A DNA stretch of 42,633 nt from Candidatus Kuenenia stuttgartensis (GTDB lineage Bacteria > Planctomycetota > Planctomycetia > Pirellulales > UBA1268), in the NCBI GenBank assembly GCA_945897435.1, contig CAMDFJ010000010.1:1-42633 (forward strand), read 5' to 3'. This document shows, piece after piece, positions 1-42,633 of the stretch. Made by a program: the position numbers and the translations under genes. Under the pieces are notes generated by a model. That model was not told the origin of the DNA. It saw nothing but the letters and a program-made list of their open reading frames with translations, and made no database searches. The number at the start of each line of letters is the position of its first letter. Position 1 is the stretch's first letter.

Positions 1-466
1 CGGCACGCTCGCCGAGCCTGGGATTGATCTCGATCGAGTAGACGGTGGCGACCAGCGGCGCGAGGACTGCAGCCTGGTAGCCGCTCCCGGTGCCGATCTC
101 GAGAACCCGATCCGTCGGCTTCGGCTCCAGTGCCTCGGTCATGAAGGCGACGACATACGTCCCCGAGATGGTCTGCGACTCTCCGATCGGCAGCGCCATG
201 TCGAAGTAGGCGAGCGACCGCTGGGCCGGGCCGACAAACTCGTGCCGCGGCGTGGCCAGCATCGCATCGAGCACCCGACGATCGCTGACGCCGCCTGCCG
301 CGATGTCCTCTCTGACCATCCGCTCACGGGCAGCCAGAAACGGATCGACGGGGTCGGCGGGCGGCTGCGCCAGAGCGACTGCCTGCATCCCGGCCCAAAC
401 AGGCCAGAGCAGCGGGCGGAGACGGCGCCAGATCGCTGAAGCCGATGTCTGACGCAGAGAGTTCAC
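1..466 (-). CDS. pcm: Protein-L-isoaspartate O-methyltransferase, apparently exported (3' end outside window)
   Basis: The first 155 residues are visible. PCMT uses S-adenosylmethionine to methylate isoaspartyl residues in damaged proteins. The core matches the family: a [19 protein letters not shown] stretch, then the SAM-binding [19 protein letters not shown] and [14 protein letters not shown] chose the GTG at 466 because it overlaps the TGA of the upstream FKBP gene (GTGA) and adds a leader with several arginines, a moderately hydrophobic stretch and an ALA-QPP cleavage-like site. The internal ATG at 388 would remove most of that leader. Export of this normally cytosolic enzyme is therefore inferred, and it fits the exported prolyl isomerase directly upstream. 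The C-terminal part of the fold lies beyond the left edge. Confidence 0.9.
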
Positions 467-1242
467 TGGCCACCAATCTTCACCAGCTCGATTTCGAACA
501 CGAGCACCTCGTTTGGCTCGATCACCGGCGGCGACCCCTCTTCCCCGTAGCCGAGTTCCGGCGGAACATAGAGCCGCCAACGCGAACCGACAGGCATCAG
601 CGGCAGGGCCTCCTGCCAGCCCTGCACGACGCCGCGGAGGGGAAACGTGGCAGGCGGCCCGGCGGGGTCGGTCGCATCGAACTCCTTCCCGTCGAGATGC
701 GTGCCACGGTAATGGGTCGAGACTGTGTCAGTCGGGACCGGCTTTGGTCCGCTTCCAGCCTTCAACACCTCATACTGCAGACCGCTGGGAAGCACCGTGA
801 CGCCCGGTTTGGTGGCGTTTGTCTTGAGAAACGCCATTCCCTTCTCGCGGTTGGCCGTCGCCACCTGGCCCATCTGCTTCGCGAAGGCCTCCTGCTTCTC
901 GCGCATCCGGGCCTCGAACCCCTCGAGCACACTCGACAGCTGCTGCTCGTCGAGTTGTGGACGGGCAGCGAGCACCGCATCTGCAAGCCCGCGGGCGAGT
1001 GCCGCGGGATCGACCGGCGGATCGTGATCCTTGAAGTCGGCGGCGATCCGGCCACCGATCCGGAGCCCGAGCGCATAGCCCAGTCGGCCCTCGGGGGTGT
1101 CGATCGCGGACCCTGCATCGGAAACCGGCTCGACCGTTCGCGGGGCGGGAGCCGTTTCGACCGCCAGAAGACTCCCCACCAGACTTCCACTGGCCGCCAG
1201 GGCCAGGATCATCAGGGCCTCGAATCGCCTCTTGGCTGCCAT
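463..1242 (-). CDS. Exported FKBP-type peptidyl-prolyl cis-trans isomerase
   Basis: A 259-residue protein. FKBPs catalyse proline isomerisation and often act as folding helpers. Residues 1-30 form a signal peptide ([19 protein letters not shown]). Residues about 48-145 look like the helical FKBP N-terminal dimerisation domain seen in FkpA/Mip ([28 protein letters not shown]). Residues about 151-257 are the catalytic FKBP domain: [46 protein letters not shown], and the final LGYGEEG and FEIELVKI. The start is preceded by CGGAG about six bases upstream. Its stop overlaps the pcm GTG start, so the two are probably translationally coupled and act together on damaged envelope proteins (inference). 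Confidence 0.93.
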
Positions 1243-1303
1243 GTCAGACTCCGTTGCGGGTGTCGGGACCTCCGTCAGACGGAAATTCTATCGCTTGGAG
1301 GGG

Positions 1304-2275
1304 TCAATCGTCCTCTCCGGGGCTGACCGAAGCGGCATCCTCAGGCTCGCGGCCGAGTCTGCCCCGTGTCAGTTCGAGGAAGGCGGTTTCGAGATTGACC
1401 TCCGATTCCCTCATCGAGAGGAGACGCTGGCCGTCGGCGACCAGCCGTGCTGCCAGAGGTGAGGGATCGACCACGCCGTCTGCCAAAGCGACAAGAATTT
1501 CGCCGTCGCGCACCGTGACAGCGGCGGCCTCGGCGGCCGACTCGAGCAGGCGGGCGGCAGGCTCCGCCGGGCCGGCGACCCGGAAGCGGATCACCGGCCG
1601 GCCCCTCACCTGGGCGAGCAGATCCTGGACGTTGCCGCAGGCGAGCAGGCGGCCATACTCGATGATGCCGACCCGATTGCAGATGTCGGCGAGTTCCGGA
1701 AGGATGTGGCTCGAGACCAGGATCGTCTTGCCGAGCCCCTGCAACCGCTTGAGCAGCGTCCGCATCTCGATCCGAGCCCGCGGATCGAGTCCGCTGGCAG
1801 GTTCGTCGAGCAGAAGCACCTGCGGATCGTGGAGCAGGACGCGGGCCAGCCCGAGCCGTTGGGTCATGCCGCGGGAGAGGCTCGTCACCAGTTCATCCCG
1901 CTTGACGGTGAGGTCGACCAGTTCCAGCGACCGCTCCGCAACCCGCCTGCGTTCCGGCCCGCCGATCCGGTATGCGGCCGCGAAGAATTCGAGATACTCG
2001 ATCACCCGCATGTCGTCGTAGACGCCGAAGATGTCGGGCATGTAGCCGATGGCCCGGCGGATCTCGCGGGGGTGGGTGTAGATCGAATAGCCGCAGACGT
2101 AGGCCTCGCCCCAGGTCGGCGCGAGGAGCGTCGAGAGGATCCGGATCGTGGTCGTCTTGCCGGCCCCGTTCGGGCCGATGAAGCCGAACAGGTCTCCCTG
2201 CTCGAGTTTCAGATCGAGCGACTCAAGCGCGTTGAAGTCGCCATATTTTTTCGTCAGGTCACGGGTTTCGATCAT
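1304..2275 (-). CDS. ABC transporter ATP-binding protein (GldA/CcmA-like class)
   Basis: A 323-residue nucleotide-binding subunit. Motifs in order: Walker A GPNGAGKTT (34-42), Q-loop region with GYMPD (78-81), signature LSRGMTQR (133-140), Walker B VLLLDEP (153-159), D-loop SGLDP, and a switch histidine in SSHILPEL. The Q-loop glutamine is replaced, as in many GldA-like ATPases. About 100 residues follow the ATPase core, as in the export and gliding ATPases of this class. No conventional permease gene is next to it; the partner may be the two-helix envelope protein just upstream (4509-2320), or it may lie elsewhere. The substrate cannot be told. Confidence 0.92.
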   Translation of the reverse strand: MIETRDLTKKYGDFNALESLDLKLEQGDLFGFIGPNGAGKTTTIRILSTLLAPTWGEAYVCGYSIYTHPREIRRAIGYMPDIFGVYDDMRVIEYLEFFAAAYRIGGPERRRVAERSLELVDLTVKRDELVTSLSRGMTQRLGLARVLLHDPQVLLLDEPASGLDPRARIEMRTLLKRLQGLGKTILVSSHILPELADICNRVGIIEYGRLLACGNVQDLLAQVRGRPVIRFRVAGPAEPAARLLESAAEAAAVTVRDGEILVALADGVVDPSPLAARLVADGQRLLSMRESEVNLETAFLELTRGRLGREPEDAASVSPGEDD

Positions 2276-2319
2276 GGCTGCGGTCGCAGTACTTTGGACG
2301 GGTGGTGGTCGGATTTCGG

Positions 2320-4509
2320 TCAGGGTGCAGAGCGTTGGAGCGGGAGGACGATCCTCCAGAGAGCGGACCGGGGAGGTGTGGAATCCGGATCCAGTCGGCT
2401 GGGGATCTCCTTCCAGAGGGTCGCGGGTGGTCCGCGGCCGACGAGAATCGCCCGGCCGAGTTCGAGCAGCGGCGAAAGATCGAGCCGGGCGAGGCGGCCC
2501 GCCTCCAGTCTGGTGTAGCCGCTGCCGCCGACGGCCGCATGAAACCCGGCCACTTCGAGGATCCGATCGACGTCGGTCGAGCCGCTGTCCCAGCCGGTGG
2601 AGACGTCCCGCTCCCTGCTTGCCGAACGCCGCGTGATGGCTCCCGCCAGCGACCGCGGGCCACGTCCGGCGGCCGGCTCGAAGTGGCCACCGGGATCAAG
2701 CCGCCCCACGTCGTAGAGCCAGCCGGCGTGCAGCAGTCGGCAGTCTTCCAGGGAAAACCCGAGCCGGCTTTCGATCCCTCCTCGCAGCGTGCCCTGCCCC
2801 TCGAGAACCAGAGTCGAGACCACGGGCTCCGACGCCCTGATGCCCGTCTTTCCTGGAGGAGCCGTCCAGCGGGCCTCGAACAGCCTGCTCGACGAGGCAG
2901 CGATCGGCACCTGCTCGAGCCCGGCCAGCGAGCCCACGGAGCGATACTCGCATGCCGCCAGCGACGAATGGCTGACGGCGGCATCGGTGCCGCCGATGCC
3001 GCGGCCGGCCGGCGCGAACCATGACAGCGCGACCTCGGCTCGATCCCTCGGGACCGCGGCCGCCAGATCGATCCTCGCATTCTGGGGCGACCAGATGCCC
3101 GTGTAGGAGAAGCCTCGGCTCAAGCCGGTCACCGAGTCGACGTCGACCAGATCGGCCCGGGAAGACCGCCAGCCTTCCCCCTTCCATGCCAGTGCCGTGG
3201 TCAGTGAGAGCCCTGTGAAGACCGCGACCAGCAGCGGAAGCGTGAGCCAGGACAGCCAGGGTCGTCCGGCGAGCCGCGTCACGACGAACCAGTCGAGCGG
3301 ATAAAGGCAGCAGACGTAGAGTAGTCCGAGACCGGCGATGATCTCGAACGGAACCGCCGCAACGCCCGGAAAATGGTCGAGCGCCATCCGCAGCTGCGCG
3401 GCAAGATCGACCGCGTCGCTCCGCCCCCCCCCTGCCCTTGCGGCGCGACCGCTGACCCGGGCATCGAGAAGCTCGACGAGCAGCGTGTCGGTTCCCTGCC
3501 AGTTTCGAAACCCGTCGCGGTCGAGGTCGATGCCGATCCAGGTCACCGTGCCGAATCCGTGGGCCGAACGCACGACCAGCGGAAGATCGGTCGCCACCCG
3601 TCCGTCGAAGGCCTCGATCAGACCGTCGAGTTCTGCGGCATCGGCCAGCAGCGGCACCTCCAGCCCGGCGAGCGCCGCCTTCTCCAGCGGCCGTCCGGCG
3701 CGGCCATAGGTCTCGAGCGCGGCCGATCGCCTCAGCGGCACGAGCCGGGCAACCTTCCCCGGCCGGCCCGGCGGCCCCGGCAGCCAGCGGAGGGCGGGCG
3801 AGCCGGCGGCGTCCAGATCAGCCGCAGACGCTCCGGCGACGAACACCAGCCTGCCACCGGAGCGAACCCAGCCGTCGATCGCCTCGATGGTCGCGGCGAG
3901 CAAGGCCTGCTGCTGCCGATCGCCGTCCTTCAGTCGCAGCGAACCGCCACAGACGATGATCCCGTCGACGCTGTCAAAATCGAGGGCGGAGATTCCCGCG
4001 GCCTTTCCGGCAACGGCCAGCGGGCTGGCCGAGACGATCCGGGTCCGGCCACCCTCCTCGCCCGCAAGGAGCCGTGCAGCCCGGTCGGCGGCCGGAAGAT
4101 CGCCGAGGACGAGCAGCATCCGTTCCCGTGAATCGATCGGCGCAGGAAGCGTGATCGGCAACCCGCCGCCGAGTTGTCCCTCCGACTGCTCGAGCATCAG
4201 GCTTGCGTTCGGACGGCCAAACCGCACCCGGAACCGCCGGCACCCGTCACCCGCATCATCCGGGACAGCCGGCATCCGCACCGGCTGGCCATCCGGATCC
4301 TCGACCCAGACCGCGTTCGGCAAGGCTGCCGCCGGCCGTTCTCGAGACGATACGACCAGGGGCGTCCAGGCGCCGGTCCGGTAGACGCCCTCGATCCCCA
4401 CCCGCACGTCGAACTGCCCCGCTGCCTCCACCGGCACGACGCCGACGCAGGCGAGGACGACCGCGAAGGCTGCCATCAGCCCGGACGGCCAACGCCGGGC
4501 CTCGATCAT
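2320..4509 (-). CDS. Envelope protein with signal peptide, GATase1-like domain and two central TM helices
   Basis: A 729-residue protein of unknown function. The ATG at 4509 overlaps the TGA of the MazG-like gene (ATGA). A signal peptide covers residues 1-30 (MIEARRWPSGLMAAFAVVLA, then VEAAGQFDV). A beta-rich exported region follows. Next comes a Rossmann-like segment around DFDSVDGIIVCGGS and DGWVRSGGRLVFVAGA that resembles the class I glutamine-amidotransferase-like fold found in envelope proteins; no catalytic Cys motif is evident. Two hydrophobic helices (FEIIAGLGLLYVCCLYPLDW and WLTLPLLVAVFTGLSLTTAL) precede a second soluble domain. Being followed by an ABC ATPase after 44 bp suggests a GldG-like accessory role (inference). 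Confidence 0.75.
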   Translation of the reverse strand: MIEARRWPSGLMAAFAVVLACVGVVPVEAAGQFDVRVGIEGVYRTGAWTPLVVSSRERPAAALPNAVWVEDPDGQPVRMPAVPDDAGDGCRRFRVRFGRPNASLMLEQSEGQLGGGLPITLPAPIDSRERMLLVLGDLPAADRAARLLAGEEGGRTRIVSASPLAVAGKAAGISALDFDSVDGIIVCGGSLRLKDGDRQQQALLAATIEAIDGWVRSGGRLVFVAGASAADLDAAGSPALRWLPGPPGRPGKVARLVPLRRSAALETYGRAGRPLEKAALAGLEVPLLADAAELDGLIEAFDGRVATDLPLVVRSAHGFGTVTWIGIDLDRDGFRNWQGTDTLLVELLDARVSGRAARAGGGRSDAVDLAAQLRMALDHFPGVAAVPFEIIAGLGLLYVCCLYPLDWFVVTRLAGRPWLSWLTLPLLVAVFTGLSLTTALAWKGEGWRSSRADLVDVDSVTGLSRGFSYTGIWSPQNARIDLAAAVPRDRAEVALSWFAPAGRGIGGTDAAVSHSSLAACEYRSVGSLAGLEQVPIAASSSRLFEARWTAPPGKTGIRASEPVVSTLVLEGQGTLRGGIESRLGFSLEDCRLLHAGWLYDVGRLDPGGHFEPAAGRGPRSLAGAITRRSASRERDVSTGWDSGSTDVDRILEVAGFHAAVGGSGYTRLEAGRLARLDLSPLLELGRAILVGRGPPATLWKEIPSRLDPDSTPPRSALWRIVLPLQRSAP

Positions 4510-4832
4510 GGCTTCTCCGCGTCGGGGCAGGTGCAGGCCCGCTGGCCACAGCCCGGGCATCCGGCGCCGTACTTTTGGCCGATCGCGTCCTGCAGGTCGA
4601 CATCGACGACATTCGCGATCGTCGCCAGCCAGGCGAGCACGTCGGCAAACTCGAGGGCCAGTTCCTCCTTCGTCCGCTCGTCCCGCCGATCACCGCTGAC
4701 GTGGGTTCGCAGCGCCGACGCCAGTTCGCCGATCTCCTCGCTCAGCCACATGAAGGTGCCCTCGACGCCGCGGGCCGCGTCCTTGTCGTGGTACATCTCG
4801 CGGATCAGGGTCTGAAATTCCCGCAGTGTCAT
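4506..4832 (-). CDS. MazG-like nucleotide pyrophosphohydrolase with C-terminal cysteine cluster
   Basis: A protein of 108 residues from the ATG at 4832, which overlaps the TGA of the metal-efflux gene (ATGA). An upstream in-frame start at 4874 would lie inside czcA and is less likely. MazG-type all-alpha NTP pyrophosphatases hydrolyse (d)NTPs to NMP and pyrophosphate using Mg2+ held by an EExxE...ExxD motif. Here SEEIGEL and ELALEFADVLAWL supply those acidic residues. The tail CPGCGQRACTCPDAEKP has four cysteines in a CxxC plus CxC arrangement, suggesting a small zinc site. The true substrate is unknown. The stop overlaps the next gene's start, giving a chain of coupled genes. Confidence 0.85.
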   Translation of the reverse strand: MTLREFQTLIREMYHDKDAARGVEGTFMWLSEEIGELASALRTHVSGDRRDERTKEELALEFADVLAWLATIANVVDVDLQDAIGQKYGAGCPGCGQRACTCPDAEKP

Positions 4833-7800
4833 GCTGAATGGCCCCCAGGTTCGTTCGAACGTGGTGCAAACCACGGATAGATCGCCGGCACGACGAACGC
4901 CGTGAGCAGCGTGGAAGTCACGATACCGCCGATCACGACCGTCGCCAGAGGCTGCTGGATTTCAGCCCCGGCACTGGTCGCCATCGCCATCGGCAGAAAC
5001 CCGAGGCTGGCAACCAGGGCGGTCATCAGCACCGGACGGATCCGGACCTCAGCCGTGGCAATCGCGGCATCCCGGGCAGCCAGCCCTCCCTTCCGCGCAT
5101 GCTCGGCCCCGGCGACCCAGACGAGGCCGTTGAGGACGGCAACGCCAAACAGCGCCACAAACCCGACGCCAGCCGCGATCGAAAAAGGCATGCCGCGGAT
5201 CGCCAGCGCCGCGATGCCGCCCGAAGCGGCGACGGGCACTGCAAAGAAGATCAGTGCGGCGAGGCGGAACGACTTGAAGCTCGTATAGAGCAGCATCGCG
5301 ATCAGCCCGAGAACGAGCGGGGTGATGAGCATCAGCCGGCGGGCGGCGGAGAGCAGGTTCTCGAAGTCGCCCCCCCAACGGATCGAATAGCCGACCGGCA
5401 TCTGGACCCGCGACTGCACCAGACGTTGGGCCTCGCTGACGAAACCGGCGACATCCCTGCCGCGGACATTGGCCGAGACGAACGTTCGGCGGCGGGAGTT
5501 TTCGTGCTCGATCGAGGGTGGGCTCTCCTCGAGCAGAACGTCGGCCAGTTCACCGAGCGGAACCGGTCTGCCGCCCGCCGCGCCGACGGGGATCTGCGGC
5601 ACGCGGTCGACGTTCTCCCGCCAGTCGGGCGGGAACTTCACGATCAGCGGAAACCGCGGCCGCCCCTCGAAAATGTCGCCGACCTGGATTCCGCCCATCG
5701 CCGACACGGTTCGCATCACCTCAACGCCGTCGATGCCGTGCCTGGCGAGCTGGTCGGGGCGGGCGTCGACCCGGAGCGTCGGGACGTTCGCCTGCCAGTC
5801 GGCCCGCACGTCGACGGCGCCGGGGATCTCCCGCAGGACCGTTTCGATCTGCTTGCCGATTCCGCCGAGCGTATCGAGGTCGTCACCGTAGACCAGAACC
5901 GCGACGTCTGCCTTGACGCCGGCGACGAGTTCGTCGACCCGCATCTCGATCGGCTGGCTGAAGCCGAAGTTCGCGCCGGGAATGGCCCCGGCGAGGGCCT
6001 TCGACATCCGCTCCACGAGGTCGTCCCGGCTGACATTGGCGGGCCACTGCCGCCTGGGCTTGAGCATCACCCAGACGTCGGTCTGCTGAACACCCATGAC
6101 GTCGTTGGCGATCTCGGGCCGACCGGTCTTGCTGAACACGGTCCGGACCTCCGGGAAGGCCAGCAGCAATTTTTCGATCGTGGTCGTCATCGGCACGGAG
6201 TCTTCGAGCGTGGCGCTCGGCAGCCGATTGACCTCGACGAGCAGGTCTCCCTCGTCGAGCCGCGGCATGAACTCGGCGCCAAGCCTCGCCGCCAGCGGCA
6301 CGCTCGCTGCCACGAGTCCCGCCGCACAGAGCGAGACGAAGACGGGATGAAAGACCGCCAGACGGGCGAGAGGCTGGTAGAGACGGTGAAAGACCCGCAT
6401 CAGGAAGGGCTCCTGATCCTCCTCGCGGGAAAGCACCGTCGCCGCGAGCACCGGCATCAGCGTCAGCGAGATCAGCAGCGATCCGGCCAGGGCAAACAGC
6501 ACCGTCAGCGCCATCGGCCGGAAGAGTTTTCCCTCGGTCCCCTCGAGAAACAGGATCGGCAGGTAGACGATCGCGATGATCAATTCGCCGAACATCGTCG
6601 GCCCGCGGACCTCGATCGCCGCATCGCGGACGACGGCCAGTTTCGACGCCGTCGGGGGGGCGAGGCCGAGCCGGCGGACGCAGTTCTCGACCATGATCAC
6701 CGAACTGTCGACGACGAGTCCGAAGTCGATCGCGCCGAGGCTCATCAGGCTCGCCGAGATGCCGGTGGCCCACATCAGATTGGCGGCAAAGAGCATCGAA
6801 AGGGGAATCGCCAGCGAGACGATCAGTCCGGCTCGGATGTTGCCGAGGAGGATCAGCAGCACGCCCACCACGAGCAGCCCGCCCTCGGCGAGGTTGTGGA
6901 GCACGGTGTCGAGCGTTCGGGCGATAAGATCGGAGCGGTCGTAGATCAGGTCGATCTCGACCCCGGGCGGGAGCGTCTGGCGGAGCGTCTCGAGCCGTTC
7001 CTTCGCCGCCTCCACGACGCGGCGACCGTTCTCGCCGCGGACCATCATCACCATGCCGGTGACGATCTCTCCCTTGCCGTCGCGGGTGGCGGCCCCCTGC
7101 CGCACGAGCGGCGCCACCGTCACCTCCCCGATGTCACGAATCAGCACCGGCACGCCGCCGGGCGGGCTGCGGACGACGACCTGCTCGATATCACGCACAT
7201 CGTGGAGAAGCGACTGTCCGCGAATGAACCGCTGCTCCCCGTTCTTGACGATGTAGCCGCCGCCGGCGCTCGTATTGTTGCGGTCGAGTGCCTCGAGAAC
7301 TTCGCCGAGCGAAACGCCCCGCGAGGCAATCAGGTCGGGGTTGACGCGGACCTCATAGCTCTTGGCATGGCCACCATGGCTGTTGATGTCGGTCACCCCG
7401 GAGACTTCCCTCATCGCCGGCGCGATCTCCCACTCGAGCAGGCTGCGGAGGTCCATCAGCGATTTGCCCCGGCCGCGAAGCTCGAATTGGAGGATCTCCC
7501 CGAGGGCTGTGCTGAGGGTGCCCAGCTTGGGGTCGCCGTGGCCCATCGACATCCGCGACTTCGCCTCGGGCAGCCGCTCCGCCACGAGCTGGCGGGCGCG
7601 GAAGATGTCGGTGCCCTCGCGAAAGACGACGGTGACCAGCGAAATGCCAAACCGGGAAAGACTCCGCACCTCCTCCACGTCGGGCAGGCCGCTGACGGCG
7701 AGTTCGACCGGGTAGGTGATGTAGCGCTCGACCTCGAGCGGCGAGAGCGTGCCCGCCTCGGTGACCACCTGGACCTGGATGTTCACCAGATCCGGCACCG

Positions 7801-7912
7801 CATCGACGGGAATCCGGGTCGCCGAGTAGACGCCCCCCACGGCCAGCAGGACGAACAGCGCGATCACGAGCACACGGTTCGACAGCGACCACTCGATCAG
7901 ACCAGAAAGCAC
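4829..7912 (-). CDS. czcA: CzcA-family heavy-metal/proton antiporter (RND inner-membrane pump)
   Basis: About 1027 residues, the normal size for an HME-RND pump. It exports divalent metal cations in exchange for protons. I chose the GTG at 7912 because AGCGGAGG lies about seven bases upstream and because N-terminal LSGLIEWSLSNRVLVIALFV matches the family; an in-frame ATG at 7954 would overlap the upstream gene. The first helix is followed by the porter domain; the TM4 motif DFGLVVDSSVIMVEN carries the acidic residues D396, D402 and E409 expected of the proton relay in the divalent-metal subgroup rather than the Cu/Ag subgroup. A second periplasmic domain and helices to AFVVPAIYPWF complete it. 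The fusion protein is upstream; no outer-membrane factor is in the window. Confidence 0.93.
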   Translation of the reverse strand: MLSGLIEWSLSNRVLVIALFVLLAVGGVYSATRIPVDAVPDLVNIQVQVVTEAGTLSPLEVERYITYPVELAVSGLPDVEEVRSLSRFGISLVTVVFREGTDIFRARQLVAERLPEAKSRMSMGHGDPKLGTLSTALGEILQFELRGRGKSLMDLRSLLEWEIAPAMREVSGVTDINSHGGHAKSYEVRVNPDLIASRGVSLGEVLEALDRNNTSAGGGYIVKNGEQRFIRGQSLLHDVRDIEQVVVRSPPGGVPVLIRDIGEVTVAPLVRQGAATRDGKGEIVTGMVMMVRGENGRRVVEAAKERLETLRQTLPPGVEIDLIYDRSDLIARTLDTVLHNLAEGGLLVVGVLLILLGNIRAGLIVSLAIPLSMLFAANLMWATGISASLMSLGAIDFGLVVDSSVIMVENCVRRLGLAPPTASKLAVVRDAAIEVRGPTMFGELIIAIVYLPILFLEGTEGKLFRPMALTVLFALAGSLLISLTLMPVLAATVLSREEDQEPFLMRVFHRLYQPLARLAVFHPVFVSLCAAGLVAASVPLAARLGAEFMPRLDEGDLLVEVNRLPSATLEDSVPMTTTIEKLLLAFPEVRTVFSKTGRPEIANDVMGVQQTDVWVMLKPRRQWPANVSRDDLVERMSKALAGAIPGANFGFSQPIEMRVDELVAGVKADVAVLVYGDDLDTLGGIGKQIETVLREIPGAVDVRADWQANVPTLRVDARPDQLARHGIDGVEVMRTVSAMGGIQVGDIFEGRPRFPLIVKFPPDWRENVDRVPQIPVGAAGGRPVPLGELADVLLEESPPSIEHENSRRRTFVSANVRGRDVAGFVSEAQRLVQSRVQMPVGYSIRWGGDFENLLSAARRLMLITPLVLGLIAMLLYTSFKSFRLAALIFFAVPVAASGGIAALAIRGMPFSIAAGVGFVALFGVAVLNGLVWVAGAEHARKGGLAARDAAIATAEVRIRPVLMTALVASLGFLPMAMATSAGAEIQQPLATVVIGGIVTSTLLTAFVVPAIYPWFAPRSNEPGGHSA

Positions 7913-7925
7913 CGTGGGCCTCCGC

Positions 7926-9581
7926 TCAGCCGGCCTCGGCCGCCGGCTCCTCATCCCCCTCGAGCAGCAGTTCGCTCTTGAGAATGAAGGCCCCGCGGGA
8001 GACGACCTCTTGTCCGGCGGTCAGCCCCGCCTTCACTTCGCGATACTCGCCATTCTCGATCCCGGTCTCGATGTCGACCCGCCGGTAGCGGTCCTTGCCG
8101 TCGGGGACGAAGACGAACTCCTTCCCCTCGTGCCGCATCACGGCCGACTCCGGCACGGCGACCACGTCGCGGATCTCCCCCTGCGGCAGATCGACCCAGA
8201 CGAACATGCCGGGCTTGTAGTGGGTGTCGTCGTTGGCGAGTTCGGCCACCAGCGGCACGCTGCGGGAGTCGCTCTCCACGGTCGCCCCGACGTGGTTCAC
8301 CTTGGCGGTGGTCTGGTGGACGGCAGCACCCGGCACGGTCACGCGGACAGACTGGCCCGCCGCCACCTCGACAGTGGTCCACTGCCGCTCGTGGATCTGG
8401 GCCCGCACCCAGAGCGTGGTGGTGTCGGCCACGACAAACAGTTTCTGACCGGCCCCGACCCGCTGGCCGCGGACGACGAACACATCCTCGACCACTCCGG
8501 AAAACGGGGTTCGCATCACGAGGGCGCTGATGTCGTGGACATCATCGGGCGGGTCGAGGGGAACGGCGCTGTCGACCGTGGTCGGCTCGACGTCGTCGCT
8601 GAAGGTGCTGCCAACGAGCGTCCGCAGATGCTCCCGGGAGATGCGAACCTGCCTTCTGGCCTGCTCCAGCGAGGCCCTGGCCCGATCCCGCTCCTGCCTG
8701 GTCATGAACAGGGCCTGCTCACAGGCGGAGGTGAAGTTTGCCTTGGCGACCTCGAGATTGCTGGCCCGCTCCTCGACGACCCTCCCAGAGAGCACGCCTT
8801 CCTGGCTGAGCGATCTGGTGCTGGCGTTCACCTTTTCCACGTAGAGCAGTTTCGAATACCCGCCGATGATCGTCTCCCTGTAGGACCCGAGGACGCGATC
8901 CTTGAACTGGCGCTCGATGTCGGCGAGCGGCGGCTGCGATTCGAGTTTTTCAACCAGATACTGGACGTTGTCGGCGATCTCCACGGCCCAGTCGGCGGCC
9001 TTCTGTTCGATCGCCTCGTTGTCCTGCCGCCTGCGGACCTCATCCCTGGCCGTGCCGACGTCGGGGCTCGAGACCTCGGCAAGCGACTCTCCCTTCTCGA
9101 CCCGCTGCCGCATCTTGACGAACACCCGGGAGACGATCCCGTCAACAGGCGAGGCGTAGTCGAGCAATTGCCGGGCGTCGTAGTCGAGCCGGCCTGGAAC
9201 CGTGAGGTGGTCGCGGATCGGTCGGCGGACCACCGTTGTCAGGACGATCTCGGAGTCATTTCCGGTCGCCTGCGAGAGCGAGACAAACTCCGCCCCTGAT
9301 TCGCCGGAGACGACGGGGGCCGCGGCACCGACAGCCGCGGGCGGTCCGGCAGGCGGGGCCTGCTCGTCGCCGCCACCGATAAAGTGGTGTGTCGAAAGCC
9401 ACCACCATGCGCCAACACCGGCGGCGAGGAGGAACAGGCTTGAAAGACCACGCCAGAACGCCGCCAGCCTTCCTTGCGTTTGCCTCTGGGCGGCCGAACT
9501 GGGCCGCCCACCCGGCGGAAGCGTGGCATCGGGGCCCGCTTCCTGGGTGCTCGACGCGACGGCGTTGACGGCGGACGACAT
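7926..9581 (-). CDS. Efflux RND periplasmic adaptor (HlyD/CusB-type membrane fusion protein)
   Basis: A 551-residue adaptor from the ATG at 9581; the open frame reaches further upstream through the repeat-containing leader but with unlikely coding. A single membrane helix lies at about 45-62 (FWRGLSSLFLLAAGVGAWWW). It is followed by a barrel-sandwich segment (DYASPVDGIVSRVFVKMRQR, EKGESLAEVSSPDV), a long helical hairpin with many Glu/Arg/Gln residues, the second half-lipoyl segment (MRTPFSGVVEDVFVVRGQRV) and a C-terminal beta-barrel/membrane-proximal domain (ESAVMRHEGKEFVFV, RRVDIETGIENG). It bridges the CzcA pump to an outer-membrane channel. The pump gene follows after 13 bp. The C-terminus lacks an obvious His-rich metal-chaperone extension. 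Confidence 0.92.
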   Translation of the reverse strand: MSSAVNAVASSTQEAGPDATLPPGGRPSSAAQRQTQGRLAAFWRGLSSLFLLAAGVGAWWWLSTHHFIGGGDEQAPPAGPPAAVGAAAPVVSGESGAEFVSLSQATGNDSEIVLTTVVRRPIRDHLTVPGRLDYDARQLLDYASPVDGIVSRVFVKMRQRVEKGESLAEVSSPDVGTARDEVRRRQDNEAIEQKAADWAVEIADNVQYLVEKLESQPPLADIERQFKDRVLGSYRETIIGGYSKLLYVEKVNASTRSLSQEGVLSGRVVEERASNLEVAKANFTSACEQALFMTRQERDRARASLEQARRQVRISREHLRTLVGSTFSDDVEPTTVDSAVPLDPPDDVHDISALVMRTPFSGVVEDVFVVRGQRVGAGQKLFVVADTTTLWVRAQIHERQWTTVEVAAGQSVRVTVPGAAVHQTTAKVNHVGATVESDSRSVPLVAELANDDTHYKPGMFVWVDLPQGEIRDVVAVPESAVMRHEGKEFVFVPDGKDRYRRVDIETGIENGEYREVKAGLTAGQEVVSRGAFILKSELLLEGDEEPAAEAG

Positions 9582-9767
9582 CGAGGGCGGCGCGGAAGGC
9601 GATCGGGGAGGACTGAGTGGCGGCAGCCAGGAGGGGGATCGATTGAGGGGGATCGATTGACGGCCCTCCAGCAAAGAAAAGTCTACACAACGCTCCGGCC
9701 CCCGGATACGCTTGACGTGGGTTCTGTTTCGCTCCCGCGCCCTCGCCGACGGCCAGTTCGCCCCCAC
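9582..9767. promoter_or_regulatory. Divergent intergenic region between the metal-efflux operon and leuA
   Basis: This 186-bp gap must hold the start signals for two divergent transcripts. It contains a perfect 14-bp tandem repeat at 9633-9660 and a TTGACG hexamer near 9711, but I see no convincing minus-10 box for either direction. Assigning exact promoters is not possible by eye. Confidence 0.5.
9633..9660. repeat. Perfect 14-bp tandem repeat (two copies), each with an ATCGAT palindrome
   Basis: GGGGGATCGATTGA occurs twice head to tail (9633-9646 and 9647-9660). It lies about 52 bp upstream of the efflux-operon ATG and about 108 bp upstream of leuA. Each unit contains the palindrome ATCGAT, so a regulator could bind both units on the same face at a 14-bp pitch. 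This operator reading is inference; chance duplication is possible. Confidence 0.5.
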
Positions 9768-11363
9768 ATGACGCCAACCGAACGCCATTCGCCCAACTCT
9801 GGCCCCACGCCGGCCAGCCCGGCCCCTGCCCGGCAGATTCGCATCTTCGACACGACACTGCGTGACGGCGAGCAATCACCCGGCGCGAGCATGAACCTGA
9901 CGGAAAAGATGGAGATCGCCCAGGCGCTCGTCCAACTCGGCGTCGACATCATCGAGGCCGGATTCCCAATCGCCTCACCCGGTGATTTCGAGAGCGTGCG
10001 GGATATCGCCGGGGCCGTGCGGGGCGTGACGGTCTGCGGCCTCGCCCGCTGCAACGAGGCCGACATCGACCGGGCCTGGGAGGCCCTGAAACAGGCAGAG
10101 CGGCCCCGAATCCATGTCTTCCTGGCGACGAGTTCGATTCACCGTGAATTCAAACTGCGGATGAACGAGGAGGAGGTCCTTGCCCGGGCGATTGCCGGGG
10201 TCACCAGGGCCCGCGGCCTCTGCAACGACGTCGAGTTTTCGCCTGAAGATGCGGCCCGCACCGAGATCGACTTCCTCTGCCGCGTGGTGGAACGGGTGAT
10301 CGCGGCCGGCGCCACCACCGTGAATATCCCAGACACGGTCGGGTATGCCACGCCCACACAGATGTTCTCTGTGATCAAGAGCCTCCGCGACAGGGTGCCG
10401 AACATCGACAAGGCGGTGATCAGTGCCCACTGCCACGACGACCTCGGTCTGGCCGTGGCCAACAGTCTGGCGGCCGTCGAGGCGGGTGCAGGACAGGTGG
10501 AATGCACCATCAACGGCATCGGCGAGCGGGCGGGCAACTGCTCGCTCGAGGAGGTCGTGATGGCCATGCGAACCCGCCGCGACTACTACGGCTGCGACAC
10601 GCGGATCACGACCCAGAAACTCGTGCCCACGAGCCGGCTCGTGGCCAACATCACCGGCATCCAGGTTCCCAGAAACAAGGCAATCGTGGGCCGCAATGCA
10701 TTCGCCCACGAGGCCGGCATCCATCAGGACGGGATGCTCAAGGAGCGGAGCACCTACGAGATCATGCGGCCCGAGGACGTGGGCCTCGAGCGGACCGATC
10801 TCGTGCTCGGCAAGCACAGCGGCCGGGCGGCACTCGCCGACCGGGCCCGGGCGCTGGGATACCAACTGAGCCCCGAGCAGATCCAGACGGTGTTCGAGCG
10901 TTTCAAACTGCTCGCGGACCGCAAGAAGGAGATCTATGACGGCGACATCGCGGCCCTCTGCGAGCAGCAGTTCTCCGAACTGCCGGAACTGTTCGTCTAT
11001 GAAGGCTACGACCTGACCAGCGCCAGTGGCTCTCCCCCCACGGTGACGCTGCGGGTGAGGCAGCAGGAAGAGCAAAAAACGGTCGTCGTGACCGCAGGCG
11101 ACGGACCGATCGACGGGATCTTCCTGGCGATCGAGAAACTGACCGGGATCGTGACGACCTGCCGCGACTTCAGGGTGCAGGCCGTCACGGTCGGCAAGGA
11201 TGCCCAGGCCGAGGTGACGGTCGAACTGGAGCACGCCGGTCAGGTGCAGCGGGGACGCGGCGTCTCCACCGACTCGCTCGAAGCCTCGGCGAAGGCGTTT
11301 CTCGCCGCCGTCAACCGTCTCGCCCTCGGCAGCCAGCCCCGGCTCCATCCGCAGCGAACCTGA
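9768..11363 (+). CDS. leuA: 2-isopropylmalate synthase
   Basis: A 531-residue enzyme that condenses acetyl-CoA with 2-oxoisovalerate, the first committed step of leucine synthesis. The TIM-barrel begins with IFDTTLRDGEQSPGASM, which carries the metal aspartate; SAHCHDDLGLAVANS gives the two metal histidines; GIGERAGNCSLEEV follows. NAFAHEAGIHQDGMLK and VLGKHSGRAAL mark the linker region. The C-terminal 130 residues (from about ELFVYEGYDL to AVNRLALG) are the LeuA dimerisation and leucine-feedback domain, so this is the regulated long form. I chose the ATG at 9768; the open frame extends upstream but reads through the divergent promoter region. Other leu genes are not in the window. Confidence 0.96.
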   Translation: MTPTERHSPNSGPTPASPAPARQIRIFDTTLRDGEQSPGASMNLTEKMEIAQALVQLGVDIIEAGFPIASPGDFESVRDIAGAVRGVTVCGLARCNEADIDRAWEALKQAERPRIHVFLATSSIHREFKLRMNEEEVLARAIAGVTRARGLCNDVEFSPEDAARTEIDFLCRVVERVIAAGATTVNIPDTVGYATPTQMFSVIKSLRDRVPNIDKAVISAHCHDDLGLAVANSLAAVEAGAGQVECTINGIGERAGNCSLEEVVMAMRTRRDYYGCDTRITTQKLVPTSRLVANITGIQVPRNKAIVGRNAFAHEAGIHQDGMLKERSTYEIMRPEDVGLERTDLVLGKHSGRAALADRARALGYQLSPEQIQTVFERFKLLADRKKEIYDGDIAALCEQQFSELPELFVYEGYDLTSASGSPPTVTLRVRQQEEQKTVVVTAGDGPIDGIFLAIEKLTGIVTTCRDFRVQAVTVGKDAQAEVTVELEHAGQVQRGRGVSTDSLEASAKAFLAAVNRLALGSQPRLHPQRT

Positions 11364-11392
11364 CTGCCAGTCCGGCCTTGCGAAGTTGCCGG

Positions 11393-11740
11393 TCAGATCG
11401 CCTCGTTGCCGCGTTCGCCGGTCCGGATGCGGACGCACTCGTCCATCGGGAGGACGAATATCTTGCCGTCGCCGATCTCCCCCTGCTCCCCGGACCGCCC
11501 CCCCTTCACGATCGCGGCGATCGTCGGCTCCACGAAATGGTCGTTGACCGCGATCTGGAGCTGAACCTTCCGCAGCAGATTCACGGCGATCTCGTGGCCG
11601 CGGTAGCTTTCGGCATGGCCTCGCTGCCTGCCGAATCCCTGGACGTCGAGGACAGTAAGCCGGAAGACCTCGACCTCCGAGAGCGCCTGTTTGACTGCCT
11701 CCAGTTTGCTGGGCTGGATGATGGCGATGATGAGTTTCAT
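11393..11740 (-). CDS. PII family nitrogen regulator lacking the Tyr51 modification site
   Basis: A 115-residue signal-transduction protein. PII trimers bind ATP/ADP and 2-oxoglutarate and regulate ammonium transporters and nitrogen enzymes through the T-loop. The ATG at 11740 (MKLIIAIIQPSKLEAV) matches the family. The T-loop reads GFGRQRGHAESYRGHEIAV: Tyr46 is kept but position 51, uridylylated in enterobacterial PII, is Ile, and position 49, phosphorylated as Ser in cyanobacteria, is His. The B-loop carries a three-residue longer version (GGRSGEQGEIGDGKIF), and the C-terminal RIRTGERGNEAI is normal. It is alone, without amtB, and converges with leuA after a 29-bp gap. Confidence 0.93.
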   Translation of the reverse strand: MKLIIAIIQPSKLEAVKQALSEVEVFRLTVLDVQGFGRQRGHAESYRGHEIAVNLLRKVQLQIAVNDHFVEPTIAAIVKGGRSGEQGEIGDGKIFVLPMDECVRIRTGERGNEAI

Positions 11741-11881
11741 GGAGACGAGCCTCGAGTCCGCCCTATCGTAGCAGACAACGAAGCCCGCCTGCGGCCGCGG
11801 AGCGAGAGCCAGAATGCCCCGGCCTGGGTGAGCTAGGCGGAGTGCCCACCCAAGCCGTTGGGGCATCCTTCTGGATCGTGG

Positions 11882-11998
11882 CTATTCGGTCCGCACCATC
11901 ACAAAGCCGTGGTAGGCCTCGTTGCCGTGTTCGTGGATGTCGAGCCCCTCGAGCCCGCAGCCTGAACACTCGAAAGGGCCGGACCGGTGGCATCGCAT
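11882..11998 (-). CDS. Possible 38-aa CxxC micro-protein or gene remnant
   Basis: This short frame translates with the codon bias of the real genes here (mostly G or C third bases): it starts MRCHRSGPF, has ECSGCGLEGLD with a CxxC pair, then HEHGNEAYHGF, and ends VMVRTE before TAG. Other Cys and His residues could complete a small metal site. The same frame stays open upstream through the 12031-12054 hairpin to a stop near 12114, without another good start codon, so it may instead be the 3' remnant of a longer gene. No ribosome-binding site is evident before the ATG. I do not recognise a family. Confidence 0.35.
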   Translation of the reverse strand: MRCHRSGPFECSGCGLEGLDIHEHGNEAYHGFVMVRTE

Positions 11999-12030
11999 CG
12001 GGTTGCAAAAGGCATGCCAGAGGCTCGAAG

Positions 12031-12054
12031 GGGCCCGGGCTGACGCCCGGACCC
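12031..12054. repeat. 10-bp-stem hairpin with TGAC loop (REP-like candidate)
   Basis: GGGCCCGGGC pairs with GCCCGGACCC across a TGAC loop, with a single C/A mismatch in ten pairs. It lacks an adjoining T-run in either direction, so it does not look like an intrinsic terminator. Short GGCTGACGCC-cored palindromes recur in some planctomycete genomes as far as I recall, which would make this a dispersed repeat; copy number cannot be judged from one window. Confidence 0.45.
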
Positions 12055-12252
12055 AGACCACCAGGTATCTGCTCGATCCAGTTTTTTTCGCGTTTCCTTC
12101 CGCTTTTTTGTTTTCTCACAGGCTCCAAGTGGGTCGAATGCCGCCACTGAAAGCCGTCGGGGTGTCGAGCCTCGGCCCGTTTTGCAAGCATGACGCTGCC
12201 CGGGAAAGCGGCACCTTCCGGACCGCCCCCAAAAAAACGACGGATACGAATC

Positions 12253-13599
12253 ATGAGCCAGACTGACGGAAACTGTTTTCACCAACGCGACTCGATCGAG
12301 CGGCTGATCGGCCTTGAGCGGGAGCGGCTGGTCGACGGATTGGCCGCCGTCTTCCCCGACGCCGACCGTGTCCAGCGGCGGGATGACGTCAAGGCGATGA
12401 CGATCCGCGGCGGCTTGTCAGCGGCCGCTGCGCGACTCGCAACCATCGATCCGATCGCCTATGCCCGGACCCGCAATCATCTGGATGGCGCGGTGACGGG
12501 CCTTTCCCCCTGGATCAGGCACGGCGTCCTCTCGCTGGCCGAGGTCCGCGACCGGGCGCTGGCATTGGTGCAGGATCCCCGCGAGGCGGCGAAGCTCATC
12601 TCCGAACTGGGCTGGCGGGATTACTGGAGGCAGGTGCACCTCGCCATCGGGGATCGCATCCATGACGACATCGAACCGCCCGCCGCAGCCGCCCGCGGGG
12701 CCTCCGCTGACCGGATGCCAGAGGACGTCCTCGACGCCGCAACCGGAATGCGGTGCATCGACAGCTTCGTGCGACGGCTGCACGATCAGGGCTGGCTCCA
12801 CAACCACGAACGGATGTGGCTCGCCTCCTGGCTCGTGCACGTGCGGCGGGTCCGCTGGCAGGCCGGTGCCGACTGGTTTCTCGAACACCTGCTCGACGCC
12901 GATCCGGCGAGCAACCATCTCTCCTGGCAGTGGATCGCCGGCACGTTCTCCGCCAAGCCCTACATCTTCAACCGGGAAAACATCGAGTCGCACTCCGGAG
13001 GTGTCCACTGCAGTCCGTGCCCGCTTCTGGGCCGCTGCGACGTCGAGGGCGACTACGGACTTCTCAGCGAGCGGCTTTTCTTGACGGGCACTCCGATCCA
13101 GCGGCCTGCGCTGCGAATCCGCCCCGCTGGCCCGTCGGCAATGGCCGCTGGCCGCAGCCTGCCGTCGAAGGATGGCACGGCGATCGTCTGGCTGACGCTC
13201 GACTCGGTCAGCGATGCGAGCCCAGCGGCAAGAGCCAACCCCGACGCGACGCGGGTCTTCGTCGTCGACCCGGCCTGGCTCGCCCGGGAGCGGCCCACGC
13301 TCAAGCGGCTGGCATTCCTCTTCGAGTGCCTAGCGGAAGTGCCGCGACTCGAGGTCCATGTCGGTGATCCCGCCACTCTGCTCGCGGCTCGGGCGCGGGC
13401 GTTGGGATGCGAGAGAATCTGCCTGGCGGAAACCCCCTGCCCTGCCGTCGGCCGCGCGGCTGCGGCATTGCAAGGGACGGTCAGGATCGAACAGGTCGCC
13501 TGGCCGGAGTTTTGCGATCGTGGAACGGTGCGCGACCTCGGCCGATTCTCCCGCTACTGGTCGCAGGTCGAAGCATCGGCGTTGCGGCCGACGCGGTAG
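12253..13599 (+). CDS. Circularly permuted photolyase/cryptochrome-like flavoprotein with putative Fe-S cysteines
   Basis: A 448-residue protein. Photolyases use FAD and light to repair UV dimers; cryptochromes sense light. The usual order is antenna domain then FAD domain. Here the FAD domain is first: TGLSPWIRHGVLSLAEV (82-98), ELGWRDYWRQVH (118-129), WLHNHERMWLASWLV (181-195), LLDADPASNHLSWQW (213-227) and KPYIFNRENI (235-244). The Rossmann-like antenna domain follows at about 308-422 (TAIVWLTLDS, RVFVVDPAWL, VHVGDPATLLAARARALG). The protein ends RFSRYWSQVEASAL, resembling the FTPFWRAW linker that normally follows the antenna domain. Cys168, 253, 256 and 262 are spaced like the [4Fe-4S] ligands of FeS photolyases. 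An earlier start at 12190 is possible. The 3' end overlaps the opposing gene by 46 bp. Confidence 0.85.
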   Translation: MSQTDGNCFHQRDSIERLIGLERERLVDGLAAVFPDADRVQRRDDVKAMTIRGGLSAAAARLATIDPIAYARTRNHLDGAVTGLSPWIRHGVLSLAEVRDRALALVQDPREAAKLISELGWRDYWRQVHLAIGDRIHDDIEPPAAAARGASADRMPEDVLDAATGMRCIDSFVRRLHDQGWLHNHERMWLASWLVHVRRVRWQAGADWFLEHLLDADPASNHLSWQWIAGTFSAKPYIFNRENIESHSGGVHCSPCPLLGRCDVEGDYGLLSERLFLTGTPIQRPALRIRPAGPSAMAAGRSLPSKDGTAIVWLTLDSVSDASPAARANPDATRVFVVDPAWLARERPTLKRLAFLFECLAEVPRLEVHVGDPATLLAARARALGCERICLAETPCPAVGRAAAALQGTVRIEQVAWPEFCDRGTVRDLGRFSRYWSQVEASALRPTR

Positions 13600-14306
13600 T
13601 GCTCCGGGCCGAACAGCGACCAGGCGACGCCGCTCGGAACTGCGGCATCGGCATCGATCCATCGGCCATTGGACGGATGGGGAAACTCGAGGCGGGCCGC
13701 CAGCAACGCGAGCGGCGCGAATGGCAGACGGACGCCAGCACGATCACTGTAAAGCCGATCGCCGATGATTGGAGCCCCGAGCCAGGCCAGATGGGCCCGC
13801 AGTTGATGGGACCGGCCGGTCACTGGCTCCAAGGCGACGAGACTGACAGGACCGCCGCCGACACACGCGGTCGCGATCAACCTCCAGCGGGTTGTCGCCC
13901 TGCGTCCGGAGAGGGGATCGATCCGCTTCCGGGGCGGCAGCAGCGGATCGTCGCCGAGGGGGAGATGGAGGGTGCCTGCGGCTGCCGGCAGAGAGCCGCA
14001 GGCAATCGCCAGATACCGCTTGCGAACCCTCCGAAGCTCGAACGCCCGACCGAGCGTTGACCTGGCGGATCGGGTGCGGGCCAGCAACAACAGCCCCGAG
14101 GTGTCGCGGTCGAGTCGATGCACAGCCTCGACCGGCCCAAATCGGCCGGCCAGTCGCTCGACGACGCTGGGCGGGTCGCGATCGTTCCGGGCTGGAACGC
14201 TCGGCATGCCGGAGGGCTTGTCCACGAGCACGATCTCCGCATCGGAGAACACGATCGGCGGGTGAATCTCGCCCCGAGCCTCCGGCGATTCCGGCTGCAG
14301 CGGCAT
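13554..14306 (-). CDS. RluA-family RNA pseudouridine synthase
   Basis: A 250-residue enzyme that isomerises uridine to pseudouridine in rRNA or tRNA. The start MPLQPESPEARG at 14306 sits one base after the stop of the upstream gene. The family core is clear: IVLVDKPSGMPSVPA (25-39), the catalytic HRLDRDTSGLLLLART (63-78) with nucleophile Asp66, KRYLAIACG, LEPVTGRSHQLRAHLAWLG and IIGDRLYSD. It lacks an S4 domain at the N-terminus. The target uridine cannot be predicted. As the last gene of the long minus-strand array it overlaps the convergent photolyase-like gene by 46 bp. No terminator is visible beyond it. Confidence 0.92.
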   Translation of the reverse strand: MPLQPESPEARGEIHPPIVFSDAEIVLVDKPSGMPSVPARNDRDPPSVVERLAGRFGPVEAVHRLDRDTSGLLLLARTRSARSTLGRAFELRRVRKRYLAIACGSLPAAAGTLHLPLGDDPLLPPRKRIDPLSGRRATTRWRLIATACVGGGPVSLVALEPVTGRSHQLRAHLAWLGAPIIGDRLYSDRAGVRLPFAPLALLAARLEFPHPSNGRWIDADAAVPSGVAWSLFGPEHYRVGRNADASTCDQ

Positions 14307-14307
14307 C

Positions 14308-16380
14308 TCAAAACACGCCGAGCGATTCGACCCAGCGGCAGAGCAGTTCGGCGGGCGGTCCGGCGGCTGGCAGTGGGATCGTGCCAACGGCGTACCCGGC
14401 CTGCTCGAGCCGGCGGCGGTCGGCGTCGATCCTCGACGAATCCTCGGCGCCGAACAGCACCCAGCGGCTCCGGCCGGGTTCGGCGGGTTCAATCTTCGCC
14501 TGCCGAGGCAGCGGTGAATCGAGCAGCGCCACTCCCCGCACCGCCGGTCCGAGAGCCGAGGCAGCGAGCCAGGCAAAGGCCCCCCCTGCCCCGCTGCCTG
14601 CCATCCCGATCCGGGATCGGTCGAGCGGCCGCCGCGACCGCAGCGCATCGATCGCCCGTGCAATCCCGGGGATGTCCTCGCGGGACCAGCGATCTGGATC
14701 CTCGGCCACCGGGAGAATGACTGCGATTCCATGCCTCGAGGCCGCCTCGCTCCAGGCCATCGCCAGTCGATCTGCCGCGGCGGCGACGTCCCGCGGCTGG
14801 CCTCCGGATGGTGCGACGCAATACACGAGCACGCCAAGCGGCTCATCCGTTGTCCCGGCGGGCATGACGACAATTGGCGGCCTGGCCACCTCGGGTGACT
14901 CGAGTCGTTCGATCGTGGCCGGTTCGACTGCGGCCTGGGCCGAGGGTACTTCATCGGGAATATCCACGGGCGCCGCCGCTGTCACCAAATCGAGACTCAG
15001 GGCCGCGTCGCCCCGTCGGATTCCGAGCCGAAGACTGCGGCCGATTTCACTGCCGCCAACGACGCCTTCGAGGTCGACAGCCGCATCGACGGCAATCGGT
15101 TCCGCCGCGGCATCGCCCTCCAGATCGGCGATCGACTCGATCAGGTCGCCTTGACGAATCCCCGCCTGCGCCGCCGGACCGTTTGGCCAGGGCCAGCCCA
15201 CGGTCACCCCGCGGCCCGCGGCCTTCGCTGCCGGTCGGGGATCGGGGGCCGCACCAGCGTCCGCCGGACCAGCTTCCACCGAATCGGGCCGCGTGTCGTT
15301 GGCGGCACGAACCGGAACGATGCCGAGCACCGGTCGCCGCCAGGGCGGCAGGCTGTCTGTGAGCATCGCGGAGGCGTTCACCCGCTCGATGGCCAGGCCG
15401 CGTTTTCGCTCGATGACGAGGTCGACTTTGTCACCTGCGTAGAGGGGCGCGAGCACATGCTTCAGCTGGGCGATCCGACTGACCGGCATGCCGTTGGCGA
15501 CGACCACCGTGTCGCCCGGCCTGACCCCCGCCTTCGCCGCCGGCGAACCACCGCGGACCGTCGCGATCGTGGCAGCTGCCGTGAACGGATCGCGGGACCT
15601 GTAGGTGATCCCGAGAATGCCCGGCCGCAGCGTGTCGCCCTGTTGGAGCCGCGGCAGCACGCGGAGGACGTCCTCGATCGGGACGGCGAATCCGATGCCC
15701 GAATCGTAGAGTTCGGTGCCGGTCGTCATGCCGGCCTGCTCGGCCGGCAGTGGTGCGAGGATCCCGATCAGTCGGCCTTCGATATCGATCAATGGTCCGC
15801 CATAGTTGGCCGGTGAGACCGCGGCATCGGTCTGCACCGCCCTGCCCCAGGCCCGATTGGTCGCCGAGAGGATGCCGACGGCGACGCTGGCGGTGGTGTG
15901 GCTCCATGCCCTCCCCACGGCGAGCGTCCACTGACCGATGCCGCGTTGCTCGAGGGGCGCAGGGCCGGCCGTGAACAGCGGCTCGTTGGCCGGCTCGATC
16001 CGCAGGAGCACGAGGCCCCGAGCCTGGTCGCGACCGACGGCGCGGGCGGCCAGTCGAGCGCCGGACGGCAGGACGACGATCGCGTCGGCGACATCGTCGG
16101 GCACGGCGAAGGCGGTCGTGATCACCCAGCCTTCCGGGTCGACGACGAACCCGCTGGAGGGCCCACTGGCGGCCGCGGCCTCTGCCGCACCGCCGAGGGC
16201 CGCCTCGGAGAGCGCCGTAGGCTCGATTCGCACGACCGCCGGGGCAACCCGCTCGACAGCGGCGCGAAAGGCTGCCTGCTCCTCGAGTTCAAGGCCCTCG
16301 GCCCGGCCCGGTGCCGCAACCGCCATGACGAGGCCGAGGGCCTGAAGGCAGCCTCTGAACAGCATGAATCCCGTTCTCAC
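14308..16380 (-). CDS. Pseudo-protease (HtrA-like) with two PDZ regions fused to a degenerate alpha/beta-hydrolase-like domain
   Basis: A 690-residue exported protein. The GTG at 16380 overlaps the upstream TGA (GTGA) and follows GGGAGG; a signal peptide ends near PGRAEG. Residues about 45-250 have the trypsin-like HtrA fold (SGFVVDPEGWVITTAFAV, SPANYGGPLIDIEGRLIGIL), but all three catalytic positions are lost: His is Phe91, Asp is Gly122, Ser is Tyr193. Two PDZ-like regions follow (KAGVRPGDTVVVANG; AGIRQGDLIESI). The last 200 residues resemble a dienelactone/prolyl-peptidase-type hydrolase (GVLVYCVAPSGG, RIGMAGSGAGGAF), but Gly appears to occupy the nucleophile position. It probably binds peptides or acts as a scaffold (inference). 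Its two upstream neighbours are related. Confidence 0.8.
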   Translation of the reverse strand: MRTGFMLFRGCLQALGLVMAVAAPGRAEGLELEEQAAFRAAVERVAPAVVRIEPTALSEAALGGAAEAAAASGPSSGFVVDPEGWVITTAFAVPDDVADAIVVLPSGARLAARAVGRDQARGLVLLRIEPANEPLFTAGPAPLEQRGIGQWTLAVGRAWSHTTASVAVGILSATNRAWGRAVQTDAAVSPANYGGPLIDIEGRLIGILAPLPAEQAGMTTGTELYDSGIGFAVPIEDVLRVLPRLQQGDTLRPGILGITYRSRDPFTAAATIATVRGGSPAAKAGVRPGDTVVVANGMPVSRIAQLKHVLAPLYAGDKVDLVIERKRGLAIERVNASAMLTDSLPPWRRPVLGIVPVRAANDTRPDSVEAGPADAGAAPDPRPAAKAAGRGVTVGWPWPNGPAAQAGIRQGDLIESIADLEGDAAAEPIAVDAAVDLEGVVGGSEIGRSLRLGIRRGDAALSLDLVTAAAPVDIPDEVPSAQAAVEPATIERLESPEVARPPIVVMPAGTTDEPLGVLVYCVAPSGGQPRDVAAAADRLAMAWSEAASRHGIAVILPVAEDPDRWSREDIPGIARAIDALRSRRPLDRSRIGMAGSGAGGAFAWLAASALGPAVRGVALLDSPLPRQAKIEPAEPGRSRWVLFGAEDSSRIDADRRRLEQAGYAVGTIPLPAAGPPAELLCRWVESLGVF

Positions 16381-17471
16381 GGAGCCTCCCTGGCCGCGGG
16401 CCGCGGGCCGAGATCGCATTCGACGACCTGTCCGCTGCGGACCACGGTAAAGCGGACTGGGTCACCCTCGGCGAGCCGAGCCAGAGATTGCTGGACAGCC
16501 TGACGCGAGATCACCGCACGGCCGTTGATCGCAACGAGCAGATCGTCGGGACGCAATCCGGCACGGGCGGCCGCCGAATCGGGTCGGGCCGACTCGATGA
16601 AGGGAGGCGTCTTGTCGAGCAGGTCCGGAACGAAGACCACACCCATCAGGGCAGGATCGAAAGACGCCTCGGCCGTCACGGCGCTCACCGTCGTGTTCGA
16701 GTCTCCTCCCTCGAGAATTTCCCGGCAGCCGCGGGCGACCTCTGCCGCGGGCAAGGCGTAGTTGAGCCAGACGCCGCTCGTCGTGGCCCGCAGTTCCTTG
16801 CCGAGCATGCCGATCAACCGGCCCTCCCAATCGACGAGCGCCCCACCGGCCGATCCCGGATTGTTCGTGGTGCAATCGAGAATGTAGACGTCGCCGCGAT
16901 AGACAGCCTCGTAGGCCCCCCGCCGCGCCTCGAGGGGCACGACTCCCGCCACCACGCCATGCTGCGCGCTGACCCGCTCGTCACCCACCGCGACACCGAA
17001 CAGGTTTGAGAGCGCCAGAACCCGCGTGCCGGGCGGAACGCTCCCATCTCCACCGAGTTCGAAGGCGGGCAGGTCTTCGGCCGGAATCTGCAACAGGGCG
17101 ATTTCGCGACGCGGATCGATGCCGACGAGTGTCGCCGTATACCTGCGGCCGTCATCGAGCACGCAGGTGATCTGATCGGCGTCGAGCACGGTGCTCATCA
17201 CCGTCAGGATCCGGCCATCCGGCGAGACGAGGAAGCCGGTCTGGTAGGCCTCCAGGCCGCGAATGCCGCCAGCCCCGTAGATTTTCACGACCTTACGGGC
17301 GGCCGCCGCGATCGTTTCGACGGTCGTGGCCGCAGCCGCCTTTCGTCCGGTCCCCTCGCCGAAGCAACCGCAGACAAAACTGCCTGCCAGGAGTCCGGCG
17401 AGCAGAACGCCTGCAGGCCGACTGAGTCCTGATCCGAGTCGACTCTCTTTCCAACGCGGGGATCGGATCAT
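16377..17471 (-). CDS. Catalytically degenerate HtrA-like protein with one PDZ domain, possible lipoprotein
   Basis: A 364-residue exported protein. The ATG at 17471 overlaps the upstream TGA (ATGA). The leader AGVLLAGLLAGSFVCGCFG has cysteines after the hydrophobic stretch, one in a loose lipobox, so it may be lipid-anchored. The HtrA-like domain (TGFLVSPDGRILTVMSTVLD, LVGIDPRREIALLQI, TTNNPGSAGGALVDWEGRLIGML) has Ser93 for His, Glu123 for Asp and Ala208 for the nucleophile Ser, so it cannot be a serine protease. A PDZ domain follows (ARAGLRPDDLLVAINGRAV). It is the middle of three successive HtrA-like genes and may present substrates to the active upstream protease (inference). Confidence 0.82.
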   Translation of the reverse strand: MIRSPRWKESRLGSGLSRPAGVLLAGLLAGSFVCGCFGEGTGRKAAAATTVETIAAAARKVVKIYGAGGIRGLEAYQTGFLVSPDGRILTVMSTVLDADQITCVLDDGRRYTATLVGIDPRREIALLQIPAEDLPAFELGGDGSVPPGTRVLALSNLFGVAVGDERVSAQHGVVAGVVPLEARRGAYEAVYRGDVYILDCTTNNPGSAGGALVDWEGRLIGMLGKELRATTSGVWLNYALPAAEVARGCREILEGGDSNTTVSAVTAEASFDPALMGVVFVPDLLDKTPPFIESARPDSAAARAGLRPDDLLVAINGRAVISRQAVQQSLARLAEGDPVRFTVVRSGQVVECDLGPRPAAREAP

Positions 17472-19291
17472 GGAGCATCTCCAGCGGCCAGCGAGCCAAA
17501 ACTGGCCTCGTCGATCAGGAAACTGGCGAATGCCTGGTCGCCGTGGAGCACCTCGATCGCCCCTGGAACACCGGACGGAAGGCTGCCGCCGCCTGCCGCT
17601 GGAAATGAAAACCGCACCTCGCAGGGATCGGCGTCGGGCGTGGGCCAGAGTTCCAGATTGGTGATCGTGCCGTCCGATGCGAGCATGAATCGGGCCTCGA
17701 CTCCGGCAACCGCCGACTCGAGACGATCGCCGAGCGGCGGCGGTTCCGCACCCGTCCAGGCCGCAGGATCGAGCGGGGCCTGCCCCCAGTAGGTCGTTCG
17801 CCCCAGCGGCTTCGGACCCTCGAGCAGGAGTCGTCGCCAGAGGACGAGCGCCGCCAGCAGTCCGCCACTTCCGGGCGGATTGGGGTTGGCATCGAGTTCA
17901 CCCGTCGCATCGAGCGATGTGGTGCCCGTCGGCAGGTCGATCGAAGCCCGCTGATCGGAAAGCTCGATCCGGAATCGTCCGCCGGCGGCAAGTCGGCCGC
18001 TGATCACCCACGGACCGGAGCGGCCCCGCCAGAGCCCCTCGGCGGCGAGCTTCAGAGCCAGACGATCGAGGGCCAGCGTGTTGAAGTGATGATTGACGAA
18101 TCCGACCCTGGATTCATAGAGGCCGCGGACCGCCTCTGGAAGCGACTGCTCTCTGGCGGTCTCTGGACCGCGGCTCTCCTGCTTGCCCGGACCGGGAGCC
18201 GGTGGCCCGTCGGGAGGCGGCTGACGCCCTCCATCGTTCGGATTCCTGCCGGCCACGATGGCAGCCAGTTCGGCGGCCGCATGCACGGCACCGAGTCGGA
18301 CGAGAATGTCGAACCTTCTGCCCGATCTCCGGTAGGAGAGCGGCACCCTCCAGCCGGCAGGGAGCGTGCCGAGAATGTTCTTGAACGCATTGACCGTGCG
18401 AATCGGTCGGCCGGCCAGCGAGACGATCTCGTCGTCGTATCGCAGGCCGCGGCGGTAGGCATCAGACGCCTCGAGGATGTCCGACACCACGACCCGTCCG
18501 TCCTCCGCGGTGGCGACCGTGGCCCCGAGCGTCGCATGATCGACGAGGCGGCCCGCCTTGAGGCAGCCGAGAAAGTTTCGCAGCTGGTTGGAGGAGATCG
18601 CATAGCCGACACCGACGTTGACCCGGCCCCGTTTCTCGAATGACGCCCTTCCATTGACGCCGATCAGGCGGCCTGCGGCGTCGAACAGGCCGCCGCCGGA
18701 GTTGCCAGGATTGATGGCCGCATCGACCTGCAGGCAGTCGGTGTATTCGAGGATCGTGCCCGCGGGAAACTGATACCGATGGACACCAGAAACGATCCCG
18801 GCACTGATCGAGGGGCTGAAATCTGTGGCCAGCAGAAACGGATTTCCAGCCGCGAAGCAGAAGTCGCCGACCTCCACCCGATCGCTGTCGGCCAGTTCCG
18901 CCGAGGGAAATTCGCCCTCTCCGACAAGTTTGATGAGGGCGACGTCGCCTGTCGGGTCGAGTCCGACGAGCACCGCGTCGTGGAGGCTGCCGTCGGAGAG
19001 ACCGCACTGCATCGCCACACCGGCCGGCTGGACCACATGAAAGTTGGTGAGGGCATAGCCGTCGGGTGAGATCAGTACGCCGGAACCGCCGCCCGATTCC
19101 CCCGCAAAGATCGCGATCGCTGTCCGGGCTGCGTCCCGAATCGTCGCCATTCGACTCCGCTCCGCCTCCCGCACGGTGGCCGGCAGTTCTTCTGCGGCGG
19201 CCGAGGGGGAGCGACTGCTCACTCCAGACAGGACGGCCATGCAGACGAATGCCGGCAGCCATGCCCACGGTCTCGGTGTCGGTGAAGGCAT
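17468..19291 (-). CDS. HtrA/DegP-like S1C serine protease with PDZ domain and C-terminal extension
   Basis: A 607-residue exported protease. A signal peptide covers about 1-33. The trypsin-like domain has a complete triad: His85 in GYALTNFHVV, Asp116 in DPTGDVALIKL, Ser198 in INPGNSGGGLF. A PDZ domain (about 250-330; RRGLRYDDEIVSLAGRPI) follows. A Pro/Gly-rich linker near 345-375 precedes a roughly 220-residue domain that I do not recognise (VGFVNHHFNTLALDRL, ELWPTPDADPCEVRF). HtrA proteases degrade or refold misfolded envelope proteins. It is the only active member of the three-gene series and overlaps the next gene by ATGA. It follows the NPCBM-like gene after 11 bp. Confidence 0.9.
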   Translation of the reverse strand: MPSPTPRPWAWLPAFVCMAVLSGVSSRSPSAAAEELPATVREAERSRMATIRDAARTAIAIFAGESGGGSGVLISPDGYALTNFHVVQPAGVAMQCGLSDGSLHDAVLVGLDPTGDVALIKLVGEGEFPSAELADSDRVEVGDFCFAAGNPFLLATDFSPSISAGIVSGVHRYQFPAGTILEYTDCLQVDAAINPGNSGGGLFDAAGRLIGVNGRASFEKRGRVNVGVGYAISSNQLRNFLGCLKAGRLVDHATLGATVATAEDGRVVVSDILEASDAYRRGLRYDDEIVSLAGRPIRTVNAFKNILGTLPAGWRVPLSYRRSGRRFDILVRLGAVHAAAELAAIVAGRNPNDGGRQPPPDGPPAPGPGKQESRGPETAREQSLPEAVRGLYESRVGFVNHHFNTLALDRLALKLAAEGLWRGRSGPWVISGRLAAGGRFRIELSDQRASIDLPTGTTSLDATGELDANPNPPGSGGLLAALVLWRRLLLEGPKPLGRTTYWGQAPLDPAAWTGAEPPPLGDRLESAVAGVEARFMLASDGTITNLELWPTPDADPCEVRFSFPAAGGGSLPSGVPGAIEVLHGDQAFASFLIDEASFGSLAAGDAP

Positions 19292-19302
19292 GTTCGCGGC
19301 CG

Positions 19303-20538
19303 CTACTTTTCGATGACCGGATTCTCGAACCGCACCACGGGGCCGTCGGCCGCGGATTCGAAGTCGACGGTCAGCGAGAGGCGACGGGCATCCCGCAGAT
19401 CGACCTCGATCGGAACTGGTCTGTTGGAATCGATCGACTGGCGGAAGACCTCGCGATCATCGACCGCGAGGCTGACGACCGTGCCGCCGCTCCGCCCGGC
19501 GACGGCGGGCATGCAGGCCGTCCGCAACAGCCGTGCCGCCCGCGGGATCCGCCAGACGACGACCGTCCTCGGCCGCACGAGAAGCCCCGGCTGAGGAAAG
19601 CCTTCACCGGCGGGCACGGGCCTCGGGGCGAAGTAGGACGCCAGCCCTTCGATGCGGGCGAGCCCGCCGAAGAACGGTTCGACGTCGATCCGCTCGGGCG
19701 GCAGCGTGGCCAGAGAGACCAGTCGGCCTGCGGTGAAATCGATGCGGGCGAGCATCGCGGCAGGCAGCCGAATGGAGTCGTCGACGAGGAGCGATTCAGG
19801 ATCCCAGACCAGACGGTCGGCCCGCAGCCGCCCTCCGACGACATCGACGACCATCGCCGGCGACTCGTCGGCGATGGTCTCCCGCAGCCATTGCAGCCCG
19901 AGCAGCTTTGTCCGTTTGACCGGGATCGTCTCCTCGTCGAGCACGACTGTCACCGCATCGGCAGTGACCGCGGTGATGGCGCACTCCACGAACTCGAATC
20001 CCTCCCCCTTGGCCACGACGACCAGATCGCCGTCAACCGATTCGGGCAGCGATTGCGTCCAATCGGCTTCGGCAGTCGATTGCCAGACAACCCGCCGCAG
20101 ACGCTCGGCAGGAAGGGTCACCGTGCCGGCAGCCGAGATCAGGGTCGCCGTCTCGGCCGACCAGAGAAAATCCTCGCCCGAAAGCATCGATCCGTCGCGA
20201 CATTCGAGCCGCACCCTGCCGGCGGCAGCGGCCGCCGCCGGCGATCGCTCGAGGATACGGACGCTGTCGAGGGGGAGCGTGACATCATCGATCCTGATTT
20301 CAGAACTGCTGATCGACCGGAGTTCACCCTCGATGCCGCTCCCATCGACCCGATCTGCGCGAAAGGCATGGCCGACGGACGACACTGCAGCCGACGATCC
20401 GACCCCGTCAGCCCCGTGGATGGGACTGACGACGACGACCGCCGCGACGGCCAGAAGCGTTTGCGCGACCATCCACCGTGCGGGATGCCGCAGCAATGCA
20501 TGCCAGGGCACCCTGGCCAGCGATCGGATGTCGATCAT
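19303..20538 (-). CDS. Exported protein with NPCBM-like C-terminal domain
   Basis: A 411-residue protein from the ATG at 20538 (MIDIRSLARVPW); the frame extends upstream but overlaps the neighbouring gene's tail. A hydrophobic leader (MVAQTLLAVAAVVVVSPIHG) ends near residue 50. The middle has repeated short beta motifs (LRSISSSEIRIDDVTLPL, ECRDGSMLSGEDFLW, TLPAERLRRVVW) like those of planctomycete exported proteins. The last 130 residues (GLLVRPRTVVVWRIP, SLAVDDREVFRQ, VPIEVDLRDARRLSLTV, ENPVI) resemble the NPCBM/NEW2 carbohydrate-binding fold. The function is unknown; binding to cell-envelope glycans is a guess from the fold. Confidence 0.7.
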   Translation of the reverse strand: MIDIRSLARVPWHALLRHPARWMVAQTLLAVAAVVVVSPIHGADGVGSSAAVSSVGHAFRADRVDGSGIEGELRSISSSEIRIDDVTLPLDSVRILERSPAAAAAAGRVRLECRDGSMLSGEDFLWSAETATLISAAGTVTLPAERLRRVVWQSTAEADWTQSLPESVDGDLVVVAKGEGFEFVECAITAVTADAVTVVLDEETIPVKRTKLLGLQWLRETIADESPAMVVDVVGGRLRADRLVWDPESLLVDDSIRLPAAMLARIDFTAGRLVSLATLPPERIDVEPFFGGLARIEGLASYFAPRPVPAGEGFPQPGLLVRPRTVVVWRIPRAARLLRTACMPAVAGRSGGTVVSLAVDDREVFRQSIDSNRPVPIEVDLRDARRLSLTVDFESAADGPVVRFENPVIEK

Positions 20539-20569
20539 CGATGTCTCCGCGGGCCGGCTGCCTGTTCGA

Positions 20570-21661
20570 TCATCGCGATTCCCCCCCCGACGCCAGCCGC
20601 TTGAAATACTGCTCGATCGCCTCCCGGTAGTGCGCCGGAAACTCACGGCCGATCTGCTGAAGCGCCTCGTCCCGCTCGTGCGGCGGGAGGTTGCCCCAGC
20701 CGTCGCCATCACCCAGATCCCGCCGCGTCACCTCACCGGGTCCCTTGCCGTCGGCCAATCGGCTGTCGTCCATCGGCTTCCCGCCGCCGCCCGGGCCGCT
20801 TCCGCCGGAGGAACCCGAACTGCTCTGGTTCTTCTTCTGCTGCTCCTCGATCGCGGCGATCAGTTTGTCGAGCGAGGCGATCACGCCATCCTGGACGTTT
20901 CTGGTCCGCGGCCCTGCCCGGCCCTGATCGAGCCGGCGGGTGATGTCCTTCATCCGTCTCGCGATATGGTCGAGCGACTCGTCCTCGAGCGCCGCAAGAT
21001 CGGCCCGCATCAGCCGGGCGAGCCGTTCGTATCGCACCGGAATTCCACCGGCCCGTTCGAGCAGACGGTCGAGCGACTCGATCGCGGCGTCGGCCTCGAG
21101 CAGCCAGTGCTGGCAGGCGGCGCGATGAAACAGCAGCGATGCCGGGTCAATCACGCTCGCCAGATCGAGATCGGCGAGCAGGGCGAGCCCGTCGTCAAAA
21201 CGATCCCGACGCACGCACTCCCTCCCGAGCCAGAGGCGGATGCTCTCCCGTTCGAAGGCCAAAACATCGGGAGCGTCGATCCAGGCATGGTCTGCGGCCG
21301 GGTCCAGTTCGAGGGCCGCGGCCCTCGGATCGACAATTGCGATCGTCCGCATGACGGTATCGAGATGATCGACCGGGGCTTCCAGATTCTCCTCCGACTC
21401 GGGCCAGAGATCTCCCGCCCGCGATCCCTGTTCGGCAGCTGGTGCGGCTGCCGAAAGCCAGTCGAGGCAGCGTCGGCGGACGTCGGCATAGGAGGGCTGC
21501 GACCAGGTGGGCTGCCGGGCGAGGCCGGCGTCGTCGTCACCCACGGCGGCCGCTCCGACCTCCGGCTGCCGGGGGGCGGCAGGCAGCCATGACCCTGAAA
21601 GTCCGGCCAACAGGGTGACCAGAGCGATCCGGGGGAACGGGTGGCAGGTCTCACGACGCAT
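20570..21661 (-). CDS. Exported hypothetical protein of the MoxR/VWA operon
   Basis: A 363-residue protein from the ATG at 21661 (MRRETCHPFPRIALVTLLAG), whose hydrophobic leader is followed by SWLPAAPRQPEV. The middle is helical and could form TPR-like pairs (FDDGLALLADLDLASVID, HWLLEADAAIESLDRLLE). A low-complexity EEQQKKNQSSSGSSGGSG linker precedes a short conserved-looking C-terminal helix (WGNLPPHERDEALQQIGR, HYREAIEQYFKRLA). This tail is familiar from planctomycete operons with DUF4175-like genes, as I recall; no enzymatic motif is seen. It likely partners the coiled-coil protein encoded 120 bp upstream. Confidence 0.7.
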   Translation of the reverse strand: MRRETCHPFPRIALVTLLAGLSGSWLPAAPRQPEVGAAAVGDDDAGLARQPTWSQPSYADVRRRCLDWLSAAAPAAEQGSRAGDLWPESEENLEAPVDHLDTVMRTIAIVDPRAAALELDPAADHAWIDAPDVLAFERESIRLWLGRECVRRDRFDDGLALLADLDLASVIDPASLLFHRAACQHWLLEADAAIESLDRLLERAGGIPVRYERLARLMRADLAALEDESLDHIARRMKDITRRLDQGRAGPRTRNVQDGVIASLDKLIAAIEEQQKKNQSSSGSSGGSGPGGGGKPMDDSRLADGKGPGEVTRRDLGDGDGWGNLPPHERDEALQQIGREFPAHYREAIEQYFKRLASGGESR

Positions 21662-21781
21662 GGTGCGGTCCGCGCGGTGGAAGCGGTGGAAATGGAGGCG
21701 TGTGGATCCGCAAGCGTCGAGAAACCACGCCGACTCCATCATACCCGTCGGCTGGAGGCCGGTCACGAAGATGACAGCCGT

Positions 21782-23482
21782 CTACTCCGTGCGTCCGCCG
21801 ACAATGTCGCGGGCCGCCCGCTCGATCTTTCGCTGCCGCTCCGCCAGCCGGGCGAGAGCAGCCGCAAGTTCCGGCTCCTCCGCCTGCTCGACGCCATCGG
21901 CCAGGAGCTGGGAGAAACGCCTCGTCCGGCCGTTCACCCGCATCTGCAGACTGCGGATCATCTTCAGTTCCGACAGTTTGTCGACCAGCGGCTGCTCGCC
22001 CGGCTCGGCCGGCCTGCCGCCCGCTCCCCCCTGCTGCGGTTCCTGCTCGTCGCGATTCGCCTTTTCGAGGGCGGCGAGCATCTCCTCGAGATTGGTGACA
22101 AGATCCTGCACGATGCCTCGGGTCGTGCCACCGACGTCGCCGCGGCCCAGCCGGGCCGCAGCCTGGGCTGCGTCGTCGCGAATCTGCTCCAGAGCCTCGG
22201 GAATGGCAACGGCACCTCCGTCATCACGGACCAGCATCAGCGCCTTGGCGGCGTCGTTGCCGACACCCGTCTGTTCCCGACCGAGGCGGGCCGCCTCCAG
22301 TTGGCGTTCGCGGTCGGGGGCGTCCGTCCCACTCGCCGCCGGCTTCGACCCGATCGACGCCGCCAGCTTCTCGCTGCCCGCAAGAATCGCCCGCTCTGCC
22401 CGCAGCATGGCCCGCAGCCGAGACTCGAGTTGGACGAGCAGTCGCTCAATCTCCTCCTCCCGCATCTGTCGCAGGATCTCCTCGAGTTCGGCGCGGGCCG
22501 TCTCCAGTTCCTCGACCGCCTGCTCCTGCTCGCTGCGGGCGTCCCTCCGCTCGGCTTTCTCGAGCCGCTCCCGCGCCGCCTCCATCCGTTTTTCCGCCGC
22601 CTCGAGCCGCTGACGGGTTCGCTCGGCCCGGGCTGATTCGTCGTCTCCTTCCGGAACCTGTGCCTGACCGTCAGCCGACTGGGACGGGCCTGCATCGCCC
22701 TCCGAGGAATCAGACTTCTTGGGTGATCCAGATTCCTGGGGTGATCCAGATTCCTGGGACGACCCCGGATCGGCAGACGGATCGCCGTCGGGCTTCTTGC
22801 CGTCGGGCGGAGCGGCGTCGGCCGGCTTTCCTTCGCGGGCATCCATCCGTTTGGCAAATGCGCCAATGTCGCGGGAGAGCGTCTTTGTGTCCTCCGACAA
22901 GGCCTGCTGCCGGTCAGCAAGCCTGGCGGAGTCGGCACCGGCCTCCGTGGAGCCCTCGATGTCCCGCTGTCTGGCGATCGTCTTCGCCAGACGGGCGAGA
23001 AACTGCTTGACCTCGGCCTTCGTATTTGCAAGTCGCCGGTCATCGTCCCCGGATTCGAGCAGGTCGAGCAGCATCCGCAGCCTGTCGACGGCATTGGCCT
23101 GACTCGCACCGGCCTTGAGCAGTTGTCCCTTTTCGAGCAGTTCGACGATCCGACCGAGGCGATCACCCACCTCCTGTTGGCGGGCCTGTTCGAAGACGCT
23201 GCGCAGGAGTGTCGCCCGACGAGGATCGCTGACCGCAAGCAGGTCGGCGAGCCGCAGGAATGTCTTTTCGAGTTCCTGGAACTGCTCGGCGAGTTCGTGC
23301 TCGCGGGCCGCCAGCGCCGATTCATCCGCAGCAGCAGATGCCACCGGAGGCTCGGCAGCGCTGGCCGAAAGGGATGGCCAGCCGGCGGCCGCAGCCAGCA
23401 GCATCGCGGCGGTCAGCGGCCAGGCAATGGGCACGGGCCGCCGAGGGAAACTCTGCCGGGCACGATGGTCGTTCGCCTTCAT
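21782..23482 (-). CDS. Exported long coiled-coil protein
   Basis: A 566-residue protein. The ATG at 23482 overlaps the TGA of the DUF4175-like gene (ATGA). A twin-Arg-like basic N-terminus precedes a hydrophobic leader (IAWPLTAAMLLAAAAGW, then SASAAEP). Residues about 50-220 and 280-380 are strongly helical with Arg/Glu/Leu/Gln heptads (RLEAAEKRMEAARERLEKAE). Between them lies a Ser/Pro/Gly/Asp-rich linker containing a short tandem repeat. No catalytic motif is seen. The composition and position suggest a periplasmic structural partner of the adjacent membrane protein (inference). Confidence 0.75.
   Translation of the reverse strand: MKANDHRARQSFPRRPVPIAWPLTAAMLLAAAAGWPSLSASAAEPPVASAAADESALAAREHELAEQFQELEKTFLRLADLLAVSDPRRATLLRSVFEQARQQEVGDRLGRIVELLEKGQLLKAGASQANAVDRLRMLLDLLESGDDDRRLANTKAEVKQFLARLAKTIARQRDIEGSTEAGADSARLADRQQALSEDTKTLSRDIGAFAKRMDAREGKPADAAPPDGKKPDGDPSADPGSSQESGSPQESGSPKKSDSSEGDAGPSQSADGQAQVPEGDDESARAERTRQRLEAAEKRMEAARERLEKAERRDARSEQEQAVEELETARAELEEILRQMREEEIERLLVQLESRLRAMLRAERAILAGSEKLAASIGSKPAASGTDAPDRERQLEAARLGREQTGVGNDAAKALMLVRDDGGAVAIPEALEQIRDDAAQAAARLGRGDVGGTTRGIVQDLVTNLEEMLAALEKANRDEQEPQQGGAGGRPAEPGEQPLVDKLSELKMIRSLQMRVNGRTRRFSQLLADGVEQAEEPELAAALARLAERQRKIERAARDIVGGRTE
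22722..22757. repeat. 18-bp in-frame tandem repeat, two perfect copies
   Basis: GGTGATCCAGATTCCTGG occurs twice in tandem (22722-22739, 22740-22757), with a degenerate copy before it. On the coding (minus) strand it encodes the repeated SGSPQE-type hexapeptide in the disordered linker of the coiled-coil protein. It is probably a slippage-generated spacer whose copy number may vary between strains. Confidence 0.8.
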
Positions 23483-25740
23483 GGACGCTCCAGGGCCTCG
23501 CGGGCCCGCTGTTTCTGTCGCCGGATCGTCTCGCCGCGAATCTCCTCCTGGGTGCGGATCATGCCGCGCAGGCGTTCAACGACCTCGTTGAATGATTCCA
23601 GTTCCATCATCGTATCGAGGATGGCCCGCATCCGCGCCAGCACGTCGTCGGCACGTGCGACGAGGGCCGCGGCGGGACTGCGGTTCCGGCAGGCGGCCGC
23701 AAGGCCGGGAAGATCCCGCGTCGCGACGCCGGCCAATGGCTCGGCGATCTGTCGCAGCAGCCGTCGCTCCAGCTCGTCTGTCAGCAGGAGGTTGTTGTCG
23801 AGTTCGTCGCGGATCAGACGAAACGCCCCGGCGATCTCGGCGCTCTCGCCGGCGGCACGGGATGCCGCCTCGGCCAATCTCTCAGCCTGGTCGGCCTCGC
23901 CGTCTTCACTCCGCGGCTCGTCGCCCGCTCCTTCGGCCTTTCGAACCTCGGACGGCTGCTCGGCATCGGCGGTCGTTGCTCCGCTTCGGTCGGCAGATTC
24001 CGGATCTGTCGGAGGCGGACGGACAGGTGAGACCTGGCCTGATGCGAGCCGGTCCCGAACCTGCGTCAGGTCGGCGATCACACTCTCGAACCGACGCCGC
24101 AGGATGATCTCCCGGGCCTCGAGCATCGCCTGCAGGGCCTCCGGCGTGACGACGTCGACCGTCCAGGTGTCGCTGCTGCCGATGTTTGGACCAGCGTCGA
24201 GCATGCAGCCGTCCTCGGCCGTCACCAGCAGTTCGAGCTTTTTTCCGGGCTCCAGTCCGAGTGGGGCAAGCGGCACCCGATCCGGCTGGTCGGGAGGCAG
24301 TTCCAGCGTCGTTGCCGCCGCCTGCAACCGCGAGATCGGTTGGACGCTCTCCCCCCCCTCGACGACACGAATCCTGACGGCGGCGGCGGCGAGTCCGTGG
24401 TCGTCGCTGATCGTGCCCTCGACCGGCAGCGTGGCCTGCGGCGTGACGGCAGTCGAAATCGCGTGCAGTCGCACCGCCACCCGCGGTGGTTCGTCGGCGA
24501 CGGCGGCGAGGACAAACGAGATCGGCTCCCGATTCACGAGGCCATCGGTGTCGGTCAGTCTGACAACGAGCGTCTTCTCTCCCTCGACGGCCTCGACCCG
24601 GGCCGAGATCGATTGCGGCGGCGGAGCGGCGCCGGCGGCAGACTGGAGTGCGGCGATCCGTTCCTCACGGCCATCGACGACAGCGGTCACGGAGGCCTCT
24701 GCAAGGGGCTTGCTCGACCGACATTCGATCTCGACCATCGAACCCCGGGGCACCTGCACGATTCGGGAGGCAGGCACGTCGCGAACGCCAGCACCGAGAT
24801 AGGCGGGGGGCGTGGAGCGAATCCGCAGGCTCTCGACCACCGGCGAATCGACGACCCTGACGCGAAGGTTGGTCAGCCGTGCGTCGCCACCGCGGACCTC
24901 CAGCCGCATGTCCTCGGTGAGCCCCTTGAGCAGGTGCCCGTAGGTCTGACCCGCCCCGGCCGCTCCGCCTCGCATTCCCATCCGATCGGTCCGCCAGCCG
25001 GCACTGCCGCGGCTTCGCAGGTCGACGACCGCGGGAAGTTCGCCCTCGGCCGCGGCCTTGACGACCACCTCCAGATCGCCGCCCCGGGCGGCGAGCCGCT
25101 CGCCGTCTGGGAATCCCTCGATCGAAAGCTTCACGCGACGAGGCCAGGGGTCGTCCCCGAGCCAGACCATCCGCCGTTGCCAGAGATCGGTGATCTCCGG
25201 CCGAGCGACCGCCAGACAGCCGATGCTGGCGGCGGCAGCGAGGCCTGCAGCCGCGAGGCCCACCAGTCTGCGACCGCGAAACAGAGTGCCGGCATCGATC
25301 CGTTCGGCGACCGCAGCGGCCTCATCGATCGTGCGGTCGAGCAGTTCGCCGTCGATGTCGGCCCGGGGGGATGTCGACAGCTCGACCGCCGTCGAAAGGC
25401 TGTCTCGGAAGTCCGGATGACGGCGTTCGGCGAGCAGGGCGATGGAGGCGTCGTCGAGCGGAACGGCCAGTCGGGCGACGAGTTTGCCGGCCAACAGGGC
25501 GAGGCCGCCGCTGATCGCAACGATCCCGATGACCGCCCGCACCCAGGCCGGCGGCTCGACCAGCCAGTCAAACGCCAGGGACGTCCAGAAGACTGCCGCC
25601 CCGGCAAGACAGAATAGCGCCAGCGACTCGATCCAGATCCAGCGCCGGGCCTGATGCCGCAGTGCCGCGAGCATGCGTCGCACCGCGGCGAGCCGTGCGG
25701 CAGTATCGCGGCCGGTCGTTTGTGTCGGAGTCGGCGGCAT
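23479..25740 (-). CDS. DUF4175-like membrane protein with large exported region
   Basis: About 753 residues from the ATG at 25740; a GTG six codons upstream (25758) is an alternative. Two membrane helices lie near the N-terminus (WIWIESLALFCLAGAAVFW; AVIGIVAISGGLALLAGKLV) and a third follows at about 170-190 (LVGLAAAGLAAAASIGCLAV). The rest is an exported beta-rich region (LRIRSTPPAYLGAG, LPVEGTISDDHGLAAAAVRI) followed by a C-terminal helical, Glu/Arg-rich segment (RLLRQIAEPLAGVATRDL). The arrangement matches the planctomycete/alphaproteobacterial DUF4175 family found beside MoxR, DUF58 and VWA genes. No enzymatic residues are seen. Its stop overlaps the start of the coiled-coil gene. Confidence 0.8.
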   Translation of the reverse strand: MPPTPTQTTGRDTAARLAAVRRMLAALRHQARRWIWIESLALFCLAGAAVFWTSLAFDWLVEPPAWVRAVIGIVAISGGLALLAGKLVARLAVPLDDASIALLAERRHPDFRDSLSTAVELSTSPRADIDGELLDRTIDEAAAVAERIDAGTLFRGRRLVGLAAAGLAAAASIGCLAVARPEITDLWQRRMVWLGDDPWPRRVKLSIEGFPDGERLAARGGDLEVVVKAAAEGELPAVVDLRSRGSAGWRTDRMGMRGGAAGAGQTYGHLLKGLTEDMRLEVRGGDARLTNLRVRVVDSPVVESLRIRSTPPAYLGAGVRDVPASRIVQVPRGSMVEIECRSSKPLAEASVTAVVDGREERIAALQSAAGAAPPPQSISARVEAVEGEKTLVVRLTDTDGLVNREPISFVLAAVADEPPRVAVRLHAISTAVTPQATLPVEGTISDDHGLAAAAVRIRVVEGGESVQPISRLQAAATTLELPPDQPDRVPLAPLGLEPGKKLELLVTAEDGCMLDAGPNIGSSDTWTVDVVTPEALQAMLEAREIILRRRFESVIADLTQVRDRLASGQVSPVRPPPTDPESADRSGATTADAEQPSEVRKAEGAGDEPRSEDGEADQAERLAEAASRAAGESAEIAGAFRLIRDELDNNLLLTDELERRLLRQIAEPLAGVATRDLPGLAAACRNRSPAAALVARADDVLARMRAILDTMMELESFNEVVERLRGMIRTQEEIRGETIRRQKQRAREALERP

Positions 25741-25806
25741 CGATGGGGATTCGATCACGAGAGCATGCGGGTGTTCGGGGTGTGGCGGCCGATGGACCGA
25801 TCCTGC

Positions 25807-28290
25807 TCAGGCCAGTTTGACGAGGCGACGCACAATCCACTCGACGCAGAGCAGTCCGACCCCCAATCCCAGCAGAATCGCATTCAGCCGGCGTTTGAAT
25901 TCGCCGTCGGGGGCGCCGGTTTCGTACTCCCTGCGCGAGCGATCGGGGATCCGGCCCGCCAGCGTCCGGGCATCTTCCGGGGTCCATGCCGCTGATTCGA
26001 CGTACCGGGCGCTGCCGCCGGAGAGCGTGGCGATCTGGTCGAGCACTCCGCGGTCGAGCCGCGGCCGCTCCAATTCCCGATCGGGCAGCCTGGCCTGAAT
26101 CCGACGCGACACAGTTTCGCCATCGACCTCGACATCGATCCGCCAGCCGCCCTCGCTGGAGACGATGAACGTTCCCTGGGCCAGATCGGGCCGGGCCGGA
26201 TCCGGGCCGAGCGGAACGCGGGTCGTCGAGCCGTCGGGCCCGGTCACACGGCAGGTCGTGGAACCCGTCGAACCCGCGCGGTTGTCTCGAAGCCGGTCCG
26301 ATACGACCCGCACTGCGACGCTCGAACCAACCGGATAGCGGTCCCGGTCGAGCAGCAGCCGGGCCCGGCGTGAACCACGCAGCAGACGCCCCTGCGAGAC
26401 GTGACGCACAAGCTGGGTCGCAAGCCGCTCGTAGACCGCGTCGTCGAGACGCCGCAACCGCCACGTCTCGCCGCTGCCCAGGAAGAAGACGTTGCCCGAT
26501 CCGTAGAACTGTCCGGCCATGTAGATCAATCCCGACTGTTCGGCGGCGGCTCGGGCCGATCCTGCCTGACCGGGCCGCCTCAGATGGGCGTAGACGGTGG
26601 CTCCCGGCTTGGCCGCGGTCGCATCGAAGCAGGCAAAGACTCCGGGAAACTCGCTCCAGACCGTCTGGCTCGCGATCCGCGTGCCACCCAGCCAGAGAAA
26701 CTCGGCTTCCTGTCCGTCGCGGGTGAAGTCCAGCGGCATCGGCTCCTCGAATCCGGCGGGGGCATCGAGCAGGAGCCCGGCGGAGCGACGCAGTTCGACC
26801 GGGTGCAGATTGCGGATCGGAGCCGACTGCGGATCGGCCAGCCAGGCATCCATGAAGACGTTTCCGGCGACCAGCACGAGCCCGCCAGATTCCTCCGCAA
26901 CCCAGCGTTCGAGTCGGGACTGTGCCGCGGGATCGAGCCGCCGCCAGTCGTAGTCGTAGGCCAGGATGGCGTCGTATTCGGAGAGTTCCTCCATCGTCGG
27001 CGGAAACGCCGCCAGGATCGCCCGGGCATCCTGCGATACGCCCTCCGTCGCCGTGCCGAGGAGCACGTCGACGGTGAAGCTCTTGTCACGCTCGAGGATG
27101 TTTCGCATGAACTGATACTCCCGCGACGGACCGCCGGCCATCAGCAAAACGCGGGTGACCCGATCGACCACCTCGATCTCCACCGACTGGGCGTTGTCGG
27201 CCGCGGTCGTATCGGCCGCAGGGGCCGTCACCCGAAGCGTGAGCTGACGACGGCCGGGTGCCTCGATGCCGGGAACATCGAACCGTACCGCAGCGAGTGT
27301 TCCGTCGGCGGCGAGTTGGGCGTCGACCGCATCGACGATCCGCTCCGGACCGTTTTCCGCCGCCTCGAGGAGCTGGACGGTGACCGTTTGCCCGGCAAGT
27401 CCCTGTGCCTGGAGGTAGCCCGTCACTGCGAACCTGTCCCCTGGAAACACCCGGGTCGGCACGATCACATCGGCAACGCGGACGTTGCTGGGAAGCCGCT
27501 CCGATCCAATTCCAATCACATGCACCGCGATGCTGGCCGCTCCAAGCGGGCTCGTCGCGATGGCGGGATCGACCCCGGCATTGTTGGCCCCATCCGAGAG
27601 CAGCACGATCGCGGCGAGCGATCCGGACGGCTCCTGGTCGAGCACCCGGGCGAGCGTCTCGCCGATCCGGGTCTCGAACCCCCGCGGCTGGATTCGCTCG
27701 CGCCACCCGGGTGTTTCCGAGGTGGCCGAGTCCGTCTTGCCAGTGCCCGTCGCCGGCGGTTCGGAGCCGCCGACGGGGAGGAGGACGAGTGGCTCGGCGT
27801 CGGCTTCAAATCGCCAGACGGCGACCTCATGCCGTGGGGCGAGGGCGGCGAGCAGACCTCCCTCGTCGAGCACCGCGAGCGCCTGGCGGGTGCGACTGAC
27901 GGGGCCACCGGTGGCGTCGGCCGCCGCCGCACCGCCGGTCTGACTGCCATCATCGAGCGTCATGCTCGCGCTGGCATCGACCAGCACGGCGACACGCGAT
28001 GGAAAGACGAGTTCGTGCTCGCTGCGGCGTTCGAAATCGAGGTAGGCGGCCAGCAACGCAGCGAGTGCGCCGAGCCGGAGCAGTGCCAGGGCGGCGCCGA
28101 CTCCGGGGGGCAGTTCGACCGCATCGCGGCGATACATCCAGATCACGAACAGGGCGATGGCCGCCACGGCCAGCACCAGAAGCGGCACCTGCCACCACTG
28201 CGAGAGGCTCTCGAGCAGGCCGCTTGTGATGCGGTGCTGCACGCTCTCGGTGGCTGCCAACAGGATCGTGGATGGGAGGAATTCGCTCAT
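25807..28290 (-). CDS. VWA and GATase1-like domain membrane protein
   Basis: About 827 residues from the ATG at 28290 (a TTG lies one codon upstream). The N-terminus has two membrane helices (VPLLVLAVAAIALFVIWMY; ALLRLGALAALLAAYL). A von Willebrand A domain follows with a MIDAS motif DASAS (105-109) and IVLLSDGANNAG, implying Mg2+-dependent protein binding. A Rossmann-like GATase1-like domain follows (LSEYDAILAYDYDW, WVAEESGGLVLVAGNV). The last helix (NAILLGLGVGLLCVEWIV) anchors the C-terminus, leaving most of the protein on the outer face. It resembles BatA/BatB-type proteins of MoxR operons and is 18 bp after the BatA-like gene. Confidence 0.82.
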   Translation of the reverse strand: MSEFLPSTILLAATESVQHRITSGLLESLSQWWQVPLLVLAVAAIALFVIWMYRRDAVELPPGVGAALALLRLGALAALLAAYLDFERRSEHELVFPSRVAVLVDASASMTLDDGSQTGGAAAADATGGPVSRTRQALAVLDEGGLLAALAPRHEVAVWRFEADAEPLVLLPVGGSEPPATGTGKTDSATSETPGWRERIQPRGFETRIGETLARVLDQEPSGSLAAIVLLSDGANNAGVDPAIATSPLGAASIAVHVIGIGSERLPSNVRVADVIVPTRVFPGDRFAVTGYLQAQGLAGQTVTVQLLEAAENGPERIVDAVDAQLAADGTLAAVRFDVPGIEAPGRRQLTLRVTAPAADTTAADNAQSVEIEVVDRVTRVLLMAGGPSREYQFMRNILERDKSFTVDVLLGTATEGVSQDARAILAAFPPTMEELSEYDAILAYDYDWRRLDPAAQSRLERWVAEESGGLVLVAGNVFMDAWLADPQSAPIRNLHPVELRRSAGLLLDAPAGFEEPMPLDFTRDGQEAEFLWLGGTRIASQTVWSEFPGVFACFDATAAKPGATVYAHLRRPGQAGSARAAAEQSGLIYMAGQFYGSGNVFFLGSGETWRLRRLDDAVYERLATQLVRHVSQGRLLRGSRRARLLLDRDRYPVGSSVAVRVVSDRLRDNRAGSTGSTTCRVTGPDGSTTRVPLGPDPARPDLAQGTFIVSSEGGWRIDVEVDGETVSRRIQARLPDRELERPRLDRGVLDQIATLSGGSARYVESAAWTPEDARTLAGRIPDRSRREYETGAPDGEFKRRLNAILLGLGVGLLCVEWIVRRLVKLA

Positions 28291-28308
28291 CAATTCAACG
28301 GACTTGCT

Positions 28309-30579
28309 TCAGATTGCCCGTCGTCGGGCGGGCATGTGGTAGCTGGCGAGGAAGGAGACGACCTGCTCGGCGAGCAGAACCGCGAGGATCAGATAGAGCA
28401 GCGGATTGACAAGCGAAACGCCGGCCAGCGCCCCGGAGTCGGGCTGCAGCGAGGCCGCGGATTCGTAGCGGTGGGCGACGCCTTGCAGCGTCCGCTCGAG
28501 TCGTTCTCGGCCAATCCGCTCGAGCCTGCCCTCGGCAGGATCGACGTTGACCGCGACGATCCGCTCCTGCTCGGTGCCATCGAGCCGCTTCCAACGGGCG
28601 ACCACTGGCCCCGCCGCAGAGGCCTCGATGGCCGCCTCGAGAACGCCGGCCCGCACGGCCGTGGCCGTCTGCCGGATGACCCTGCCGTCGGGCGGAACGA
28701 GAAAATCGACGTCGATTCCGTCGACACCCTGCTCGAGCATCAGAGAAACCCTCTGGCCGACCTCGGGCGACTTTGCCGTTCGCCGGGCCGTCGCCAGATG
28801 ACTTTCGAGTTCCAGCATCACCACGACCCAGCTGGGGTTGCCCCGGGACCAGTTGTTCCAGGTGGGCGCGGCGCTGGAAAGGATCGCCACCACGAGCCCC
28901 TCGCCGAACGGCTGCTCGATCGCCAGCGGGGCGCCGTTGCGGAGCGAGAGCAGCCGACGCAGGCCGGCCGCCGGCGCCGGTTCGAAGCCGCGTTCGACCG
29001 CCTGGTAGCGATCGACCCGGACAGAGTCGAGCAGCGGGTTTCGCTGGCCGGAAAGAACGGTCACCACCGGATGCTCCTCGACCACCAGATCGGGCCCCGG
29101 CTCCGCACCGTCGACAATCAGGTCGACGGGACCGGCGAGCGGCACGGGAAACAGGCCCACCCCGCCCCGATAGAGGGTTGTGTTGACTGTTTCCGCGTCG
29201 CTGCGGGGGCCGACGAAAAAAACCACGCCCCCTCCCGCCCGGGCATAGGCCTCGAGTGCCGCGATCTCCGGGGCGTCGAGCCTGGCGACGTCGAGCAGCC
29301 AGATGCAATCGAATGTCTCGAGTTCGAGCGTCGAGAGGGCCCTCGGCGGCTCGATCCGGGGCCGCAGTCCGGTGGGGGCGCCCGATCCAGGCGCCAGCGC
29401 CGTGGACAGATAAAAGGCATCGCCGCTCCGGCCGCTGCCCCGCGGATCGCCGTCGATCACGAGCACGTCCATCCGGTCGGCAACATCGAGGACCATCGTT
29501 CGCAGATTGTCGGCGGCGACGGCGTCCGCCTCGAGTCGGGCCTCGACCAGATGACAGCCCGACTTGGGAAATCGCACATCGAACCGGCGGGCGACCAGGC
29601 CGCCGGCAGGAATCTCCTCGATCCGAAGTCCGGGCCTCGGGCTGCCATCCTCGCGGAGATCGACGGCCACGCCGCGAACCGGCTGCTCGGAATGGTTTCG
29701 GATCGCCAGTTCCACCGGCACGACGACCCCGGTGGCCGGCACGCCGCCGGCCACCTGGAGCCGTTCCACGGTCAGATTCGTCGCCTGTCCTTCCTCGGCC
29801 GCGCAGTCGACGAGCCGGAGTTCGACGCCGTCATCGGCCAGACGGCGGAGCAGATCGGCCGTTCCCTCGGCAGCCTTCCACTGGCCGGCCCGGAAATCGC
29901 TCACCAGCCAGAGCACCCTGGAATCGGCGGCATCCCCGGCGAGCAGTTCGGCAGCGGCCGTCAGAGCCGCATCCGGGCCGGCGTCTGTCTGGGAGGGGAC
30001 GAGCGTCGCCAGTTCATCACGGATCACCGGCAGGAGTTCGGGCGTGACGATCTGCCGCGGCAGATCGAAGCGTTGCGGCGGGGTGTCGGGCTTCGTGTCG
30101 GCAGCGTCCTCCGGAGGGGCTTCGGCGCAGACCGAAAACCGGCCGACGGCGATCTCCTGGCGGCCCGACGCGGCGGCCAGTTCGGTGGCAACCCGCTCGA
30201 CCACGAGCCGACCCCGATCGAAGGCGGTCGTCTCGCCGAGCCCGCTGCCGGAACTGCGGTCGGTCATCGAGTAGCTGTCGTCGAGCAGCACGAGGTGCAT
30301 CGTCCGCCCGGCCCCGAGCATCTGCCCGATCGCATGTTTCCAGCGCGGCTGTGCGAGGGCGAGCACGAGCCCCAGGATCGCCGCCACCCGCAGGGCGAGC
30401 AGCAGGATCTGCTTGAGCAGCACCCGCGTCCGGTACTTCCGCTGGCTGGCGAGCAGGAGTTCCATCGCCGCCCACTGCACCCGACGGTGTCGCAGCAGAT
30501 TGATCAGATGGATGATGATCGGCGCCGCGACGAGGGGCAGGCCCCACCAGAGCAACGGCGGAAAATCGAAACTGGGCAT
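28309..30579 (-). CDS. BatA-like N-terminal and VWA domain membrane protein
   Basis: A 756-residue protein. The N-terminal BatA-type region has two helices (LLWWGLPLVAAPIIIHLINL and ILLLALRVAAILGLVLALAQ) around the basic LRHRRVQWAAMELL. A VWA domain follows with MIDAS residues DDSYS (100-104) and a VSDFRAGQW segment. Next come beta-sandwich regions and a GATase1-like Rossmann segment (LETFDCIWLLDVARLDA, YARAGGGVVFFVGP). A C-terminal helix (VNPLLYLILAVLLAEQVVSF) closes it. In Bacteroides and others BatA proteins are linked to aerotolerance, but the exact role is unknown. It lies directly between the DUF58 gene and the second VWA gene. Confidence 0.87.
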   Translation of the reverse strand: MPSFDFPPLLWWGLPLVAAPIIIHLINLLRHRRVQWAAMELLLASQRKYRTRVLLKQILLLALRVAAILGLVLALAQPRWKHAIGQMLGAGRTMHLVLLDDSYSMTDRSSGSGLGETTAFDRGRLVVERVATELAAASGRQEIAVGRFSVCAEAPPEDAADTKPDTPPQRFDLPRQIVTPELLPVIRDELATLVPSQTDAGPDAALTAAAELLAGDAADSRVLWLVSDFRAGQWKAAEGTADLLRRLADDGVELRLVDCAAEEGQATNLTVERLQVAGGVPATGVVVPVELAIRNHSEQPVRGVAVDLREDGSPRPGLRIEEIPAGGLVARRFDVRFPKSGCHLVEARLEADAVAADNLRTMVLDVADRMDVLVIDGDPRGSGRSGDAFYLSTALAPGSGAPTGLRPRIEPPRALSTLELETFDCIWLLDVARLDAPEIAALEAYARAGGGVVFFVGPRSDAETVNTTLYRGGVGLFPVPLAGPVDLIVDGAEPGPDLVVEEHPVVTVLSGQRNPLLDSVRVDRYQAVERGFEPAPAAGLRRLLSLRNGAPLAIEQPFGEGLVVAILSSAAPTWNNWSRGNPSWVVVMLELESHLATARRTAKSPEVGQRVSLMLEQGVDGIDVDFLVPPDGRVIRQTATAVRAGVLEAAIEASAAGPVVARWKRLDGTEQERIVAVNVDPAEGRLERIGRERLERTLQGVAHRYESAASLQPDSGALAGVSLVNPLLYLILAVLLAEQVVSFLASYHMPARRRAI

Positions 30580-31492
30580 GGGTGTCTGTTCGCCGCTCCG
30601 GGCCTACCGCTCGACGCCGGCCGTCGACCGCCGGGAGAGGAATTTCACGAGCGCGGCGTCGACCGCCTCGCCCGTACGGATCAGCGAATAATCGCATCGG
30701 GCCGCGGCGCACCGCTTCCTCGCGGCGGCGAGAAAATCGTCGAGCGCAGCCAGATAGCCCTCGCGCAGGGCCCGAGGATTGCAGGCGATCTGTTCCGGCA
30801 GTTCGAGTCCCTCGAACCGGGTCGGGCCCTCGAAGGGAAAGTCGAGTTCATCGTCGTCCATCACGTGGAGCACGGCCAGGTCGTGGCCCCGCTTTCGCAG
30901 CAGCTGCAATCCGGCGAACAGGCCCTCGCTGTCACCAAGCAGATCGGAGATCACCACCACCAGTCCGCGCCGGGGCAGCGTTTCGGCGAGCGAACGCAGC
31001 ACCGGCTGAAAGGCGGTTGGCCGGGCCGTCGCCGCGGAGCCGGCGGAGTGGCCCGTTTCGAGCACCTCGACGACACTCGTCAGCTGCGACCGCTTGGTGC
31101 GGGCCGGCACGCTGGCCCGCACCCGGTCGTCGAACACGGCACATCCGGCCGCATCGCCGTGCGAGAGGGCGAGCCAGGCAAGACTCGCCGCCAGCGTCGC
31201 AGCGTAGTCGTATTTCGAGAGCGGCCCGGAGCGGTAGTCCATGCTCGCCGAGCCGTCGACGACGAGCGCCAGCCGCAGATTCGTCTCCTCCTCGAACTCC
31301 TTGACGTAGAGCCTGTCCTGACGGCCCCAGACCTTCCAATCCACCCGTCGCAGGTCGTCGCCGCGGACGTATTCTCGATGCTGGAGAAACTCCACCGACT
31401 GCCCCTTGTAAGGGCTCTTGTGGAGACCGGCGAGCAGACCCTCGACGACCGCCCGCGCGCGCAATTCCAGCCGCGCGATCCGGGCGATCGCC

Positions 31493-32542
<1,050 letters not shown>

Positions 32543-32605
32543 GAATTCTCCATGGGATCGGCGACGAAGAGACGAACCACGAGCACGAACAGGCCGGCGA
32601 TCGAG

Positions 32606-33649
32606 TCACCGTTGGTAGATCGGAAGCGATCCCCTGTCCAGCTGAAGGATAGTGAGATTCGTGGCCGTCGTGTACACGGGACCGATGTATCCCTGCGGCC
32701 AGAAGCTGGTTTCGCCTTCGGGCTGGGCCTCCGAGACGAGCCTGCGGTCGATCTGCTCGCGGTATGCGGACCACTTCTTGCCGCCCTCGCGGTACATCAC
32801 CTGGGCGTAGTAGAAGTGGGCATAATGCCAGTGGCCGAAGCCGTTGTTGCCGATGTTGCCCAGATGCTTCTCGGCGTAGTCGAGCATTCTCGGCACGTGG
32901 GTGTCGTCATATTCGCCGGCATTGAAGAGGCAGGCGATCGCGGCGGCTGAGATCGCCGGCCGGCCTCCGCCACCCTTGGAACTGTACTGCACGCCGCCAT
33001 CGGGCATCGTGCATTTGTGGATGTAGGCGATCGCCTTGTCGATGATCTCTCGCGGCACCGGAATCCCGGCATTCCGACAGCCGCGCAGGCCCTGAACCTG
33101 GGTGATCGTCGTCGAGCCCTCGTCGAAGTTGTTGCCGTCCTTCGCGCTGACATAGCCCCAGCCGCCGTCCGCCGTCTGGGCCCGCCCTGAAAACTCCACC
33201 GCCTTGCCGAGGACGCGGACGAGTTCCTCGCGCCGCCGCTCATCCTCCTCCTCGCCGAGCACCTGGGAGAGAAAGAGCATTGAGAAGCCGTGTCCGTAGG
33301 TGTAGCGGTCGTCTCCCTTCGGATCACCGATCAGGCCGTTGGTTCGCGAGCGGCTGACGAGGTAGTCGACCGCCTGTCGGATCGGTTCGGCATACCGCCC
33401 CTGCGTGGTCGTCGATCCCTCCATCAGCATCGCCGTGCCGGCGAGCGCCGTCATCGCAGTCGGATACCGGCCTTCGTTGGCCGACCAGCTGCCGCGACGC
33501 GACTGCTTGCGAACCAGCCAATCGAGCCCCTTCCCGACCACCCGGTCGACGGCATCCTGATCGGCGGTGGCCGGAGCAGCCAGCGGAACCAGGGCGACGA
33601 ACATGGCTGCGAGCAGAAGGCCTGAGCAGCTGAAAAAAGACTTCTTCAA
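32606..33649 (-). CDS. Exported prenyltransferase/squalene-oxidase-repeat protein
   Basis: A 347-residue protein if started at the TTG at 33649, which gives a textbook signal peptide (MKKSFFSCSGLLLAAMFVAL, then PATA before DQDAV). The frame extends to another TTG at 33760, which overlaps the stop of the upstream gene, but the extra 37 residues do not look functional. The mature part has the alpha/alpha-barrel repeats of terpene cyclases (GLDWLVRKQSRRGSW, QTADGGWGYVSAKDG, GQADV-like helices, MPDGGVQYSSKGGGG), but I see no DxDD cyclase motif. A non-enzymatic binding role is likely. Similar repeat proteins are common in planctomycetes. Confidence 0.8.
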   Translation of the reverse strand: MKKSFFSCSGLLLAAMFVALVPLAAPATADQDAVDRVVGKGLDWLVRKQSRRGSWSANEGRYPTAMTALAGTAMLMEGSTTTQGRYAEPIRQAVDYLVSRSRTNGLIGDPKGDDRYTYGHGFSMLFLSQVLGEEEDERRREELVRVLGKAVEFSGRAQTADGGWGYVSAKDGNNFDEGSTTITQVQGLRGCRNAGIPVPREIIDKAIAYIHKCTMPDGGVQYSSKGGGGRPAISAAAIACLFNAGEYDDTHVPRMLDYAEKHLGNIGNNGFGHWHYAHFYYAQVMYREGGKKWSAYREQIDRRLVSEAQPEGETSFWPQGYIGPVYTTATNLTILQLDRGSLPIYQR

Positions 33650-33756
33650 TGCGGCATCCAGTCGATACGAGCTGTTTGACGAGCTGGTTGAATAGGGGCT
33701 GTGATGGAGGGGAATTCTGATCGGACGGAAACCTGGCTCAGGCCTTCGGCTGGGAG

Positions 33757-36700
33757 TCAAAATGGAAGCGGCAGCAGCAGCGTCCGACGGATCCAGTATT
33801 CCAGTTCGGTCATCAGGTCGCCCGTGACCGGGGGATTGCCAACCGCCTGATACGGCGGACGCGGTGCCATCGGCTCGCCGCTGAAGTCGAGCCGCAGTTC
33901 GGGAACGTCGGCCCCGGTTCTCGAAAGGGTGATCGTGTGGGCCACAGGATCGCCCTGGACCTCGCAGCCGGTGAGCATGTGGGGCTGGGTCATGATCTTG
34001 TCGTCGACGAGCAGGGCATGGCCGGTCCGCTTGTCGAGGCAGAGCAGGCTGAGCCTGGGCCGGTCGGCATCCCGACCCGGAACCAACTGTCGGGCGAAGA
34101 GCAGCACCGGCAGGCCGGTCGGCTGCCGCTGATGGATCGCATGCCGCACGACCGTCGCCGGCACCGGCCAGAGTGACTCACCGGAGTTGCGGTCGATCGC
34201 CCAGATCGCGCCCGTGAACGGGGCCTGCGGTTCCTCTCCGGCGACCATCTGAGGAAGCGGCTGCACGCCGCCGAGCTTCTGGATGTACTGTTGTTCCGCG
34301 TTGGTCTCACGCCTGCCCACGATCACGAGCAGGCGGTCCTGCCAGGGCAAGACCTGCAGCTGCTGGAGGCCGCCTTGCATCTCCGGAAGCCGAACGCGAA
34401 ACCGGAGCGTCGCATCGGCGATGTCGAGAACCGCGAGATCGCCGGAGGGCTCGACAACGGCCAGCAGACCGGGGCCCGCTGCCGCCGCCCGCGACTCGCC
34501 GGAAAACTCGCCGAGCACGGTCCGCAGAGATGTCGCGGGATCAAACCGCACGAGCCTGACCCGGGGCGAAAGATCACCGGAGAAATCCCGACGGGCCCGG
34601 CGACGCTGACGGCTTCCCCCCCCGGCCGGGGCCGGGGGCACGCCGCCCGAGTCGCCGGCCGCCTCTTCGTGCGGCTGCCTGCCTGCAATCTGACAGGGCT
34701 CGACGGCGACGATCATCCGCCCCGAAACCATGACCCGATTGTGAATGACGGGCGCGTCGCAGCGACCCAGGATTCGTCCGTCAACGAGCGACACCACCTG
34801 CGCCTCTCGACCGTCATTCGGACAGACGCATGCCACGGAGCCGTCGCAGATCAGATCACCCGCCACCGGCAGTCTGTGTCGCTGCCAGAGCACGACGCCC
34901 GTGAGCGGATCGCGCAGTTCGAGCATTCGGTCGGCGAGGATCAGAACGCCTGCCGAGGAGACCCGCAGGCCGAGGCCATGGGCGAGGCCGTCGTCGGGCT
35001 CGGAGATGCGCATTCCCAGCGGAAAGGCGGCCCCACGACGCTGCGGACGAATTCTGCGGCCGATTTCGAAGTTGCCCCCACCGGGATGGTGCGGCAAGCC
35101 GTTCTCAGCGTCGCCGACGAGCCAGAGCCGCCGCGGCGTGGCCGAGGCCAGCCGCGGACCATTGGTCTGAGAGGCGGCATCCGATTGGTCCGGGAGGGCG
35201 AACGCGGCCACGAACGGCCCCGATCTGACGACAAGCAGCGGCCCAAAAACGATCGCCTCCGCCCCGCCCGGCTGGAAGACCGTACCCATGCCACCCGCCT
35301 TGCCGTCCTGATCGAATCGAAACGGCTCGCCAAGCCGGCGGCCGAAGCCATCGCTTGCGACCAAGGCCTGGGTCTGCATCTCGAAGCCGAGTTTCAGGCC
35401 CGGAATCGCTGCCGATGGATCCTCCACGACGGGAATCGGAAGCACCCGGGACAGTCGCATCGACTCCTCCGGCCGAACCTGTCTCCCACGGTGGGAATCG
35501 ACTCGGCCCAGCGGCCAGCCCGGCTCCAGAGACAAGTCCTCCTCCGGCGGAGGATCCGCCGTCCCGGCATCGGCAACGAGCATCTGCAGCCACCGTCGCT
35601 GCAGGCCTGGTGCGGAGGCATCGTCCGCGCTTGCGTCTGCATCGCCTGGTGGCAGGGGACCAGGTCGGCCGAGGAGGCCGACGAGCGTGGACCGAACCGA
35701 CATCGCCCGGGGATGGTCGCCGAAATACTCGAGGAACCGTCGCATCCGCTCCGCGTCGGGGGTCGCCGCCGTCGTCAGACCTGCCGCCTCGTTGTCGACG
35801 AAGGCCTCGATCTCTCCGCGCAACGCCGGCGAAGCGTCGCGGAGCAGGGTCCCGAGCCGCCCCTGAAACCAGCGGGGCTCCGTCAGGGAAAGGCTGCCGT
35901 CCGAGAGATCGTCGAGCAGTCCAGAGCCACGGCGGTCGAGCATCGGCTCCTCAAAAAGTCTGCGGCAGGACTGCCATGCGGCCGGGAGGTTCCCCGCCCG
36001 GAGAAAGCTGTCGGTCGCGAGGCAGAGCATCGGCCGGGCACGCGGCAGCGGTTCGCCGGCGGCGAGCATTTCCTTCCAGACCGCTGCGGCGGCATCAAAG
36101 TCGGTCCGCATCCCGTGAAACAGGGCATCGGAGACGATGTCGGCGGGAATCCGACCCGGGTCGGCCAGCCGGGCTTCACGAATCAGCCGAAGCCCATCGG
36201 CGACATGGCCACGATCGAGCTCCAACTGTCCGCGCCAGACGGCTGGCCAGGGGTCGGCGGGCCGCTCCCTCGAGGCCGTTTCGATTCTCGCTTCGAGCGG
36301 CGCGGCCTGATGGAAGACGTCGAGCGAGTCGACGCCCTGCGAGACGATCTCGTCTCGGCAGGCCATCAGATTGCCAGGCACCGTGCCCCCGCGGGCAGGC
36401 GACCGGCCTGCCACGGTGCCCGTCTCGAGGTCAACCTCGATCACCTCGGGCGTGTCGAGCGGAAGAAAAAACCGGTTGTTGGTCAGGATGCCGCGGCCGC
36501 TGGGGCTGGCACCATCGAGCGACAACGGCCTGCCCCAGACGCGTTGTCCGTCGGCCAGAGACAGTGCATCGACGGCATGCCGGGCGACGATGATCACCTT
36601 CCCGTCAACAACGCCGGCCACGTAGAGGGAGTCGCCGCGGGCCACCTCCCATTTGAGCTCGCCGGTCCGCAGGTTGAGGCAGCGGAGCTGATCGGATTCC

Positions 36701-38592
36701 GAAGGGGCAAGGATCGCGACGCCGGAATTCATCACCACGGCACCGTCCCGCCAGCCCGTCGAACCGAAGCCGAGGCCGCCCAGTTGACCGTTGAAGATGA
36801 TCCCGCGAAACATCCCCGGAGCCTGAACCCTGACCCCGCCGCGAATCAGCTGGGCTCCCTGGGACGAGGGCATCGGGTAGTTCGATGCCCAGAGCAGCGC
36901 CCGTGTCGCGAGATCGACGGCGACAACGGCGCCGGCGCCGGTCGGGCAGACGAGAACGCCTTCCGCGAACGACGGGGAGAGCCCGGCCATCCTGCGGGAC
37001 TGCGAAAGCGGGCCATCGGTCGATTGTTCGTCGAGTTCCGCCAGCGGCTGTGACCAGAGCAGGCGACCGTCGGCGGCGGCAAGCACATCGAGCCTGATCT
37101 CGCCCCGCTCCTCGACGAGCACGAACAGCTGATCCCCAACCGTCAGCGGTGCTCCCATGTACCATGCCTCGGCCGGCTGCTCCTCCTCAGAAGCGGCCCC
37201 TGGCAACCGCCAACGAAGGGTCCCTTTGTCGAGGATGTCGTAGGCCGCCAGCGAATTGCTGCGGAGGCTGCCTCGCCCATTGCCATTGAGGCCAAACTGG
37301 GGCTGGCCGACGTTCGGCCCGACTGAGCCGCCGGCATCGGACTCGATCGCGAACACCAATCGGCCATCGCTCGAGAGCTGGCCCCGGGTCGAGTCGGCGA
37401 ACACCCCCTGCTCCGCTGCGATCCCCTTGGCATCGCCAGGCTCCGCATCGGCATCGACCGCCCCGTCGACACCAAGCTCGTCGGCCCAGGTCGCGGCGGC
37501 ACCGGCCGTCTGTAGCCAGACCCTCTTGCCAGACTCGAAATCGACTGCCAGCAGCCCGAGCGGAGTTCTGGCGAGAAGCAGGTTGCCGACAGCCAGCGGC
37601 GTCCCCGCGGGCAGAAGGGGGGTGTCGCGATCGGCATACATCTTGCGACGCCTCTCCAGCAGCCGGGCCTCCTCCGGATGCCGAGTCAGCGGCACGCGAA
37701 ACCTCGGCACCAGCAGCGGTCGCGAGGCGACCACGAGGGCGTTGCGGGCGGCATCGCCGCGATGCAGCCACCACTCCGAAGACCGTTGTCGTGCCGCAGC
37801 GGGGGACCCGCCGCCGATCGCGGCCAGGAATTCTGCGGCTCTCCCAGGCGGAAACGAGAGCGGGAGATCCCGACCGCCGATCCGCACCGACCGGGCTGCA
37901 TTCGGCCGCGCCGCCTCCAGAATGGAGATCGCGGTGGTGCGTTCGCCGGTCAGCCAGAAGGCCCGCGCCCGCATCAGCGACAGCGTCGGCTCAAACTCAG
38001 CGCCGTCGACGCCAGAGAGCCTGTCGAGCCAGACCGCCGCCGCCAACGGCTGGTCGGCATCCATTGCCTCGAGCGCGGCAAGCAGCGTCGCCCGCCTGCC
38101 GGCCGGCGTATGAAACCAGCGTCGGGCCACGGCGACGATGCCGGCAGAGTCGCCGCTCGCAATGGCCGCTTCGAGGAGTTGCTCGGCGCGGGCGCGAAAC
38201 TGGAGCGAGTAGGCGTCACGGCCTTGGGGCGGAAGGCCTCCCACCATCCCTGCAGCCTCTGCCTTGATGCTCCGCGAGGTCGTTCCGCGCGGATCGGGTT
38301 TGAAGAAGAAGTCGCGGTCGTTCGCCAGGATCTCGTCGAGCAGCGTGGCCGCATCACTCCAACGACCGTCGTCGAGCAGTCGACGGCAGCGGTCGAGTTG
38401 CCGCTCCTTGAGTCTGTCTGTCGGCAACGAGATGCCGGCGACGGGCTCATCGCCATCCGGTTCCGCGGGCGTTTCGGCATCGGCTGCAGCGGTCGCGTCC
38501 TCGGCTGCGAGGGCCGCGGGCGGGAACCACGAAACCAGCGCCAGGGTGCCGGCGACGGCCAGGACCGTTAGGGGGTGGAGGCGGCGGGCCAT
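33757..38592 (-). CDS. Very large exported PQQ-like beta-propeller repeat protein
   Basis: A 1611-residue protein. The ATG at 38592 follows TGAGGAA at good spacing and begins a signal peptide (MARRLHPLTVLAVAGTLALV, cleavage after ALAAED). Residues about 50-200 are helical and TPR-like (RLLDDGRWSDAATLLDEIL, YSLQFRARAEQLLEAAI). Then come repeated four-strand propeller blades of the PQQ/BamB kind (LRCLNLRTGELKWEVA, VDALSLADGQRVWGRPL, GAIWAIDRNSGESLWPV, LLCLDKRTGHALLVD), with a second helical stretch in the middle. It is unlikely to bind PQQ as an enzyme cofactor; a scaffold or surface role is more likely. It begins the long minus-strand array. Confidence 0.88.
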   Translation of the reverse strand: MARRLHPLTVLAVAGTLALVSWFPPAALAAEDATAAADAETPAEPDGDEPVAGISLPTDRLKERQLDRCRRLLDDGRWSDAATLLDEILANDRDFFFKPDPRGTTSRSIKAEAAGMVGGLPPQGRDAYSLQFRARAEQLLEAAIASGDSAGIVAVARRWFHTPAGRRATLLAALEAMDADQPLAAAVWLDRLSGVDGAEFEPTLSLMRARAFWLTGERTTAISILEAARPNAARSVRIGGRDLPLSFPPGRAAEFLAAIGGGSPAAARQRSSEWWLHRGDAARNALVVASRPLLVPRFRVPLTRHPEEARLLERRRKMYADRDTPLLPAGTPLAVGNLLLARTPLGLLAVDFESGKRVWLQTAGAAATWADELGVDGAVDADAEPGDAKGIAAEQGVFADSTRGQLSSDGRLVFAIESDAGGSVGPNVGQPQFGLNGNGRGSLRSNSLAAYDILDKGTLRWRLPGAASEEEQPAEAWYMGAPLTVGDQLFVLVEERGEIRLDVLAAADGRLLWSQPLAELDEQSTDGPLSQSRRMAGLSPSFAEGVLVCPTGAGAVVAVDLATRALLWASNYPMPSSQGAQLIRGGVRVQAPGMFRGIIFNGQLGGLGFGSTGWRDGAVVMNSGVAILAPSESDQLRCLNLRTGELKWEVARGDSLYVAGVVDGKVIIVARHAVDALSLADGQRVWGRPLSLDGASPSGRGILTNNRFFLPLDTPEVIEVDLETGTVAGRSPARGGTVPGNLMACRDEIVSQGVDSLDVFHQAAPLEARIETASRERPADPWPAVWRGQLELDRGHVADGLRLIREARLADPGRIPADIVSDALFHGMRTDFDAAAAVWKEMLAAGEPLPRARPMLCLATDSFLRAGNLPAAWQSCRRLFEEPMLDRRGSGLLDDLSDGSLSLTEPRWFQGRLGTLLRDASPALRGEIEAFVDNEAAGLTTAATPDAERMRRFLEYFGDHPRAMSVRSTLVGLLGRPGPLPPGDADASADDASAPGLQRRWLQMLVADAGTADPPPEEDLSLEPGWPLGRVDSHRGRQVRPEESMRLSRVLPIPVVEDPSAAIPGLKLGFEMQTQALVASDGFGRRLGEPFRFDQDGKAGGMGTVFQPGGAEAIVFGPLLVVRSGPFVAAFALPDQSDAASQTNGPRLASATPRRLWLVGDAENGLPHHPGGGNFEIGRRIRPQRRGAAFPLGMRISEPDDGLAHGLGLRVSSAGVLILADRMLELRDPLTGVVLWQRHRLPVAGDLICDGSVACVCPNDGREAQVVSLVDGRILGRCDAPVIHNRVMVSGRMIVAVEPCQIAGRQPHEEAAGDSGGVPPAPAGGGSRQRRRARRDFSGDLSPRVRLVRFDPATSLRTVLGEFSGESRAAAAGPGLLAVVEPSGDLAVLDIADATLRFRVRLPEMQGGLQQLQVLPWQDRLLVIVGRRETNAEQQYIQKLGGVQPLPQMVAGEEPQAPFTGAIWAIDRNSGESLWPVPATVVRHAIHQRQPTGLPVLLFARQLVPGRDADRPRLSLLCLDKRTGHALLVDDKIMTQPHMLTGCEVQGDPVAHTITLSRTGADVPELRLDFSGEPMAPRPPYQAVGNPPVTGDLMTELEYWIRRTLLLPLPF

Positions 38593-38853
38593 CACATTCC
38601 TCAGGGGCGTTGTCCCCGAGGCCTCGACCGAATGGGCGGACGGACCGGAAAAGGCCCAAAGGCCGCCCGGCCCCGGACACAACACCGACCGTATCACGAT
38701 CTGCCGCCATATCTTACGGCCGGTCGGGGCTGGCCAGCAAGGAACGGCTGGAACCCTGACCGGCGCCGGTCGAACCGCCCCAAACCGGGGCCCAGTCCGG
38801 TCGGTCGGCGGTCTGAGGAGGCCATTTTTTCGATGATTTCGCGGGATTTCGGG

Positions 38854-38881
38854 TTGCAATTTCAATTCCAGACCCTCTAAT
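38854..38881 (+). promoter_or_regulatory. Sigma70-like promoter of the HU gene
   Basis: TTGCAA (38854-38859) and TCTAAT (38876-38881) are separated by 16 bp and match four and five of six consensus bases. They lie in a locally AT-rich stretch about 90 bp before the HU start. Predicted transcription starts near 38888, giving a leader of about 84 nt with the hairpin below. Confidence 0.5.
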
Positions 38882-38894
38882 CAGCGACGCTTTC

Positions 38895-38936
38895 GGCAGT
38901 GCATGCCGGGCTCCACGAAGCGGTGGGGGTACTGCC
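38895..38936 (+). promoter_or_regulatory. Leader hairpin in the HU 5' untranslated region
   Basis: GGCAGT (38895-38900) pairs with ACTGCC (38931-38936), and inside it CCAC (38913-38916) pairs with GTGG (38923-38926). The structure sits between the putative promoter and the ribosome-binding site and could stabilise the message or respond to regulation. Its role is unproven. Confidence 0.4.
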
Positions 38937-38958
38937 GCACAACATTTTTTCTCTTTTC

Positions 38959-38974
38959 GGAGGAATTGGCGATG
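38959..38974 (+). promoter_or_regulatory. Strong ribosome-binding site that fixes the HU start
   Basis: CGGAGGAATTGGCGATG places GGAGGA about eight bases before the ATG at 38972. This decides the start against the in-frame ATG at 38903, which has no such site. Confidence 0.85.
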
Positions 38975-39301
38975 GCAAAGAAGTCGGGAAGCAAGCCCAT
39001 GACGAAGACGGAGATCATGCGAAGCATCTCCGAGACGACTGGTCTGCAGAAGAAGGACGTGGTTGCGGTGATGGAGGCCCTCACCGACGAGATCCAAAAG
39101 GCACTGAAGAACTCCGGCATCGGCGTCTTCTCGATCCCCGGCCTGGTGAAGGTCGAGCGTCGCAAGGTTCCGGCCCGTCCGGCCCAGAAGGGCGTCAAGA
39201 ATCCCTTCACCGGCGAACTGCAGGATCGTCCGGCCAAGCCGGCGAGCGTCAAGGTTCGCGTTCGTGCCCTGAAGAACCTCAAGGCAATGGTTCAGGGCTG
39301 A
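38972..39301 (+). CDS. HU/IHF-family histone-like DNA-binding protein
   Basis: A 109-residue protein. HU dimers bend and compact DNA. MTKTEIMRSISETTGLQKKD and VVAVMEALTDEIQKALKNSG form the helical dimer base. GVFSIPGLVKVERRKVPARP gives the first beta hairpin; the arm region (GVKNPFTGELQDRP) contains the family Asn-Pro; KVRVRALKNLKAMVQG ends it. The tail and arm are rich in Pro, Ala and Lys, as in planctomycete HU proteins. It stands alone with its own promoter and terminator. Confidence 0.93.
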   Translation: MAKKSGSKPMTKTEIMRSISETTGLQKKDVVAVMEALTDEIQKALKNSGIGVFSIPGLVKVERRKVPARPAQKGVKNPFTGELQDRPAKPASVKVRVRALKNLKAMVQG

Positions 39302-39307
39302 GCCCAC

Positions 39308-39333
39308 GGAACGGCTGATAACGAAGCCGTTCC
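39308..39333 (+). other. Perfect 9-bp-stem hairpin after the HU gene
   Basis: GGAACGGCT (39308-39316) pairs perfectly with AGCCGTTCC (39325-39333) across an eight-base loop, starting seven bases after the HU stop. It is not followed by a T-run, so it may protect the 3' end of the message rather than terminate it. Confidence 0.6.
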
Positions 39334-39337
39334 TAAA

Positions 39338-39382
39338 GAACTCAATACTAGGGAACTCAACTCTAGCGAACTCAATCGGAGA
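39338..39382. repeat. Three 15-bp tandem repeats downstream of HU
   Basis: GAACTCAATACTAGG, GAACTCAACTCTAGC and GAACTCAATCGGAGA follow at an exact 15-bp pitch; the first eight bases GAACTCAA are identical in all three. They lie between two hairpins in the HU 3' region. A protein- or RNA-binding site is possible. Confidence 0.75.
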
Positions 39383-39420
39383 CGGGCGGTGTCCTCAAGG
39401 ACATCGCCCGTCTTCTTTTC
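39381..39420 (+). terminator. Rho-independent terminator of the HU gene
   Basis: GACGGGCGGTGTCC pairs with GGACATCGCCCGTC across a TCAA loop (14 pairs, one G-T wobble), and TCTTCTTTTC follows. This is a clear intrinsic terminator on the plus strand. Confidence 0.9.
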
Positions 39421-39453
39421 TCAGGGCAATTCTCCCGGCGATGGTTTGCCGGT

Positions 39454-39471
39454 GTCCGCAAACAGGCGGAC
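39454..39471. other. 6-bp-stem hairpin next to the tRNA 3' end
   Basis: GTCCGC pairs with GCGGAC across AAACAG and is followed on the plus strand by AAAAAA; on the minus strand a T-run lies between the tRNA 3' end and this hairpin. The order is wrong for a standard terminator of the tRNA, but the T-run itself may help stop or process the transcript. Confidence 0.4.
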
Positions 39472-39478
39472 AAAAAAG

Positions 39479-39551
<73 letters not shown>

Positions 39552-39580
39552 AACTGAACGACCGGTTCAACGGGTCAAGA

Positions 39581-39608
39581 GCGGTCCAAAACCGGGCGAA
39601 TGGACCGC
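39581..39608. other. Perfect 7-bp-stem hairpin between the kinase stop and tRNA-Phe
   Basis: GCGGTCC pairs perfectly with GGACCGC across a 14-base loop. It lies downstream of the kinase gene and upstream of the tRNA on the same strand. No good T-run follows, so it is at best a weak terminator; it might separate the two transcripts. Confidence 0.4.
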
Positions 39609-39646
39609 GAACGACGCTCTTTTCCTAGGCGTCAGAGGTGCTCGTG

Positions 39647-41230
39647 TCAACGCTCGCCCGTGGCGGACGGGTGCGGCATCGATCCTGCCCGACCGCGGCT
39701 GGCCGAAAGGAGCGACAACGCCTGGACCACAAGCAGGACCCCGAACGAGCCGCAGCCGATCAGGGCCGGAGAACCCGAGAAAAACGGCCGATTCGACCAA
39801 CCAGCCGCCTGCTGCAGGGCCGCCGCTACGGCCGCAAACAGCAGGCCAAACGCCAGGGCCACCGCCGCTGACCGCCCCAGAGCCAGACCAAGATCTCGGA
39901 GCGATACATTCTGAAACAGATCTCTGACGAACCTGCCTGGTGCCTGGAGCGCGTCCTCGATCGCGGCGAGCGGCCCCCTCTCGACGGCCTGGGCTCCTGG
40001 CCAGTCGAAAGCATCGGCCGTTCCTTCCAACGCAATCCCAGGCACGACTGCCACCTCGTCGGCCACTGATAGTCCGCCCCGGAGCGAATCCCTGCTGCTG
40101 GAAGGCTGCCCGGAGCCTGACGACCCCTGCATGGCGAGCGGTTTCCGCGGCATCGGCACCGGTGCGGGAGGCGTCCATTTCTTGAGCCGCTGGATCACCT
40201 CTTCGGCCGAAGCTGGACGATCCTCCGGATCTTTGCGCATCATCGCCTCGATCACGGCCGCGAATGCGGCGCTGATCTTTGGCGCGCGGCTGCGAACCGG
40301 CACGGGCTCCTCCGAAAGCTGCCGACGCGCCTTCTCCTCGCGGGTGCCGTCGGGAAAGGGCACGCTGCCGGTCACGGCGAAGTAGAGCGTGCAGCCGAGG
40401 CTGTAGATGTCGGCTGGGGCGCGGGCGTCGTCCGGGAGGCGAATCTGCTCGGGAGCCATGTAGTCCATCGTGCCGATGATCCGACCGGCGACGATCGATT
40501 CGGTGTCGAAGGTCGACCCAGCAAGCCCAAGGTCGAGCACCTTGACCCGGCCGTCCGCGGTCACCAGCAGGTTTCCGGGCTTCACGTCGCGATGGGTCAC
40601 ACCGCACTCGTGGGCGTAGCCCAGTCCCCGGGCTGCCTGCGTGATCACAGAAGCGGCCGCAACCTCGTCGAGCGGGCCGTAGCGTTGCACCTGGCGGCGG
40701 AGATCGAGCCCCTCGATGTATTCGGTGACGAGGTAATAGACCTTGCCGTCGTGACCTGCATCGAGCGCTCGCAGGAGATTCTCATGGTCGAGTTCGCCAA
40801 GCCGCTCGATCTCGCGAAGAAACGCCTTCTCGGAGGCCGGGGTTGCCTTGTCCTTCGTCAGCACCTTGACCGCCACGATCCGCCGCATCATGCCGTGCTG
40901 TGCCTTGAACACCCGGCCCATCCCCCCCTGCCCGATCTGGTCGAGGATCCGGTACTGGCCGAGGGAGAGCTTGCTCCGCCCCTCGAGCAGCTGCGACGCC
41001 TGGAATCGGGTCAGAAGGCCGCGCTCGATCAGAGCACCGGCCAGCGCCTTGTCCCAGGCCACTGCATCGGCGGCCGCCACGCTGCCGGCAGCGGTGAGCG
41101 TTGATTCGGCTGCGGTGATCGCAGTCTCGTCGATGATGCCGCTCAGGAGCGCCGAGTCGCGAAAGCGGCGTTTGGGCCGCTGCTGGACCGGACCCGAGGC
41201 CGGCGTTTCCGATGGCGGGATGGAACTCAT
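39647..41230 (-). CDS. Membrane-anchored Ser/Thr protein kinase
   Basis: A 527-residue kinase from the ATG at 41230. Residues about 25-90 form the short helical segment common ahead of planctomycete kinases (LIERGLLTRFQASQLLEG). The kinase domain follows: GQGGMGRVF (100-108), Lys122 in VAVKV, Glu140, HRDVKPGN (213-220), DLG at 233-235 in place of DFG, and MAPEQ (259-). All catalytic residues are present, so it should be active. The C-terminus has two hydrophobic helices (AVALAFGLLFAAVAAALQQA; LIGCGSFGVLLVVQALSLL) with a short tail, placing the kinase in the cytoplasm. No PASTA or sensor repeats are seen. The signal is unknown. Confidence 0.93.
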   Translation of the reverse strand: MSSIPPSETPASGPVQQRPKRRFRDSALLSGIIDETAITAAESTLTAAGSVAAADAVAWDKALAGALIERGLLTRFQASQLLEGRSKLSLGQYRILDQIGQGGMGRVFKAQHGMMRRIVAVKVLTKDKATPASEKAFLREIERLGELDHENLLRALDAGHDGKVYYLVTEYIEGLDLRRQVQRYGPLDEVAAASVITQAARGLGYAHECGVTHRDVKPGNLLVTADGRVKVLDLGLAGSTFDTESIVAGRIIGTMDYMAPEQIRLPDDARAPADIYSLGCTLYFAVTGSVPFPDGTREEKARRQLSEEPVPVRSRAPKISAAFAAVIEAMMRKDPEDRPASAEEVIQRLKKWTPPAPVPMPRKPLAMQGSSGSGQPSSSRDSLRGGLSVADEVAVVPGIALEGTADAFDWPGAQAVERGPLAAIEDALQAPGRFVRDLFQNVSLRDLGLALGRSAAVALAFGLLFAAVAAALQQAAGWSNRPFFSGSPALIGCGSFGVLLVVQALSLLSASRGRAGSMPHPSATGER

Positions 41231-41299
41231 GTCGGCAGAAATACGGATCGCTGAAGGGGCCTGCCCGAGAGGCTGGGGACGGCACAAGTCTACCCCCTG

Positions 41300-41325
41300 A
41301 AAAACCGGCCTGCGCCTCGGGCCGG
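41300..41325 (-). terminator. Rho-independent terminator of the second RluA-type gene
   Basis: On the minus strand CCGGCC pairs with GGCCGG across nine bases and is followed by TTTTTC. It lies after the stop at 41414 and before the kinase start at 41230, so the kinase is likely transcribed from its own promoter. Confidence 0.7.
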
Positions 41326-41413
41326 CCTGGGGCGACTTTGGGGCAAATTGGGCCGACGGCTGGGCAGGATCACGGGAGGCCGGCCCGGCCTTGCCCCTCA
41401 GGCCGTTCGGTGG

Positions 41414-42106
41414 TTACCGGCCCGGAACAGGCGGTCTCAGGAGCGAGGGAAACCGCTCAGCCCAGCCTGCGGGCAGCGGTGCCTCCAGAATCAGTCTCGC
41501 GGCCGTGGCCGGATGATCGAGGGCGAGGCGGCTGGAGTGGAGGGCGATGCCATCTTCGAATGGCAGTCTGGCACCGTAGCGGCGATCGCCCACGATCGGG
41601 CAACGGCGGCTGGAAAGCTGCAGCCGGAGCTGATGCCTTCGTCCGGTGGACGGCTGCAGTTCGACGAGCGACGCCTCCCCCGCGCGGCGAACGACCCTGG
41701 CCCGCACGTGGGCCGCCCGCCTGGTCCCGGGAGAATCGTGGTCCTCGAGCATGTCGTTCCAGTCGAGCCAGGTGCCGAGCGGCCCGGGAAACCGCCCTTC
41801 GACCACGGCGACATACTCCTTGTCCACGGTCCGATCGCGAAACTGGCGGGCGAGGTCGGCCGCCGCAGCCCGGGTTCGGGCCACCACGACCGCACCCGAA
41901 ACAGGGGCATCGAGCCGGCTGACCACGCCAAGGAAGCCCTCCTCGTCGGCTTCGGCCCCGAAAGACGCCCGAGGCCCCAGATCCCGCTGCAGGATCGAGA
42001 AGACGCTTTCGACTCCCTGCGGGGCATTGGCCGTTGCCAGACCCGCAGGCTTGAGCAGTACGATGAGATGCCTGTCTTCGAAGAGCACCGGCAGGCGTGG
42101 AGACAT
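41414..42106 (-). CDS. RluA-type RNA pseudouridine synthase with SRLD active-site motif
   Basis: About 230 residues from the ATG at 42106 (MSPRLPVLFEDRHLIVLLKP); an in-frame ATG at 42115 is the alternative. The core is that of the RluA family: LIVLLKPAGLATANAPQG, the catalytic region VVSRLDAPVSGAVVVARTRA with Asp66, DKEYVAVVEGRF, LQPSTGRRHQLRLQLSSRRC and IVGDRRYGARL. The usual HRLD is SRLD here and TSG is VSG, marking a divergent subgroup, but the catalytic Asp is present. The target is unknown. It is unlike the other RluA-type gene in the window, so they are not recent duplicates. Confidence 0.9.
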   Translation of the reverse strand: MSPRLPVLFEDRHLIVLLKPAGLATANAPQGVESVFSILQRDLGPRASFGAEADEEGFLGVVSRLDAPVSGAVVVARTRAAAADLARQFRDRTVDKEYVAVVEGRFPGPLGTWLDWNDMLEDHDSPGTRRAAHVRARVVRRAGEASLVELQPSTGRRHQLRLQLSSRRCPIVGDRRYGARLPFEDGIALHSSRLALDHPATAARLILEAPLPAGWAERFPSLLRPPVPGR

Positions 42107-42113
42107 AGGTCGC

Positions 42114-42633
42114 ATGGAAACAGCGTCGCGTCGATCGATCGTGCTTGCAAGCCGATCCCCCCGCCGGCTCGAACTCGCCCTCGGAGAGGGCTGGGATGTG
42201 ACCGTGATCGCCCCGGACGAATCGGTCGAAAGTTCGCAGCCTCCGCGAGGGGCCGCTGAAGCGATTGAGAGCTACGTGATTCGATTGGCGGCGGCAAAGG
42301 CCAGGGCCGTGGCGGAGTCCGGGGCCGATGGTGTGATCGTCGCCTGCGACACACTCAGCGAGGTGGACGGGAAAGCCCTCGGAAAGCCGGCCGACCGAGA
42401 AGAGGCCCGCCAGATGCTCGAACAGCTCTCTGGAAGGCGGCACCGCGTGCTGACGGGAACCTGCGTGCTGCGGGCGCCGGACGGCATGCCAGCTTTCGCC
42501 GTCACTGAAAGCCTGCTGGAAATGGGAACGTTGAGCGAGGAATTCCTGGGCTGGTATCTCGACAGCGGCCTCTGGCAGGGCAAGGCCGGGGCCTGCGGCT
42601 ATCAGGATGAACGGCTGCCCTTGTCGGTGGTCT
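42114..42633 (+). CDS. maf: Maf-family nucleotide pyrophosphatase (3' end outside window)
   Basis: The first 173 residues are visible. Maf enzymes hydrolyse non-canonical or selected nucleoside triphosphates to monophosphates. The start METASRRSIVLASRSPRRLE contains the family SRSPRR motif (13-18); CDTLSEVDGKALGKP carries the catalytic-base region; SGRRHRVLTG and YLDSGLWQGKAGACGYQ follow as in the family. It is divergent from the RluA-type gene with only seven bases between the chosen start codons (or an overlap of start codons if that gene begins at 42115). The open frame continues past the right edge. Confidence 0.93.
   Translation, partial: METASRRSIVLASRSPRRLELALGEGWDVTVIAPDESVESSQPPRGAAEAIESYVIRLAAAKARAVAESGADGVIVACDTLSEVDGKALGKPADREEARQMLEQLSGRRHRVLTGTCVLRAPDGMPAFAVTESLLEMGTLSEEFLGWYLDSGLWQGKAGACGYQDERLPLSVV

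Follow-up and report, generated by a model that had tools for sequence, protein, structure and literature searches.

The window, a 42,633-nucleotide stretch of DNA assigned to Candidatus Kuenenia stuttgartensis, carries on its forward strand a reading frame that runs without interruption from an ATG at 12253 to a stop codon ending at 13599 and specifies a product of 448 amino acids (Table 1). An earlier note on this DNA had proposed a photolyase whose canonical domain order is reversed within a single open frame. The reading frame, Pfam matches, profiles and structural models bore this out, and all the motifs quoted in the note lie at the positions given. Both the domain order and the two predicted folds place the FAD domain at the N terminus and the antenna domain at the C terminus of one frame. 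By 46 bases (13554-13599) the gene's 3′ end overlaps that of a pseudouridine synthase frame, which is convergent on the reverse strand and ends at 13554. Also on the reverse strand, at 14308-19291, are three consecutive genes for trypsin-like proteases, two of them with PDZ domains (HtrA-like).

Table 1. Features of the reversed-order photolyase gene and its predicted product
Feature	Residues	Position	Strand	Basis or remark
Reversed-order (Phr6-type) photolyase CDS		12253..13599	+	Open frame; full-length homologues
FAD-binding/catalytic domain	~53-285	12409..13107	+	Pfam core, residues 116-238 (12598-12966)
E118, counterpart of E274 in E. coli photolyase	118	12604..12606	+	Alignment
C168, first putative Fe-S cysteine	168	12754..12756	+	Aligned with C361 of the host FeS-BCP protein
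N184, equivalent of E. coli N341	184	12802..12804	+	Alignment; (6-4) photolyases have the catalytic His here (PhrB H366)
C253, C256, C262, other putative Fe-S cysteines (CxxCx5C)	253-262	13009..13038	+	Alignments
Interdomain linker	~286-305	13108..13167	+	Contains the model's stretch of lowest internal confidence
Antenna (Rossmann-like alpha/beta) domain	306-448	13168..13596	+	Pfam, tail profile, hhalign, tail model
RFSRYW, counterpart of the motif closing the canonical antenna	431-436	13543..13560	+	Invariant in aligned fused homologues

The N-terminal part of the protein matched the photolyase FAD-binding model, as the note had anticipated (Pfam FAD_binding_7; E = 3.8e-25, 88.9 bits). The match covers the first 127 of the 203 model positions, and the CxxCx5C segment comes next in the protein. 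The full-length protein was modelled with a pLDDT of 94.4 and a pTM of 0.92. As expected for a swapped domain order, Foldseek searches with this model aligned chiefly the FAD domain to photolyases (TM 0.3-0.5), and the tail was therefore modelled separately.

Assignment of the tail to the photolyase antenna had been made by eye. The Pfam antenna model, PF00875 (DNA_photolyase), gave an E value of 0.0089 with the whole protein and 7.4e-4 with the tail alone; at 19.9 bits the latter lies below the cut-off of 26.6 bits and is weak by itself. Because a search of PDB sequences with the tail as a single query found no photolyase, the by-eye match needed further support. We built a tail profile from an alignment of 16 homologous tails (A2). 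PF00875 matched 14 of these 16 tails (best E, 2.9e-7). Run against the PDB, the tail profile matched N-terminal antennas: that of 1owl, the Anacystis nidulans photolyase, at E = 1.4e-8 and, among others, those of the Chlamydomonas animal-like cryptochrome (7e-7) and Drosophila cryptochrome (2e-5). A profile-profile comparison with hhalign aligned the tails with six canonical antenna domains (96%; E = 4.2e-9). The 130 aligned columns begin at the first strand and extend through RFSRYW, which falls opposite PFLRNW, where the canonical antenna ends. Since the alignment spans this closing motif, the break point is clean, as had been suggested. The tail-only AlphaFold model (pLDDT 91.4) is predicted to fold as a photolyase antenna; its top 17 PDB matches were all photolyases or cryptochromes (E from 3.5e-6; TM ~0.66). 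As an internal control, the tail profile also matched ordinary antenna-then-FAD photolyases on four Synechococcus contigs (L066, L080, L087 and L089), where both domain orders occur side by side. We concluded that the family profile, hhalign, the tail model and the retention of the tail in homologues together sustain the identification of the tail as a photolyase antenna.

The FAD-then-antenna arrangement is not new. Haney et al. (2022; PMC9426592) described the reverse order in marine Synechococcus as Phr4/Phr5, encoded by two genes, and in two Cyanobium strains as Phr6, encoded by one; the main text of that paper makes no mention of Planctomycetes or Deinococcus. What we add is a wider distribution, repeated fusion or fission, and a CPD-type active site. 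Like Phr6 and Phr4/Phr5, the 448-aa protein has the FAD domain first, the antenna last and four Fe-S cysteines. C168, C253, C256 and C262 are each one residue off the Fe-S cysteines of RS9916 Phr4 (C169, C254, C257 and C263; PMC9426592), and identity with the Phr4/Phr5 pair of Synechococcus WH7803 (L089) is 40% over residues 22-440. On the strength of these resemblances, we assign the protein to the Phr6 type. It differs in belonging to a planctomycete lineage that forms its own clade in a tree of FAD domains, and in an active site that favors CPD over the proposed (6-4) substrate.

The four cysteines are invariant in alignment A1 and present in 104 to 106 of the 110 rows of a larger alignment of relatives, which includes three distant FAD-first proteins (L030, L031 and L032). 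Several residues of E. coli photolyase (numbered as in the literature, with Met1 left out) contact the CPD, namely E274, W277, N341, M345 and W384, and N378 is the flavin-facing, photolyase-type Asn. In our alignment E118, W121, N184, M188, W225 and W227 correspond to E274, W277, N341, M345, W382 and W384, respectively, and N221 corresponds to N378; N184, N221, W225 and W227 are invariant in all 110 rows. For the Trp relay (W382, W359 and W306 in E. coli), W225 and W202 are invariant, and the third position (160) is variable and has no aligned Trp. Class I CPD photolyases, such as those of E. coli and Anacystis nidulans, share their CPD-contacting residues and antenna fold with the 448-aa protein but place the antenna first, lack the Fe-S cysteines and have a third relay Trp that is unaligned here. 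E118 is replaced by Gln in 17 of the 110 rows and M188 by Leu in 19, mostly in the same sequences, which form a clade of fused homologues mostly from one planctomycete family (L011-L018, L020 and L023-L026). Because two CPD-contacting positions have changed together, substrate or activity may differ in this clade.

Sequence and model show the domain order, both folds, the cysteines, the active-site residues and the distribution of the family; from these we infer cofactor binding, chromophore, substrate and activity in the cell. The protein is probably a Phr6-type photolyase that repairs DNA with light energy, with CPDs its most likely substrate. In its N-terminal FAD domain, reduced FAD would donate an electron for the repair of UV lesions, and a [4Fe-4S] cluster on the four cysteines would probably stabilize this domain. 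The C-terminal antenna would dock on the FAD domain and, if it carries a chromophore, pass light energy on. Cyclobutane dimers are favored as the substrate by the active-site residues of CPD photolyases. In this class, UV resistance has been shown only for phr4/phr5 of Synechococcus RS9916, in which disruption of phr4 cut UV-C survival (20-30 fold for phr2, phr3 and phr4 mutants; PMC9426592). The same genes protected E. coli from UV-C about equally in the light and in the dark (PMC9426592), which leaves light-dependent repair presumptive for the class.

A sub-case of the CPD-photolyase reading is that the substrate is single-stranded DNA, by analogy with the related Phr7/NewPHL enzymes. In the FAD-domain tree of Haney et al., Phr7 is nearest to Phr4/Phr6, and single-strand CPD activity is cited there for Phr7 (PMC9426592). 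Phr7 also has its FAD domain first, as does the 448-aa protein. However, Phr7 is described in that paper as lacking the Fe-S cysteines and carrying a Z-domain in place of the antenna (PMC9426592), whereas our protein has both the cysteines and an antenna. We regard this sub-case as possible but doubtful.

Haney et al. proposed (6-4) activity for Phr4/Phr5 and Phr6 on two grounds, the Fe-S cysteines and the UV-C phenotype: loss of phr4 was harmful after UV-C and had no phenotype after UV-B (PMC9426592). The host genome encodes an FeS-BCP photolyase (L114), the group of Agrobacterium PhrB, and the four cysteines all align with its C361, C449, C452 and C465; the FAD fold is also alike. FeS-BCP proteins, however, begin with a DPRP-type domain and have a catalytic His. 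A Pfam scan of the 448-aa protein found no N-terminal DPRP-type domain, whereas L114 has one, together with an HHIQRLM motif that includes the His. The His essential for, and specific to, (6-4) repair is Asn in our protein (N184) and in every aligned relative; in PhrB, exchange of His366 for Asn, the CPD residue, abolished (6-4) repair (PMC4619345). The presence of a full FeS-BCP protein in the host also argues against a (6-4) role. The data of Haney et al. (UV-C but not UV-B; no light dependence in E. coli) are compatible with either substrate. Because Asn replaces the (6-4)-essential His, we consider CPD repair the better prediction and (6-4) repair unlikely. In addition to L114, the host has a canonical antenna-first photolyase whose gene is divided between contigs C107 and C132 of its assembly (G000); the translations of the two contigs have LKGVQSRLHWHCHFMQKLEDEPA in common. 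The Phr6-type gene is therefore one of three.

The nearest PDB sequence matches of the protein are cryptochrome DASH, which would fit a cryptochrome-like light sensor that has no repair activity. The DASH group, however, includes active single-stranded-DNA photolyases, and the lesion-contacting residues and the photolyase-type Asn (N221) are kept (N184, N221, W225 and W227 in all 110 rows), making a pure sensor quite improbable. A CPD photolyase remains the reading that we prefer.

Homologues with the same domain order, which the note had proposed searching for, were found in dozens of Planctomycetota and in other phyla. A search of 298 genomes of the same class recovered full-length fused homologues at 35-65% identity, and these recur in most of the genomes searched from the same genus and family. 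The assembly is fragmented (205 contigs) and two-gene forms occur elsewhere, but that an assembly error or frameshift joined two unrelated genes can be dismissed with near certainty, because independent fused copies at 35-68% identity, free of internal stops, recur in many genomes. In a scan of 85,000 species, the matches listed (the best 80 places, from which frequencies cannot be read) included the fused form in many Planctomycetota, in Acidobacteriaceae (Acidobacteriota) and in some Synechococcus (L082 and L097), and the two-gene form in Nostocales, Oscillatoriales, marine Synechococcus, Chloroflexota and others. Fused homologues also occur in Deinococcus, as plasmid genes that match at 41% over residues 65-444 and are annotated just as "FAD-binding domain-containing protein."

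Where two genes encode the domains, both are on one strand with the antenna gene downstream; most pairs are adjacent, and in two cases the antenna gene is 3-4 kb away. In our FAD-domain tree, the fused or split state switches at least five times; the tree is a quick one with half of its inner branches weakly supported, so the figure is approximate. The term "circular permutation" used in the note is formally right for a swap of two domains with a break in the linker. The two-gene state, though, points to a different history: because the FAD-then-antenna order recurs widely in separate genes, gene fission and fusion would be a simpler route than permutation by duplication and trimming.

In many cyanobacteria (L057-L081 and L089), one in-frame stop and a few codons separate the FAD and antenna genes. 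Since such in-frame junctions are numerous, we considered read-through or frameshifting and rejected it; the stop codons differ, and a start codon mostly follows soon after. The search's ranking of single alignments accounts for the excess of in-frame junctions, and the presence of their own start codons makes two proteins likely at these loci. Two split FAD-then-antenna homologues (L019, 1035-2427; L021, 1091-2334) have kept both domains and lost most of the Fe-S cysteines. Most of these cysteines are also absent from the FAD-first proteins L030, L031 and L032 (400-440 aa). Pfam antenna models found no match in their C-terminal regions, and hhalign related these tails to the antenna at 60%; the three are possibly Phr7/NewPHL-like, and a degenerate antenna is possible.

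A bolder composite reading is of a reversed-order, Fe-S-containing photolyase that would repair CPDs but not (6-4) products, possibly acting on single-stranded DNA. Its FAD and antenna domains would function just as well joined in one chain as apart in two subunits, and several fusions or splits (at least five changes on the tree) would have occurred during bacterial evolution. We put this composite picture forward tentatively, as plausible but somewhat short of probable.

To our knowledge, photolyases were for a long time assumed always to carry the antenna first. The reversed-order proteins form a large, poorly annotated family, encoded by one gene or two, and as such offer natural material on how antenna and catalytic domains recognize each other. 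The family also bears on whether an Fe-S cluster truly marks (6-4) activity, and, given an Asn where the catalytic His would be, the published (6-4) substrate prediction can be tested directly.
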